From Chloroflexota bacterium (GTDB lineage Bacteria; Chloroflexota; Anaerolineae; Anaerolineales; Villigracilaceae), in the NCBI GenBank assembly GCA_005778035.1, contig SXKT01000044.1:1-51654 (forward strand): a DNA stretch of 51,654 nt. The letters run 5' to 3'. Shown piece by piece: positions 1 through 51,654 of the stretch (positions are counted from its first letter, which is position 1; the number at the start of each line of letters is the position of its first letter). The notes under the pieces were generated by a model that was given only the letters and a program-made list of their open reading frames with translations, was not told where the DNA came from and searched no databases. Both the position numbers and the translations under genes were made by a program.

Positions 1-1
1 C

Positions 2-346
2 CAGATCCCCGCTGAACTGGGAGTGGTATTCGCGGCCGGAGAGGGTGAATCGGTATACACCTTGTTTGCCCACCTGCAAGAAATGCAGATCCAACAATTG
101 GGTGAGGATATATCATGCGGACAGCAGATAGCCCAAACCGGATTGACCGGTTTTACGGGTGGCCCCCACTTGCATATTGAATTTAGGGTTGGTCCTTCAT
201 CCACCCAATTTGATTCAATGGGGTATTACCGTGCCGATATGCTACCAGTTGAAATGGAAAATTATCGATTATGGAGAAATAGCGGAACTTTCCGCTTGGT
301 AGATCCCGCAGTTGTTTTTGGATTGGACGTGCCGCAAAAGCAATGA
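2..346 (+). CDS. M23 (LytM/lysostaphin-type) metallopeptidase, C-terminal part
   Basis: The reading frame is open from the left edge, so the gene begins outside the window; a GTG at 23 is internal and not the start. The visible piece is the end of a peptidase M23 domain: a strand reading VYTLFAHL, then a Gly-rich turn (GQQIAQTGLTGFTGGPHLHIEF) that carries the HxH zinc-ligand pair (HLH) typical of the family's last motif. M23 enzymes cut glycine or peptide cross-bridges in peptidoglycan outside the membrane. The other zinc ligands (HxxxD) and any signal peptide lie upstream and cannot be seen. About 50 residues follow the HLH motif, so a short C-terminal extension is present. The family call is firm; whether it is an active hydrolase or a regulator cannot be judged here. 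Confidence 0.85.
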   Translation, partial: QIPAELGVVFAAGEGESVYTLFAHLQEMQIQQLGEDISCGQQIAQTGLTGFTGGPHLHIEFRVGPSSTQFDSMGYYRADMLPVEMENYRLWRNSGTFRLVDPAVVFGLDVPQKQ

Positions 347-375
347 TTGTGGACGGGGCAGCAGAGGGGGTTTGT

Positions 376-381
376 TATAAT
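376..381 (+). promoter_or_regulatory. extended -10 element of azlC, probably leaderless
   Basis: TATAAT preceded by TGT (extended -10). No convincing -35 at normal spacing. The hexamer ends 8 nt before the ATG at 390, so transcription should begin at or next to the start codon. Confidence 0.55.
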
Positions 382-389
382 TGCCATTT

Positions 390-1076
390 ATGCAGCTTAA
401 TAGCCAGACAAAACAATTTTTACTCGGGATCCGTGATGAAGCTCCAATATTGTTGGGGGTAGTGCCGTTTGGGATGATCTACGGGATTATAGCGCTCTCT
501 GCTGGGCTAAGCACGTTCGAAGCCCAAAACATGTCTTGGATCGTATTCGCGGGGTCGGCCCAGTTTATGGCTGCCAAATTGATCGCAGAATCTGCACCGC
601 TTGGTGTGGTACTGATCAGCGGGTTTGTAATTAACCTGAGGCATGCTTTGTATAGCGCTACAATTTCCCCTTATCTTAAGGGATTGCCTGTGAAATGGAA
701 GGCGGTACTCTCCTATTTGCTAACCGATGAAGCCTTTGCGGCCAGCATTGTCCACTTCCAAAAAAATGAGGACAACCCCAATAAACACTGGCATTTATTG
801 GGCTCTGGCTTATTATTGTGGACCAGCTGGCAGGTTAGTACTGCTGTGGGAATTTTTGTTGGGGCGCAAATCCCTTCTTCATGGGGTTTGGATTTTGCAT
901 TGCCGATCACATTCATCGCATTGGTTGTTCCGGGTTTGCGCGATAAACATGGAATTTTGGCGGCCGTGGTTTCCAGCCTGTTAGCGTTATTATTTTTTGG
1001 CATACCATTCAAATTCGGGATGATCCTGGCTTCCTTCGCTGGCATTGGGGTGGGCTTGTGGAGTGAAAGCCGATGA
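390..1076 (+). CDS. azlC: AzlC family branched-chain amino acid exporter, large subunit
   Basis: A 228-residue hydrophobic protein with several membrane segments. It carries the family's N-terminal pattern of a short polar stretch followed by a PFGMIYG helix and a FAGSAQFMAAKL segment, and a later NLRHALYSA motif; these are typical of AzlC (YgaZ-like). With AzlD it forms a two-component exporter for branched-chain amino acids or their analogues in the cytoplasmic membrane. ATG 390 is preferred because it sits 8 nt after a TATAAT. An in-frame TTG at 381 overlaps that hexamer but has a GA-rich stretch (363-370) ten bases upstream, so it remains possible. The stop overlaps the azlD start by 4 nt (ATGA), indicating translational coupling. 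No regulator gene lies beside it. Confidence 0.9.
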   Translation: MQLNSQTKQFLLGIRDEAPILLGVVPFGMIYGIIALSAGLSTFEAQNMSWIVFAGSAQFMAAKLIAESAPLGVVLISGFVINLRHALYSATISPYLKGLPVKWKAVLSYLLTDEAFAASIVHFQKNEDNPNKHWHLLGSGLLLWTSWQVSTAVGIFVGAQIPSSWGLDFALPITFIALVVPGLRDKHGILAAVVSSLLALLFFGIPFKFGMILASFAGIGVGLWSESR

Positions 1077-1396
1077 GCATTTGGTTGACATTGATCTTGC
1101 TTGGAGGGCTTACCTTCCTTACCCGTTTCAGCTTCATCGCGGTCTTCGACAAGGTAGAACCCCCCCGCAATTTAAAAAGAGCGTTGCGTTTTGTCCCGAT
1201 CGCTGTCCTAAGCGCCATCATTAGCCCGGAACTTTTGTTTGCCAATGGACAATTTATTTGGGATTGGAATAACCCAAAGGCGATCGCGGCCATTATTGCC
1301 ACCTTTGTAGCCTTGAAAACCCGCAATGTAATCCTGACGATCGTTGTGGGAATGGCCAGCTTTTGGGTCATCCGCCTTCTGCTTCCTGGTAAATGA
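1073..1396 (+). CDS. azlD: AzlD family branched-chain amino acid exporter, small subunit
   Basis: A 107-residue protein with about four hydrophobic segments, the length and layout of AzlD (YgaH-like). The N-terminal helix contains the LTRFSF motif and is followed by a polar loop (VEPPRNLKRALRFVP) that matches the conserved R-x-L-x-Y/F-VP region of the family. It is the small partner of AzlC, and the ATG overlaps the azlC stop by 4 nt, so the two are made together. A strong hairpin directly after the stop ends the operon. The substrate range is inferred from the family only. Confidence 0.88.
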   Translation: MSIWLTLILLGGLTFLTRFSFIAVFDKVEPPRNLKRALRFVPIAVLSAIISPELLFANGQFIWDWNNPKAIAAIIATFVALKTRNVILTIVVGMASFWVIRLLLPGK

Positions 1397-1427
1397 GAAC
1401 CGCGGGCTCGCCAATAGCCCGCGGTTC
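1397..1427 (+). terminator. hairpin terminator after azlCD
   Basis: A 12-bp perfect stem (GAACCGCGGGCT / AGCCCGCGGTTC) with a 7-nt loop begins right after the azlD stop. The tail (CGTTCTATCT) is only moderately T-rich, so termination may be partial. Confidence 0.75.
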
Positions 1428-1453
1428 CGTTCTATCTCAAGGAGGGAGAAGAA

Positions 1454-1474
1454 ATGAAGCTAAAATTAGGATAA
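1454..1474 (+). other. six-codon ORF with very strong ribosome-binding site
   Basis: AAGGAGGGAG at 1439-1448 is followed at good spacing by ATG and the codons for MKLKLG and then TAA. It lies 65 nt before radA, between the azlD terminator and the radA start. It could be a translated leader peptide or chance; nothing else supports it. Confidence 0.25.
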
Positions 1475-1491
1475 CATCTATTTTTAGGCGC

Positions 1492-1524
1492 TACCCAACG
1501 ATTACCCTACGGTTACCATACATT
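1492..1524 (+). repeat. three 11-nt direct repeats upstream of radA
   Basis: Three consecutive 11-mers (TACCCAACGAT, TACCCTACGGT, TACCATACATT) start at 1492, 1503 and 1514. The period is close to one helical turn, so a protein binding each copy would sit on one face of the DNA. They end 14 nt before the radA start codon, where the core promoter should lie. An operator role is inference. Confidence 0.45.
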
Positions 1525-1538
1525 ATTGAGGGACTGCA

Positions 1539-2933
1539 ATGCCAAGGTCATTTTCCAGATTTGTTTGCCAGCAATGCGGGCGTGTGTCCGCATCCTATAT
1601 GGGCAAGTGCCCCCAATGTAACGCATTCAACAGTATGGTGGAAGAGATCGTAGCTGACGAAGCTCCTTCCAGATCTGTTGCCAGCAAAGCGGGCGTGGTC
1701 ACCCGATCGAAACCACAAAAGATCGGGGATATCACCTCCTCGGCAGAAAAAAGGATTCAAGTACCGATAGGCGAGTTCTCCCGCGTGTTGGGAGGCGGCA
1801 TCGTTCCCGGTTCACTGGTGCTGATCGGTGGAGATCCTGGAATTGGGAAATCTACCCTGATGTTACAAATGACTCTGGAGGTATCCCGTGGAGCACGCAC
1901 ATTATACGTAACCGGGGAGGAATCGGAGCAACAAATCAAAATGCGTGCCGACCGCCTGCTTGCCGCGGGGACGGCATTTCCAGATTCTTTGATGATCGTA
2001 AATGAAACCAGCATGCCTGTGATCATGAACCACATTAGGGACGTGCAGCCGCAGGTGATCATCATCGATTCGATCCAAACCGTATACGACGCGGATTTTG
2101 ATTCCTCGGCGGGATCAGTTACCCAGGTACGGGAATGCTCATCGCAATTGCGCGAATTGGCGAAATCGCAAAACATTTCGGTTTTTTTGATCGGCCATGT
2201 TACCAAAGAGGGAGTGATCGCCGGCCCGAGGGTATTGGAGCATATTGTCGATACCGTCTTATATTTGGAAGGTGATCGATACCAAAGTTTTAGGTTATTA
2301 CGATCGGTAAAAAACCGGTTTGGAACCACAGCGGAAGTTGGGGTATTTGAAATGGCTGGAACAGGATTAAGGGAAGTCACCAATCCGTCGGAGGCGTTTT
2401 TAGCTGAACGCCTGTTTAATGCGCCTGGGTCATCGATTGCGGTTACCGTTGAGGGAACTCGCCCGCTGTTGGTAGAGGTGCAAGGGCTGACATCCGCAGC
2501 CCAATTTGGCAATGCCCGCCGAACCCCCAACGGGGTAGATTACAACCGCTTGTTAATGTTATCGGCGGTGATCACCCGCCGGTTGGGCTTAAAAATGATT
2601 GAACAAGATATTTTTGTCAATGTTGTGGGCGGGATCAAAATTGATGAGCCCGCGGCTGACTTGGCGATCGTGATGGCGATCGTTTCATCCTATCGTGATA
2701 TTCCGTTGCAGGCAGATACTGTTTTTATCGGTGAAATAGGATTGGCTGGCGAGCTTCGGATGCCAGCACAATTATCTATACGGCTAAAAGAAGCCCAAAA
2801 ACTTGGCTTCAGGAAAGCGATCATTCCCCAATCCAACCTTGCGGGAGAAAACCCACCCAAAGGGCTTGAAGTGATAAAAGTGCGGTCTTTATACCAGGCG
2901 ATTGAAAAAGCCTTTGAGTCAACCGGAAAATAA
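1539..2933 (+). CDS. radA: DNA repair protein RadA (Sms)
   Basis: A 464-residue protein of the usual RadA length and domain order. The N-terminal four-cysteine zinc finger uses C10, C13, C24 and C27 and includes SYMGKCPQC. The RecA-like ATPase core has Walker A GGDPGIGKST at about 97-106 and a Walker B-like IIIDSIQ strand near 177. The RadA-specific KNRFG motif is at 258-262. The C-terminal Lon-protease-like domain runs from about 285 and ends in PLYQAIEKAF-type sequence. RadA is a cytosolic ring helicase that drives branch migration in recombination. ATG 1539 follows GAGGGA at 1528-1533. The gene is monocistronic, bounded by the azlCD terminator and a strong bidirectional terminator. Three 11-nt repeats lie just upstream. 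Confidence 0.96.
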   Translation: MPRSFSRFVCQQCGRVSASYMGKCPQCNAFNSMVEEIVADEAPSRSVASKAGVVTRSKPQKIGDITSSAEKRIQVPIGEFSRVLGGGIVPGSLVLIGGDPGIGKSTLMLQMTLEVSRGARTLYVTGEESEQQIKMRADRLLAAGTAFPDSLMIVNETSMPVIMNHIRDVQPQVIIIDSIQTVYDADFDSSAGSVTQVRECSSQLRELAKSQNISVFLIGHVTKEGVIAGPRVLEHIVDTVLYLEGDRYQSFRLLRSVKNRFGTTAEVGVFEMAGTGLREVTNPSEAFLAERLFNAPGSSIAVTVEGTRPLLVEVQGLTSAAQFGNARRTPNGVDYNRLLMLSAVITRRLGLKMIEQDIFVNVVGGIKIDEPAADLAIVMAIVSSYRDIPLQADTVFIGEIGLAGELRMPAQLSIRLKEAQKLGFRKAIIPQSNLAGENPPKGLEVIKVRSLYQAIEKAFESTGK

Positions 2934-2962
2934 AAAGACGCGCCATTGCGGCGCGTCTTTTT
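2932..2962. terminator. bidirectional terminator between radA and rplT
   Basis: Stem AAAAAGACGCGCC / GGCGCGTCTTTTT (13 bp) with a 5-nt loop. It gives a T-run on both strands and so serves both radA (plus) and the infC-rpmI-rplT operon (minus). Confidence 0.92.
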
Positions 2963-2983
2963 ATTATTTAGTATGTGCTGAGC

Positions 2984-3328
2984 TTACTTAATTGCCTGAG
3001 AAACCACAGCGGCAAAGGCTTGAGGATCGCGAACTGCGAGGTCGGCAAGCATTTTGCGGTTGAGGGAAATGTTGGCTTTCTTCATGGCGGCTATGAGCCG
3101 GCTGTACGAAAGGCCATTCAGGCGGGCGGCAGCATTGATACGGGCGATCCACAATCGGCGCAGGTCTCGCTTGCGAACGCGGCGATCGCGGGTAGCGTAC
3201 CAAAGGCTCTTCAGCATCGCCTCGTTGGCGCGGCGGAAGAGGAAGTGGCGGGTGCCACGCTGCCCCTTGGTCATTTTTAATACTTTTTTGTGTCGAAGAT
3301 GTCCTTGCGGACCACCTTTTACGCGCAT
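2984..3328 (-). CDS. rplT: 50S ribosomal protein L20
   Basis: 114 residues, the normal L20 length. It contains the highly conserved RRHKK-type N-terminal region ([15 protein letters not shown]), the [14 protein letters not shown] stretch, the [11 protein letters not shown] motif and the C-terminal [12 protein letters not shown] segment. L20 is an early assembly protein of the large subunit that binds 23S rRNA. ATG 3328 is set by AGGAGG nine bases upstream (complement at 3338-3343). It is the last gene of the conserved infC-rpmI-rplT operon. In other bacteria L20 represses this operon by binding its mRNA. The 117-nt gap between rpmI and rplT contains a hairpin that could have such a role. Confidence 0.98.
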
Positions 3329-3362
3329 ATTTCAAAACCTCCTGCTATCCCTCGGGCGTCGG

Positions 3363-3391
3363 TTTAGGGGCTTCGTCGAAAGTTCCCTAAA
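3363..3391 (-). promoter_or_regulatory. stem-loop in the rpmI-rplT gap
   Basis: On the transcript, TTTAGGG (complement of 3385-3391) pairs with CCCTAAA (complement of 3363-3369). Inside is a CTT/AAG extension around a 6-nt loop. The gap is unusually long for this operon, so a regulatory site, possibly for L20, is plausible but unproven. Confidence 0.35.
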
Positions 3392-3445
3392 TTCCAGTTG
3401 CATACACCCGATAGAAGCATTAAATAAATGGGTGGATAAAAACGC

Positions 3446-3673
3446 CTACTTTAAGTTCGGCACTAAACGGCGAATACGCTTGATGATACCGCGTCCGGAG
3501 ACGGGAACCATTTCAAGGAATTGCGCTTTGGTTCGCTTGGAGGTGTTGCGGCGAAGGTGACTTTTGCCGCCCTTGGTGCGGACCAGAAGCCCAGAACCAG
3601 TCAGGCGAAAACGCTTCGACGTCGCTTTGTGGGTCTTGAGCTTAAACTTACCAGATCTCGGTTTTTGTGGCAC
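3446..3673 (-). CDS. rpmI: 50S ribosomal protein L35
   Basis: 75 residues. The family core starts at KLKTHKATSKRFRLTGSG and continues through the basic KSHLRRNTSKRTK region typical of L35. The protein is about ten residues longer than classical L35 because of an N-terminal extension (MPQKPRSGKF). The start is GTG at 3673, preceded on the minus strand by AAAGGAG (complement of 3683-3689); no ATG fits. Its place between infC and rplT is the universal bacterial order. It binds the large ribosomal subunit. Confidence 0.97.
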   Translation of the reverse strand: MPQKPRSGKFKLKTHKATSKRFRLTGSGLLVRTKGGKSHLRRNTSKRTKAQFLEMVPVSGRGIIKRIRRLVPNLK

Positions 3674-3721
3674 TGCGAATTACTCCTTTCGGAAAAATGT
3701 ACATGGGGGATCCCATGGAAC

Positions 3722-4276
3722 TCACGATTGATCTGCAGCCGGTTTGCCTTCTTTGGGGGGTTTGGCCTTTGCTGGGCCCAACACGACCAACATGGTCTTC
3801 CCTTCCATCATTGGAGCTTGCTCGATCACGCTGATGTCGGCCAATGAATGGGCGATCTCGCGCAGGTCCTCTAAAGCGATCTCAGGGTAATCCATTTCGC
3901 GCCCACGAAATTTGATAGTGACGCGAACCTTGTGCCCCTGGTTTAGCCAGCGGCGAGCGTCGTCAACTTTGAAACCACGATGTGCCTCATTGGTTTTGGG
4001 ACGTAAACGGATCTCTTTAACCTCGATCTTGACCTGGGCTTTTTTTGCTTCCCGCTCCTTCTTCTCACGTTCGAAGAGAAATTTACCAAAATCTAATACA
4101 CGGCAAACAGGTGGCGCGGCGTTGGGTGATACTTCCACCAGGTCCAAGTCAGCATCGCGGGCGATCTGTAAGGCCTGGCGGATGGGAACAACACCAACAT
4201 TCCCTCCATCAGGTCCGATCAGCCGAACCTCGTTGACTCTGATCGCTTCATTGACTCTAAATTCTTGATCGGTTAT
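3722..4276 (-). CDS. infC: translation initiation factor IF-3, apparent ATA start
   Basis: The first conventional start codon (ATG at 4147) would cut off most of the N-terminal domain. Reading the same frame upstream gives ITDQEFRVNEAIRVNEVRLI and then GPDGGNVGVVPIRQAL, which is the conserved IF-3 N-terminus. Between that segment and an in-frame TAA there is no ATG, GTG or TTG. An AAAAGGAG ribosome-binding site sits 7 nt before the ATA at 4276. With that start the protein is 184 residues, normal for IF-3. IF-3 rejects non-canonical start codons, and rare starts on infC give autoregulation in other bacteria (AUU in E. coli). The C-terminal domain includes DLVEVSPNAAPPVCRVLDFG and the IKFRGREM motif. 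It is first in an operon with rpmI and rplT. Confidence 0.95.
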   Translation of the reverse strand: MTDQEFRVNEAIRVNEVRLIGPDGGNVGVVPIRQALQIARDADLDLVEVSPNAAPPVCRVLDFGKFLFEREKKEREAKKAQVKIEVKEIRLRPKTNEAHRGFKVDDARRWLNQGHKVRVTIKFRGREMDYPEIALEDLREIAHSLADISVIEQAPMMEGKTMLVVLGPAKAKPPKEGKPAADQS

Positions 4277-4323
4277 GGCTTGACTCCTTTTAAATACAAA
4301 ACAAATCGGTTTTTAGCCGGAAA

Positions 4324-4352
4324 ATAATACCACATCAAGCATGTTCCGTCAA
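4324..4352 (-). promoter_or_regulatory. sigma70-type promoter of the infC operon
   Basis: On the minus strand TTGACG (4352-4347), a 17-bp spacer and TATTAT (4329-4324) with an upstream TGG (extended -10). The -35 lies inside the last codons of the preceding glycosyltransferase gene. The expected transcription start near 4317 gives a leader of about 40 nt before the ATA start. Confidence 0.8.
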
Positions 4353-5615
4353 ATTAGGGCGGAGTGTGGCCGGATTGGGTTGTTTGCTGGCAGTGTTGTA
4401 TGCCCAAAACAAAAACAAAAGGTTGAAAATAAACCCGCGAAAGCCACCAAAAAATTTTAATACATTCACTTGGACAGGTTGCGCGTCGATCAAATTAAGG
4501 GTGACTACCGTAAATAATGAGAAAATGGCGACTAGGATCGGAACCGAGAACCAACTCCATTTCAGCTTGTTGGGCATAAGCCCATTGTTGATCAGGATTG
4601 CCAGGAATGGGATAGCGGTGAGGATCTGGGAAAAATGGGCATGCCATGTGACAAGCATGGTTGCGATGAAGATACTAAAAATGGAAAGCAGATCAGTATT
4701 GGGATTTGGCCGTTGCAAATTTGCCAAAATTTTGTGAACCAGCCAGAGTGTACCAAGCGCCCCGATGATACTGATCCAATAATGGATGGAGGTGCCCAAG
4801 AAATTATCAAAATGGAGAGAAAACATGCGCCAATTCATCATCAACAATGGGTTGGATGCCGACCTGCCAGTGGAGGAACCAGTCAGGATGTTAATAAATC
4901 CATCGATGCCATCTGGGCCAGCCAGTATTGCAGAGATACCCACCAGCAGCAACCCTATGCTGGAGAATCCGAACAAACTTCGCCAGTCTTTTTTCCACAC
5001 CAAGTACGGGAGGATCAGGACCAGTGTTTGTGGTTTAAGCAACAAACCTGCCAACCAAGAACCGGCCAAAAATGGACGGCCTTTTTGAGAATTCCGGAAA
5101 AATTCTCCGGCAGCAATACCCAACAGTATGTTAAGTTGGCCGTATTGGATGTTGAGGAAAAACGGCAGTGAAAAAAAAACGATAAATAAAGTTTCTAATT
5201 TGATTTTTTCACCGCTGACCTGTAGCGTGAAGAAATGCAAATACCAAAATAATAAAATGAAATTTAGAAAATTCCAGATAAAATACCCAACTTTAATTGG
5301 CAGCAGCGCGAATGCCTGAAATGGAATGACAAAGATCGGCAGGTAAGGGAACGGAATCACCAAGAAGAAATCATTGTTAGGGAAAGGCTTTGGATAGATC
5401 GGTTCTTGAAATTCTTTTAAGGAATCAATGTCGTAGACCTGTGCGATGCCAGCTTCATTGGCGATCTTTCCGCTGCTCCAATAGGCGCAGAAGTCGATGC
5501 CGGTGGAATTGCAAAACCGTTTCGTATCCAGATCGACGCCAATTAAAAAAATATAATAGGTGGCTAACAGGCCAAAAGCCGCGAGCCTGGAATATTTTAT
5601 TAATTTTGTCGCCAT
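4335..5615 (-). CDS. GT87-like (DUF2029) polyprenyl-phosphate-dependent glycosyltransferase
   Basis: A 426-residue integral membrane protein with roughly ten hydrophobic segments. It shows the hallmarks of the GT-C fold family GT87/DUF2029: an acidic first extracytoplasmic loop motif DFCAYW (Asp41 the likely catalytic base), QYGQLN at about 157-162 and the LAGLLLKPQ helix at 188-196. Such enzymes move a mannose or other sugar from a polyprenyl-phosphate carrier outside the membrane; donor and acceptor are not predictable here. The start ATG overlaps the moaD stop by one base (TAATG), so the two are coupled. Its 3' end contains the infC promoter. GT2 enzymes elsewhere in the window resemble those that make polyprenyl-phosphate sugars. 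Confidence 0.8.
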   Translation of the reverse strand: MATKLIKYSRLAAFGLLATYYIFLIGVDLDTKRFCNSTGIDFCAYWSSGKIANEAGIAQVYDIDSLKEFQEPIYPKPFPNNDFFLVIPFPYLPIFVIPFQAFALLPIKVGYFIWNFLNFILLFWYLHFFTLQVSGEKIKLETLFIVFFSLPFFLNIQYGQLNILLGIAAGEFFRNSQKGRPFLAGSWLAGLLLKPQTLVLILPYLVWKKDWRSLFGFSSIGLLLVGISAILAGPDGIDGFINILTGSSTGRSASNPLLMMNWRMFSLHFDNFLGTSIHYWISIIGALGTLWLVHKILANLQRPNPNTDLLSIFSIFIATMLVTWHAHFSQILTAIPFLAILINNGLMPNKLKWSWFSVPILVAIFSLFTVVTLNLIDAQPVQVNVLKFFGGFRGFIFNLLFLFWAYNTASKQPNPATLRPNLTEHA

Positions 5616-5863
5616 TAGCCACCGCTGACGGGGGGGAAGAACGCAACGGTATCTGTTGGGGTGATCAATTGGTCCTTCGATGCGTATTCTTTGTTGACAG
5701 CCACCAAAATTGAACGTAAAGAAGATTCGAGCGTTGGATGCTTGGCCAGGCTGGCATTAATGACTTGTTGAACTGTGGCTTCATTTCCTTCCAGCTCCAC
5801 TTCTATTGAGTTGGAACCGGCTTTGAGTTTTAATGTAGCATAGAGTTGGATCTGGATTTTCAT
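5615..5863 (-). CDS. moaD: MoaD/ThiS family sulfur carrier protein
   Basis: 82 residues with the ubiquitin-like beta-grasp pattern (an IQLYATLKLKAGS opening strand) and the diagnostic C-terminal Gly-Gly in FFPPVSGG. That tail is adenylated by MoeB/MoaB-type enzymes and thiocarboxylated for molybdopterin synthesis. ATG 5863 is chosen over upstream codons because the conserved first strand begins there, and AAGGTG lies three bases upstream. The context is odd: it precedes and is coupled to a GT87 glycosyltransferase rather than moaE. A molybdenum enzyme (xanthine dehydrogenase) lies 23 kb away. It could serve another sulfur-transfer pathway, since the family is not specific enough to decide. 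Confidence 0.85.
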   Translation of the reverse strand: MKIQIQLYATLKLKAGSNSIEVELEGNEATVQQVINASLAKHPTLESSLRSILVAVNKEYASKDQLITPTDTVAFFPPVSGG

Positions 5864-5880
5864 TGAACACCTTGTAGGTA

Positions 5881-5902
5881 TATAATCTTGTCTTCTATTA
5901 TA
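5881..5902. promoter_or_regulatory. overlapping divergent promoters, inverted -10 elements
   Basis: TATAAT (5881-5886) for the rightward gene and ATTATA (5897-5902, TATAAT on the minus strand) for leftward moaD form an inverted repeat separated by 10 bp. Predicted starts near 5893 and 5890 each give a leader of about 27 nt. Neither has a strong -35. Two polymerases could not occupy both at once. Confidence 0.5.
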
Positions 5903-5919
5903 CAAAATATGGCAGCCTT

Positions 5920-7335
5920 ATGTTAAAGAATGTCTCTTCAAAGGTAATTTTGCAGTTTATCGGCATAGCTGCCCTGGCGTTTTATTTTGGGCTGAGCGCC
6001 TATTTGGCTACCTATAGCCGATTCATTGCTGATGATTATTGTTCAGCATACGATGCCAGCCGTTTGGGATTGGCCAGGTTTGTTTGGTACTGGTTCATCA
6101 CCTGGGGTGGACGCCTCTCAGCAGTGGCATCTGATATTGCCTTGGTTTGGCTTGGCCAAACCAAGATCGGCCTGGCACCTGGGATCGCGATAGCCTTATG
6201 GGTGGCGATCAATACACTCGGAATTTATTGGATGGATGGTTCGGCAGAGAAAAAAGCCACCCGATCGGTAAACGCCCTGTTTTTTGGTTTATTGCTGGTT
6301 TACTTTTTTTTCCAAACACTTCCCAACATTCCACAAACTTTTTTTTGGTATAGCGCGTTTCGAACCCACTCACTGGCAGTGATATTGTTCAATCTTTTTT
6401 GGGTTGTGTATCTTCGTTCAACAAAATTCAACGGCAAGCCGGCGTTGTGGCTAATGGGGGGATTCTTCTACGGCTGGATCAATGGCGGGTTTAGCGAGGC
6501 TTTTACCGCCATGCAGATCGGCACCTTGTTATTGTCTTTGTTGGCATTAGGTTGGAACAGGCGAAATGGATGGGATTCTCCTTCTGTAATGTGGGTGTTG
6601 GGAGGAGTCTTTGGTGCCATTTTGGCCATGGCGATCATGTTTCTTTCACCGGGTACCCAAAATAGGCAAGAGTTTTTTGATGCTCCGAGGACTTTGCAAG
6701 GGATAGTGACAATTTCCTGGGAAGGATTTTTGGTATTCTTTCGGTCGGTTTTTAAAGACCCTTTCAGGGGATTCGGTGTCGCAGCAAGCCTATTGTTTGC
6801 GTTCATCCTGGGGGCGGGTTCTGAAGCGAAAAGCAAGCTTCCAGTTTGGGGAATTGCCGTCCTTGGGTTGGGTGGGGTTTGCGCGGTTTTTGCCAGCATG
6901 GTACCAGCCGCATACGGCATGGGTGATTTCCTGCCACGCAGGGCATTCCCGATTCCGATCTTTTTTGGTTTGTTTCCTGCCATCATTGCCGCATATTTGC
7001 TTGGTCCGCATCTAACGCAACGGTTTACAGCAAACCGCAAGGCCATGGTAACCAGCATTGCACTCGGTTTCCTTTTGGTGAGCTTGGCCGGTAACGTAAA
7101 TACATTATTTTCTTATCAGATGGCAATGAAAAAATACGCCGAGAATATTGACTCGCTTCAAGTACAAGTTCAGGCTGCGATTGCGGAAGGAGAAACCGAA
7201 TTGCAGATAGGGTCTTTAGGCAACTGGGCAGGTGTTTATGACCCTAATGACAACCCAAAATATTGGGTAACTGCTTGTTTTAGCAAGTATTACGGCATCC
7301 AGATCTTGGGGCCAAAAATCACCCAAAATGACTAA
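5920..7335 (+). CDS. DUF6056-like polytopic membrane protein
   Basis: 471 residues with about eleven hydrophobic segments and a C-terminal hydrophilic extracytoplasmic tail of about 70 residues. The first loop after the N-terminal helix contains RFIADDYCSAYDA; an acidic DD pair at this place is typical of GT-C-like and DUF6056-type proteins. Other visible conserved-looking stretches are PQTFFWYS, GFFYGWINGGFSEAF and a long loop with FLPRRAFP. The substrate is unknown; a role in transferring sugars from a lipid carrier outside the membrane is only suggested by fold resemblance. The stop overlaps the stop of the convergent DUF92 gene by 4 nt. The promoter region is shared with moaD. No Shine-Dalgarno is evident, so the leader may be very short. 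Confidence 0.65.
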   Translation: MLKNVSSKVILQFIGIAALAFYFGLSAYLATYSRFIADDYCSAYDASRLGLARFVWYWFITWGGRLSAVASDIALVWLGQTKIGLAPGIAIALWVAINTLGIYWMDGSAEKKATRSVNALFFGLLLVYFFFQTLPNIPQTFFWYSAFRTHSLAVILFNLFWVVYLRSTKFNGKPALWLMGGFFYGWINGGFSEAFTAMQIGTLLLSLLALGWNRRNGWDSPSVMWVLGGVFGAILAMAIMFLSPGTQNRQEFFDAPRTLQGIVTISWEGFLVFFRSVFKDPFRGFGVAASLLFAFILGAGSEAKSKLPVWGIAVLGLGGVCAVFASMVPAAYGMGDFLPRRAFPIPIFFGLFPAIIAAYLLGPHLTQRFTANRKAMVTSIALGFLLVSLAGNVNTLFSYQMAMKKYAENIDSLQVQVQAAIAEGETELQIGSLGNWAGVYDPNDNPKYWVTACFSKYYGIQILGPKITQND

Positions 7336-8129
7336 ATAAAGAACACGAACCCGATTGAAAATAGCGAACAGAAAAAATTAACCAGGTCGTTATTAAGCCA
7401 ACCCCAGCCGCGAATTAAGCGGGTGGTTTGGCCACATGAGTGTTGTGGATGGCGTTCGGTTTCTTTGTCGCAAGCGGGGCAGAGATACATTGCCTGAACA
7501 GTTGCGCCCAGGAATGAATCGAATAACGAACCCGCGAAGCCAGCGAAGGAAAGTATCAGAAATGCCAGGATAGGGCTTTGGGAAGGGAAAGGTGTGAACA
7601 AAACACCACTGAGCGCAATAAGTGCCGCGCCTAAAAATGATCCAACACTGCCATAAAGAGAGACCCCACCGGATGTACCTTTTTCAACCCTTTGATCCAA
7701 ATGGATGATCGATCGGGGTGGATCAGGATTGAGGACTCCGATCTCTGTTGCCCAGGTATCCGCATTAACTGCGGCCAAAGTGGCGATGAACGCATACCAT
7801 AACAACGGCTCTGCTGGGAAAAGGAAGTGGAGAAATGCAAAAAGGGTTGCCAAACCACCATTTCCAAAAACCTGACCGGCATCCCTTTGGCTACCTTTCG
7901 AAAACTTTTCATTCAGGCCGGCTTTCCTTCGTTTGAAGGCCTTGGTAAGCGCGCTCGAGGAAATAAAAAAGAGCAACAATGCAATCGCCCATTGCCATCC
8001 GCCCATCCCGAAAATTATGAAACCGACAACTACGGCAGCTAAAAACCCAGATGGATTTAGAGTTTTAGCACGATAGGCAAAATAGGCAATTGCGAATGCA
8101 GCGAGCAGCGAATACAAGTATGGGAGCAT
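7332..8129 (-). CDS. DUF92 family membrane protein (VTE6/TMEM19-like)
   Basis: 265 residues with about six membrane helices. It shows DUF92 hallmarks: a first helix followed by TLNPSGFLAA, the SQRDAGQVFGNGG segment near 80-92, a NADTWATEIG motif and a Gly-rich GVSLYGSVGSFLGA stretch. A cytosolic loop near the C-terminus contains CPACDKETERHPQHSCG, a possible metal site. In plants and cyanobacteria a DUF92 member (VTE6) phosphorylates phytyl phosphate, so a polyprenyl-phosphate kinase role is a reasonable guess. It is the last gene of the bactofilin operon, starting two bases after the preceding stop. It ends in a 4-nt tail-to-tail overlap with the DUF6056-like gene. Confidence 0.75.
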   Translation of the reverse strand: MLPYLYSLLAAFAIAYFAYRAKTLNPSGFLAAVVVGFIIFGMGGWQWAIALLLFFISSSALTKAFKRRKAGLNEKFSKGSQRDAGQVFGNGGLATLFAFLHFLFPAEPLLWYAFIATLAAVNADTWATEIGVLNPDPPRSIIHLDQRVEKGTSGGVSLYGSVGSFLGAALIALSGVLFTPFPSQSPILAFLILSFAGFAGSLFDSFLGATVQAMYLCPACDKETERHPQHSCGQTTRLIRGWGWLNNDLVNFFCSLFSIGFVFFI

Positions 8130-8131
8130 AG

Positions 8132-9037
8132 TTACTTTCCGGTTTGAAGGATAAAGGCAATGCTAATGAACATCAGGATGGTAGTAATCAGGTTGGACGA
8201 CCAAACCATTTTGGCTAAAAATTTTTGGCCTGCTGATTGGTATGCCATAATGCCAAACATGAAGGCAAGAACGCTGACTACTGTGCTGATGGATGGCAAA
8301 AGGAACAATTGCTGTGATGGCACCGGATCCTCTGCCATGACATTTAATGAAGGCACCAGGCGGAGCGTGGAGAACGCGGGAACAATGAAATAGACAGCAA
8401 TGAAAAAAACCAGGTTGAGCAAGATGTTGGCCAACCACAAATAGCGGTTGGAAACCTCGCTCCATGCATCTATCATTACAAAATTTAACTTATGTGAACC
8501 ACCGCCGCTTTGGTCCAATGAACCCATTTCAAAAATGCGCGCAAATGCTTCCATAAAACCGGCAGGGTCAGCAGGTGATATTGCGAACACTTTTTTTGCC
8601 GTTCCCACAAAAACAAGGTTATCTCTGTCACTGGCTACGTATTCCACCAAGCCAAGTTGAGTGTCTTGAACTTCACCCAAGTTACCGCCGGGCAAGTAAA
8701 AACGGGGGCTTGCGACGGGTTCGTTTAAACTGGAAATATGTTTGATCCAGTCGATATCCGACAGAGGGATCATCTCTCGCCGATATCCCCATTCGATGGT
8801 CAAGATATCACGGTCTACCAGGTAGGTAGCCTTGGCCAAGCCAAAAAAACGAAAACCAAGGAATGAAATTGCCCCCCCACATGACAAAACAGTGATAATG
8901 AGGAACGGGATAATAAGGCTTGTGGCCCCAATAGCAAGCCAATAAACAGATGCCAAAAACCCGGCTGTGAATAAGAAAAGCAAGGACAAGTGAAAGGCAA
9001 TTCCGGTTTGTTTTCCCGGTGGAAATTCGTGGATCAT
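8132..9037 (-). CDS. membrane protein with bacterial PH-like domain
   Basis: 301 residues: two N-terminal membrane helices (about 15-65), a beta-rich segment, and three C-terminal helices from about 200. The middle part (YLVDRDILTIEWGYRREMIPL and the continuation to FAISPADPAGFMEAF) has the look of a bacterial PH (bPH) domain, where a strand is followed by an I-P-L-x-D-I-x-W pattern. The biochemical role is unknown. The start ATG lies three bases upstream of the DegT-gene stop (ATGA overlap), so it is translationally coupled inside the bactofilin operon. It is probably a scaffold or sensor at the membrane, but this is inference. Confidence 0.6.
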   Translation of the reverse strand: MIHEFPPGKQTGIAFHLSLLFLFTAGFLASVYWLAIGATSLIIPFLIITVLSCGGAISFLGFRFFGLAKATYLVDRDILTIEWGYRREMIPLSDIDWIKHISSLNEPVASPRFYLPGGNLGEVQDTQLGLVEYVASDRDNLVFVGTAKKVFAISPADPAGFMEAFARIFEMGSLDQSGGGSHKLNFVMIDAWSEVSNRYLWLANILLNLVFFIAVYFIVPAFSTLRLVPSLNVMAEDPVPSQQLFLLPSISTVVSVLAFMFGIMAYQSAGQKFLAKMVWSSNLITTILMFISIAFILQTGK

Positions 9038-10200
9038 CCAGGCAATTCCTGTTTTAATACATGGCAGACATACTCAACCTGACCTTCGGTCATGATGCCG
9101 CTAAAGGGCAAGGCGATTCCGCGGTTGCCGAGGTCCTCGGTGATTGGGTAATCGCCATCTTTGTATCCAAACCGCTCAACCATATAGGGTTGAAGGTGGA
9201 TGGGCAGAAAATAGGGCCGGACAGGTACGCCATGTTTTTCCAGCCTGGCCACCAATCCAGCGCGATTGATCTTGCTGTCAAGCCTGATCACGAACACAAA
9301 CCAAGACATACGTGTTGTCTCAGGGACGATGACCGGCAATTCAATTCCAGGGGTATTGATGAGGTGCTTGATGTACCAATTGGCAACTTGTTCCCGTTGG
9401 GAGATCAATTGGTCCACCCGCGATAATTGGCTTATGCCTAATGCGGCCGAAAGCTCATCTAACCTATAGTTGTAACCCATGTAAGTGTGGCTAAGCCAAG
9501 TATCTCCTGGCGCGCGGCCCTGGTTTCTAAGAGCACGCATTAGAGTAGCGGCTTTTTCATCATTTGTGATCACGACCCCGCCTTCACCAGTGGTGATCTG
9601 TTTGTTGGGGTAAAAAGCGAATACGCCAAACTTGCCAAATAAACCTGCTTTTTTGGATCGATATTCTGCGCCTAATGCCTCACAGGAATCCTCAATGACT
9701 TCCAAATCGTATTCGCGGGCGATTTCACCGATCGCGTCGTAATCAGCTGGTTGGCCAAATACATCAACAGGCAAGATCGCCTTAAGCTTGCCGTTGCCGC
9801 TGTTCTTGCGCGGCAACCATTTATCAGTTTTTCCATTGCGCAAATCCATGGCGGCTTGGCGCAATTGTGCCACATCAATGTTGCCTGTTTGCGGGTTTAC
9901 ATCCACATAGATGGGAGTGATGTTCTCGAAGAGCAAGGCGTTGGTGCTGGCGACAAATGAGAATGGGGTCGTCAGGACGCGGTCTCCGGGCTTCAAACCT
10001 GCTGCAATGGCTGTAAGATGCAAACCAGCAGTTCCGGAATTTACCGCGATCGCGTGTTTTGCGCCAACGTAGGTTGCTAACGCGTTTTCAAACGCTACCA
10101 CCTTGGGACCAAGGCTAAGGATCGGTGTGCGAATTACTTCCAATACGGCACTGATATCTTCTTCATTGATGTCGGGCGAGGACATAGGGATCTTTACCAT
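9034..10200 (-). CDS. DegT/DnrJ/EryC1/StrS aminotransferase
   Basis: 388 residues, normal for this fold-type-I PLP family. The key residues are present: the SGTAGLH phosphate-binding turn at about 55-61, the pyridine-nitrogen Asp171 in VIEDSCEALG, and the internal aldimine Lys200 in FYPNKQITTGEGG. The dimer-contributed segment GYNYRLDELSAALG is also present. These enzymes usually transaminate nucleotide-linked keto-sugars for cell-surface glycans. The nearby glycosyltransferases fit that role, though no sugar-nucleotide dehydratase is in the window. The start overlaps the ProRS-like gene by 7 nt and the stop overlaps the PH-like gene by 4 nt, so all three are made as a coupled set. Confidence 0.92.
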   Translation of the reverse strand: MVKIPMSSPDINEEDISAVLEVIRTPILSLGPKVVAFENALATYVGAKHAIAVNSGTAGLHLTAIAAGLKPGDRVLTTPFSFVASTNALLFENITPIYVDVNPQTGNIDVAQLRQAAMDLRNGKTDKWLPRKNSGNGKLKAILPVDVFGQPADYDAIGEIAREYDLEVIEDSCEALGAEYRSKKAGLFGKFGVFAFYPNKQITTGEGGVVITNDEKAATLMRALRNQGRAPGDTWLSHTYMGYNYRLDELSAALGISQLSRVDQLISQREQVANWYIKHLINTPGIELPVIVPETTRMSWFVFVIRLDSKINRAGLVARLEKHGVPVRPYFLPIHLQPYMVERFGYKDGDYPITEDLGNRGIALPFSGIMTEGQVEYVCHVLKQELPG

Positions 10201-11423
10201 TTACGGGGCTCCATTAGTGCGATGATCTGGGGTAAAAGGGTTGCTAACTGGATGAAACTACTCTCGGCACTCCCTCTCAATTTTACTTCCACCTCATTGT
10301 TGGTCAAACCCCGTTCGCCAACAGTGATCCGGATGGGCAATCCGATCAGATCCGCGTCGTTGAATTTGATGCCCGCCCGCTCGTTGCGGTCATCAGCAAG
10401 GGTGGCAATATTGGCAGCAATCAGTTCCTCATAAATTGCGCGCATCGCGATCGCTGTGTCGATTGTGCTGCCAGGAATGTTCATCAGGTAAACATCATAA
10501 GGGTTTATGCCTAATGGAAACCTCAAACCTTTATCGTCTGAATTGGTTTCTGAAAGGTACAGCAACACTTCGTAACTGCGCAATTGGCCATTTTGTATCA
10601 CTTCGAAAGCCTGTTGGGTTTGGGTTGGGGCATGGCAGTTGGGGCAAATTGTACCTTCATTCGGCAAAACCACATCGGCTACTATATTTGGCAGATAATC
10701 TCTTCCACACATGGTGTTCACCAAGTGGTGGTCCACCTTGTTGGCGCCTGCCACCAAATTTGGGCATCCATCGACAGCATGATCTGCGATCACAAGCCCT
10801 TTAACATTCCCAATTGGTGATGCATAGCCGGGAACCGCGCCTGCGGCAATGATCTCTTCAATGGTTGCCATGCGTACATCACCAACGAGGTTTTTTAGTT
10901 TTGCCTCGCTTAGGGTTTGGTCTCCTCGAATGGTGACGATAATGAACTTGCCATTAGAGGTGCTGGTAAACATTAGTGCTTTTGATGTTTGGGACGTTTG
11001 GATGCCAAGATAATTGGCCAATCCCGCGATCGTATCGCAGTTTGGGGTATATACAATTTGGGGTGCTTTGGGTTGGGTTTGGTTGTGGTTCGGCTGCTCA
11101 ATCGGGAAGATCTCAAAACGGTCGGAAAAGTGGCACTTTGTACAGACGGTTAACCGAACCGGCCCGATGGGATGAGCCAAAAAAAAACTACCTGGCTTTT
11201 GGTTGCCAACCAAGCCTGGAAAAGTAGCAGCCACAGTTTGATGCAATGCCTGGCTGGGTACAGTCAATTTTGCTTCAATGTGTTGGGTGGCGAGCTTGCC
11301 AAGCATGGTAAGGCTTTTGTCGCGGTGCAAGTAGCCCGCCCGATACAATAAAGAAATTCCGGGAGATTTAAACTCGGCCGGAGCAGTCCGGGAGGTTTGG
11401 ATCTGCAGATCGATGAAATTCAT
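10194..11423 (-). CDS. ProRS-derived editing protein without aminoacylation core
   Basis: 409 residues in one intact frame, compared with about 570 for bacterial-type prolyl-tRNA synthetase. Residues 25-53 (LLYRAGYL onward) resemble the ProRS N-terminus. Class II motif 2 and the surrounding catalytic core are missing. Residues 91-110 (CTKCHFSDRFE) match the segment that normally precedes the inserted domain. Residues about 124-265 are a complete YbaK-like INS editing domain with Lys148, a GYASP loop (199-203) and PNLVAGANKVDHHLVN. After it, the motif 3 (GIG..R) region is missing. Residues about 300-385 form the anticodon-binding domain (GINPYDVYLM, DDRNERAGIKFNDADLIG). It should therefore hydrolyse mischarged tRNA (probably Ala-tRNAPro, inferred) but cannot charge tRNA. 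It is coupled to bactofilin (4 nt) and to the DegT gene (7 nt). Confidence 0.85.
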   Translation of the reverse strand: MNFIDLQIQTSRTAPAEFKSPGISLLYRAGYLHRDKSLTMLGKLATQHIEAKLTVPSQALHQTVAATFPGLVGNQKPGSFFLAHPIGPVRLTVCTKCHFSDRFEIFPIEQPNHNQTQPKAPQIVYTPNCDTIAGLANYLGIQTSQTSKALMFTSTSNGKFIIVTIRGDQTLSEAKLKNLVGDVRMATIEEIIAAGAVPGYASPIGNVKGLVIADHAVDGCPNLVAGANKVDHHLVNTMCGRDYLPNIVADVVLPNEGTICPNCHAPTQTQQAFEVIQNGQLRSYEVLLYLSETNSDDKGLRFPLGINPYDVYLMNIPGSTIDTAIAMRAIYEELIAANIATLADDRNERAGIKFNDADLIGLPIRITVGERGLTNNEVEVKLRGSAESSFIQLATLLPQIIALMEPRKW

Positions 11424-11854
11424 GTTTGGGATTCAGGTGTTATTGGTGGGTTACTGGTTTCCAGCTTAAGATCCACTTTTTCTTCCATCGTCATGCGTCC
11501 CCGAAGAAAAGCGCCATCTTCGGTGACGAAAGAGGTGGTTAATACATCGCCCCAAATTCGGCCCGTTGCGCGTATCTCCAACTTGTGTGTGGTAATGTTG
11601 CCTTTTACGGTGCCAGCAACGATCACCGTGGCGGCGCGAAGGTTTTCACATGTAACCTTGCCGCTTTCTCCAACCACCAATAATCCCTGTAATTGGATCT
11701 GCCCTTCAAACGTGCCTTCGATGCGAACGCCTCCAGATCCAGTCAGGCGGCCTTCCCAAATAAGTCCGGGTCCCAAAATGGAATTTATTCTTTCCATAGA
11801 GGGAATAGAAACTGTAGGTTTGGATGGTTCGATCGGTTCTTTTCGTTTAAACAT
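11420..11854 (-). CDS. bactofilin family cytoskeletal protein
   Basis: 144 residues with a short polar N-terminus, a central region of repeating short beta strands (GRLTGSGGVRIEGTFEGQ, VVGESGKVTCENLRAATV, VAGTVKGNITTHKLEIRATG) and a disordered tail. The repeated G-x-[IV]-x-G pattern is the right-handed beta-helix of bactofilins. These polymerise into nucleotide-free filaments on the inner membrane and often position cell-wall or envelope enzymes. ATG 11854 has AGGATG upstream. The stop overlaps the ProRS-like gene start by 4 nt. This places bactofilin first in a five-gene coupled operon. The promoter is not clear (weak TAAAAT-like hexamer on the minus strand); partial read-through from fabI is possible. 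Confidence 0.88.
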   Translation of the reverse strand: MFKRKEPIEPSKPTVSIPSMERINSILGPGLIWEGRLTGSGGVRIEGTFEGQIQLQGLLVVGESGKVTCENLRAATVIVAGTVKGNITTHKLEIRATGRIWGDVLTTSFVTEDGAFLRGRMTMEEKVDLKLETSNPPITPESQT

Positions 11855-11916
11855 TATTCATCCTGTCGGTTATTAAAATTATTTTACCGTGTTTTATTTT
11901 TGTTTACCGGCAACAA

Positions 11917-11943
11917 GAAAGCCCGCGAATTTCGCGGGCTTTC
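11917..11943 (-). terminator. hairpin terminator after fabI
   Basis: Perfect inverted repeat GAAAGCCCGCGAA / TTCGCGGGCTTTC around one central base, effectively an 11-bp stem with a 5-nt loop. It lies between the fabI stop and the bactofilin start. The T-tract on the minus strand is short (TTGTTG), so some read-through into the bactofilin operon may occur. Confidence 0.75.
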
Positions 11944-11964
11944 CAAATTGGCATTCTGGTGAAT

Positions 11965-12756
11965 TTATTCTTCTTTTTTTATAGGGTTAGCCGCAGCCAT
12001 AATATTGTAACCGCTGTCCACGTAATGGATCTCGCCAGTTACATGGGCAGACCAATCGGAGCAAAGATAGACAGCTGCATTGCCGCAATCTTCAGCTGTA
12101 ACATTTTCGCGCATGGGCGCCATTTCGGCAAAATTCTTTAGCATATCCTTGAACCCGCTGACGCCGCTGGCGGCCAATGTTCTGATGGGCCCGGCAGAGA
12201 TGGCATTGACACGGATGCCCTGCTGGCCGAAATCGGAGGCCATATAACGGGTGCTTGCTTCCAAAGCCGCTTTGGCTACGCCCATCATATTGTAATTGGG
12301 GGCAACCTTTACGGATCCGTAGTAGGTTAGGGTTAGCAGTGCCCCTCCCCGGTTCAAAATCGGTTGGAAGGCTTTGGCGATGGCAACAAATGAATAGACG
12401 CTGATATCCATGGCAAGGTGAAAACCAGCCCGGCTGGTGTCATAATAATTGCCTTGCAACTCCTCTTTGTTGGCAAAACCAATTGAATGGACAATAATAT
12501 CGATATTCCCAAAGTGTTGCCTGGCTTTTTCGGCAACCTGCGCAATTTGTTCATCCGATGCGACATCACATTGTTCTACAAAAGTTACCCCCAGCTGTTC
12601 GGCCAGTGGTTTTACACGTTTTTCCAGTGCATCACCAGCATAGCTAAAGCCCAAATTGGCACCTTCACGGGCGAATGCCTGCGCAATGCCCCAGGCGATA
12701 GACCTGTCATTGGCCAACCCAAAGATCAGGGCGTTTTTTCCGGTTAATAATCCCAT
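11965..12756 (-). CDS. fabI: enoyl-[acyl-carrier-protein] reductase FabI
   Basis: 263 residues from ATG 12756, which is preceded by GGAGGAG and matches the usual FabI N-terminus ([13 protein letters not shown]). An ATG six codons earlier lies within the previous gene and is less likely. NADH site features are [13 protein letters not shown] near 11-23. The catalytic tyrosine and lysine are Tyr155 and Lys162 in YNMMGVAK, spaced as in E. coli FabI (Y-x6-K), with the upstream LTYYGSVK. FabI performs the last reduction of fatty-acid elongation in the cytosol. It overlaps the glycosylase gene by 13 nt and closes the long minus-strand operon. Its presence beside GlpD suggests lipid metabolism as a theme. 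Confidence 0.96.
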
Positions 12757-13379
12757 TGCTCCTCCATAAAGCATCCTTTATTGCACAAAAACCGCCATGG
12801 TTTTGTTTTCCACGGTTCCGGTACATTATATAAACCCACGCGCGGGCCAATGGTCACGCAATTATCAGGTACATGCCAGCCGTCACCGATCCAAATAGGG
12901 TTGGAGGTGGATGTCAGGTCGGATCCGTTCAAAGAGCCATCGATAGCGCACGAATGGGTTAGCTTGCCCGGCCCATCTACCCAGCCATCAGGGGTGAGAT
13001 TTGGCCGGTTATGGCTGGCGTATTCAAACCCATCAATCAACTTAATTCCGCGAACCAGCACGGCAGCCGGATAGCCGATCTCACTGGTCACCACATTTAA
13101 CATCCAGTAAGTGCCATAGATGAAATAAACGTATGCTCGGCCTGCTTCTCCATACATCACTTTTGTTCGGCTGGTCATTTTCGCTCTGGCATGGCAGGCA
13201 AGGTCATCTTCGCCCACATAGGCTTCGGTCTCTGTGATCAACGATCTCACGGTTCCATTGTTTGTGGTAACCACAAGCTGGGCACCCAACAGTTGGCGGG
13301 CAACTGTTACAGTGGGTTGCAAGTAGAAGTTTTTGGGTAATGGTGCCTTGGGAGAACTGAGGGATTTTTTTTCAGGCAT
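12744..13379 (-). CDS. DNA-3-methyladenine glycosylase (AAG/MPG family)
   Basis: 211 residues from ATG 13379, where homology begins ([20 protein letters not shown]). Diagnostic motifs are [17 protein letters not shown], which contains the catalytic Glu region of the AAG family, and the [15 protein letters not shown] segment. AAG/MPG enzymes excise alkylated and deaminated purines from DNA in base-excision repair. The start lies 8 nt inside the preceding histidine-phosphatase gene and the end overlaps fabI by 13 nt, so translation is coupled on both sides. Its placement in an operon with lipid and export genes has no obvious functional logic. Confidence 0.93.
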
Positions 13380-14022
13380 TTTGGATATGGGCGCAGTCAC
13401 CAATGACCAAAACTTTCCATTTGTGTTGGTTCGGAAAGTAAAGAAATGAAGCGAAGGAAGTGTTTTGCAAAACAAACCGCGGGCTCTCATTGTTGCTTTG
13501 CGGTGATATTCCGAGAATGGATAATAGGACCATATTCATGAGTGCGCCATGCGTAACGATCAAATACTTTCCGGGAGGATTTTGTAACAAGTTGTGCATT
13601 GCAAGGCAAGCCCGCATGTATAAGGCCCAATCACTTTCTTTGGATTTATCTGGGGAACCGAAAGGATTGGGATGGTGAAGCTTTTTTTTGGCCTGCTTAA
13701 TTTCCTGAAATGTTTGCCCGGAAAAGACCCCCATGTCTCTTTCCATCCAGATCGGGTCTTGTTTTAGGTCGCGGATAAATAAACCATCTGCGACGAGTTG
13801 GGCGGTTTGGGCAGCCCGGCTAAGTGGGCTGGTAATGATGTGGTCAAAAGTTATATTGGCTAATTGCCAGCGCTGGGTAAGGGCTTGGGCTTGGCGGATA
13901 CCCAAATCGGTAAGCGGGTAATCGCTCTGTCCCTGCAAACGATTTTCAAAGTTACCTACAGATTCACCATGACGTAAAAAGGTGATCTCAAAAAATTGTT
14001 CCGAATCGGGACCGTTACTCAT
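13372..14022 (-). CDS. histidine phosphatase family protein
   Basis: 216 residues from ATG 14022, which overlaps the stop of the glycosyltransferase by 4 nt; the longer open frame upstream lies inside that gene and is not used. The N-terminal FLRHGES motif supplies the phosphorylated histidine, with the downstream arginine in TSPLSRAAQTA and the second histidine in IVTHGALMN. This is the set expected for the phosphoglycerate-mutase-like branch of histidine phosphatases. The substrate is not predictable. Neighbouring GlpD and lipid-linked sugar genes make a small phosphorylated metabolite or lipid headgroup possible. Confidence 0.9.
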   Translation of the reverse strand: MSNGPDSEQFFEITFLRHGESVGNFENRLQGQSDYPLTDLGIRQAQALTQRWQLANITFDHIITSPLSRAAQTAQLVADGLFIRDLKQDPIWMERDMGVFSGQTFQEIKQAKKKLHHPNPFGSPDKSKESDWALYMRACLAMHNLLQNPPGKYLIVTHGALMNMVLLSILGISPQSNNESPRFVLQNTSFASFLYFPNQHKWKVLVIGDCAHIQNA

Positions 14023-14957
14023 TCGCTGCGGGGTTCCTTCATGGTAAGGTAAACAGGTCTTCCCTTCACTTGTTGGAAAATATACCCAATGTACACGCCA
14101 ATAAATCCAAGCAGGATCATAATAATGCCACTGGCGATCAACAACACCGCCATCAGGGATGACCATCCGGGTTCGATCTGGTCGTGCATTCCGGCTGCCC
14201 ACAGGTATAACACATACAGGATTTGAGCCACCGCCAACAAGATGAATACCCCCCCGGCACTTAGGCCAATATATAGCGGGATAAGTGAAAAAGAAAAAAT
14301 GGCATCTGACGCGAGACGGACCATTTTTCCGATTGAATACTTTGAAGTTCCCATTGTCCGCTGTGCTTCCTGATAGGGCAGGATTATGGATCGGAATCCC
14401 ATCCAGGAGATCATCCCTCGTAAGAATCGATGGTATTCTGGCATCGATCGGAGAGCATCCAACGCTTGGCGAGACAATGCCCGAAAATCTGCCGCTCCGG
14501 GGTTGATGTAGGTGCCGCTGATCTTGTTGATGAGGGCATAAAACAGACCGGAAGTAACCTTTTTGAGGGCAGGAAGATTTTGGTTTTCCATTCGTTGGGT
14601 TTGGACGATATCGTAACCATTTTCAATCAGAGAAAGCATCTCAGGGATCACTTGCGGCGGGTGTTGGCCGTCACAATCCATAGAGATGACAATATCTCCA
14701 TGGGCTTGATCCAACCCGGCGCATAGAGCGGCTTGGTGGCCAAAATTGCGGCTTAGGTAAACGCAACGGGTTTGTGGATCTGTATCCGCCAAGTTTTTGA
14801 GTAATTTCCCGGTTCCATCCAAAGAACCGTCATCGACGTATATGATCTCAACGTCGTACGGCAGGGTGCGTACTACATTTTTGAGGGCGGGATGGGAGGT
14901 TGGAAGTACCTCGGTTTCGTTAAAAACCGGAATCACGATCGATATGAGTTTGGTCAT
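14019..14957 (-). CDS. GT2 polyprenyl-phosphate glycosyltransferase (DPM1/GtrB-like)
   Basis: 312 residues: an N-terminal GT-A domain (SIVIPVFNE, IIYVDDGSLDG, NFGHQAALCAGLD, DCDGQHPP with the metal-binding acidic motif) followed by two C-terminal membrane helices (about 225-295). The HRFLRGMISWMGF segment and the GTSKY motif are typical of polyprenyl-phosphate hexose synthases of the GtrB/DPM1 type. It probably loads a sugar from a nucleotide donor onto undecaprenyl phosphate at the cytoplasmic face. A second paralogue lies at 33965. It starts 9 nt after glpD and overlaps the phosphatase gene by 4 nt. Confidence 0.9.
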   Translation of the reverse strand: MTKLISIVIPVFNETEVLPTSHPALKNVVRTLPYDVEIIYVDDGSLDGTGKLLKNLADTDPQTRCVYLSRNFGHQAALCAGLDQAHGDIVISMDCDGQHPPQVIPEMLSLIENGYDIVQTQRMENQNLPALKKVTSGLFYALINKISGTYINPGAADFRALSRQALDALRSMPEYHRFLRGMISWMGFRSIILPYQEAQRTMGTSKYSIGKMVRLASDAIFSFSLIPLYIGLSAGGVFILLAVAQILYVLYLWAAGMHDQIEPGWSSLMAVLLIASGIIMILLGFIGVYIGYIFQQVKGRPVYLTMKEPRSE

Positions 14958-14966
14958 TGAATAATT

Positions 14967-16646
14967 TTATCCTGCTTCCACGTTGTGGTTGGCTTTAAGG
15001 ATCTCTACGGTACGGCGCACTTCATCCGCCAGTTTTGTATCATCCCAGCTGAGTGCCGAGGAAAGGATCGCTCCGACCTCTTTTATAGTATTCAATTTGT
15101 AAAAACCGAGCCAAGCCAGGTTGGTCCGACGCAACAAAATATCCTCTATGTGGGCCACATCCTCAAATTTGGCCAGGTATTCAATTTCCCGATCTGTAAA
15201 CCCCGGCAAGCTTGCCAGGGGGGTGGGTGTGCCTTGGGCGATGAACCTGCTAATTTCTGCCGCGAGTGTGCCGTATCTGTCAAACAGCCCTCTGGCATCC
15301 ACAATTTTTCGGCCAAGTGGATTGGCGATCTGCTTAATGAATTCGATCTGGGCTAAGCCAACTTGTGGGTAATTTTTTCCGCCACCGATGGCTAATTCCC
15401 GGGTGTGGTTACGGCGGTTAATTCCCAACTCTCGCAAGCAAACATCCGTCACTTGTTCGCTAAAAGCTCGGTAGCTGGTCCATTTTCCGCCGACCAATGA
15501 AAAGATTTTCGTGCCGAAAATTGTATCGACCTTGATGGAGTGATCTCGTGTGATCTGGGCAGCTGTTTTTGCCTTCATTGATTCGAGCGGGCGAACACCT
15601 GTAAAGGAAAAAATGATCTGCTCGCGGGATACCTCTATTCTCGGGAAGATACGACTTACCAATGTGAGGAAATAAGCGATCTCGCTGTCTGTAATTCGGG
15701 CGGTTGAAGGGTCCTCAATCGGCAGGTCGCTGGTACCAATGATGACCTTGTCGAAAAATGGGAAGACCAATACGATCCTGCCATCGTTGTTCTCAAAGAA
15801 AAATTCGTGCTTGCCAATGGCACTACGAAGGGTGGCGTTTTCGACAATGATATGGGAGCCTTTGGTGCCGCCGACATAGTGCCTTTCCAAACCCATCTCC
15901 CCTATTGTTTGGTTGATCCATGGGCCAGAAGCGTTGATGATGATCTTGGGCTTGATCTCAGAAAGCTCACCGCTGATCTCGTCCTTTAGGGTTACAACTC
16001 CAGAGGAGAATTTGTGCAAGGATGTGTAATTTAGAGCCAGGGCGTGCGAGCCTTCTTTTTTTCCATCCATTACCAAATCCACCACATATCTTTCAGGAGA
16101 TAGGATCTGTCCGTCGTAATAGGTGGCGGTGTATTTAATGTCGGGGGCCAGGCCAGGAAATTTGCGCAGCGATTCCTCGGCACCCACAAAACTATGAGGG
16201 GGCACTGTTTTTTGTTTCCTGGTGAAGGAGTCGTAAAGGATCAACCCAACCTTGATCACGATCGCGCCGCGTTCTGCAGGCTTGTTTAGTAAATTGAGGA
16301 ATTTGAGCGGAGCATTCAGCAGGCCTGAAAATAGTTTAAAGATGGGCACCACGGTCGGCAAGGGGCGTACCAGGTGAGGTGCGTTCTCAATCATCCGGTT
16401 GCGTTCCATCACGGCTTCTTTTACTAACCTGAACTCGCCGTTTTCGAGGTAACGGATGCCGCCGTGTGCCATATGGGAAGAAGCCGCGCTAGCCCCCGCA
16501 CAGTAATCCGACTTGTCTATCAGCAACACTCGGATGCCATTCAATGCAAGGTCCCTAAAGGTGCCAGCGCCATTTATGCCAGCGCCAACGATCAGGATAT
16601 CAGTCTCATGGCTGAGAAGACGTTTTTTTGTTTCAGATCGGTTCAT
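14967..16646 (-). CDS. glpD: aerobic-type glycerol-3-phosphate dehydrogenase
   Basis: 559 residues, full length for GlpD. The N-terminal FAD-binding motif is DILIVGAGINGAG (about 16-28), followed by an acidic strand end (LLIDK). The SSHMAHGGIRYLENGEF segment and the FTGVRPLESMKAKTAAQI-type region belong to the GlpD/GlpA catalytic core. A C-terminal DAO_C domain is present from about 400. It oxidises glycerol-3-phosphate to dihydroxyacetone phosphate and passes electrons to quinone at the inner membrane face. ATG follows the TAG of the second ABC ATPase with no gap, so it is translated with the exporter. No glpF or glpK lies nearby, which suggests phospholipid or G3P homeostasis rather than dedicated glycerol catabolism. 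Confidence 0.95.
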   Translation of the reverse strand: MNRSETKKRLLSHETDILIVGAGINGAGTFRDLALNGIRVLLIDKSDYCAGASAASSHMAHGGIRYLENGEFRLVKEAVMERNRMIENAPHLVRPLPTVVPIFKLFSGLLNAPLKFLNLLNKPAERGAIVIKVGLILYDSFTRKQKTVPPHSFVGAEESLRKFPGLAPDIKYTATYYDGQILSPERYVVDLVMDGKKEGSHALALNYTSLHKFSSGVVTLKDEISGELSEIKPKIIINASGPWINQTIGEMGLERHYVGGTKGSHIIVENATLRSAIGKHEFFFENNDGRIVLVFPFFDKVIIGTSDLPIEDPSTARITDSEIAYFLTLVSRIFPRIEVSREQIIFSFTGVRPLESMKAKTAAQITRDHSIKVDTIFGTKIFSLVGGKWTSYRAFSEQVTDVCLRELGINRRNHTRELAIGGGKNYPQVGLAQIEFIKQIANPLGRKIVDARGLFDRYGTLAAEISRFIAQGTPTPLASLPGFTDREIEYLAKFEDVAHIEDILLRRTNLAWLGFYKLNTIKEVGAILSSALSWDDTKLADEVRRTVEILKANHNVEAG

Positions 16647-17582
16647 CTAAGGGTTGATTTCTGCAAGTTTTGAACTTCGGGCAAGCAAGCCAAAGACATC
16701 ATCCAGGCCAGGTTCTGCAGCAGAAACGCTATCATATTTTACTCCGTCCTTATCCAGGTTATTGCGAAGGTCTTTTTTGCGAACACCCTTTTGCAGGATC
16801 ACTTTAATATGGTTACCCGCCAGTGAATATTTTTGGACTATTGGCTGGTTCTCGCACCAATCCATCATGGAAATGATGTCGGTGCAAGCGATCTCGGCGG
16901 CTTTTCCGGTAACGATCTGATGTTTTAAATGTAGCGGCGTATCCATGGCTAACAATTTTCCTTCTCTCATCATAGCCACTCGTCCGCAATATTCAGCTTC
17001 GTCCATGTAGTGGGTTGTAACCAGAACCGTCACTCCCTGATCTGCAAGGTTGTAGATCATGTCCCAGAAGTCGCGGCGAGCCAATGGGTCTACTCCGCTG
17101 GTGGGTTCATCGAGAAACAGCAGTTTTGGCTGGTGAACCAACGCGATACTCAGCGCCAACCTTTGGCGCCACCCGGTCGCGAGTTCGCGAGTTAACGTTT
17201 TTGAGTGTTGAGCCATCCCTGTAAATTCGAGGCAAGCATCGATGGCCGCAGAATTGGCGACGCCATATACGCCGCCGTAAAAGGATACATTCTCCTTCAC
17301 AGTTAGGTCATCATAAATCGCGAACTTTTGAGACATATAACCGATCTGTTGCCGAATTTGATCTGTGTCTTTAATAACATCGAATCCGAGTACGGTGGCA
17401 TTACCCGAGGATGGAGTAAGTAACCCTAAAAGCATGCGGAAGGTGGTTGTCTTTCCGCACCCATTTGGGCCAAGAAATCCAATAATTTCTCCGGCAGAAA
17501 CCGAGAAGTTGAGCTTATCTACTGCGACAAAACTGCCGAACTTGCGGGTTAGATCTTGCGTTTTGATGACGGTTTCATTCAT
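16647..17582 (-). CDS. ABC exporter ATP-binding subunit 2 (YbhF-like)
   Basis: 311 residues from ATG 17582, which overlaps the stop of ATPase 1 by 4 nt (ATGA). Walker A is GPNGCGKTTT and Walker B is LLFLDEPTSGVDP. The H-loop histidine is present in TTHYMDEAE. The ABC signature is degenerate: ELATGWRQRLAL replaces LSGG. ATPase 1 has the reverse defect, so the pair should form one good and one weak ATP site. With the HlyD adaptor and ABC-2 permease this is a YbhFGSR/multidrug-type exporter. Directly abuts glpD. Confidence 0.92.
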   Translation of the reverse strand: MNETVIKTQDLTRKFGSFVAVDKLNFSVSAGEIIGFLGPNGCGKTTTFRMLLGLLTPSSGNATVLGFDVIKDTDQIRQQIGYMSQKFAIYDDLTVKENVSFYGGVYGVANSAAIDACLEFTGMAQHSKTLTRELATGWRQRLALSIALVHQPKLLFLDEPTSGVDPLARRDFWDMIYNLADQGVTVLVTTHYMDEAEYCGRVAMMREGKLLAMDTPLHLKHQIVTGKAAEIACTDIISMMDWCENQPIVQKYSLAGNHIKVILQKGVRKKDLRNNLDKDGVKYDSVSAAEPGLDDVFGLLARSSKLAEINP

Positions 17583-18523
17583 ATCTGCGCATCCTCCACC
17601 GAGGATGAGAACCGGATGAACACATCTTCGAGGCTGGCGGGAATTGTGCGGGCATCGATAAAATGGAATTGGTTCGCCGCAATTTTCTTTTGGCATTGTG
17701 AAAGGATCTTGTTCTCCATACCCGGCCGAACCTGAATGTGAATTCGATCGCCAAATGGCCGAATGTCGATCACACCATCCCATGTGCTGGCAAGCATTCG
17801 CACTTTTTGAATTGGCTCGGCGCGCAATTCAATCACACTGCCTTCGAATTGATTACGGATCTGGTTGGGTGAACCCTGCAATAGGATCCTTCCGTGTTTC
17901 ATGAACCCAATACGGTGACAACGAGAAGCCTCGTCCATGTAGGGGGTTGTTAGCAATACCGCAAAATCCCCCGCATTATTTTCTGCAACCAATTTGATGA
18001 TCAATTGCCAAAAATCTTGTCTGGTGACTGGATCTACACCGGTGGTCGGCTCATCCAATAATAAAACCTTGGGCCTTGTCACCAAGGCGGTTGCCAAGCC
18101 TAATTTTTGTTTCATTCCACCTGAGAGTTGCCCGGCGAAGCGGTCCTTGAAGGGCGCCAAGCCAACAAACTCCAGGATCTGGCTGGATTGGGTTTCCCAT
18201 TGGCCAGGTTTTAGCCCGCGCACTTCGGCAAAAAAACGCAAATTTTCCAACACAGTAAGATCTTCGTATAACGAAAACCGCTGAGAGAGATAACCGATTT
18301 GGCTTCTGGCCAATTCTCCATTTTTTGCCACATCGAAACCGCAAACCTGGATAGTTCCAGCATCTGCCGCAAGTGCGCCAACCAGCAAACGCAAAGTTGT
18401 GGTTTTACCAGCGCCGTCTGACCCAACCAAGCCATATATCTCTCCTGCGCTGATCTCAAGATCGATCCCATTTACTGCGAGAGTATTGCCAAAACTTTTG
18501 TGCAGGCCAATTGCGCTGATCAT
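17579..18523 (-). CDS. ABC exporter ATP-binding subunit 1 (YbhF-like)
   Basis: 314 residues from ATG 18523 (MISAIGLHKSFG). A TTG further upstream would overlap the adaptor gene and is not needed. Walker A is GSDGAGKTTT, the signature QLSGGMKQKLGL is canonical, and Walker B is VLLLDEPTTGVDP. The H-loop histidine is replaced by proline (LTTPYMDEA). A C-terminal domain of about 90 residues follows, as in YbhF-like proteins. In E. coli YbhF both nucleotide-binding halves are fused in one chain; here they are two coupled genes. It should heterodimerise with the next gene product. Confidence 0.92.
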   Translation of the reverse strand: MISAIGLHKSFGNTLAVNGIDLEISAGEIYGLVGSDGAGKTTTLRLLVGALAADAGTIQVCGFDVAKNGELARSQIGYLSQRFSLYEDLTVLENLRFFAEVRGLKPGQWETQSSQILEFVGLAPFKDRFAGQLSGGMKQKLGLATALVTRPKVLLLDEPTTGVDPVTRQDFWQLIIKLVAENNAGDFAVLLTTPYMDEASRCHRIGFMKHGRILLQGSPNQIRNQFEGSVIELRAEPIQKVRMLASTWDGVIDIRPFGDRIHIQVRPGMENKILSQCQKKIAANQFHFIDARTIPASLEDVFIRFSSSVEDAQI

Positions 18524-18533
18524 TTTTGCTGGA

Positions 18534-19877
18534 TCATTGGAAAACAACATCCGCAGGCATGCCTGGTTTTAGCAGCATGTCGGGGTCCAATACTTTGATT
18601 TTGATAGCGAATACTGTTGTCTTGCGGCCATCGCTGGTTTGTACGTTACGTGGAGTAAATTCTGCCTTGTCTGAAATTTGGGCTACCTGGCCCTCAAATT
18701 GGACCCCCGGAAAGGAATCCGCGGTTATCAGTACTTTTTGCCCCAGGGTTATCTCTCCATATCGGTCTTCGCTAACAAAAACCGTAACGGAAAGTTGGGT
18801 TAGGTCCAGAATGGTAAATAATGTTGAACCTGGGGTAACGATCTCGCCAACCTCCAGATTGCGGTATTGGATCACCCCATCGATCGGGGATGCAATGGTC
18901 AGTTTTTTGGTGTGCGCTTCCGCAAGGTCAACATTGGCCTTGGCGGCAGCTGCATTGGCTTCTGCCTGGGCCAAAGTCGCTTTTGCCTGATCCAACGTAA
19001 TCAGCGCAACCGCCAGTTGGGTAGACCGTGGTCCGGTTTTGTACTTCAACAACGCCGCGTCGATCGCATCTATCTTGGTTTGCGCTACATGGACCCGAGC
19101 GCGAGCCTCCAAAATGTCATTCGCGCCATCGGTGATCATTGCGTCGTCATAGTCTTGTTGGGCTTCCTCCAGGGCGGTTTGGGCATCCTCAACCAGAACA
19201 TCCGCACGTTCCTTTAGCGCGCTATTTTCGGTCGCGTCCGAAACAGCATCGCGTACCTGTTTTGCGATCACCAGCTCGGTTCGAGATTGAGCCAGCCTGG
19301 TTTCAATTGTCAAAAAGTCGCCGCTTGCCGCTTTGCTCTCTACACTTTTTTGGTCCAATTTTGCAAGATTCAGCTCATCCATGGCCAAATTTTTTGCGTT
19401 CATGAGGGTAGCGTATTCTTCGTCCATAGAGAAGTACCACACAGGTTGGTCCATCTCAGGTTCATTGCTTTCGCCCCAAAATGTTGCCCGAGCAGACCTT
19501 TCGTTGGCATTGCTGTTATCGAGGGTCGCATCATAGTGGATCTGGGCCAGATTGACAGCTTGTTTTGCTGTAACAACAGCAGCTTCGGCTGCATCCAAGT
19601 TGGCTTTAGCCAATTTTAACTGGGCAGTGAGGATGGTTCCTTCCAAAGAGAAGAGGGTATCTCCCAAATTGACTTTGTCTCCAAGGGAAAAATAAATCTG
19701 ATCGGCTTTTCCCCCCATCTCTGATGCAATCTTCACTTCCACTGCTTCTACATTACCTGAAGCTGAGATAGCCGATAATGGGGCGGGTTTTAATTGAAAA
19801 AAAAGATAGACCCCCAAGGAAAGAACTACAAGAATGGCAAAAATCGCTTTTACAAAGGTTGGGATATTGTGTTTCAT
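18534..19877 (-). CDS. HlyD-family membrane fusion/adaptor protein
   Basis: 447 residues. One N-terminal membrane helix (about 8-28) is followed by a barrel-sandwich half (GNVEAVEVKIASEMGGKAD, LGDTLFSLEG). A long Ala/Glu/Lys-rich alpha-helical coiled-coil hairpin runs from about 85 to 320. The returning half follows (LTIASPIDGVIQYRNLEVGE) with a beta-barrel (VFVSEDRYGEITLGQKV). This is the HlyD/YbhG/EmrA plan. The coiled coil is long (more than 200 residues in total), unusual for an organism presumed to lack an outer membrane. AGGAGGT lies just upstream of ATG. It sits between the permease (25-nt gap) and ATPase 1 (10-nt gap). Confidence 0.92.
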   Translation of the reverse strand: MKHNIPTFVKAIFAILVVLSLGVYLFFQLKPAPLSAISASGNVEAVEVKIASEMGGKADQIYFSLGDKVNLGDTLFSLEGTILTAQLKLAKANLDAAEAAVVTAKQAVNLAQIHYDATLDNSNANERSARATFWGESNEPEMDQPVWYFSMDEEYATLMNAKNLAMDELNLAKLDQKSVESKAASGDFLTIETRLAQSRTELVIAKQVRDAVSDATENSALKERADVLVEDAQTALEEAQQDYDDAMITDGANDILEARARVHVAQTKIDAIDAALLKYKTGPRSTQLAVALITLDQAKATLAQAEANAAAAKANVDLAEAHTKKLTIASPIDGVIQYRNLEVGEIVTPGSTLFTILDLTQLSVTVFVSEDRYGEITLGQKVLITADSFPGVQFEGQVAQISDKAEFTPRNVQTSDGRKTTVFAIKIKVLDPDMLLKPGMPADVVFQ

Positions 19878-19902
19878 AAAGGTAACCTCCTGCTAAATTT
19901 TA

Positions 19903-21024
19903 CTAATCCAGGCGCTTTCGGAAGCGCAACGATGCGGCACCCATAATGAAGATGCCGAACAATGTCAGCGCAATCACATCCATGGTGATGGCACTAAGGC
20001 CAACACCTTTTAGCAACAGCACTCGGATAATGCTTAAGTAGTAACGAAGCGGGATCGCGTACGAGATCAATTGCAAGAAGCCGGGCATTGCCTCTATGGG
20101 GAAGAAAAAACCGGAAAGGAAAATGCTTGGAAGCAAGGTCATCCATACCGTAAGCATTGCTTCTTGTTGCGTATTCGCGATAGTGCTGGCAAACAAACCG
20201 ATGCCCAGCCCGGAAAGCAGGAAGATCGAAGAGATACCGACAATTAAAATAAGGGATGAGCGAATGGGGATGTGGAACCAAACATGACCAATGAACAATA
20301 CTTCAAGCGTGTCGAACAAAGCCAAAATTGTGTAAGGCAAAATCTTTCCCAACACCAATTCCCAAGGTCGGATTGGCGTCACGATCAATTGCTCGATGGT
20401 ACCGCGCTCCCTTTCCCTCACAACAGCTGTGGCTGTCAGAATGGCGGTGATAGCGAACAAGATCATACCGATAACACCAGGGATCATAAAATAAGCAGAG
20501 ACCATATCGGGGTTGTACCATACGGTGGTTCTTATCTCTACCGGGGGGAGGATCTGACCGCCGGTCCGGTTGATTTTGGCCATCAGAATTTTAGTGGCGG
20601 CGTTTTGGCCGATCAGTTGTGCCGCAGATAATGAAGTAGCTGCGATGGTTGGGTCGGAACCGTCGATGATAAACGCCACCTGAGCAGTTCCGTTGGCGAC
20701 ATCCTGCGCATAGGTAGGCGGGATGATCATGCCTGCTTTGGCTTGTCCGCTGTCAATCAGCTCACCCAATACGTCCTCTGACGCGGGGCTGTGGCTGATC
20801 TCGAAATAATCCGCGGCTCTAAAAGCGTCTACCAATTGGCGAGACTCAGATGAGAGGCTTTGGTCTACAACGGCCAAGGCTACATTACGAACATCGTTGG
20901 TGGTGGAATACCCAAGCAGGAACAATTGCATCACCGGAATGACCAATATCAGCACCAGTGTGCGCTTGTCCCGAAGGATCTGGATGAATTCTTTACGGAT
21001 GATGGAGGATAACCGAGAGTTCAT
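19903..21024 (-). CDS. ABC-2 type exporter permease
   Basis: 373 residues with the ABC-2 membrane layout: one N-terminal helix after IIRKEFIQILRDKRTL, an extracytoplasmic domain of about 140 residues, and five C-terminal helices. Family motifs are the cytosolic VVRERERGTIEQLIVTPIRPWELVLGK coupling region (in part RERERGTIEQL) and the PIEAMPGFLQ loop near the end. Only one permease gene is present, whereas YbhSR systems have two, so a homodimer is likely. It is first in the operon, with AGAGGTG before ATG. The 179-nt gap to the divergent MFS gene must hold its promoter, but no clear element was recognised. Confidence 0.92.
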   Translation of the reverse strand: MNSRLSSIIRKEFIQILRDKRTLVLILVIPVMQLFLLGYSTTNDVRNVALAVVDQSLSSESRQLVDAFRAADYFEISHSPASEDVLGELIDSGQAKAGMIIPPTYAQDVANGTAQVAFIIDGSDPTIAATSLSAAQLIGQNAATKILMAKINRTGGQILPPVEIRTTVWYNPDMVSAYFMIPGVIGMILFAITAILTATAVVRERERGTIEQLIVTPIRPWELVLGKILPYTILALFDTLEVLFIGHVWFHIPIRSSLILIVGISSIFLLSGLGIGLFASTIANTQQEAMLTVWMTLLPSIFLSGFFFPIEAMPGFLQLISYAIPLRYYLSIIRVLLLKGVGLSAITMDVIALTLFGIFIMGAASLRFRKRLD

Positions 21025-21195
21025 TACACCTCTGATTTGATAAATTGATGCAGCCGTTTTGATCGTGAATAAAAAAGGGCAGAGTATGTAGGCGATTAGG
21101 GTGATTGGCCAAATTTATTGAAGCATTGATTTTAGTTTAGCACCAAACCACGGGTGCAATCAAACCAGTTCCGAGGCCAACCCAACTGTTATTGG

Positions 21196-21201
21196 TAAAA
21201 T
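21196..21201 (+). promoter_or_regulatory. extended -10 element of the MFS gene
   Basis: TAAAAT preceded by TGG. It ends 8 nt before the ATG at 21210 and 2 nt before the ATG at 21204. A start of transcription near 21208 would give a leaderless mRNA beginning at ATG 21210. Confidence 0.45.
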
Positions 21202-21203
21202 GA

Positions 21204-22460
21204 ATGAACATGAAATTTGAACAAAGGAAAAACCTAAAATTTAATTTGGCTATCAGCATGCTCGATGCTGCTTTTTTTGGCATGGGGCTGGGTTTTGGCT
21301 CGTTTGGAACCATCATCCCGTTATTTTTTACCAAGATGACAGATTCGGCATTGCTGATCGGGCTTATTCCTGCGATCCATGCGGTTGGCTGGCAGGTGCC
21401 GCAACTTTTCACGGCTGGATGGGTATCCAGGATGGCACGCTATAAGCCAGCTGTGATGCAAATGACCCTGCACGAGCGCTTGCCCTTTTTGGGCTTTGCT
21501 GTGTCGGCGTGGCTTTTATATCAATATGGAGCGTGGGTAGCCTTGCCTTTGGCTTTTTTGTTGTTGGTTTGGCAAGGGGTTGCAGCCGGCCTCACCGCAA
21601 ACCCATGGCAGAGTATGATCGCCAAGATCATTCCCCAAGAAAACCATGGTACGTTCTTTGGAGCGCAAGCGGCAATTGCCAATATTCTAATGAGTGGAGC
21701 CGCTATCATTGCTGGTTATTTGCTTGAATCATTGGATGCCCCCTTTGATTTTGGAAGCGTGTTTCTGCTGACCTTTTTTGGAATGGCCATTTCTTACGGT
21801 TTCTTGGCAATGACCCGTGAATCGGTGAGTGAACGCCGAGAGTATCCGGACTCCTCGGGGCATTTTTGGCAATTGGCCCGGCAGATATTGCAAAGGGATG
21901 TGAATTTTCGCTGGTTTTTGGCTTACCGAATCCTATTTCAATTCGCCTCGATGGGGTTTTCTTTTTACATCCTATACTCGGTCAGGCAATTTTCGATGGA
22001 TAGTGTGACTGCGGGTTACCTTACCGCAACACTAACCATTACCCAAACCGTTGCCAATGTTGCCATGGGATGGTTGGGAGACAAGATCGGGCACCATGCA
22101 ATGTTGGTTTTGGGTACTGTGTCATCGGTATTTTCCGCTGTTGTGGCGTTTTATGCTCCCACGATCTATTGGATGTACCCGGTATTTATCTTTGCCGGTT
22201 TGGCGAATGTGGCATTTTGGACCATTGGCATTGCGATGACGGTACGCTTTGGAGAAGATGGTGAAAGACCGGTGTATATTGGGTTAGCCAATACGTTGGT
22301 GGCGCCGGCATCCATTGGGGCGCCGATCTTGGGTGGCTGGATCGCTGATCAAATAGGATTTGGAACCGTATATCAGATATCGATCGTGTCTGGCATCCTG
22401 ACAACGGGGTTGTTGTTATTTTTGGTGAAGAACCCGGCCTTGGCAGGGAGACCAAAATGA
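21204..22460 (+). CDS. major facilitator superfamily transporter
   Basis: 418 residues with twelve hydrophobic segments and MFS-type loops (for example GWVSRMARYKPAV between helices 2 and 3 and GWLGDKIGHHAML in the second half). The ANPWQSMIAKIIPQENHG loop and the QFASMGFSFYILYSV helix resemble poorly characterised bacterial MFS members. No substrate can be assigned. ATG 21204 gives MNMKFEQ; the in-frame ATG 21210 (MKFEQ) is equally likely, because no Shine-Dalgarno exists and a -10 element sits 8 nt before it. It is divergent from the ABC exporter operon. It ends about 170 nt before the BMP gene, with no evident terminator in between. Confidence 0.88.
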   Translation: MNMKFEQRKNLKFNLAISMLDAAFFGMGLGFGSFGTIIPLFFTKMTDSALLIGLIPAIHAVGWQVPQLFTAGWVSRMARYKPAVMQMTLHERLPFLGFAVSAWLLYQYGAWVALPLAFLLLVWQGVAAGLTANPWQSMIAKIIPQENHGTFFGAQAAIANILMSGAAIIAGYLLESLDAPFDFGSVFLLTFFGMAISYGFLAMTRESVSERREYPDSSGHFWQLARQILQRDVNFRWFLAYRILFQFASMGFSFYILYSVRQFSMDSVTAGYLTATLTITQTVANVAMGWLGDKIGHHAMLVLGTVSSVFSAVVAFYAPTIYWMYPVFIFAGLANVAFWTIGIAMTVRFGEDGERPVYIGLANTLVAPASIGAPILGGWIADQIGFGTVYQISIVSGILTTGLLLFLVKNPALAGRPK

Positions 22461-22478
22461 CCAATTTTGAGAATTTGT

Positions 22479-22632
22479 TTGACAATTAATTAATTTTAAT
22501 AATATCAGGATTCGCCCATCAATTTATAATAGGGATTGTTTGAAGTACGCTCTTGAAGTTTTTGGAATGTTGATTTGGCGCCATCCAAGGCGCCGTAAAG
22601 AAACAATATATTCAAAGTACGGAGGAGTAATT
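22479..22632 (+). promoter_or_regulatory. promoter region and structured leader of the BMP/ABC operon
   Basis: A perfect TTGACA (22479-22484) and a perfect TATAAT (22525-22530) are both present but 40 bp apart, so they may belong to two promoters. Downstream of TATAAT, ATTGTTT (22535-22541) can pair with AAACAAT (22601-22607), enclosing a GGCGCC-atccaa-GGCGCC hairpin (22577-22594). Alternatively TTTGAA (22539-22544) can pair with TTCAAA (22611-22616), close to the GGAGGAG ribosome-binding site (22621-22627). The two pairings share bases and are exclusive. No known riboswitch consensus was recognised. Confidence 0.45.
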
Positions 22633-23916
22633 ATGCGTCACATGAAGTATCTGTTTGTCCTGTTGGCAATTCTGTCTATGGTGCTTTCAGCATGCGCCCC
22701 GGCTGCCCCCGCAACCGAAGCCCCTGCAGCTGAACAGCCTGCAGCAGAAGCCCCCGTCGAGCAACCCGCTGCCGAACAGCCAGTAGCGGAAGCTCCCGCC
22801 GCCGAAGAAGGTGGATTCCAGATCCCAGATGTTGTTGATGGCAAGTTCAATGTTGCCATGGTTCTGATTGGACCGCACAACGATGGTGGTTGGTCACAAG
22901 CCCATTATGAAGGCTTGGAATACATTGAGGCGAATGTTGAAAACACCCACATTGCCTACATTGAAAACGTTCCTGAAGGTGCAGATTCCGAGCAGGTATT
23001 CCGCAGCCTGGCCCGCAAAGGCTTTGGCTTGATCTTCGGTACCTCCTTTGGCTTCGGCGACTCGATGGAGATCGTTGCTGGCGAGTTCCCAGAGACGATG
23101 TTCATTCACCTGACTGGTATCAAATCCAACACCACCAACTTTGGCAACCTGATGGGCGCCATGGAAAATATGAAGTATTTGGCTGGTATGTTGGCTGGTG
23201 CCCGCGCCAAGGCTGATGGCAACCCCAAACTTGGCTATATGGCTACCTTCCCGATCCCGGAAGAACTTCGCTTGGGCAACGCCATTGCATTGGGCATGAA
23301 GAAGACCTGTCCTGAATGTACCATGGATGTTCGCTGGATCAATACTTGGCATGACCCCGTAATTGAAAAAGAAGCTGCCGCTTCCTTGTTTGACGCTGGT
23401 GCCCAGGTGGTCTTCACCGGTGCCGATACCCCCGCTGTTGCCGATGTTGCTCAGGAAAAGGGCAAGTGGGGCGTAACCTACGACTGGTATGGTTCTTGTA
23501 AGGTGGATGCCTGTTTGACCGCCCCCTACTGGGTTTGGGGCCCCGTCTATGCTGACATTACCGAGCGTGTAGTCGCTGGTACCTATGTACCTGGTTGGGA
23601 TTACTTTGATGCTGATACTGGCGCCTTGGGCCTTTATGGCTTCATGGAAGGCCAAGAATTGACCCCCGGCCTCAAGGATCTTGACCCGGCCGTCATCGCT
23701 GAAGTAGAAGCTACCCTTGCCAAGATGCTTGCTGGCGAGTTCACCCGCTTCGATATCTTCACCGGACCGATCAACGATAGCAAGGGCAATGTAGTGGTAC
23801 CTGCCGGTGAAAAACTTGAGCAGGTCGACCTCGATGCCTTCCCCGAATACAATCTCGGTTGTAAATATTGTATGAAGTGGTGGGCTGAAGGTATTACCGC
23901 TGAGCTTCCCCAATAA
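22633..23916 (+). CDS. BMP/PnrA family nucleoside-binding lipoprotein
   Basis: 427 residues from ATG 22633 (GGAGGAG five bases upstream). A lipoprotein signal peptide ends in VLSAC with lipidated Cys21. A flexible linker of Ala/Pro/Glu repeats follows to about residue 62. The rest is a type-1 periplasmic-binding fold of the BMP/PnrA (Med) family: FNVAMVLIGPHNDGGWSQAHYEG at the first strand, and the GTSFGFGDSMEIVAGEFPE and GYMATFPIPEELRLGNAIALG segments. Family members bind purine nucleosides or related compounds for ABC import. Codon usage is more biased than in neighbours (strong C-ending preference), suggesting high expression. A hairpin after the stop probably keeps the downstream transporter genes at lower levels. 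Confidence 0.93.
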   Translation: MRHMKYLFVLLAILSMVLSACAPAAPATEAPAAEQPAAEAPVEQPAAEQPVAEAPAAEEGGFQIPDVVDGKFNVAMVLIGPHNDGGWSQAHYEGLEYIEANVENTHIAYIENVPEGADSEQVFRSLARKGFGLIFGTSFGFGDSMEIVAGEFPETMFIHLTGIKSNTTNFGNLMGAMENMKYLAGMLAGARAKADGNPKLGYMATFPIPEELRLGNAIALGMKKTCPECTMDVRWINTWHDPVIEKEAAASLFDAGAQVVFTGADTPAVADVAQEKGKWGVTYDWYGSCKVDACLTAPYWVWGPVYADITERVVAGTYVPGWDYFDADTGALGLYGFMEGQELTPGLKDLDPAVIAEVEATLAKMLAGEFTRFDIFTGPINDSKGNVVVPAGEKLEQVDLDAFPEYNLGCKYCMKWWAEGITAELPQ

Positions 23917-23933
23917 TTTTTTATAGCATTACC

Positions 23934-23966
23934 GCGAGCCAGATCACTTGATCTGGCTCGCTTTTA
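23934..23966 (+). terminator. intra-operon attenuating hairpin
   Basis: Stem GCGAGCCAGAT / ATCTGGCTCGC (extendable to 13 bp) followed by TTTTAC, lying between the binding-protein gene and the ATPase gene. It probably terminates most transcripts and sets the high binding-protein to transporter ratio usual for ABC importers. Confidence 0.8.
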
Positions 23967-23987
23967 CTACGGACCAAGAATGGAATA

Positions 23988-25568
23988 ATGGAAACAATCA
24001 TGAGTGACCATCGTCCGGTACATGAAAATGTTGAAGAAGTAGTGCAGATGTTGGGAATTACAAAACAATTCCCAGGTGTGTTGGCGAATGATAATGTGGA
24101 CTTTACCTTGCGAAAGGGCGAGATCCATGCTTTGTTAGGTGAAAACGGTGCTGGTAAGAGCACCTTGATGAATATTCTGACCGGTTTGTACAAACAAGAT
24201 TCAGGCACAATTACGATCAACGGCGTCCGCAGATCATTTGCGTCTCCCAGCCAGGCTATTGCAGTTGGCATTGGCATGGTTCACCAGCATTTTATGTTGG
24301 TGCCAACCCAAACGGTAACTGAAAATGTATTATTAGGGCTTGATAAACCAGGTTTTCATTTAAATTTGTCAAAATACGACAAGGCGATTCAAAACCTTGG
24401 CGAGCAAATGGGATTGCCGATCGACCCTGCCAACAAGGTTTGGCAACTATCGGTTGGCGAACAACAACGGGTAGAGTTGATCAAGGTTTTATACCGCGGG
24501 GCTGAGATCCTGATCTTGGATGAACCGACTGCTGTATTGGCTCCGGTCGAGATTGAGTCATTTTTTGCAACACTTCGAAGGATGACTGCACTTGGAAAAT
24601 CGATCGTATTCATTAGCCATAAATTGAACGAAGTGTTGCAGATAGCAGACAGAGTAACTGTAATGCGCCGAGGTAAGGTAACCGCGGCCGGTGTTAGCCC
24701 TGCTGGGATGACTGTTCGTGATTTGGCAAAACTGATGGTAGGCCGCGAGGTTGCCTTCGATATTCACAAGCCACCCCTTACCCCCGGCGAAATCGTGCTG
24801 GATACCGATGGGGTGGAATGCATCAATGACAAAGGATTGCCAGCCTTGCGCGGAGTCAACATTCAAGTTCGCAAGAATGAGATCGTAGGGCTTGCAGGCG
24901 TGGCTGGTAATGGCCAACGGGAATTGGCTGAGGTGATCACCGGATTGCGAAAATGTGCCAAGGGCAAGATCATCCTCGCTGGCGACGAAGTGACCAACCA
25001 GGACCCTCGAAGTTTCATCAACCATGGTATATCACACATCCCTGAAGATCGTCATCATGTTGGGTCGGCACCAAACTTAAGTTTGGCTGATAACTTGATC
25101 ATGAAAAGTTATTCGCATTCACCAATTGCGCCAGGATGGACAATTAACAACAAGGCAGTGGACAAGAACGCCACGGACTTGCGGCAAGAATATGACATCG
25201 CTTCCCCTACCATTAAAACCCCTGTCCGTTTACTATCGGGCGGCAATTTGCAAAAAGTGATCCTTGCGCGAGAAATTTCGGGCCAACCGGCGGTAATGGT
25301 TGCCATGCAGCCCACCCGAGGGCTAGATGTTGGAGCCATTGAGGGAGTTCAAAAGTTACTTTTAAAACAACGGGAGGCAGGCGCCGGCATATTGCTGGTT
25401 TCTGAAGAGTTGGAAGAACTGTTGGCTTTGAGTGACCGTATTTATGTGATCTACGATGGCAAGATCATGGGCGAAGTTTTTGATAACGATGTGGAAAAGA
25501 TCGGCCTGATGATGACAGGAACTCCCCTGGAAAAAATTAACGAAATGAGAGGGGTTGAAAATGCCTGA
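23988..25568 (+). CDS. nucleoside ABC importer, double ATPase (NupA/RbsA type)
   Basis: 526 residues with two ABC domains. Domain 1 (about 20-250) has Walker A GENGAGKST, signature LSVGEQQRVEL and Walker B LILDEPTAVL. Domain 2 (about 270-510) has a degenerate Walker A (AGVAGNGQREL), a normal LSGGNLQKV signature, and MQPTRGLD where DEPT would be; these substitutions are usual for the RbsA/NupA type. It energises the import of nucleosides or purines with the two permeases downstream. The start is ATG 23988, though ATG 24000 (MSDHRP) is possible; neither has a strong ribosome-binding site. The stop overlaps the next gene by 8 nt. Confidence 0.93.
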   Translation: METIMSDHRPVHENVEEVVQMLGITKQFPGVLANDNVDFTLRKGEIHALLGENGAGKSTLMNILTGLYKQDSGTITINGVRRSFASPSQAIAVGIGMVHQHFMLVPTQTVTENVLLGLDKPGFHLNLSKYDKAIQNLGEQMGLPIDPANKVWQLSVGEQQRVELIKVLYRGAEILILDEPTAVLAPVEIESFFATLRRMTALGKSIVFISHKLNEVLQIADRVTVMRRGKVTAAGVSPAGMTVRDLAKLMVGREVAFDIHKPPLTPGEIVLDTDGVECINDKGLPALRGVNIQVRKNEIVGLAGVAGNGQRELAEVITGLRKCAKGKIILAGDEVTNQDPRSFINHGISHIPEDRHHVGSAPNLSLADNLIMKSYSHSPIAPGWTINNKAVDKNATDLRQEYDIASPTIKTPVRLLSGGNLQKVILAREISGQPAVMVAMQPTRGLDVGAIEGVQKLLLKQREAGAGILLVSEELEELLALSDRIYVIYDGKIMGEVFDNDVEKIGLMMTGTPLEKINEMRGVENA

Positions 25569-26682
25569 GTCAAAATCGATCCAAGATTTGATCCCATTCC
25601 GTATTAAGGTAGAACCCCGTTTAGAAGAAACCACCTGGTGGCAATCGCTCGGCATCACATTGATAGCATTGGTGATTGCCCTGTTGCTTGGCGCAGTGGT
25701 ACTGGCGATGGTAGGCGGAGACCCATGGCGGGCTTACGCGCATATTGCCAAAGCCAGCTTCGGAGACATTGGGGTATTTTCCGACACCATGGTTAAAGCC
25801 ATTCCGTTGATCCTGGTAGGCTTGGCGTCCACGGTCGCATTTCGGATGAAGTTATGGAATATCGGCGCTGAAGGCCAATTTTTTCTGGGCGCATTTGGCG
25901 CGAGTATGGTTGTATTGCTGCCAGTATTGCCAGAGGACTCTCCGCGCTGGCTTTTCATTTTGGTGATGATGTTATTTGGCATCGTAATGGGCGCGCTTTG
26001 GGGATTCATCCCCGCATACTTAAAAGTGAAGTTCAATGTGAACGAAGTGATTTCTACTTTAATGATGAACTATATTGCAGTGAAGTGGAATGACTTCTTT
26101 ATTTACGCCGTTTGGTCCGAAGGTGGGTTCCAAATGTCGAAAATGTTCCCAAAGAACGCCTGGCTACCGCGCCTAACAGATTACGGCAAGATCATCCCAG
26201 AGTTGAGAGGGCTTACGACCCATTTAGGATTGGTTTTTGCGCTGATCGCGGTGGTAATTGTTTGGTTTATTTTGTATCGGAGCAAGTGGGGTTATGAAAT
26301 TCGCCTGATCGGCGATAACCCCAAAGCCGCCAATTATGCTGGCATCCAGCTCAAAAAGAATATCATCGGTGTGATGATGCTCTCCGGCGGGTTAGCTGGG
26401 TTGGCGGGCATGTCTGAGATCACGGGTGTCGTCCACCGCCTTCAGGGTGCGATCTCGCCAGGGTACGGGTTCACAGGCATCATTGTTGCGTGGTTGGCGA
26501 AACTTAATCCATATTTGGTGGTGATCGTTTCCATTCTGTTTGGTGCCCTCATCTTGGCTGGCCGTGAGATCCAACCTTCAGGTGTCCCAAAACTGATCCA
26601 GGGGATCATTTTAGTGTGTCTGATCGCCAGCGATTATTTGGTTCGTAACCGAGTCCGTATCGTAAACAAGGCCAAGGAGTAA
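25561..26682 (+). CDS. nucleoside ABC importer permease 1
   Basis: 373 residues, BPD_transp_2 family. An N-terminal cytosolic stretch of about 25 residues precedes ten or so hydrophobic segments. Family features are FRMKLWNIGAEGQFFLGA, the FNVNEVISTLMMNYIA segment and the EIRLIGDNPKAANYAGI coupling-loop region, all typical of NupP/YufP-type permeases. ATG 25561 lies 8 nt inside the ATPase gene. With the next gene it forms the heterodimeric membrane channel of the importer. Confidence 0.93.
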   Translation: MPESKSIQDLIPFRIKVEPRLEETTWWQSLGITLIALVIALLLGAVVLAMVGGDPWRAYAHIAKASFGDIGVFSDTMVKAIPLILVGLASTVAFRMKLWNIGAEGQFFLGAFGASMVVLLPVLPEDSPRWLFILVMMLFGIVMGALWGFIPAYLKVKFNVNEVISTLMMNYIAVKWNDFFIYAVWSEGGFQMSKMFPKNAWLPRLTDYGKIIPELRGLTTHLGLVFALIAVVIVWFILYRSKWGYEIRLIGDNPKAANYAGIQLKKNIIGVMMLSGGLAGLAGMSEITGVVHRLQGAISPGYGFTGIIVAWLAKLNPYLVVIVSILFGALILAGREIQPSGVPKLIQGIILVCLIASDYLVRNRVRIVNKAKE

Positions 26683-26690
26683 CGAGCATC

Positions 26691-27659
26691 ATGGATCCGA
26701 TCATTATTTTACAAGCGGGTGTTGCCACGGGGACGGTGTTATTGTTCGCTACCCTGGGCGGCATCTTTTCTGAACGAGCCGGAGTTATGCAATTAGGCCT
26801 TGAAGGAATGATGTTGCTGGGTGCAATGACCGCCTTTAGTGTTACGGTGAGCACCGGCAACCCTTGGTTGGGTTTGTTGGCGGCCATGTTGGCTGGTGGT
26901 TTACTAAGCCAGATCCACGCCTTTATTACCATCACCTTGCATGCAGACCAGGTTGTTAGCGGTCTTTCGCTCACTTTCGTTGGAACGGGTATTGCCTTGG
27001 TGTTTGGCGAGACCCTCAGCAAGGCCGGTGTGATCTCGCTCATCCCAAAAATTTCAGTTCCGGTACTTACCAACATTCCTGTGGTGGGTCCCATCTTTTT
27101 TACGAACCAAAGTGTACTGGTTTATATAGGCTATGCGTTGGTACCACTGGCTTGGTATTACATTTACCATACCCGCCCCGGCATGCACTTAAGGGCGGTG
27201 GGTGAGCAACCTTCTGCAGCTGATTCGTTGGGAATTAATGTATTCCGAACCCGCTATTTCTATGTTTTTGTTTGCGGGTTATTTTCTGGCCTGGCAGGCG
27301 CTACCATTAGCCTGGCCATTTCGCCTGGTTGGTTTAGCGAGTTAACCACCGCCGGACAAGGTTGGATCGCGATCGGTTTGGTTATCTTCTCCCAATGGGA
27401 TCCGGTGAGGGCAATGGTAGGGTCTTATACCTTTGGCGCGCTGCGTCGCCTGGTGTTGGACATTCAGGGGCCAACCATGTTATTAGGGATGCGCAATCCG
27501 TTTTATTACAACCCCTATTTGGGAATCTTTTTAACGATGTTACCCTACGCGTTTACGATCTTTGTTTTGGTGCTGGGCTCTTATAGTGCCGCCAAAAAGC
27601 GTTTGGGCGCGCCCGCGGCATTGGGTATTCCGTATGTCCGTGGTGAACGCGGGTTATAA
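26691..27659 (+). CDS. nucleoside ABC importer permease 2
   Basis: 322 residues, BPD_transp_2 family (NupQ/YufQ-like), 8 nt after permease 1. Conserved features are LGGIFSERAGVMQLGLEGMMLLGA near the N-terminus (in part GVMQLGLEGMML), HADQVVSGLSLTFVG, and the coupling segment MHLRAVGEQPSAADSLGI. About nine hydrophobic segments. Together with the BMP lipoprotein, the double ATPase and permease 1 it completes a purine-nucleoside-type importer. A strong terminator follows. Confidence 0.93.
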   Translation: MDPIIILQAGVATGTVLLFATLGGIFSERAGVMQLGLEGMMLLGAMTAFSVTVSTGNPWLGLLAAMLAGGLLSQIHAFITITLHADQVVSGLSLTFVGTGIALVFGETLSKAGVISLIPKISVPVLTNIPVVGPIFFTNQSVLVYIGYALVPLAWYYIYHTRPGMHLRAVGEQPSAADSLGINVFRTRYFYVFVCGLFSGLAGATISLAISPGWFSELTTAGQGWIAIGLVIFSQWDPVRAMVGSYTFGALRRLVLDIQGPTMLLGMRNPFYYNPYLGIFLTMLPYAFTIFVLVLGSYSAAKKRLGAPAALGIPYVRGERGL

Positions 27660-27666
27660 GTAAATC

Positions 27667-27714
27667 AAAAAAGTATCCCTATAAGAGGCAATTTTTCTTT
27701 AGGGATACTTTTTT
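27667..27714 (+). terminator. terminator of the nucleoside importer operon
   Basis: Stem AAAAAAGTATCCCTA / TAGGGATACTTTTTT (15 bp), loop 18 nt, with T-runs on both strands. It separates the importer from the xanthine dehydrogenase operon, which must therefore have its own promoter. Confidence 0.9.
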
Positions 27715-27759
27715 CTTTGTAAGTAGTACAATTTATCACAAATAAAAAATCTTGAATCT

Positions 27760-27858
27760 TACGGTCGACGGTCGTTCTTGTTGAACGGCGTGGGGATTAC
27801 TCTCGAAAAGTACCGCCAACCGGATTTCCAACCTATTACAGTAAGGAGACCGTAGATC
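27760..27858 (+). promoter_or_regulatory. leader with potential RBS-sequestering pairing upstream of xdh
   Basis: TACGGTC (27760-27766) is exactly complementary to GACCGTA (27848-27854), which overlaps the end of the AAGGAG ribosome-binding site (27843-27848) and precedes the ATG at 27859. A second ACGGTC copy (27768-27773) offers an alternative partner. Between them lie a CGTTC-ttgtt-GAACG hairpin (27773-27787) and a possible GGCG/CGCC pairing. This layout would allow on/off control of translation. No known Moco, purine or xanthine riboswitch consensus was recognised, and no clear -35/-10 pair was found in 27715-27760. Confidence 0.45.
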
Positions 27859-28731
27859 ATGAGTATTTGGAAAGAGTATTACCAACCGCGCTCCATCGAG
27901 GAGGCGGTAGCCGTTCTCAGTTCCAGCCCGGCGCCAAGCAATATCATCGCCGGCGGCACAGACCTGATGCTGGATTTAAACCAAGGTAATCATCCCCCCG
28001 TCAACGCGCTGATAGACATCACAGAGATTGAAGAGTTAAAAACCATCGATGTGGTGAACTCTGAGATCATCATCGGGGCTTGCGTTACCCACAACCAAAT
28101 TGTCAAAGATCAAAATGTTCAAAATAATGCAGACGCGCTGATCGAGGCATGTGGATTGATCGGCGGGCCACAGGTTCGAAACTCAGCGACGATCGGCGGG
28201 AATGTGGCGCATGCTTTGCCTGCGGCAGATGGGACGATCGGCTTGCTCTCGCTCAACACCGAAGTCGAGATCGCATCAGCAACCGGAAAGCGCAGGATCC
28301 CGATCACCGAATTCTTTGTTGGGCCGGGAAGATCGATCTTGGAAGGGAAAGCCGAATTTGTCACCCGTTTTTTTGTGCCACTAAAAAAAGCATGCCAAGG
28401 TTCCGCATTCAAGCGAATCATGCGGGCACAAGGGATCGCTCTGCCAATCCTCAATAACTCGGTTTGGATCGAGCGGGATGGGGACCTGATCAAAGAAGTA
28501 CGCATCTCCATCGGCCCGGCTGGCCCAACCCCCTTCCGCGCTGCCAATACTGAAGCATTGCTTCGTGGGGAAATCTTCAGCGATGAAACCATTGCGCTTG
28601 CCCAACAAAGCATTTTGGGCGAGGCCAAGTTTAGGACCAGCCCTCGACGGGCTACTGCAGAATATCGGCGCCAACTGGTGACCGAGCTATTCCGCAATAC
28701 GATCATTCAGGCCTGGCAACGGACCTTTTAG
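27859..28731 (+). CDS. xanthine dehydrogenase family FAD-binding subunit
   Basis: 290 residues, the length of CoxM/XdhB medium subunits. The N-terminal FAD-binding features are NIIAGGTDLMLDLNQG (diphosphate site) and the second Gly-rich turn NSATIGGNVAHALPAADG. A CO-dehydrogenase-flavoprotein C-terminal domain follows from about 185. It accepts electrons from the iron-sulfur part of the partner subunit and passes them to NAD or another acceptor. AAGGAG precedes ATG. The large subunit starts 15 nt downstream, so the two are made together. Confidence 0.94.
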   Translation: MSIWKEYYQPRSIEEAVAVLSSSPAPSNIIAGGTDLMLDLNQGNHPPVNALIDITEIEELKTIDVVNSEIIIGACVTHNQIVKDQNVQNNADALIEACGLIGGPQVRNSATIGGNVAHALPAADGTIGLLSLNTEVEIASATGKRRIPITEFFVGPGRSILEGKAEFVTRFFVPLKKACQGSAFKRIMRAQGIALPILNNSVWIERDGDLIKEVRISIGPAGPTPFRAANTEALLRGEIFSDETIALAQQSILGEAKFRTSPRRATAEYRRQLVTELFRNTIIQAWQRTF

Positions 28732-28746
28732 CGGGAGGCATACATA

Positions 28747-31548
28747 ATGAATAATCAGACACTTACCATAAATGTGAATGGAAAAACCTACCAAGTTCCA
28801 CCCATTCCCGGAGAAACTTTATCGGACCTGTTACGAAACAGGTTAAAGCTGACCGGAACAAAGATCGCCTGCGAAGAATCTGAATGCGGCGCTTGTACGG
28901 TGATAATGAACGGGGAATCGGTTCTCTCCTGTTCCACCCCGGCAATAAAGGCGAATGGAAAATTCATTTTAACCATTGAGGGGTTGGCAAAATTCGAAAA
29001 AGGTGAACTTAAATTGCATCCGCTTCAGGAAGCATTCATTAAGAATGGCGCGGTGCAATGCGGTTTTTGTATCCCTGGCCAGATCATGACAGCCTATGCG
29101 TTGCTGCAACACCAGCCTTCCCCTACCTCCGCTGAGATCCAACACGCGCTCAAAGATACTTTATGCCGTTGCGCCGGCTACCCAACGATTGAGCGATCCA
29201 TTTTGGAAGCGGCGGATGCAGTTCGGACCGGTAAACCTGTTGACAACGATCCCCATGTTCCTACCAGCAGTGGTGGCAAAGTGGTAGGCACAGCCCAGGC
29301 TCGGCCAGATTCTGTGGCCAAGGTTACTGGCGCAGCGATCTATACCGATGACCTTGAATTTGAAGGCATGGTTTACGGGGCGGTTCGACGTGCGATGGTA
29401 CCACACGCTTTCCTCAAATCCATCAATTGCGACAAAGCAAGGGCTTTGCCTGGTGTGCATGCCGTTATGACGGCCGAGGACCTGCCCGGTGAAAAGAACC
29501 ATGGCTTGGTCATTTACGACTGGCCCATTTTGGTGGGTGTAGGTGAACGCGTTCGATATGTTGGTGATGCGTTGGCGATCGTTGCCGCTGATTCCACCGA
29601 TATTGCCCGCGAAGCCGCGGCGCTGATCGAGGTTGAATTTGACCTGCAGCCGGTTATTTCCGATCCGGTGATCTCCCGCCATCCAGAATCGACATCACTA
29701 CACGCGAACGGGAATCTTCTAAAACACATCAAGGTTCGGAAAGGTGATGTAGCTGAAGGTTTTACCCAAGCGGATGTGATCATGGAAGAAGTTTTCCATA
29801 CTCCCAGTACTGACCATTTGTTTATGGAACCGGAGTGTTCGGTTGCGGTTCCTACCAAAGAAGGGCGGATGGAAGTATATGTTGGCTCCCAGATCCCGTA
29901 CCAGGACAGGTTGCAAGTAGCCAGAGCGCTGGGTTGGCCAGAGGAGCGAGTTCGCATTGTCGGCCAATTGATGGGTGGTGGTTTTGGCGGTAAGGAAGAT
30001 ATTGCCGGCCAGATCCACGCGGCCTTGCTTGCCCAAAAACTTGGCCGGCCGGTAAAGATCTTGTGGGACAGGCAAGAAAGTTTGCTCGTTCACCCTAAAC
30101 GGCATGCCACCCAGATCACTGTAAGGCTTGGCGCAAAAAATGACGGCACTTTGGTTTCGGCCCAAACCGAGTTATACGGTGATACCGGGGCATATGCGTC
30201 GCTTGGCGAAAAAGTGCTTACCAGGGCAACCACGCATTCGGCAGGACCATACCTGATCCCGAACGTGCACGCGGATTGTTACGCAATGTATACCAATAAC
30301 CCACCGGCAGGAGCTTTCCGCGGCTTTGGGGTGTTGCAATCTGCCTTTGCCATTGAAAGTGTGATGGACATGTTGGCGGAAAAATTGGGTATGGACCGGA
30401 TCGAATTGCGCCGCAAAAACGCTCTGCGCGTAGGTAGCGAAACCAGCACGGGACAAGTGCTCCGTGATAGCGTTGGTTTGGTTGAGTGCATCGACAAAGT
30501 GAAGGCTGAAATGGTACGGGTATCAGGCTTGGAAGAAAAAGACCTCTTCAAGCCACGCCCGGTAGACGGAGCGAAACACCTGGTTCGTGGGTGGGGTTTT
30601 GCCTCAGCCTTTAAGAACACAGGTTTGGGCGGCGGCGCAGACGACTGTTCTGGAGCCCATGTGGAATTGTATGCCGATGGTAAATTTGAAGTTCGTTCGG
30701 CCGCTGCAGAGCTTGGGCAAGGTTTGGTCACTGTTATGCAATTGGTCGTTTGCGAAGAACTTTCTCAAGAACCGGCCAATGTTAAGGTATTGGTGATGGA
30801 TACCGACCTTACACCCAATGGTGGCCCTACAACAGCCTCCCGGCAAACGTATGTAACCGGTAACGCATCTCGGTTGGCTGCAATTGCCTTCCGCGAGCAT
30901 GTTACAGGAGCGATGGCCGAAAAATTTGATGTTTCTCCGGACCTGATCCGTTTTGAGGGTTCGGGCTTGCAAATTGGTGACCAGAAATTAACATTCCCGC
31001 AGGTCTACCAGGAATTGGTAGCGATGGGACAAAAAACCATGGTGGAATATGAATACCATGCGCCGGAAACAAAACCGCTCGGTGTTAAAGGAGATATGCA
31101 TGTTGCGTTTTCCTTTGCCAGCCAGGCAGCGGAAATAGAAGTTAATACCAATACCGGCGAGGTAAAGGTAGTTCAGGTGATCTCCGCGAATGACGTAGGG
31201 AAAGCCATCAACCCTGTAGGTTTGCAAGGCCAAGTAGAAGGCGGGGTTGTAATGGGTGTTGGCCATACCTTGTTGGAAGATTTCATCACCGAAAATGGTG
31301 TTGTGATCACAGACCATATGTCGCGTTATCGCATTCCATCCATCATGCACACTCCCAAGATCACATCTATTGTGGTGGAGGACCCAACCTCAACTGGGCC
31401 TTATGGCGCAAAGGGTGTGGGCGAGATCGTACTGATCCCCACTCCACCTGCGATCACGAACGCGCTTTATAACATTACCGGTTTACGGCTGCACAATTTG
31501 CCAGTAGACCAAGAAGTCGTGTTGCAACACATCAAGACCGGACAATAA
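28747..31548 (+). CDS. xanthine dehydrogenase family fused 2Fe-2S/molybdopterin subunit
   Basis: 933 residues: a 2Fe-2S region fused to the molybdenum subunit. Cluster 1 uses C42, C47, C50 and C62; cluster 2 uses C105, C108, C140 and C142. The Mo domain has GGFGGKE with Glu417, AFRGFG with Arg525, and the catalytic Glu893 in GAKGVGE. Glu417 and Arg525 correspond by motif to the residues that bind purine in xanthine dehydrogenase, so hypoxanthine/xanthine or another purine is the favoured substrate (inference). Fusion of the small and large subunits is a known variant. GGGAGG precedes ATG. A PLP enzyme follows after 11 nt, apparently in the same operon. No XdhC-type maturation factor is visible. 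Confidence 0.94.
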   Translation: MNNQTLTINVNGKTYQVPPIPGETLSDLLRNRLKLTGTKIACEESECGACTVIMNGESVLSCSTPAIKANGKFILTIEGLAKFEKGELKLHPLQEAFIKNGAVQCGFCIPGQIMTAYALLQHQPSPTSAEIQHALKDTLCRCAGYPTIERSILEAADAVRTGKPVDNDPHVPTSSGGKVVGTAQARPDSVAKVTGAAIYTDDLEFEGMVYGAVRRAMVPHAFLKSINCDKARALPGVHAVMTAEDLPGEKNHGLVIYDWPILVGVGERVRYVGDALAIVAADSTDIAREAAALIEVEFDLQPVISDPVISRHPESTSLHANGNLLKHIKVRKGDVAEGFTQADVIMEEVFHTPSTDHLFMEPECSVAVPTKEGRMEVYVGSQIPYQDRLQVARALGWPEERVRIVGQLMGGGFGGKEDIAGQIHAALLAQKLGRPVKILWDRQESLLVHPKRHATQITVRLGAKNDGTLVSAQTELYGDTGAYASLGEKVLTRATTHSAGPYLIPNVHADCYAMYTNNPPAGAFRGFGVLQSAFAIESVMDMLAEKLGMDRIELRRKNALRVGSETSTGQVLRDSVGLVECIDKVKAEMVRVSGLEEKDLFKPRPVDGAKHLVRGWGFASAFKNTGLGGGADDCSGAHVELYADGKFEVRSAAAELGQGLVTVMQLVVCEELSQEPANVKVLVMDTDLTPNGGPTTASRQTYVTGNASRLAAIAFREHVTGAMAEKFDVSPDLIRFEGSGLQIGDQKLTFPQVYQELVAMGQKTMVEYEYHAPETKPLGVKGDMHVAFSFASQAAEIEVNTNTGEVKVVQVISANDVGKAINPVGLQGQVEGGVVMGVGHTLLEDFITENGVVITDHMSRYRIPSIMHTPKITSIVVEDPTSTGPYGAKGVGEIVLIPTPPAITNALYNITGLRLHNLPVDQEVVLQHIKTGQ

Positions 31549-31559
31549 GGAACAAAATA

Positions 31560-32816
31560 ATGGATAAGTTTGTTGGGTACAAGTGTTCATTATGCGGGGC
31601 AGAGTATACCGAAGGGCAGGTAACCTATACTTGCCCGGTGGATGGCGGCAATTTGGATGTAGTCATCAATGCTGACCTGTTGAGCCGATCGGAAGCAAAG
31701 CACAATGTAACCTCCTCACCAGATCCATCGATTTGGCGTTACTTGCCATTGTTGCCGGTATCCAAAATGATTGGTGAAAATACGCCCATGCAAGCTGTTG
31801 GAGGTACCCCCGTTTTCTTGCATCCTCATTCCAAAGAGTTTGGTGTCCAACAGTTGCTCATCAAAGATGAAAGCAGGAACCCAACAGCAAGTTTTAAAGA
31901 TCGGGCAAGTGCTGTTGTTGTGGCCAGGGCAATGGAGATCGGTAAAGAGATCGTCGTGACCGCATCCACCGGAAATGCCGGTGCCGCTTTGGCCGGAATT
32001 TCGGCTGCCGTCGGCCAAAGGTCGATCATATTTGCGCCTAAAACCGCACCCCCCGCCAAGATCGCCCAATTGCTGGTGTTCGGGGCACAAGTGATCTTGG
32101 TAGATGGCACGTATGATGACGCTTTTGACCTATCGGTGATCGCCGCGAATGAATTTGGATGGTATTGCCGCAACACTGGATATAACCCCTTTACCGTTGA
32201 GGGAAAGAAGACCGCCGCTTTTGAGGTGTGGGAATACTTCTATCGCCAACAGGGTTCTCCTGATGTTGTTGATATGGTTGACGTGAGCGTGGTTGTGTCT
32301 GTTGGAGATGGAAACATAATCTCCGGGATCCACAAGGGATTTAAGGACCTGTGCCTGTTAGGCTGGATCAACCAATCCCCCAGGATCATTGGCATCCAAT
32401 CTGAAAACTCGGCGGCAGTGGCAAACGCCTTTTTCGCCGGCAATGAGCAGATCGTGCCGGTAAGGGCAACCACCATTGCAGATAGCATTTCTGTTGATCT
32501 TCCGCGCGATGGAGTGCGGGCGGTAAGAGCGGCAACCGAAACAGGCGGATCTTATTTATTGGTTCCCGATAGCGAGATCATCCAGGCAATTGGCCTTGTA
32601 GGAAAGATTGGTATTTTTGCTGAGCCAGCTGGTGCAACAGCTTATGCAGGTTTCCTGAAGGCTAAGCAGGCGGGGTATTTTAACCCTAAAAGCAAGGTTG
32701 TTGTTTTCAATACTGGCAGCGGGCTTAAGGATGTGAATAGTGCAATGAGATCCGTTCAACCTGCGCCCATCATTGAGCCACGGATGGATAAATTGAAGGA
32801 ACTGCTCAAGATTTGA
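31560..32816 (+). CDS. threonine synthase-like fold-type-II PLP enzyme
   Basis: 418 residues. A short N-terminal zinc-ribbon-like region has C9, C12 and C25 but Asp28 where a fourth cysteine is usual (CPVDGG). The PLP lysine is Lys113 in ASFKDRA, followed by the STGNAGAALAG substrate loop (136-145). VVSVGDGNIISG is the phosphate-binding loop, and NTGSGLKD lies near the end. This is the ThrC/threonine synthase architecture. However, the gene sits 11 nt after the molybdenum dehydrogenase with AAGGA between, so it is in a purine-type operon, not with thrA/thrB. A lyase role in catabolism (for example as diaminopropionate ammonia-lyase in the E. coli yge/uric-acid type clusters) is possible but unproven; genuine threonine synthase is the alternative. 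Confidence 0.85.
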   Translation: MDKFVGYKCSLCGAEYTEGQVTYTCPVDGGNLDVVINADLLSRSEAKHNVTSSPDPSIWRYLPLLPVSKMIGENTPMQAVGGTPVFLHPHSKEFGVQQLLIKDESRNPTASFKDRASAVVVARAMEIGKEIVVTASTGNAGAALAGISAAVGQRSIIFAPKTAPPAKIAQLLVFGAQVILVDGTYDDAFDLSVIAANEFGWYCRNTGYNPFTVEGKKTAAFEVWEYFYRQQGSPDVVDMVDVSVVVSVGDGNIISGIHKGFKDLCLLGWINQSPRIIGIQSENSAAVANAFFAGNEQIVPVRATTIADSISVDLPRDGVRAVRAATETGGSYLLVPDSEIIQAIGLVGKIGIFAEPAGATAYAGFLKAKQAGYFNPKSKVVVFNTGSGLKDVNSAMRSVQPAPIIEPRMDKLKELLKI

Positions 32817-32846
32817 CCAAACGTGCCAAAAAGCCGAAATTGAATT

Positions 32847-32852
32847 TATACT
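32847..32852 (+). promoter_or_regulatory. -10 element of the AI-2E family gene, probably leaderless
   Basis: TATACT ends exactly 8 nt before the ATG at 32861, with no ribosome-binding site between. No good -35 at 16-18 bp was found. Confidence 0.45.
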
Positions 32853-32860
32853 AATGTGGT

Positions 32861-33940
32861 ATGGCACCTTCTAATTGGGATCAACCACTCAAGATTGTTT
32901 TTTTATCGGCCTTGGCGATAGTCTTTGGGTTTATCGCCTGGCAAATTCGTGAGATCTATACCCCGCTGATCATCGCGGGGTTGATTGCGTATGTCTTCAG
33001 CCCGCTGATCCAGTTCACAACTGCCCGCACCAAATTATCTCGCAAGGCTGCGGCAAACATCGTTTTTTTTGTCGCGCTCACTTTGATCATTCTCATCCTG
33101 GTAATGGTTGTTCCTTATGCGTTCTCAGAGCTGGGTGATATTTTGAAAAATATCGATGCATCCCTGCTGAATTACCAGATCGAGTATTCCAAACCTTTGA
33201 TCTTTTTTGGCAGGCAGGTACTGCAACCAAGCGAGATCATCCGTTTAATGCGAGATTCGATCAGCGGCGACATTGCGGTTCAGGCGGACCAAGCAATGGC
33301 ATTGATCAGTTCCACATCCAAAGGATTCCTTTGGTTTTTGGTGATCATTGTTACCACCTATAACCTGATGACGGAATGGGACAAATTGCGGGGATGGCTA
33401 ATAGGCCTTGCACCTGAAAAATATGAACCAGAATTGTGGCTGTTGTACAACGAGGTCAGGGCTGTATGGCTTGGCTACCTCGGCGGGCAACTACGTCTTA
33501 TGGGCATATTGGCCGTCCTTTACTCCATCGCCTGGGTGGTGATAGGCTTGCCGGGTGCATTTTTGGTTGGAATAATGGCTGGTTTTTTAAACCTTGTTCC
33601 AGAGGTCGGCCCTGCTTTGGCAGCTGTGGTGGCCATGATGATCGCCTTGTTGGAGGGATCGGCTGTTTTGCCAGTGAGCAACCAGCTATTTGCACTCATT
33701 ACTGGTGGTACATATTTGGTGCTTAATAACATAAAGACAATTTACATCCAACCAAAAGTGTTGGGCAAAAGTGTTACCATGCACGAAGGGGTGGTATTCG
33801 TTGCCATCATCGCCGCGCTATTGCTAAAAGGTATTTTGGGTGTGCTTGTGGTGGTGCCGGTGCTTGCGTCTGTTTTCATCATCACGAAATACTTGCGCAA
33901 AAAACTATTAGGGGTCGATCCATTTCCTCTAAATGGATAA
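32861..33940 (+). CDS. AI-2E family transporter
   Basis: 359 residues with about eight hydrophobic segments in the pattern of the AI-2E exporter (PerM/YdiK/TqsA) family: three N-terminal helices, a soluble region with an amphipathic helix (about 95-145), then five helices. Family signatures are IYTPLIIAGLIAYVFSPL near 29-46, the GLPGAFLVGIMAGFLNLVPEVGP region and IQPKVLGKSVTMHEGVV near 295-315. Members transport autoinducer-2, ions or other small solutes; no substrate can be inferred. The gene starts a new transcription unit with no Shine-Dalgarno, and is followed by a glycosyltransferase after 24 nt. Confidence 0.9.
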   Translation: MAPSNWDQPLKIVFLSALAIVFGFIAWQIREIYTPLIIAGLIAYVFSPLIQFTTARTKLSRKAAANIVFFVALTLIILILVMVVPYAFSELGDILKNIDASLLNYQIEYSKPLIFFGRQVLQPSEIIRLMRDSISGDIAVQADQAMALISSTSKGFLWFLVIIVTTYNLMTEWDKLRGWLIGLAPEKYEPELWLLYNEVRAVWLGYLGGQLRLMGILAVLYSIAWVVIGLPGAFLVGIMAGFLNLVPEVGPALAAVVAMMIALLEGSAVLPVSNQLFALITGGTYLVLNNIKTIYIQPKVLGKSVTMHEGVVFVAIIAALLLKGILGVLVVVPVLASVFIITKYLRKKLLGVDPFPLNG

Positions 33941-33964
33941 TTAATCAGATTGGAACATACAACC

Positions 33965-34912
33965 ATGGATATTGAATACTCGATCATTGCTCCGATCTAT
34001 AACGAAAAGGACAATATTCGTGAACTCTACCGCAGGGTAGGCGAAGTGATGAATTCTACCGGGAAAAAATGGGAGCTTGTGCTGGTGGATGATGGCTCAG
34101 TTGATGGATCTACCCAGTTGATAGCTGAGTTGGCTGGCGAACACAAAGAGGTTGTCCCATTGATATTTGCCCGAAATTTTGGCCACCAGATCGCTGTTAC
34201 CGCTGGATTAGACCATGCGCGGGGTAAGGCAATTGTTGTCATAGATGCGGATCTGCAGGACCCTCCAGAGGTGATTTTAAATTTGATCCAAAAGTGGCAG
34301 GAAGGGTACGAGGTTGTGTATGCAGTTCGGGCAGAAAGAAAAGGGGAGAGTTGGTTCAAGTTGATCTCTGCCAAGCTGTTTTACCGCCTAATTTACCGCA
34401 TCACGAATGTGAAGATCCCATTGGATACTGGTGATTTTCGATTGATAGACCGCAAGGTTGTTGATGTGATGAACAGTATGCGGGAGCGCCATCGGTTTTT
34501 GAGGGGAATGGCTTCGTGGGTTGGATTCAGGCAAATTGGAGTCAATTACGTTCGCGAACCAAGATTTGCCGGCGAAACAAAATATCCGCTCAAGAAAATG
34601 GTCTCATTTGCCCTTACGGGCATCACCGGGTTTTCGTACTTTCCGCTACAGCTTTCCACAATTTTGGGTTTTATTGCCATGTGCATTTCCCTGGTCGCGA
34701 TTCCAGTTGTGATCATTGAGAGATTGACCGGTTCTCAGGCATTTTTAGGCCAGGCGAGCACCCTCATCGCGGTGTTATTCTTTGGTGGAGTGCAATTGAT
34801 CTCGCTGGGCATCATAGGGGAGTACATTGGCCGAATTTATGACGAGGTAAAAGGCCGCCCATTGTATGTTCTTGCAAATTTACCAGCAACCAAAAAAGAT
34901 CTGGAGAGCTAA
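33965..34912 (+). CDS. GT2 polyprenyl-phosphate glycosyltransferase (DPM1/GtrB-like), paralogue 2
   Basis: 315 residues from ATG 33965 (MDIEYSIIAPIYNE). A TTG five codons upstream is open but unsupported. GT-A motifs are VLVDDGSVDGS, NFGHQIAVTAGLDHARG and DADLQDPPE; the RHRFLRGMASWVGFRQ and GETKYPLKKM segments mark the GtrB/DPM1-like branch; two C-terminal membrane helices follow. It probably makes a polyprenyl-phosphate hexose. It differs clearly from the paralogue at 14019 and so is not a recent duplicate. The next gene begins immediately after its stop. Confidence 0.9.
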   Translation: MDIEYSIIAPIYNEKDNIRELYRRVGEVMNSTGKKWELVLVDDGSVDGSTQLIAELAGEHKEVVPLIFARNFGHQIAVTAGLDHARGKAIVVIDADLQDPPEVILNLIQKWQEGYEVVYAVRAERKGESWFKLISAKLFYRLIYRITNVKIPLDTGDFRLIDRKVVDVMNSMRERHRFLRGMASWVGFRQIGVNYVREPRFAGETKYPLKKMVSFALTGITGFSYFPLQLSTILGFIAMCISLVAIPVVIIERLTGSQAFLGQASTLIAVLFFGGVQLISLGIIGEYIGRIYDEVKGRPLYVLANLPATKKDLES

Positions 34913-36097
34913 ATGACAATCCATAATTTTGACGAGATCATCGACAGGCGCGGCTCCAACTCTTTTAAGTGGGATCTGTTCTCAAAAGAAGCTTTGCCCA
35001 TGTGGGTGGCGGATATGGATTTTAAGGTGCCCGCGCCCATCACCTCCGCTTTACATCAGGCTGTAGACCATGCGGTTTTCGGTTATTCCATGGAAAGCAA
35101 AGAATTGCGGAACAATGTAGTTACGAGGATGAAAAAGCTCTATGGATGGGAGATCGATGAGTCGTGGATCGTTACCACCACCGGTTTGGTGAGCGCCTTC
35201 TTTGCCGCTGCCGATTTGCTATGCAAAGACCAAGGCGGGTATTTGATCCAAACCCCCGTATATATGCCTTTCAACCAATTGCAAGATGCTTTTGGCATCA
35301 CCCGCCAAGAAAATGCGTTATTGCCGGTTATAACCGGTAACAAAATAAACTATCAATTTGACGCAGGCAACTTCTCAGCGGCGTTTCACACAGGTGGCGT
35401 TCGCACCAAAATGTTCTTGTTGTGCAACCCTCACAACCCTGTTGGCAAGTGCTATAGCCGAGATGAATTAGCAATAATGGCCGAGAAGTGTTTGGAGAAC
35501 GAAGCGATCATCGTCTCGGATGAGATCCACAGCGAACTGTTACTGGATGGCAACAAACACATCCCGATTGCCACGCTCTCAAAAGAGATCGAGAACAATA
35601 CCATCACATTGGTCTCTCCATCCAAAACCTTTAATATCGCCGGGCTATTCTGTGGATTTGCGATCATCGCCAATGAGGATTTGCGTAAAAAGTATAAAAA
35701 AACAGTCGAGCGGATGACCTTGCATGTTTCAGGCCTTAGCCTTGTTGCTGCCCAGGCTGCTTTTTCAGGTGAATGTGATGGATGGCTGGGCGATTTAAAC
35801 ACTTACCTTACTTTAAACCGCAACCACTTGGTGAGCAGGTTGACAGCGGACCTGCCTGAATTGATCACTACTGTGCCTCAGGCAACATACCTTGGATGGT
35901 TGGGTTTTGGCGAGCCAATTGAAAAAGGGAAGTTGACCGGCGAACCTAACGAATACTTGTATAAACGCGGACACATTGTGCTGAACAACGGTGCTGCTTT
36001 TGGCCCGGGGGGCGAAAAGTTTGCCCGTATAAACTTTGGTTGCCCCAGGTCGTTGTTGGATGACGGGATCGATCGAATAATGGATGCATTAAAGTGA
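34913..36097 (+). CDS. PatB/MalY family aminotransferase (cystathionine beta-lyase type)
   Basis: 394 residues, fold type I PLP enzyme. MWVADMDFKVP near the N-terminus is the PatB/MalY signature. NPHNPVG (172-178), Asp203 in SDEIHSE and the aldimine Lys238 in SPSKTFNIAGL complete the active site. The family carries out beta-elimination on cystathionine or cysteine S-conjugates, or transamination. Its ATG follows the preceding TAA directly, and the stop overlaps the methyltransferase start by 4 nt (GTGA). The pairing with a methyltransferase could point to sulfur amino-acid metabolism, but the substrate is not certain. Confidence 0.93.
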   Translation: MTIHNFDEIIDRRGSNSFKWDLFSKEALPMWVADMDFKVPAPITSALHQAVDHAVFGYSMESKELRNNVVTRMKKLYGWEIDESWIVTTTGLVSAFFAAADLLCKDQGGYLIQTPVYMPFNQLQDAFGITRQENALLPVITGNKINYQFDAGNFSAAFHTGGVRTKMFLLCNPHNPVGKCYSRDELAIMAEKCLENEAIIVSDEIHSELLLDGNKHIPIATLSKEIENNTITLVSPSKTFNIAGLFCGFAIIANEDLRKKYKKTVERMTLHVSGLSLVAAQAAFSGECDGWLGDLNTYLTLNRNHLVSRLTADLPELITTVPQATYLGWLGFGEPIEKGKLTGEPNEYLYKRGHIVLNNGAAFGPGGEKFARINFGCPRSLLDDGIDRIMDALK

Positions 36098-36948
36098 ACG
36101 CATCCAGCCGTCCAATGCGATTCTCAGATATCTGTCAGCGAAAATTGGAAATAAATCCTTGGGAGGAAGGCGAGCGAATCCCTTGGGATGACCCTGAATT
36201 CAGCAAGCGGGTACTCACCGAGCATTTATCGCAGACGACAACCGCGGCCAGCAAGCAAAAGAAAACTATCCAGAAGGAATGTGCCTGGATCTTCTCCACC
36301 CTCATGAAACATCAACCTGGCCGAATTCTGGACCTGGGATGCGGGCCAGGATTGTATACCGAAATTTTGGCAGCCAAACGAAACCAATGCGTGGGGATCG
36401 ACTTTGCCCCTGCTGCCATTGCGTATGCCAAAAAACATGCCTCTCACAACTGTGAGTATCTTCAGGGAGATATTCGCAAAATTGATTTTGGCACCGGGTA
36501 CGATGTCATCCTGTACAATTTTGGGGCGATCAACTTATTACCCGAGGCCGACGCAAAAGCCATCCTGGAAAAGGCATTCCATTCTTTAAAACCCGGCGGT
36601 TTTGTATTGATCGAATCTTCCAGCGTCGAAGCTGTCGATCAAATTGGTAACCAGCCTTCAATGTGGTATTCTGCGGATGAAAGCATATTTTCAGCGACGC
36701 CACATCTATGCCTTATGGAGTGTTTCTGGGATGAGCCATCGAACACCGCTACTGAGCGATACTATATTATTGATGGCGCGAGTGGAGAAGTGACGAGCCA
36801 TTGTGCCAGCACCAAGGCGTATACTGAAGATGAGATCGCCACCGCGTTAAACCAAGCGGGCTTTGGTGAGGTTGAATTTTATCCTTCCATGACCGGCGAA
36901 GTGCCGGAATATAGCCAGGATTTTTTGGTAGTGGTCGGAATAAAGTGA
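36094..36948 (+). CDS. class I SAM-dependent methyltransferase
   Basis: 284 residues from a GTG start that overlaps the PatB stop. The Rossmann-type methyltransferase core begins near residue 70 with motif I ILDLGCGPGLYTE. Motif II is the acidic end of CVGIDFAP, then the EYLQGDIRKIDF motif, and the post-I region FHSLKPGGFVLIESSS. The N-terminal 65 residues and the C-terminal 90-residue beta-rich part are less typical. Substrate unknown. The next gene starts 11 nt later after a good ribosome-binding site. Confidence 0.88.
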   Translation: MNASSRPMRFSDICQRKLEINPWEEGERIPWDDPEFSKRVLTEHLSQTTTAASKQKKTIQKECAWIFSTLMKHQPGRILDLGCGPGLYTEILAAKRNQCVGIDFAPAAIAYAKKHASHNCEYLQGDIRKIDFGTGYDVILYNFGAINLLPEADAKAILEKAFHSLKPGGFVLIESSSVEAVDQIGNQPSMWYSADESIFSATPHLCLMECFWDEPSNTATERYYIIDGASGEVTSHCASTKAYTEDEIATALNQAGFGEVEFYPSMTGEVPEYSQDFLVVVGIK

Positions 36949-36959
36949 ATGGAGGAATA

Positions 36960-37754
36960 ATGAAATCCATGAAATTTGCATTAGTGATTGTGTTCGTGCT
37001 AACCGTTTCGGCTTGCACGAGACCGACGAATAGTTTTCAGGCAGTGACTGAAGTTGCATCAGAACAGCCGACAATGGCCGCTGAATCAACCGTTATTGCG
37101 GTATCTTCACCCACAAGTTTAACCACCCCCATACCCGAACCAACCACGACACAGCAAGCAGTTTTACCCGCCGCAACCGAAGCCGTGCCATATGACCCCG
37201 CCACATTTACCAGTTTTACGGTTGCCTCAAATGTAGAAGGTTTGTTATTCCGCATGGGGCCAGGCACTTTGTTTCCGGCATGGAGGATGTTAGGCCCAGA
37301 TGACGAACTGACCGTATTGGGGACCGCGGCGGGAAATGAATGGACCAAGGTTGCAATAGAGGACGGAACTGAAGGCTGGGTATTTAATCAATTGCTGAAT
37401 ACCGACAAAGACCTCACCCTTTTACCCTTGGCAGATACGGCTGCCCAGACCTTTACAGGTAGCGTAACCGATGCGGCGGGAAATCCGATCCGTGGTGTGG
37501 TTTTTAATATTAGCGGTGGTTCAACTGACGTTGTCGTTGTGACCGACAAATATGGAAAGTTCTATTGGCATTCACCAGCTGGTACAACCGGCAGTTATCA
37601 AATGTCACAAACCGGAATTGCGTGCGATAGTAATATTTGGACGGGAGGAACTTGCGACGTGATGGTGCCTGGATTCATTGGTTCTGCTGAGCCGGCATCT
37701 TACGAATTCACGTTGCCGTTTAGTGGCACGAACCCTGCATTTTTATTCCGATAA
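36960..37754 (+). CDS. lipoprotein with SH3b-like domain
   Basis: 264 residues from ATG 36960 (GGAGGAATA directly upstream). A signal peptide ends in TVSAC, giving lipidation at Cys19. A Thr/Pro/Ser-rich linker runs to about residue 80. A bacterial SH3 (SH3b) domain follows (VEGLLFRMGPGTLFPAWRM to WVFNQLL), then a beta-rich domain that opens with FTGSVTDAAGNPIRGVVF, resembling carboxypeptidase-regulatory or CNA-B-like folds. It is probably anchored on the outside of the membrane and may bind cell-wall glycan or peptide. It is last in the PatB/methyltransferase gene string, before a strong terminator. Confidence 0.82.
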   Translation: MKSMKFALVIVFVLTVSACTRPTNSFQAVTEVASEQPTMAAESTVIAVSSPTSLTTPIPEPTTTQQAVLPAATEAVPYDPATFTSFTVASNVEGLLFRMGPGTLFPAWRMLGPDDELTVLGTAAGNEWTKVAIEDGTEGWVFNQLLNTDKDLTLLPLADTAAQTFTGSVTDAAGNPIRGVVFNISGGSTDVVVVTDKYGKFYWHSPAGTTGSYQMSQTGIACDSNIWTGGTCDVMVPGFIGSAEPASYEFTLPFSGTNPAFLFR

Positions 37755-37774
37755 ATTGAGCCTGGATGGAAATG

Positions 37775-37809
37775 AAAGAGACTGCCAATGTTCGGCAGTC
37801 TCTTTTATT
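37775..37809 (+). terminator. terminator after the SH3 lipoprotein gene
   Basis: Stem AAAGAGACTGCC / GGCAGTCTCTTT (12 bp) with a 7-nt loop, followed by TATTA. Confidence 0.88.
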
Positions 37810-38125
37810 ACGTGATTCGAATTAAGATTACTGTTTTGAGGCTGGGCTTACTTTTTCCACACTCGAGTCGTGGTGAACTGGAGGCTAAAAAACCCTAAGC
37901 CTTATCGAATTACTTTTCAGCCCTTCCCCAAAAGTTCTTCGGTTCCATATTTTCTATTTTGAACCTCCTCTCAGAACCTTTGTGGTTCTACCTAAAGAAT
38001 ACTCCCGAACCCAGCGAATTACAACTCCCAATTCTCAAAAAAAAGCGGCAATTAGATTTCCTTTCAAAACAAAATGGGTATATAATATAATTTGTCTGAC
38101 AACTTTCTCCAAAAGGAGTGTTTTA
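37810..38125 (+). other. 316-nt non-coding stretch upstream of the PLP enzyme gene
   Basis: No convincing gene. Visible elements: an imperfect palindrome CCACACTCGAGTCGTGG (37857-37873) containing the self-complementary ACTCGAGT; a small AGAACC-tttgt-GGTTCT hairpin near 37975-37991; and AT-rich -10-like hexamers at 38081-38091. The open frame running through the last 140 nt into the PLP gene has atypical composition and no valid start. Sequence is T/C-rich with no recognised RNA family; no T-box specific AGGGTGG motif was found. Confidence 0.5.
38081..38091 (+). promoter_or_regulatory. tandem TATAAT -10 elements of the PLP enzyme gene
   Basis: TATAATATAAT contains two overlapping perfect -10 hexamers (38081-38086, 38086-38091). 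The -35 region is weak (TTCAAA at 38063-38068 for the second, 17-bp spacing). The leader to the ATG at 38126 would be about 28 nt and carries AAAAGGAG. Confidence 0.6.
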
Positions 38126-39592
38126 ATGGCTACGATCGACTTGACAGTCAACAAGGAAAAACGGGAGCGTGCGGTAAAAAGGGCACGCGAACGAAACATC
38201 ATCATCCCAACATATGCGCAGATGAAAGACCCTGGCAAGATCCCGGCAAAGATCAAGCAGGAACTTGCTGCCATCGGTTTATGGGACATTCACCCCCGTA
38301 ACCTCTTTCGCATTAACTGGCACAATGAACCCAAAAACAGCGGTGGCGGGTATGGTGGTGTTAATTACATCGAACTGCCATCTTCCATAACTGGTGTTCC
38401 CACACGCATTGTGGCCATTGTTGGAAAATGGTTCCCAACGGGTGCCCATAAAGTTGGCGCCGCGTTCTCTTGCCTGGTTCCCCGCCTGGTCACAGGGCAA
38501 TTTGACCCCACCACCCAAAAGGCGGTGTGGCCTTCTACCGGCAATTATTGCCGTGGTGGCGCTTACGACTCCGCGCTACTTAGCTGCGAGTCTATTGCCA
38601 TATTACCTGAAGGAATGAGCCGGGAGCGGTTTGAATGGCTGGCAAAAGTTGCAGGAGAAACGATTAAAACCCCTGGGTCTGAATCGAATGTAAAAGAGAT
38701 CTTCGACAAATGTAATGAACTGCGCCATTCTGGGCAAGATCTAATGATCTTTGACCAATTCCAAGAATTCCCCAATTATTTATGGCATTACACGGTCACC
38801 GGCCGTGCAATGGAAGAAGTATTTCAACAGATCGCCCGCCCGGGTGACCGATTCCGGGGTATCACTTCAGCTACCGGTTCTGCGGGTACCATTGCCAGCG
38901 GCGATTACATGAAACAGGTGTTCCCTGAAAGCAAGATCGCGGCGAGTGAAGCACTCCAATGCCCGACACTGCTAAACAATGGTTTTGGTGCCCACCGTAT
39001 TGAGGGCATCGGTGACAAGCATGTACCTTGGATCCACAATGCGAAGAACACCGACCTGGTAGTGGCGATCGATGACAATGCTGTGGTCAACCTGGCGCGT
39101 TTGTTTAATGAGCCGGAAGGAAAGAAATACCTTGCCAAGCTGGGTGTACCGGCTTCCACTATTGAACAGTTGGGTTTGCTTGGTTTCTCTGGCATTTCCA
39201 ATGTCCTGACCGCGATCAAGATGGCGAAGTACTACGAAATGGATGAGCAGGATGTGATCTTCACAATTGCCACCGATTCGATGGAACTTTACCAAAGCCG
39301 GTTGGTAGAAATGCACCACGAAATGGGCGAGTACAACGAAGTGAAAGCTGCTGGAGATTATGGACGTTGGCTGCTTGGCCAGGGCACCGATAATATGCAA
39401 GAGCTAACCTACGTTGACAAACACCGGGTGCATAACCTAAAGTACTTTACCTGGGTAGAGCAACAAGGCAAAAACTATAATGACATCCCGGATATGTGGT
39501 ACAACAACAAATATTGGACCGAAATCAAAAAACAGGCCGACCAGATCGATGAATTGATCATCGAATTCAACAAAGAAGTTGGATTAGCGTAA
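38126..39592 (+). CDS. fold-type-II PLP-dependent enzyme, beta-subunit type, unknown reaction
   Basis: 488 residues from ATG 38126 (AAAAGGAG upstream). The PLP lysine is Lys109 in PTGAHKVGAAF, the substrate loop is STGNYCRGG (137-145), and the phosphate loop is TSATGSAGT (247-255). The fold is that of cysteine synthase/tryptophan synthase beta, but the protein is about 150 residues longer. Additions include a highly charged N-terminus (NKEKRERAVKRARERN) and a long C-terminal segment rich in aromatic and acidic residues. It is not TrpB or CysK by motif. It is a stand-alone gene with its own promoter and terminator. The nearest genes of possible relevance are the hydantoinase and the purine island. 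Reaction unknown. Confidence 0.85.
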   Translation: MATIDLTVNKEKRERAVKRARERNIIIPTYAQMKDPGKIPAKIKQELAAIGLWDIHPRNLFRINWHNEPKNSGGGYGGVNYIELPSSITGVPTRIVAIVGKWFPTGAHKVGAAFSCLVPRLVTGQFDPTTQKAVWPSTGNYCRGGAYDSALLSCESIAILPEGMSRERFEWLAKVAGETIKTPGSESNVKEIFDKCNELRHSGQDLMIFDQFQEFPNYLWHYTVTGRAMEEVFQQIARPGDRFRGITSATGSAGTIASGDYMKQVFPESKIAASEALQCPTLLNNGFGAHRIEGIGDKHVPWIHNAKNTDLVVAIDDNAVVNLARLFNEPEGKKYLAKLGVPASTIEQLGLLGFSGISNVLTAIKMAKYYEMDEQDVIFTIATDSMELYQSRLVEMHHEMGEYNEVKAAGDYGRWLLGQGTDNMQELTYVDKHRVHNLKYFTWVEQQGKNYNDIPDMWYNNKYWTEIKKQADQIDELIIEFNKEVGLA

Positions 39593-39607
39593 CCCTGCTA
39601 AAAACAG

Positions 39608-39650
39608 AAGAACAGGTAGAATTGGAATACCAAATCTGCCTGTTCTTTTT
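39608..39650 (+). terminator. terminator after the PLP enzyme gene
   Basis: Stem AAGAACAGG / CCTGTTCTT with an inner AGA..TTGG / CCAA..TCT extension around a short loop, followed by TTTATTA. Confidence 0.88.
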
Positions 39651-39673
39651 ATTATGGTCACAAAGGTCACTCC

Positions 39674-40273
39674 ATGCCAATCATTCTAATTCCGTTGCTC
39701 ATTCTTGCTTACTTGCTTGGTTCACTCACCCCTTCTATTTGGGTAACCAAATGGGTCAAAGGGGTGGATGTACGGGATGGTGGATCTGGACACGCAACCA
39801 CGACCAATACGATCCGACAAGCGGGTTTTGGTCCGGGAGCTTTGGTGTTGGCGGTGGACCTTGCCAAAGGATTTTTACCTACCTATCTCGCCTTGCAATT
39901 TCTGCCAAACGTGTATTGGGCGATTCCTGTGGCCATTATCGCAGTGATAGGCCATTGCTGGCCAATATTTGCCGGTTTTAGGGGCGGGATGGGGCTTGCT
40001 ACCGCTGGCGGGGCACTATTGGCTAATTCTCCGCTTGCTTTGCTGGCAGCGTTTGCGCTATTGTTGCTTTTGTTGCTTATCATGCGGCACGCTGCCAAAG
40101 CAACCATCTTTACTGCATTGCTCATCGCCCCTTTGTTTTGGGCATTGGGTTTTGACGCGCAGCAAATAATGCTTGCAGCTGGGATAGGTCTCGTAATAGG
40201 TTTTCGGTTCCTAAGCGATTGGAACCGTAAGTATCGAGAATTGTGGCTGGACAGGGAGAAGCCTGAGGTTTAA
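39674..40273 (+). CDS. plsY: divergent PlsY-like glycerol-3-phosphate acyltransferase
   Basis: 199 residues with five or so membrane helices in PlsY order. YLLGSLTPSIWV, DVRDGGSGHATTTNTIRQAG and GHCWPIFAGFRGGMG match the three cytosolic PlsY motifs (usual forms GSIP, GSGNxGATNxxR and GHxFPxFxxFxGGKG). Three signature positions differ: the usual Asn of GSGN is His, GAT is TTT, and Lys of GGKG is Met. PlsY transfers acyl groups from acyl phosphate to glycerol-3-phosphate, the first step of phospholipid synthesis. These changes could mean a divergent subfamily or altered substrate. AAGG precedes ATG. Two PlsC genes, which catalyse the next step, lie 2 kb away on the other strand. Confidence 0.82.
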   Translation: MPIILIPLLILAYLLGSLTPSIWVTKWVKGVDVRDGGSGHATTTNTIRQAGFGPGALVLAVDLAKGFLPTYLALQFLPNVYWAIPVAIIAVIGHCWPIFAGFRGGMGLATAGGALLANSPLALLAAFALLLLLLLIMRHAAKATIFTALLIAPLFWALGFDAQQIMLAAGIGLVIGFRFLSDWNRKYRELWLDREKPEV

Positions 40274-40275
40274 GG

Positions 40276-40842
40276 ATGATCCCAGGGCATGCATTGGTTT
40301 TAGTTTGTGTTCTACCAAAAGCAAGAGATCTGGAGATTGCCCGGGTATTGGGTTGGTATCGTATTCCGTTACGCAATGCACCCAAAGTGATATCAGTAGA
40401 CCATTTGGCGTTTTACCAACCAGCTTCATTTGGCAAAAGCGGTGGGCGGATACATTTTTCGGCCAAGGTAAGGGGGCACGAGCTCACCACCCGCAAAGAA
40501 CTGCTGCGGGATGAGCCCGATCACCCTCACGCCAACGAGGAATACTTCAAAATTCAGATCGGCCCGCTGGAACCATTGCAAACGCCCATTTTGCCTGGCG
40601 CCTGGAAGCGCTTTTCCTTCTTTTACACCACTGGCGATTACATCAACAAGGCAACCACCTTGGTGGATTTGGCTATTCGTAGTGAAGAAAGAATGGTGTT
40701 GTGGAAAACCCTGCGAGAAAGAGCAGCCAGACACTCGGAGTATCGGGTGGATCTGCCTGAAGAACCTATCGATCAGGGAGTTTTGATGGCATTATTGGGT
40801 TTGGTGAACATGCCCACGACGAATGGAGGTATTACAAAATGA
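40276..40842 (+). CDS. conserved protein of unknown function (GWYRIPL domain)
   Basis: 188 residues, soluble, no signal peptide. The pattern VLPKARDLEIARVLGWYRIPL, then HLAFYQPASFG, a beta strand, LLRDEPDHPHANEEYFKIQIGPL and PGAWKRFSFFYTT resembles an N-terminal domain I know from conserved bacterial proteins that are sometimes joined to a nuclease-like (DUF559-type) domain. No nuclease domain is present here; the C-terminus (about 130-188) is short. Function unknown. The start is 2 nt after plsY and its stop overlaps the hydantoinase ATG by 4 nt, so it is coupled to both. Confidence 0.6.
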   Translation: MIPGHALVLVCVLPKARDLEIARVLGWYRIPLRNAPKVISVDHLAFYQPASFGKSGGRIHFSAKVRGHELTTRKELLRDEPDHPHANEEYFKIQIGPLEPLQTPILPGAWKRFSFFYTTGDYINKATTLVDLAIRSEERMVLWKTLRERAARHSEYRVDLPEEPIDQGVLMALLGLVNMPTTNGGITK

Positions 40843-42251
40843 AAAAATTGATCAAAAATGGAACCATTGTTACCGCCTCGGATACTTTTTTGGCAGATGT
40901 GCTGATCGACGGTGAAAAAATTATTGCCGTAGGGATCGACCATTCTGATGAAGGAGTTGAGGTGATCGATGCCAAAGGCAAATATGTGCTGCCAGGCGGT
41001 GTTGATCCACACACCCATTTCGATTTGCCGATGTTTGGCACTGTTTCATCGGATGACCATTACACCGGCGGAAAAGCGGCAGCCTTTGGCGGTACAACCA
41101 CTGTGATGGATTTTACTGTGATGGAAGGCAACAATATTCAAGGTTCGCTGGATAAATGGCACGCGTTGGCGGAAAAAAGCGCGGTGGATTATTCGTTCCA
41201 CATGAACCTAAACCATTTTGATCGATCGATTGAAAGGCAATTCAAAACCCTGAGGGATAACGGCATCACGACCCTAAAGGTATTCACCGCTTACAACGGC
41301 CGACTGAGATTGGATGATGGTGGAATTTTTAAGGCATTGTTGGCTGCCAAAGAGCATGGATTGTTAATGATGGCCCATTGTGAAAATGGCGATGTGATCG
41401 AAGATTTGGTGCCAAAAGCGTTGGCCGCCGGCCACACATCTGCGGCATGGCATGCATATACCCGCCCCAAATGGGGTGCCATTGAATCTACCTTGCGAAT
41501 GGCGGCTATGGCCCAGCAGGCAGATTCACCCGTTTACATCGTGCATATGAATGCCGGCGGAGAAGCGGACATGTTGCAATATGCCCGCCAACGCGGGGTA
41601 AAGGTGATGGGTGAAACATGCCCGCCGTATCTTTTCTTTACAACACAGGATATGGAGCGGCCAGACGGGGCCAAATGGGTGTGTTCTCCGCCCATGCGAG
41701 ACAAGGAAGATAATACGCGGCTGATGGAAGCCTTATCTAATGACACCGTGCAAACTATTGCAACCGACCATTGCCCGTTCTTTTTTGATGGAACAACGCC
41801 GATCTTGTATGAAGGCCAACAGGTGAAAATTGCCGGCAAGGAACTGGGCAAGGATAACTTCACCAAGATCCCCAATGGCCTGCCCGGTGTTCAAGATCGG
41901 TTACCGATTTTATGGACCCATGGTGTTGGCGCGGGCAAGATCACCATGAACCAATTTGTGGCATACACAAGTACAAACCCGGCAAAGATCTTTGGCATTT
42001 ACCCCCAAAAAGGTTGTATCGCGCCCGGGGCAGATGCAGACCTGGTAATTTGGGATCCTGAAAAAAGGATTAAATATGGAGTAGCCCACTCTCATCAACG
42101 GACCGACTACAACTTGTATGAGGGATGGGAATTGAAAGGCTATCCTGAAAAGGTGTTCTTGCGTGGAAACATGATCGTGGATGGGGACAAATGGTTGGGC
42201 AAAAAAAGCGGTGGAAAATTTTTGCGCCGCGAAGAAGGTATGATCATTTAG
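40839..42251 (+). CDS. dihydropyrimidinase/hydantoinase
   Basis: 470 residues, cyclic amidohydrolase superfamily. The dinuclear metal site is complete: His58 and His60 (VDPHTHFD), carboxylated Lys147 (TLKVFTAYNG), His180 (MAHCENG), His236 (YIVHMNAG) and Asp310 (ATDHCPF). The length and motifs place it with dihydropyrimidinases and D-hydantoinases rather than allantoinase or dihydroorotase, although these cannot be fully separated by eye. It opens cyclic ureides to carbamoyl amino acids. A role downstream of purine or pyrimidine breakdown is likely. It is translationally coupled to an unknown gene and to PlsY, which is an odd partner. The end overlaps the convergent plsC gene by 8 nt. Confidence 0.92.
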   Translation: MKKLIKNGTIVTASDTFLADVLIDGEKIIAVGIDHSDEGVEVIDAKGKYVLPGGVDPHTHFDLPMFGTVSSDDHYTGGKAAAFGGTTTVMDFTVMEGNNIQGSLDKWHALAEKSAVDYSFHMNLNHFDRSIERQFKTLRDNGITTLKVFTAYNGRLRLDDGGIFKALLAAKEHGLLMMAHCENGDVIEDLVPKALAAGHTSAAWHAYTRPKWGAIESTLRMAAMAQQADSPVYIVHMNAGGEADMLQYARQRGVKVMGETCPPYLFFTTQDMERPDGAKWVCSPPMRDKEDNTRLMEALSNDTVQTIATDHCPFFFDGTTPILYEGQQVKIAGKELGKDNFTKIPNGLPGVQDRLPILWTHGVGAGKITMNQFVAYTSTNPAKIFGIYPQKGCIAPGADADLVIWDPEKRIKYGVAHSHQRTDYNLYEGWELKGYPEKVFLRGNMIVDGDKWLGKKSGGKFLRREEGMII

Positions 42252-42912
42252 AGCTGAGCAATTCCAGCGTTCGTGCGTGAAGTTTGTATAACCCACGATA
42301 GGATTCTGGCAGTTCAACCGCGATCCGGCACATTACCTCGTCGGTCGCGGTTTTAATTTGTTCATCACGAGAATGAGGATCCAAGGCGGGGATATTGAAA
42401 GCCGGACCAATTTTTAATCGCACATTCGAGCGTTTAAATTTGGCCAAATTCGCCTTGATGTTAGCGTCTTCGGTGCCTGTGATACCTACCGGGATGACAG
42501 GAAAGCCTGAACGGGCAGCCAAGTAGGCGACACCCTGCTTTCCTTCGATCAAACTGGCGGTATGGCTGCGGGTTCCTTCTGGAGCAATTACCAAAGAATT
42601 GCCTTCTTCCATTAGCTTTAGCATTTTCCGCATTGCTTTTAGGTCAGCGTGGTAACGGTCTACAAACACAAAATTGAGTGATTTCGCGATCCACCGTATC
42701 CAGGCATGCTTCTCCCACTTTTCGGCTACCGGAATGAACATATCAAATCGGTCGAACTGATAATGAAACATGAGAATATCAATAAAACCGATGTGGTTGG
42801 TAGCGACAATATAACTACCCTTTGGGGGGAAATTTTCCAACCCTTCAATTTCTACCACCGCAATCAGGTCAATGATCAGATGGATCAATCCACGCAAAAA
42901 ACTACGAACCAT
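42244..42912 (-). CDS. plsC: 1-acyl-sn-glycerol-3-phosphate acyltransferase (PlsC), copy B
   Basis: 222 residues with a hydrophobic N-terminal segment. The acyltransferase motif I is NHIGFID (the NHxxxxD active site), and motif III is the APEGTRS loop. It acylates lysophosphatidate at the membrane surface. The ATG lies 11 nt inside the neighbouring copy A, so the two are coupled. The two copies share many positions (PVAEK, APEGTRS, GVAY, TGTED, LKIGP) but are clearly diverged. That suggests an old tandem duplication with possibly different acyl preferences. Confidence 0.92.
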   Translation of the reverse strand: MVRSFLRGLIHLIIDLIAVVEIEGLENFPPKGSYIVATNHIGFIDILMFHYQFDRFDMFIPVAEKWEKHAWIRWIAKSLNFVFVDRYHADLKAMRKMLKLMEEGNSLVIAPEGTRSHTASLIEGKQGVAYLAARSGFPVIPVGITGTEDANIKANLAKFKRSNVRLKIGPAFNIPALDPHSRDEQIKTATDEVMCRIAVELPESYRGLYKLHARTLELLSSK

Positions 42913-43564
42913 TCAGCAATTCCAACAATCTTGGATTATTGGCGTAAAAGCCTCGGTACTTTTCTGGCAGCATCGCGCCAATTCGGCACATGATCTCGGT
43001 GGTGGCTTTTTCCAAGGCGGGAGTATCGGTGCTTTTTATGGGTGGCAAAATAAAGGTTGGACCGGCGACAATATGGATCTTGGAGCGTTTAAACCGTTTA
43101 AGGTTTTGTACGATCAAGCGGTCCTCGGTCCCGGTGATCGCGACCGGCAAGATCGGCATTCCAGTTTTGCTGGCGAAATAGGCAACACCGGGACGGGCTT
43201 CCAACAGAGATTCAGTTTTGGATCGGGTACCTTCCGGCGCGATGACGAAAACCCCGCCGTTCTTAAGCCGCTTGAGCACTTCCCTGATAGCCTGAAGGTC
43301 GGCATCAAATCGGTTGATAAAGAACCCACCAACCGATAGCACCAATGGCCTGAACAGCCAATGGTTCTTGTATTTTTCAGCAACGGGCATGATCAGGTCT
43401 TTGCGGTCGATGAAATAATACAAGAGGGCTGAATCCAATCTGCCCAAGTGGTTTGCGGCAATCACATAACCACCGCTCTGGGGCAAGTTCCCGTACCCTT
43501 CGACTGTAATGTCAGCGATCACCCGCAATATGAGTTTGATCAACATTCTTACCAAGGTTTGCAT
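42902..43564 (-). CDS. plsC: 1-acyl-sn-glycerol-3-phosphate acyltransferase (PlsC), copy A
   Basis: 220 residues, same family and architecture as copy B. Motif I is NHLGRLD and the conserved substrate-binding segment is IAPEGTRSKTE. A hydrophobic N-terminus (LIKLILRVIAD) anchors it to the membrane. AGAGGA precedes ATG 43564. It follows the PilZ gene by 47 nt on the same strand and is probably cotranscribed with it from the promoter at 44 kb. It overlaps copy B by 11 nt. Confidence 0.92.
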   Translation of the reverse strand: MQTLVRMLIKLILRVIADITVEGYGNLPQSGGYVIAANHLGRLDSALLYYFIDRKDLIMPVAEKYKNHWLFRPLVLSVGGFFINRFDADLQAIREVLKRLKNGGVFVIAPEGTRSKTESLLEARPGVAYFASKTGMPILPVAITGTEDRLIVQNLKRFKRSKIHIVAGPTFILPPIKSTDTPALEKATTEIMCRIGAMLPEKYRGFYANNPRLLELLNGS

Positions 43565-43611
43565 TGATTCCTCTGATTGATTGTAGATTTGGTATGACTG
43601 CTGATCGGCAA

Positions 43612-43971
43612 TTACCAGTTGTGTTTTTTTGCGGCGTAAATATCCATAATCCGATTAAAGATCGCCTCATCTGCCGGTGAAATACTGATGATCTTATACC
43701 CTTCATTGAAAGCCGAGGGATCAAAAGGATCTGGTTTGATCCACATCACTCTGGCAACAAAGGTGATCGAACTTTTTTCAAAACCCGGGTCTGAAAGTTC
43801 GATCCAAAGCGTATAGTCTCGGTTCACACCATGAGGTTTTACAGAATCAAGCCGAAAACCTCTTGGGCTGATGTCTGCCAAATAGCCAAACAGCTCCAGG
43901 GTTACATTTTCAAAAACCTGAAGGTAATAGCCAATTTTTTTTCGGTTGGTCGATCGATTTTCGTTTGCCAT
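43612..43971 (-). CDS. PilZ-domain protein with incomplete c-di-GMP motif
   Basis: 119 residues from ATG 43971 (TGGAG upstream). The PilZ fold is visible as NRKKIGYYLQV, then FGYLADISPRGFRLDS with the DxSxxG half of the binding signature, and later strands (YTLWIEL, SSITFVARVMWIK). The other half, RxxxR, is incomplete: RKKIG has the first arginine only, so c-di-GMP binding may be weak or lost. It lies upstream of the PlsC pair and divergent from the histidine-kinase operon. A role linking signalling to envelope or lipid functions is inference. Confidence 0.75.
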   Translation of the reverse strand: MANENRSTNRKKIGYYLQVFENVTLELFGYLADISPRGFRLDSVKPHGVNRDYTLWIELSDPGFEKSSITFVARVMWIKPDPFDPSAFNEGYKIISISPADEAIFNRIMDIYAAKKHNW

Positions 43972-43998
43972 ATCGCTCCATCGCCTGTATCGATTCAA

Positions 43999-44027
43999 AT
44001 TATAGGATAAGTCCTCATTCCATTCAA
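43999..44027 (-). promoter_or_regulatory. promoter of the pilZ-plsC-plsC operon
   Basis: On the minus strand TTGAAT (44027-44022), a 17-bp spacer and TATAAT (44004-43999). The transcription start near 43992 gives a leader of about 20 nt with TGGAG before ATG. Confidence 0.75.
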
Positions 44028-44092
44028 GTTCAAACTTAGTTTCCGTACCTTTGATGGCAAGTTTGGTATGGCATTAACTTGTGCCGTGGAAG

Positions 44093-44121
44093 TTGTGAAA
44101 AAACAAAAATATAGATATGAT
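44093..44121 (+). promoter_or_regulatory. promoter of the histidine kinase operon
   Basis: TTGTGA (44093-44098), a 17-bp A-rich spacer and TATGAT (44116-44121). The start near 44128 gives a 39-nt leader to ATG 44167. Confidence 0.6.
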
Positions 44122-44166
44122 TAGGGTTGTAATCAAAAATAATTAATCCTACCTTGGCAGGCAATT

Positions 44167-45855
44167 ATGTTTATGGAAGTTCAGCCAGTTTCGATCTTTT
44201 TGATCGTATTATCATCCATATCGTTTGCGGGTGTATTCCAAGCATATAAACAACCAAACCAGCGCGATTTCTTAAGCCTGAAATTGGTAATGGCTGCGAT
44301 AACCATTTGGACCTTTTGCGCTGGCATTCAAGCGATTGGTACATCTTCGGGTTTTAAGGTTTTTTGGGCACAATTGTCCTACCTCGGCATAGCACCTTCC
44401 TCAATTTTATTGTTATTGACCATAGAAGACATGCTTTTTAGCCCCAAAAGGGATTTGAGGACCTGGTTAATGTGGTTCGTTTTACCAGTTGTAACTGTGG
44501 CAATCGTATGGACCAACGATCATCATCACTTGTTTTGGACCCATGCCGTTGACTTGGGCGACGCATCAAAGGTAGGTGGATACGGCCATGGACCTTTATT
44601 TTGGGCGCAGCTTGCGTGGCAAATTGGAATTATCGCATATATCGTCTATCTGCTTATCCATGCCGTCAGATCAGAGAACACCCGCTCAAAAGCGTATGTC
44701 TTGTTGATTGGATTGGTTCCCCTGGTGGCGACCTACGTCCTGCCTGTTTTTGGGCGTCCAATCTTATCCCAATTCGATGTAATCCCTGATGTAAGCCCGT
44801 TTGGTTTTGCCTTTTTGGTGCCCGTATTGTTATTTGAAGCAAGCCAAACGGGTTCATCCGCATTGGCGCACATTGGCCTGAAAAAAGCTTATATTATGAC
44901 AGATGACCCGATATTGATAACTGACACCCATGGAGTGATCGTGGAACTGAACTCCAGCGCGGTTTCAAAGCTGTGTGTTTCAATTGGTTCAAAATTGACA
45001 GACATCGAAGCATTGGCTGAATATGGTACCATCCCGCGGAGTGAACTTGCGATCCGAAACAAAAAAATCATACTGCCGCCGTCGCGGCAATCGATGATTT
45101 TTTCAGTCTCGGGAGAAACTATCGCATCTGAGGATGGAATTCAAATTGGGATGGTATACATTTTCCGCGATTTATCAAAATTGGAAGGTATGTCGAACGA
45201 GCTTAAACTTGCAGAGGTTCAGGCCATCAGGGATCAGGTGCGTCAGAGGCTGAGTAGCGAGATCCATGACAGGATCTCACAAGCCCTGTATTCCATTTCC
45301 TTGTTCACCGCCAGCGCAAAAAGTAACGCACTCAAGGGGGAGTCCTCCAGCTTGTTGGAAGACTTGAATGAAGTCTACGCAATGACACAACAAGCGATCA
45401 GAGAGACAAATTTGCTCTTCTACGAATTGGAACCCGATTCATTTCACAAATTAGGGTTACAAAAAGCGCTTGAGGAACAAGCCATTGTGCTTAAAAATCG
45501 TTTTGATGTATCATTAAAAGTAGCGGCAGATAACAGCATATTACCTGTAGGAACACAACGTGAGGTATATCTGGTAGTATCTGAGACCCTGAACATTTTG
45601 CTCGGAATTTCGCGCCCAGATGAAGTGATCATCAAGGTGTCGGTGATTGAAAACAAAACGGCTAACATCAATGTTGCAATTTTGGGTAATAAAATGATAA
45701 AATACAATTTAATCAAAAACCACATAGATAAATTTGACAAGTTGAAAGAGAAAATTCACAGGCTTGATGGAGGCTTGGAATTTAACCAAAACACCCCTAA
45801 CAATCAATTTATCGTTGTCGTTTTACCCATTTTGAATAGTGAGAGTAGGCTATGA
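44167..45855 (+). CDS. 7TM-PAS histidine kinase with eroded ATPase domain
   Basis: 562 residues. Residues 1-225 form seven hydrophobic segments of the 7TM histidine-kinase sensor type. Residues about 240-340 are a PAS domain (YIMTDDPILITDTHGVIVELN). The HisKA_3-type dimerisation helix has His367 in RQRLSSEIHDRISQALYS. The lead-in FYELEPDSFHKLGLQKAL matches NarX-type kinases. The catalytic domain (about 440-555) is badly changed. The N-box keeps one Asn (SETLNILLGIS) but lacks its His/Lys. The DxGxG motif is replaced by ILGNK, and the GLGL lid is absent. ATP binding is therefore doubtful. It overlaps the response-regulator gene by 4 nt. ATG 44173 is an alternative start. Confidence 0.85.
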   Translation: MFMEVQPVSIFLIVLSSISFAGVFQAYKQPNQRDFLSLKLVMAAITIWTFCAGIQAIGTSSGFKVFWAQLSYLGIAPSSILLLLTIEDMLFSPKRDLRTWLMWFVLPVVTVAIVWTNDHHHLFWTHAVDLGDASKVGGYGHGPLFWAQLAWQIGIIAYIVYLLIHAVRSENTRSKAYVLLIGLVPLVATYVLPVFGRPILSQFDVIPDVSPFGFAFLVPVLLFEASQTGSSALAHIGLKKAYIMTDDPILITDTHGVIVELNSSAVSKLCVSIGSKLTDIEALAEYGTIPRSELAIRNKKIILPPSRQSMIFSVSGETIASEDGIQIGMVYIFRDLSKLEGMSNELKLAEVQAIRDQVRQRLSSEIHDRISQALYSISLFTASAKSNALKGESSSLLEDLNEVYAMTQQAIRETNLLFYELEPDSFHKLGLQKALEEQAIVLKNRFDVSLKVAADNSILPVGTQREVYLVVSETLNILLGISRPDEVIIKVSVIENKTANINVAILGNKMIKYNLIKNHIDKFDKLKEKIHRLDGGLEFNQNTPNNQFIVVVLPILNSESRL

Positions 45856-46481
45856 CAATTAAAGTTTTTATCTGCGATGACCACGACATATTACGTAAAG
45901 GTCTTCGCTCCCTCCTGCAAACTGTCCCTGATCTGGACGTTGTAGGCGAGGCAGCTGATGGGGAAACTGCAATTGAAATGATCACTGAATTAAAGCCCGA
46001 TGTGATTCTGATGGACCTGCTGATGCCTGGTATAGGGGGGGTAGAAGCAATTCGTCAGTTGAGGAAGATCAATCATGAATCCAGAATATTGGTTCTTTCC
46101 AGCTCTCATGAAGATGAGTTGGTGGTCTCTTCAATCCGCGCGGGCGCAATCGGTTACCTGATCAAAACTTCTTCTCCCGATGATTTGATCGATGGTATCC
46201 GGCGTGTTTCGACTGGGCAATCTGTTTTGCCGCCTGATATTTCCAACAAATTGCTCACAGCAATGCAAGATCCCAAGAGCCCAAATGTCACCCTTACCCA
46301 TAGGGAGATCGATGTGCTCAAGTTGATCGGTGAAGGCTTATCTAACCGGGACATTTCTGAGGTACTCGAGATCTCTGAAAATACGGTTATTAGCCATGTT
46401 GGACGTATTCTTAATAAATTAGAGTTAGATAACCGCACCCAGGCAGCTTTATATGCCCGAAAGCAAGGGTTGGTTCGCTAA
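45852..46481 (+). CDS. NarL/LuxR-type response regulator
   Basis: 209 residues. The receiver domain has the acidic pair Asp9/Asp10, phospho-acceptor Asp55 (ILMDLLMPG), the Ser83 switch residue and Lys105 (YLIKTSS). A LuxR-type helix-turn-helix occupies about 145-209 (LTHREIDVLKLIGEGLSNRDI onward, with ENTVISHVGRILNKL as recognition helix). It is a DNA-binding transcription regulator with all phosphorylation residues intact. Its cognate kinase, coupled by an ATGA overlap, seems unable to bind ATP, so phosphate may come from another kinase. The targets are unknown; the divergent pilZ-plsC operon is the nearest candidate. Confidence 0.93.
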   Translation: MTIKVFICDDHDILRKGLRSLLQTVPDLDVVGEAADGETAIEMITELKPDVILMDLLMPGIGGVEAIRQLRKINHESRILVLSSSHEDELVVSSIRAGAIGYLIKTSSPDDLIDGIRRVSTGQSVLPPDISNKLLTAMQDPKSPNVTLTHREIDVLKLIGEGLSNRDISEVLEISENTVISHVGRILNKLELDNRTQAALYARKQGLVR

Positions 46482-46497
46482 CCAATAAAGGCTTCAT

Positions 46498-46535
46498 AAA
46501 AGCCCTGCTCATCCATCAGAGCAGGGCTTTTTTTA
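46498..46535 (+). terminator. terminator after the two-component operon
   Basis: Stem AAAAGCCCTGCTC / GAGCAGGGCTTTT (13 bp), 8-nt loop, followed by TTTA. Confidence 0.92.
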
Positions 46536-46619
46536 TTTGCCATGGCCACTAATATACGGAAAAACGGTGTGGATTGGATGGTATCATTTAATCATCCTGA
46601 CTTGATAAAGAGGTGATCT

Positions 46620-47828
46620 GTGGAAGATGTAGTCATTATTGATGCGATCAGAACACCCATCGGAGCGTTAGGCGGCAGCCTTGCGAAGATGCGGCCTGAT
46701 GACCTTGGCGCGTTTGTGTTGAAGGGATTAATTGCGCGGAACCAGATCGATCCAACAGAAATTGAGGAAGTGATCTTGGGATGCGCCAACCAGGCTGGCG
46801 AGGACAACCGAAATGTTGCCAGAATGAGCCTGTTGTTAGCGGGTTTGCCGGCACAAGTTCCGGGTGTTACTGTAAACAGATTATGCGCGTCTGGATTGGC
46901 GGCCGTAAATATGGCAGCCCGGGCCATCCGCGCTGGAGACGGGGAGATCTATTTGGCTGGTGGCGTTGAGTCTATGTCGAGGGCGCCATATTCTCTTCCC
47001 AAGGCTGAGGCGGGTTTTTCTTTTGGTAACCTTACCGCGTACGATACAGCGTTAGGCTGGCGATATCCCAACCCCAAAATGAAAGAGCGTTACGGCACTG
47101 ATAGCATGGGTGAGACAGCAGAAAATATTGCTGCCATTAAACCCCACATCACAAGAGAAAAACAGGATGCTTTCGCGGTGGAATCGCATCAGAAGGCAAT
47201 ACATGCCATCGATTCCGGAAAATTCGCCCAGGAGATCTTGCCAGTGGAGATCGCCCTGAAGAAAGGGGAGATCGCATTGGTTGACACTGACGAACGGCCG
47301 CGGCGGGATACGAGCATGGAAACCCTTGCGAAATTAAAACCCGCTTTTAAGGCCGAAGGTGGTTCTGTGACCGCGGGAAATTCCTCTGGCCTGAACGATG
47401 GCGCTTCGGCGATTTTAATGATGTCGGCCAAAAAAGCACAGCAGCTACACCTTACCCCAATGGCGAGGATCGTATCGATGGCTTCCGGGGGCGTATTACC
47501 CTCGGTCATGGGGTTGGGTCCGGTTCCTGCTACTCAAAAGGCTTTGCACCGTGCCGCATTACGCGTGCAAAATCTCGATCTGGTAGAGCTCAACGAAGCG
47601 TTTGCGGTGCAATCGTTGGCGGTCATCGAAGATCTTGGTCTTGATCCACAAAAGGTAAATGTAAATGGCGGGGCGATCGCATTGGGCCACCCCTTGGGTT
47701 GTTCAGGATCAAGGATCCTGACTACGCTGTTACATGAGATGCGTAGAACCGAAAACGCAAAATTTGGCTTGGCTACACTTTGCGTAGGCGTTGGCCAGGG
47801 CGAGTCCACCATTATCGAACGCTTATAG
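46620..47828 (+). CDS. thiolase (acetyl-CoA/3-oxoacyl-CoA C-acyltransferase)
   Basis: 402 residues from GTG 46620, preceded by AGAGGTGAT. The thiolase catalytic set is complete: nucleophile Cys89 in NRLCASGL, the NEAFA motif near 326-330, the His in [14 protein letters not shown] and the second Cys in TLCVGVGQG. The N-terminus [10 protein letters not shown] is classical. The loop region [22 protein letters not shown] resembles beta-ketoadipyl-CoA thiolase (PcaF type), but acetoacetyl-CoA or 3-ketoacyl-CoA substrates are equally possible. A single TGG-preceded TATCAT at 46582-46587 may be its -10. No other beta-oxidation gene is adjacent. Confidence 0.93.
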
Positions 47829-47856
47829 GGACGTTCAGATGGGAATGGAGATATCT

Positions 47857-49131
47857 ATGAAAAAGTCCATCCTGGGTTCGGTGTTGATATTGGCGTTGAT
47901 GGTGGTTTCGTGCTCTGTTCCGCCTGTGATGGTTGATCAGGCTTCTACTGACCCAACGGACGTGCCGATAACTGAATCTACCGCTACGGTTCAATTGGAG
48001 GAAGCAAAAACCGCGCTTCCAGAATCATCGCAAACCGCGGAGGTAGCCATCCAACCATTGGATATCGCCTGGATTTGGATGGCGGATGCCCGGTCTGGCT
48101 GGGCGTGGTCGAACGAAAATGAACAGATCAGCCATTTAGTGACCACCCAGGATGGGGGGCGAACGTGGAGTGACGTAACCCCCGAGGATCTTGGAACGGT
48201 GATCGGCAACGAGTTTTTGGATGCCCAAACCGCCTGGGTATCTGCAACCGATGCAAACGGGCAATGGCGACTGTTGGGTACACTCAATGGTGGCCAAAGT
48301 TGGAAGGTGCTTCCCATTGTTGAAGCGATCCAATATTCAAATCTGAAGATTTTTACTGCGCTGGAGGGGGCTGCCATCATCACCGATGGCGCAGCGGGCA
48401 GTGCTTATTACACGATCTATGAAACCACCGATAGCGGAAATGAGTGGTCTTTGGTGCCGTTGCTTTCACCGACTGGCTCAGATGGATTGCCTGAGGGAAC
48501 AGTTCAGCTTTGCAATATCTGCGGTGATATTTTGTACTATGACCCATTGCGGACAGTTATTGCCAAAGGAGATATGGCAGGTGAACCCACTGGGATATTA
48601 CAGGTCTTCAGCTCCTTTGACAGAGGATTGAGTTGGTCCCAATCCAATCTTGAAATACCTGCCGAGTATGCTGATGGTAATAACGCTGCCTTACAACCCA
48701 AGTTCCATATGCAGGAAGGAACCCTGCCAGTGAATGTGGTGAAGTATGACAGTACAGGAAATTTTGTTTACAGTATTCTGTTGTTTTACCGAACATCAGA
48801 TGGCGGGGTGACATGGCACCTGCAGGAGAGCCGATTAAACCTTCAGGGGGTTTTGCCAGATCCAGTCCATTTTGCTTCCATCAACGATATATTTACCCAA
48901 TGCGGAACAGGGTTATGTTATAGCAATGATGGCGGAAAAAGCTTTACCGTAAACCCCCTGCCGATGCGTTTGGGCGATCGCCCCGCGGATATGTTGTTTT
49001 TTGAGCAATACCAATTTGTTTCCTCCACTGAAGGATACGCGATCAGCAAGATGGGCGATGATTATCAATTGTGGCAAACGGATAATAATGGGCTGGTTTG
49101 GACAGAGATCCTGCCGGAGGTAATTCAGTAA
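47857..49131 (+). CDS. lipoprotein with Asp-box (BNR/Ycf48-like) beta-propeller
   Basis: 424 residues from ATG 47857 (MKKSILGSVLIL), with TGGAGA upstream; the longer open frame overlapping thiolase is unsupported. The signal peptide ends in MVVSCS, giving lipidation at Cys19. A Thr/Glu-rich linker follows to about 70. The remainder has Asp-box-like repeats (TTQDGGRTWSDV, LNGGQSWKVL, TTDSGNEWSLV, FDRGLSWSQ, SDGGVTWHL, SNDGGKSFTV, DNNGLVWTE), as in Ycf48/sialidase-type beta-propellers. It is an extracytoplasmic protein of unknown function. The RNase H gene starts 2 nt after its stop. Confidence 0.85.
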   Translation: MKKSILGSVLILALMVVSCSVPPVMVDQASTDPTDVPITESTATVQLEEAKTALPESSQTAEVAIQPLDIAWIWMADARSGWAWSNENEQISHLVTTQDGGRTWSDVTPEDLGTVIGNEFLDAQTAWVSATDANGQWRLLGTLNGGQSWKVLPIVEAIQYSNLKIFTALEGAAIITDGAAGSAYYTIYETTDSGNEWSLVPLLSPTGSDGLPEGTVQLCNICGDILYYDPLRTVIAKGDMAGEPTGILQVFSSFDRGLSWSQSNLEIPAEYADGNNAALQPKFHMQEGTLPVNVVKYDSTGNFVYSILLFYRTSDGGVTWHLQESRLNLQGVLPDPVHFASINDIFTQCGTGLCYSNDGGKSFTVNPLPMRLGDRPADMLFFEQYQFVSSTEGYAISKMGDDYQLWQTDNNGLVWTEILPEVIQ

Positions 49132-49133
49132 GG

Positions 49134-49772
49134 ATGGGGAAAGCGCAAAAGGTATATGTTGTGTGGGTTGGGCGTGAACCCGGAATTTACCACACATGGG
49201 AAGCTTGTGAAAAGCAAGTTAAAGGCTATGTTGGGGCCCGTTATAAAAGTTTCGCGACCCACCAATTAGCACAGGAGGCTTTTGCTTCGCCCATCCATAG
49301 CACATCGACTGTGGTCAAAAATGTCGTTCGGCCAGTAAGGCGTCCATCCAAGCTGGTGGCAAGCCGCCCAACCGGCCCTGCCTTGGTAGTAGATGCCGCT
49401 TGTTCGGGGGTGCCTGGCCCTGTTGAGTGGCGTGGGTTATCGCTGGCAACCATGGATGAAGTTTTTCATTCACTTGTTTATCAGTATGGGACCAATAATG
49501 TGGGTGAATTTTTGGCAATCGTTCAAGGCATCCGTTGGTTGGTCGATCGGTCAAAGAAATGGCCAATTTATAGCGATTCCGCCAACGCGATCTTGTGGGT
49601 CAAAAAAAAGCACTGCAATACCAATTTGGTCCAGACCGCAGCCAATACCAAATTATTCGCAGCCATAGAAGATGCTGAATTGTTTTTAAGCAACACAAAG
49701 CACGGAATTTCCATCAAAAAATGGGAGACCCAGTGCTGGGGTGAGAACCCGGCAGATTTTGGGCGAAAATGA
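49134..49772 (+). CDS. ribonuclease H with N-terminal RNase H1 hybrid-binding domain
   Basis: 212 residues from ATG 49134. Residues about 5-50 are a hybrid-binding/viroplasmin-type domain (KVYVVWVGREPGIYHTWEAC, then GYVGARYKSF). A basic linker follows to about 80. The RNase HI catalytic residues are all placed: Asp87 (LVVDAAC), Glu125 (NNVGEFLAIVQG), Asp148 (IYSDSANAI) and Asp208 (GENPADFGRK). It should cut the RNA strand of RNA-DNA hybrids in the cytosol. It is coupled to the downstream isochorismatase-fold gene by an ATGA overlap. Confidence 0.9.
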   Translation: MGKAQKVYVVWVGREPGIYHTWEACEKQVKGYVGARYKSFATHQLAQEAFASPIHSTSTVVKNVVRPVRRPSKLVASRPTGPALVVDAACSGVPGPVEWRGLSLATMDEVFHSLVYQYGTNNVGEFLAIVQGIRWLVDRSKKWPIYSDSANAILWVKKKHCNTNLVQTAANTKLFAAIEDAELFLSNTKHGISIKKWETQCWGENPADFGRK

Positions 49773-50317
49773 AACCAACCGCATTGTTGTTGGTTTGCTT
49801 TCAAAATGAGCATTTCCCCGGCGGAAAATTAGCCCTGCCAGGCGCCGAAGAGGCAGCCCAGCGTGCAGGTGTGTTGTTGCAATGCTTTCGCGATCATCAT
49901 CAACTTCATATCCACGCCCAACGGGAAGACAGGCAAAAAACAGCCAGCTTGTTTGTGCCTGGCACAGAGGGGATCAGGATCAATGATCAGGTGCCCCATT
50001 ATGAAGGGGAGCCAATTGTTTATCCTACCCGGGAGAACGCTTTTTCAGATCCAGCGTTAAATAATATCCTCACCAGCAGATCGATCGGCCGATTAATTAT
50101 TTGTGGATTGGGTGAGCAGGCACTTGCCCAAACCAGCCTTGCTGCGCGAACACTTGGCCTGGAGGTTTTGCTTTGCCGCGACGCGATCGCGGGATTTCCC
50201 TTGCTGGAAAAGGATGACCTGGGTTTTTTGGCGAAAACAGTAGAGGCCACGATGGCGTTATTGGCTGGAGAGCAAATATCGGGTTTGAGGAATTTTCAAA
50301 CACCCAAACTACAATGA
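49769..50317 (+). CDS. isochorismatase-fold protein lacking the catalytic triad
   Basis: 182 residues with the cysteine-hydrolase/isochorismatase layout: the first strand ALLLVCFQNEHF, a strand-loop IVYPTRENAF, and the late Gly loop LIICGLGEQALAQTS. In active members the first strand carries Asp (usual form VIDMQNDF), the second a Lys before the AF, and the late loop a Cys. Here these positions are Cys10, Tyr/Pro at 85-86, and Ala118/Leu119. The protein is therefore likely a non-catalytic binding protein, or it uses different chemistry. It is coupled to RNase H. Substrate and role unknown. Confidence 0.75.
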   Translation: MKPTALLLVCFQNEHFPGGKLALPGAEEAAQRAGVLLQCFRDHHQLHIHAQREDRQKTASLFVPGTEGIRINDQVPHYEGEPIVYPTRENAFSDPALNNILTSRSIGRLIICGLGEQALAQTSLAARTLGLEVLLCRDAIAGFPLLEKDDLGFLAKTVEATMALLAGEQISGLRNFQTPKLQ

Positions 50318-50381
50318 AGAGGCTGTTAGGGTATCTCCGTTGGCTAATTCCATGCGCAGGCAAAAAAATCAGGCGTAAAGT

Positions 50382-50410
50382 TTGACAAAACTACCCAGCG
50401 GGTATAAAAT
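50382..50410 (+). promoter_or_regulatory. consensus promoter of the CAU tRNA gene
   Basis: TTGACA (50382-50387), 17-bp spacer, TAAAAT (50405-50410). The predicted start near 50417 is 23 nt before the tRNA. Confidence 0.85.
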
Positions 50411-50439
50411 AGCCTTCGCTTTGTATAAAAAAAGCGTTC

Positions 50440-50511
50440 GCCGAGGTAGCTCAGCGGCAGAGCAAGCGGCTCATAATCGCTCGGTCGAGAGTTCAATTCT
50501 CTCCCTCGGCA
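50440..50511 (+). tRNA. tRNA with CAU anticodon (elongator Met or Ile2)
   Basis: Complete cloverleaf: acceptor GCCGAGG/CCTCGGC, D-stem GCTC/GAGC, anticodon stem AGCGG/TCGCT (ending in a G-T pair) with loop CTCATAA, T-stem GAGAG/CTCTC with TTCAATT, discriminator A. No CCA is encoded. The first base pair is G-C, which rules out the initiator type. The anticodon arm resembles E. coli ileX (lysidine-modified tRNA-Ile2) about as well as elongator Met, so the amino acid is left open. A stem terminator follows. Confidence 0.95.
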
Positions 50512-50513
50512 CA

Positions 50514-50538
50514 AGAACCTGTCCAAAAGACAGGTTCT
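50514..50538 (+). terminator. hairpin after the CAU tRNA
   Basis: Stem AGAACCTGTC / GACAGGTTCT (10 bp) with a CAAAA loop, three bases after the tRNA. The T-tract is short (CCGTTT). Confidence 0.75.
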
Positions 50539-50543
50539 CCGTT

Positions 50544-50549
50544 TAAAAT
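50544..50549 (+). promoter_or_regulatory. -10-like element directly before the YigZ start
   Basis: TAAAAT ends 6 nt before ATG 50556, with no ribosome-binding site between, which would start transcription at the A of ATG. No clear -35. Confidence 0.35.
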
Positions 50550-50555
50550 CCCCTT

Positions 50556-51197
50556 ATGGCAAGCCAACCTTACTTCATCCCTTATCAGGAAGCCCGGTCG
50601 GAAGTTGAACACTTGCGTTCCCGGTTCATTGCCACGGTTTCATCAGCCAGCGAAACCGAGGAAGCGCGGCAATTTATTAAAAAGATCAAGAAAGAATTCC
50701 CAAATGCTTCTCATCATGTGCCAGCCTACATCATTGGTGGGGGCAAAAATCGCATTGATTATTGTTCAGATGATGGTGAACCAAGCGGTACATCCGGCCG
50801 CCCAGTTTTGACAGTTTTACAAGGCAGCGGATTGGGCGATGTGGTTGTAGTAGTAACCCGTTATTTTGGCGGCACCTTGTTAGGCACGGGTGGTTTGGTA
50901 AAAGCCTACACAGATGCTACCCAGCGCGTGCTTGAGCGTGTGGAGAAGGCTATTTGGGGGCAGCTGGATCTGTGCAGTGTTAACATCCCATACCCATATT
51001 ACGAGCGGGTAAAAATATTGCTTGCCAAAGCTGAATGTTCAAACCTGCAAGAGGTTTTTTCTGAAGAGGTGACGATCTCATTTGAAATTGCAGCAGATAG
51101 GTTGGAAGCGTTTAGGAATACCCTGACGGAAATGACCGCGGCACGAGTAAAAGTGGAAGTGATCGGCCATGCGGTCAGAAAAGTACCAGTTCGGTGA
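50556..51197 (+). CDS. YigZ/IMPACT family protein
   Basis: 213 residues, full length for the family. The N-terminal IMPACT domain has the signature SDDGEPSGTSGRPVLTVLQG (residues about 71-90) and VTRYFGGTLLGTGGLVKAY. A C-terminal ferredoxin-like DUF1949 domain follows from about 140. The eukaryotic relative IMPACT regulates translation through Gcn1/Gcn2; the bacterial function is uncertain but probably connected to translation or proteolysis. It is flanked on both sides by tRNA genes. No ribosome-binding site precedes ATG, so it may be leaderless. Confidence 0.93.
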   Translation: MASQPYFIPYQEARSEVEHLRSRFIATVSSASETEEARQFIKKIKKEFPNASHHVPAYIIGGGKNRIDYCSDDGEPSGTSGRPVLTVLQGSGLGDVVVVVTRYFGGTLLGTGGLVKAYTDATQRVLERVEKAIWGQLDLCSVNIPYPYYERVKILLAKAECSNLQEVFSEEVTISFEIAADRLEAFRNTLTEMTAARVKVEVIGHAVRKVPVR

Positions 51198-51219
51198 AGA
51201 TCGGCGGGGGAACAAATTG

Positions 51220-51247
51220 TTGCGTAAAGGGAGAAATGCGGTATAAT
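51220..51247 (+). promoter_or_regulatory. promoter of tRNA-Pro
   Basis: TTGCGT (51220-51225), 16-bp spacer, perfect TATAAT (51242-51247). The start near 51254 leaves a 5' leader of about 44 nt for RNase P to remove. Confidence 0.75.
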
Positions 51248-51297
51248 CTCGTCTTGCGGAAATTTCCGTAGCGGTAAGGCCTGCCGTTGTTACCAAT

Positions 51298-51375
51298 CGG
51301 GGCGTGGCGCAGCCCGGCTAGCGCGCTTGCATGGGGTGCAAGAGGCCCTGGGTTCAAATCCCAGCGCCCCGACCA
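51298..51375 (+). tRNA. tRNA-Pro (GGG)
   Basis: Cloverleaf: acceptor CGGGGCG/CGCCCCG, D-stem GCGC/GCGC, anticodon stem CTTGC/GCAAG with loop ATGGGGT (anticodon GGG), T-stem CTGGG/CCCAG with TTCAAAT, discriminator A and an encoded CCA (51373-51375). The C1-G72 pair with A73 is typical of bacterial tRNA-Pro. It is close to YigZ but has its own promoter and terminator. Confidence 0.97.
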
Positions 51376-51378
51376 GCC

Positions 51379-51415
51379 AAAATATCCACCTCCTAAAGGG
51401 GTGGATATTTTTTTA
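51379..51415 (+). terminator. terminator after tRNA-Pro
   Basis: Stem AAAATATCCACC / GGTGGATATTTT with a TCCTAAAGG loop (partly extendable), followed by TTTA. Confidence 0.92.
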
Positions 51416-51467
51416 TCCATTTTTTTCTGGCTATTTTTCTGACGAAATAAATCCAAATCGAGGTGCT

Positions 51468-51654
51468 ATGCAGATCCTTATCGCGATCATTCCCGTCCTT
51501 GTGCTCCTTATGTTAGGCATGCTGATCAACAAGTACCAGGTCATCGATTCCCATGGGATGGAAGCGATCAAAACGATCGATATCAATGTTTTCATCCCAT
51601 TTGTGCTTTTTCATGCGCTTGGAACAGCTACCTACAATCCAGTAAATTTTTCCC
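51468..51654 (+). CDS. auxin-efflux-carrier (AEC) family permease, N-terminal part
   Basis: The gene runs off the right edge; 62 codons are visible from ATG 51468, which has GAGGTG upstream. A first membrane helix (QILIAIIPVLVLLMLGMLIN) is followed by a short loop with a dipeptide-rich turn (SHGMEAIKTIDINV). A second helix begins FIPFVLFHALGTA. This N-terminus, where the second segment begins with an N-V-x-I/L-P pattern, is characteristic of AEC-family carriers (MleP/malate permease-like). Too little is present to say more about the substrate. Confidence 0.65.
   Translation, partial: MQILIAIIPVLVLLMLGMLINKYQVIDSHGMEAIKTIDINVFIPFVLFHALGTATYNPVNFS

Follow-up and report, generated by a model that had tools for sequence, protein, structure and literature searches.

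The gene and its neighbourhood

The window, that is the whole stretch of 51,654 nucleotides analysed here, comes from a Chloroflexota bacterium and holds on its minus strand a frame that is open over 409 codons from an ATG start (10194-11423). The encoded protein combines an INS editing domain with an anticodon-binding domain of the kind found in bacterial-type (P-type) prolyl-tRNA synthetase (ProRS), without the synthetase core. Proteins of this architecture are referred to below as short forms, and the features are the following:

9034..10200 (-): downstream DegT-type aminotransferase gene (PF01041, 5.1e-108), with a 7-nt overlap at 10194-10200
10194..11423 (-): whole gene for the core-less bacterial-type ProRS with INS editing and anticodon-binding domains (409 aa; Pfam/NCBIfam, orthologues)
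10230..10553 (-): anticodon-binding domain, ProRS type, residues 291-398 (PF03129, TIGR00409, PDB ProRS chains)
10635..10646 (-): second CxxC (C260, C263); C260 in 37/37 and C263 in 36/37 short forms
10713..11048 (-): INS / YbaK-type aminoacyl-tRNA editing domain, residues 126-237 (PF04073, tRNA_edit, 2.6e-19)
10725..10727 (-): H233, aligned with H369 of E. coli ProRS; 37/37 short forms
10815..10829 (-): GYASP loop, residues 199-203 (sequence, alignment)
10980..10982 (-): K148, aligned with K279 of E. coli ProRS (alignment)
11133..11144 (-): first CxxC (C94, C97) of four conserved cysteines; 37/37 short forms
11265..11423 (-): N-terminal residues 1-53, left over from the ProRS catalytic domain and reaching the start of motif 1 (E. 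coli ProRS alignment)
11420..11854 (-): upstream bactofilin-family gene (PF04519, 1.8e-23), with an ATGA overlap at 11420-11423
51298..51375 (+): tRNA-Pro(GGG), the presumed substrate, with C1:G72, A73 and anticodon G35 and G36

Relatives of the bactofilin gene flank 41 of 43 short-form loci and relatives of the DegT gene flank 17 of them. PH-domain genes, like DegT, are also often found near the short-form gene, and PADLOC returned nothing. The coupled overlaps with both neighbours, which an earlier sequence-only reading had taken as a sign of a functioning gene, do exist, but they are weak proof of function when standing alone; that the gene is functional follows instead from its conservation, its neighbourhood and its dN/dS.

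Domain architecture and editing site

The full YbaK-like editing domain and the full anticodon-binding domain described by the sequence-only reading are both borne out by Pfam matches above the curated cut-offs, with 69.9 bits against 25.5 for PF04073 and an E-value of 1.2e-13 for HGTP_anticodon (PF03129) at residues 327-398. Furthermore, positions 456-563 of TIGR00409 map to residues 291-398, and the top PDB relatives are the P-type ProRSs 5znj and 2j3l. The residues that the same reading had listed were all located, namely CTKC at 94-97, K148, GYASP at 199-203, ADH at 213-215 and PNLVAGAN at 221-228. GYASP is the GxxxP-type loop of the INS superfamily, and H233 aligns with H369, the active-site histidine of E. 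coli ProRS. The protein thus has the tRNA_edit domain, the conserved lysine and the loop of an INS-superfamily member, together with the pairing of INS and ProRS-type HGTP anticodon domain that is typical of P-type ProRS. The column of K148 holds lysine in 37/37 short forms, in 8/8 relatives of intermediate length (see below) and in 15/15 full-length enzymes; the alignments exclude L016 and L024, with stops at the 390th and 395th codon. A lysine of the K279 type is described as conserved throughout the INS superfamily (PMC10164551). The four conserved cysteines may bind metal.

With regard to the N-terminal scrap noticed earlier, the alignment places it at the beginning of bacterial ProRS, both in E. 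coli and in full-length relatives, and its profile match to ProRS residues 1-59 is weak (6.4 bits). Across 19 sequences its invariant residues are M1, T10, R12, P15, G22, L26, R28 and A29.

Absence of the catalytic core

A Pfam run on the architecture gave tRNA_edit and HGTP_anticodon and no match to tRNA-synt_2b at E<=1, and this absence is meaningful because the same library detects the domain in the full-length relative L047 at 1.2e-25. No class II catalytic match thus spans the protein according to Pfam. The two NCBIfam models of bacterial ProRS match two separate stretches, both models remaining far under their cut-offs (NF006625, 198 against 558 bits; TIGR00409, 139 against 306.7 bits). 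The positions aligned with T109, R140, R153 and R450 of E. coli ProRS are gapped or occupied by unrelated residues, so that the earlier claim that motifs 2 and 3 are missing holds. The protein lacks the class II core with TxE, motif 2 and motif 3 that belongs to a P-type ProRS and, judged by its sequence, it is not a synthetase.

The E-type ProRS and the distribution of the short form

The genome of the window encodes a separate and complete ProRS of the archaeal/eukaryotic type (E-type; C55:2869-4284), which carries no tRNA_edit domain, and no P-type ProRS above the cut-off was found in it. The separate proS gene for which a genome search had been proposed is therefore present, albeit of archaeal type; the doubt that no other proS might exist is removed, and the window gene as the only proS of its genome is ruled out.

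A full-span short form occurs in 100 of the 150 genomes of the window's GTDB family, none of which has a P-type ProRS over the cut-off (0/100); an E-type ProRS over the cut-off is present in 91 of these 100, contig-end fragments of one in 6, and none was found in 3. A P-type ProRS over the cut-off is found in 16 family genomes, in 12 of which the E-type gene lies on the same contig, at a distance of about 3 kb or less. Among 300 pairs, the 12 closest gave a dN/dS of 0.16-0.31. Given the occurrence in 100 genomes, this constraint and the conserved neighbourhood, a pseudogene or an assembly artefact was rejected. The copy in G009 is frameshifted. The short form is a conserved family and not a one-off relic, and the concern that the architecture might be a unique degraded copy falls away with the orthologues. 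The factor is nonetheless dispensable, since some family genomes, for example G001 (95% complete) and G016 (98%), encode an E-type ProRS but lack any INS-bearing protein of the P-type.

Other editing proteins accompany the short form. A separate ProXp-ala gene was found in 35 of the 150 family genomes; 29 of the 100 short-form genomes have one, and the other 71 gave no ProXp-ala match. ProXp-ala would do the same job as the short form, hence a caveat of redundancy. YbaK-like proteins are found besides the short form in G063 and G045, the former also having a ProXp-x-like protein, and 20 kin have 3-7 tRNA_edit matches each. The short form as sole INS protein was discarded as a general picture, being seen only in the window's genome, which is 64% complete.

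A graded series of decay in Chloroflexota

Relatives of the window protein form a graded series, which starts from an intact bacterial ProRS alongside the archaeal-type enzyme, continues with copies of full size in which the TxE loop is broken, and passes through pseudo-ProRSs of 514-566 aa to the form of about 400 aa (frame lengths of relatives run from stop to stop unless a start is named). The eight relatives of 514-566 aa have no TxE, motif 2 or intact motif 3 and have kept the INS lysine and the anticodon domain. L063, the only one of them for which the flank was compared, adjoins the same DegT gene as the short form. In the copies L059 and L060, both motif 2 arginines are still present. 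In the tree, the short form groups with these intermediates (97/68 bootstrap/SH-aLRT, in a group that includes L215), and the AU test does not reject a clade of both (p 0.55). The full-length P-type copies of its GTDB family group elsewhere, so that the tree does not support the idea that the short form descends directly from them.

In a survey of 400 genomes of the phylum, 50 had an INS-bearing match whose P-type score was weak or absent; G291 and G163 were removed from this decayed class because their copies are intact but interrupted by the end of a contig, leaving 48. An E-type ProRS was present in 48/48 of these genomes as against 43/180 genomes with a strong P-type score. The E-type enzyme is thus insufficient for decay, because those 43 genomes carry both at strong score. 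G180 has an INS-bearing P-type copy without TxE, no E-type ProRS found and a second P-type gene. Core-decayed copies elsewhere in Chloroflexota, Chloroflexus included, retain both domains, and the INS lysine and histidine are present in 26/26 copies read. The tree forces 5 changes (3 on strict labels), and a lineage-corrected test of the co-occurrence was underpowered, with 4 independent pairs, 0 of them contrary. Within Chloroflexota, several episodes of core decay have taken place, in genomes that encode another ProRS.

Proposed function and alternatives

At a probability of roughly three in four, these data point to a bacterial P-type ProRS that became a trans-editing factor proofreading for the E-type ProRS. 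Charging of tRNAPro would have passed to the E-type enzyme without editing domain, and the P-type copy would have lost first the synthetase active site and then nearly its whole core, keeping INS and the anticodon-binding domain. The latter would grip the G35/G36 anticodon of tRNAPro, and the four-cysteine region and a short linker may position the INS domain for entry of the aminoacylated 3' end. K148 would seat A76, and hydrolysis would remove the wrong amino acid, which is most likely alanine, so that Ala-tRNAPro set free by the E-type ProRS would be cleared in trans by the short form. Deacylation, amino acid specificity, anticodon reading and editing geometry are what we infer. Das et al. 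describe the E. coli INS as having no intrinsic recognition of tRNAPro and as relying on the anticodon domain that reads G35/G36 (PMC3973320). INS and the anticodon domain would be kept together because of this dependence.

It is unlikely that the protein performs the same editing on a main target other than alanine, such as cysteine, serine, 2-aminobutyrate or a non-protein analogue. Members of the INS family do differ in their substrates (PMC11295145), and alanine may already be covered by ProXp-ala in the 29 short-form genomes that have it. Against this, the protein descends from a bacterial ProRS INS described as Ala-specific (PMC3973320), the positions aligned with K279 and H369 are invariant, ProXp-ala is unmatched in 71/100 short-form genomes, and YbaK-like proteins are also present in G063 and G045.

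Somewhat less likely still, the short form might act only with a partner, as a subunit or in a ternary complex with the E-type ProRS, and its anticodon domain might be used for contacts between proteins or for handing over tRNA instead of reading the anticodon by itself. The need of YbaK for ProRS to obtain tRNA specificity (PMC3973320) would fit such a role, and the closeness of P-type and E-type genes in the 12 of 16 genomes mentioned above hints at joint expression. However, the short gene sits in the bactofilin neighbourhood rather than at a proS locus, and some of the invariant columns are anticodon-domain residues of bacterial ProRS, which is what continued binding of tRNA would predict.

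A role outside editing, as a tRNAPro-binding regulator or as a factor of the bactofilin/DegT envelope neighbourhood, appears improbable: the site beside bactofilin, and often beside DegT and PH-domain genes, is stable, but the active site for editing is well preserved and core-decayed copies elsewhere retain both domains with their lysine and histidine. A functionless relic in slow decay after its replacement is the least credible, since it would predict neutral dN/dS and random loss of K148, whereas constraint, both active-site residues (37/37), neighbourhood and presence in the family are preserved, even though core decay is real and repeated, some relatives miss the gene and one copy is frameshifted.

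Comparison with known systems

Archaeal ThrRS-ed, a Ser-tRNAThr deacylase, works beside a separate ThrRS that lacks editing; it belongs to the threonine system and its editing fold is other than INS. It is described as a truncated synthetase without catalytic site and with editing and anticodon domains (PMC9976931, PMC11295145, PMC10018355). The window protein is likewise a truncated synthetase without catalytic site that has an editing and an anticodon-binding domain, although it is bacterial, and the ThrRS-ed family model NF011500 (Ser-tRNA(Thr) hydrolase) gives it 16.7 against 362 bits, over the anticodon domain. The best explanation would make it the ProRS counterpart of archaeal ThrRS-ed.

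With P-type ProRS the protein shares homologous INS and anticodon domains and the same active-site lysine and histidine, while it lacks TxE, motif 2 and motif 3 and has 409 residues against 572 in E. coli. It has in common with ProXp-ala (Ala-tRNAPro deacylase) the superfamily, the proposed substrate and trans-editing for an editing-less ProRS; bacterial ProXp-ala, however, is described as a single domain that reads the acceptor stem (PMC3973320), whereas the window protein carries an anticodon domain. The acceptor-stem bases that ProXp-ala recognises in tRNAPro are G72 and A73, and the window's tRNA-Pro has C1:G72 and A73. YbaK (Cys-tRNAPro deacylase) is of the same domain family, but its model TIGR00011 gives the window protein 17.9 bits against a cut-off of 153. 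The known trans-acting members of the INS superfamily (YbaK, ProXp-ala, -x, -ST1, -ST2, -7, -8 and -9) are described as single-domain proteins, unlike the window protein. Additional domains do have precedents, since the ProXp-ala of plants possesses a further C-terminal domain and, in some eukaryotes, ProXp-ala is fused to ProRS (PMC11295145). In Anabaena, one of the ThrRS paralogues T1 and T2 proofreads in trans for the other (PMC4787780); T1 is still a complete synthetase and changes its role when starved of zinc, unlike the window protein with its deleted core. Among the open-licence PMC papers listed, no description of a core-less ProRS with anticodon domain was recognised.

Implications

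It seems probable that in Chloroflexota a bacterial ProRS repeatedly became an anticodon-reading trans-editing enzyme after charging had passed to another ProRS, usually of the E-type. In the window's family this process would have run to its end, leaving hardly anything of the core, and extant relatives would represent the steps between; the series from intact enzyme to broken TxE, pseudo-synthetase and excised core would then display how a synthetase becomes a proofreader. If true, this would be a general route for a replaced synthetase to survive as the proofreader of its replacement. The INS superfamily, otherwise described as single-domain outside ProRS, would gain a trans-editing branch with its own anticodon-binding domain, and the proline system a counterpart of archaeal ThrRS-ed. 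Furthermore, how anticodon recognition reaches the INS site, about 70 A away, is posed as a question in PMC3973320; since most of the intervening core is gone, the protein of 409 residues may by itself contain everything that this communication requires.

With regard to annotation, the matches to NCBIfam ProRS models suggest that core-less proteins risk being named proline--tRNA ligase. A search of plasmid records gave 65 matches and, among the 5 listed, 4 are annotated as proline--tRNA ligase and 1 has no annotation.

Domain composition and active-site residues

Positions of two features in the window:
10194-11423, (-) strand: core-less gene derived from prolyl-tRNA synthetase (ProRS), 409 aa, single frame
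51298-51375: tRNA-Pro(GGG), in the same window as the gene (ARAGORN)

The observation behind the sequence-only reading of 10194-11423 as a stand-alone, ProRS-derived editing protein is confirmed. Two domains exceed their Pfam cut-offs, tRNA_edit at residues 126-237 (69.9 bits, cut-off 25.5) and HGTP_anticodon at residues 327-398 (51.5 bits, cut-off 21), and the class II core is not among the models listed as matching; all the motifs named in that reading are present, and its interpretation is supported on the computable points. With the same Pfam library, tRNA-synt_2b is matched by the full-length relative L047 (1.2e-25) and by L060, whose TxE core motif is broken (1.3e-19), while at E<=0.01 it is found in none of intermediate L066, Chloroflexus-type L205, decayed copy L198 and short orthologues L009 and L087. 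The NCBIfam ProRS models yield two pieces flanking the absent core, with scores far under cut-off. The nearest solved structures are bacterial ProRSs with the INS editing domain, the match spanning INS and anticodon domains (5znj, 1.1e-39 with a single-sequence query and 2.2e-69 with a family profile query).

With regard to individual residues, 37 short forms like the window protein, 8 intermediates, 15 full-length relatives and E. coli ProRS were aligned. The histidine at the E. coli H369 position (window H233), a residue with a role in that enzyme, is present in 37/37 short forms, 8/8 intermediates and 14/15 full-length copies. The cysteines flanking the editing domain are likewise kept in the short forms (C94, C97 and C260 in 37/37, C263 in 36/37), and the positions of E. 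coli T109, R140, R153 and R450 are gapped or hold unrelated residues in the window protein. The INS lysine (E. coli K279, window K148) is invariant in all three groups (37/37, 8/8 and 15/15); PMC10164551 describes it as strictly conserved across the superfamily and required for deacylation.

Presumed charging enzyme and distribution in the family

The window's genome, 64% complete, encodes on a separate contig (C55:2869-4284) a complete archaeal/eukaryotic-type (E-type) ProRS of 479 aa, above the TIGR00408 cut-off and composed of core, anticodon domain and ProRS-C_1, in which the domain search found no editing domain. This enzyme presumably charges tRNAPro. In the same 64% of the genome no bacterial-type (P-type) ProRS reaches cut-off, and 10194-11423 is the sole tRNA_edit match detected. 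ARAGORN reports only two tRNAs in the whole window, tRNA-Pro(GGG) and tRNA-Met (50440-50512); the former carries C1:G72, A73, G35 and G36, and the tRNA-Pro(UGG) genes of kin (n=5) agree with it at these positions.

The full-span short form (a one-stretch match starting at residue <=7 and ending at residue >=383) is found in 100 of 150 genomes of the window's GTDB family, and partial or split matches in 11 more, several at contig ends; one of the latter, L083 (G009:C155), is frameshifted near a contig end, which may reflect decay or assembly error. Among the 100 genomes, E-type ProRS is above cut-off in 91, a contig-end fragment in 6 and not found in 3, and none has a P-type ProRS above cut-off. 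Among 300 short-form pairs, the closest 12 have a dN/dS ratio of 0.16-0.31. ProXp-ala occurs in 35 of the 150 genomes, including 29 of the 100, with no match in the one-contig genomes G008 and G063. The named carriers (L087-L100) are MAGs whose titles read Anaerolineales, Anaerolineae, Anaerolineaceae, Anaerolinea or no more than Chloroflexi, which makes Anaerolineae the very probable class of origin of the window.

INTERMEDIATES. P-type ProRS is above cut-off in 16 of the 150 family genomes, 12 of which have an E-type gene within ~3 kb on the same contig (for instance G003:C23, 105401-106807 and 106859-108565). The T and E of TxE are gone in 2 of 15 aligned full-length copies, L059 and L060. 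These two are altered in the wider motif 2 sequence, retain the motif 2 and motif 3 arginines, and are possibly the earliest stage of core loss. Both are full-size P-type genes near an E-type ProRS gene (in G049 and G018, respectively). The intermediates (L066-L073), frames of 514-566 aa in eight genomes of two genera, are devoid of TxE and motif 2 and have a degenerate motif 3, with the INS lysine and anticodon domain kept. In a tree of the INS and anticodon domains (110 rows, 286 columns), short forms cluster with intermediates (97/68 including L215), separate from the family's full-length copies, and a single clade of both is not rejected (AU p 0.55).

Core decay across Chloroflexota

The repeated, graded conversion of synthetase to apparent proofreader across the phylum is the stronger result. 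Among 400 Chloroflexota genomes, 25 from the window's family, the family profile matches in 230 at 1e-40, E-type ProRS in 234 at 1e-100 and P-type ProRS in 215 above cut-off. Of the profile-matched genomes, 50 either score weaker than 1e-140 for P-type or have no P-type score, and 49 of these have E-type; the other 180 score more strongly, with E-type in 43, and these 43 genomes, which retain both types at strong score, are contrary cases. Motif reading excluded two of the 50, in which a contig end truncates the copy: the genome lacking E-type, G291, has TxE and motif 2 intact, and G163 has motif 3 intact. E-type is present in all 48 remaining (22 of the window's family, 26 others).

All 26 non-family decayed copies lack T, E or both where TxE aligns, and 22 have a gap at T109; a TEE triplet one residue off in L199 may be a remnant. 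The three arginines (R140, R153 and R450 positions) are all retained in 6 of the 26, and the INS lysine and histidine in all 26. Chloroflexus-type copies of ~530-540 aa (L203-L207, L255 and L256) are included, and L117 is alike. Core-decayed P-type ProRSs that keep INS and anticodon domains are distributed elsewhere in the phylum, in a Chloroflexus sp., an Ardenticatenia, a Thermoflexales and further genomes (L103, L117, L120 (partial), L124, L189/L205, L190/L198, L195/L200, L197-L215, L255-L261).

A further contrary case is G180, with an INS-bearing copy (L232) without TxE, no E-type found and a second P-type gene. Two P-type matches and no E-type match are also seen in G189, G220, G242, G250 and G414 (f35); of these six genomes, motifs were read in G180 alone. 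Labelling the rows intact or decayed requires 8 changes over the tree, of which well supported branches force 5; the figures are 6 and 3 when the mildest four (L059, L060, L216, L232) are dropped from the decayed label. These counts cannot distinguish gain from loss, but it is implausible that a core, once lost, would be regained. A lineage-corrected co-occurrence test gave 4 independent pairs and 0 contrary, too few to reach significance. Side-by-side P-type and E-type proS genes occur in several families (G003:C23, G018:C19, G038:C36, G075:C68, G288:C2, G412:C1, G453:C1), as if the tandem pair were an old arrangement.

Proposed mechanism and known systems

In Das et al. (PMC3973320), the E. 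coli ProRS INS domain is described as having no tRNAPro recognition of its own: editing drops 9- and 20-fold upon changing G35 or G36 to C, acceptor-stem changes have no effect, and tRNAAla with the Pro anticodon loop is deacylated. According to the same source, ProXp-ala recognises the acceptor stem and YbaK depends on ProRS. Since editing by this INS domain depends on the anticodon, a freed INS domain would need either new acceptor-stem recognition or a retained anticodon domain, and the window protein looks like the second solution. It would bind tRNAPro via the anticodon and hydrolyse Ala-tRNAPro produced by the editing-less E-type ProRS.

Functionally, the nearest precedent is archaeal ThrRS-ed, in which a truncated ThrRS has no catalytic site but retains the editing and the anticodon domain (as described in PMC9976931 and PMC11295145). 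The latter also mentions an additional C-terminal domain in plant ProXp-ala and fusion of ProXp-ala to ProRS in some eukaryotes, and a review of duplicated synthetases gives ProRSx as its entry for ProRS (PMC9437257). In the open-licence literature searched, no description was recognised of a ProRS that lacks its core but bears an anticodon domain. The window protein lies outside all named INS trans-editing families; it descends from P-type ProRS and probably works like ThrRS-ed.

Gene neighbourhood

In the flanks, of unequal length, of 43 short-form loci (L009-L037, L087-L100), a relative of the neighbouring bactofilin (11420-11854) recurs in 41 and one of the neighbouring DegT gene (9034-10200) in 17. 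Other recurring genes are fabI, mpg, a PH-domain gene and DUF92. L063, the one intermediate compared for neighbours, shows no bactofilin in the ~790 bases available upstream and adjoins the same DegT gene as in the window.
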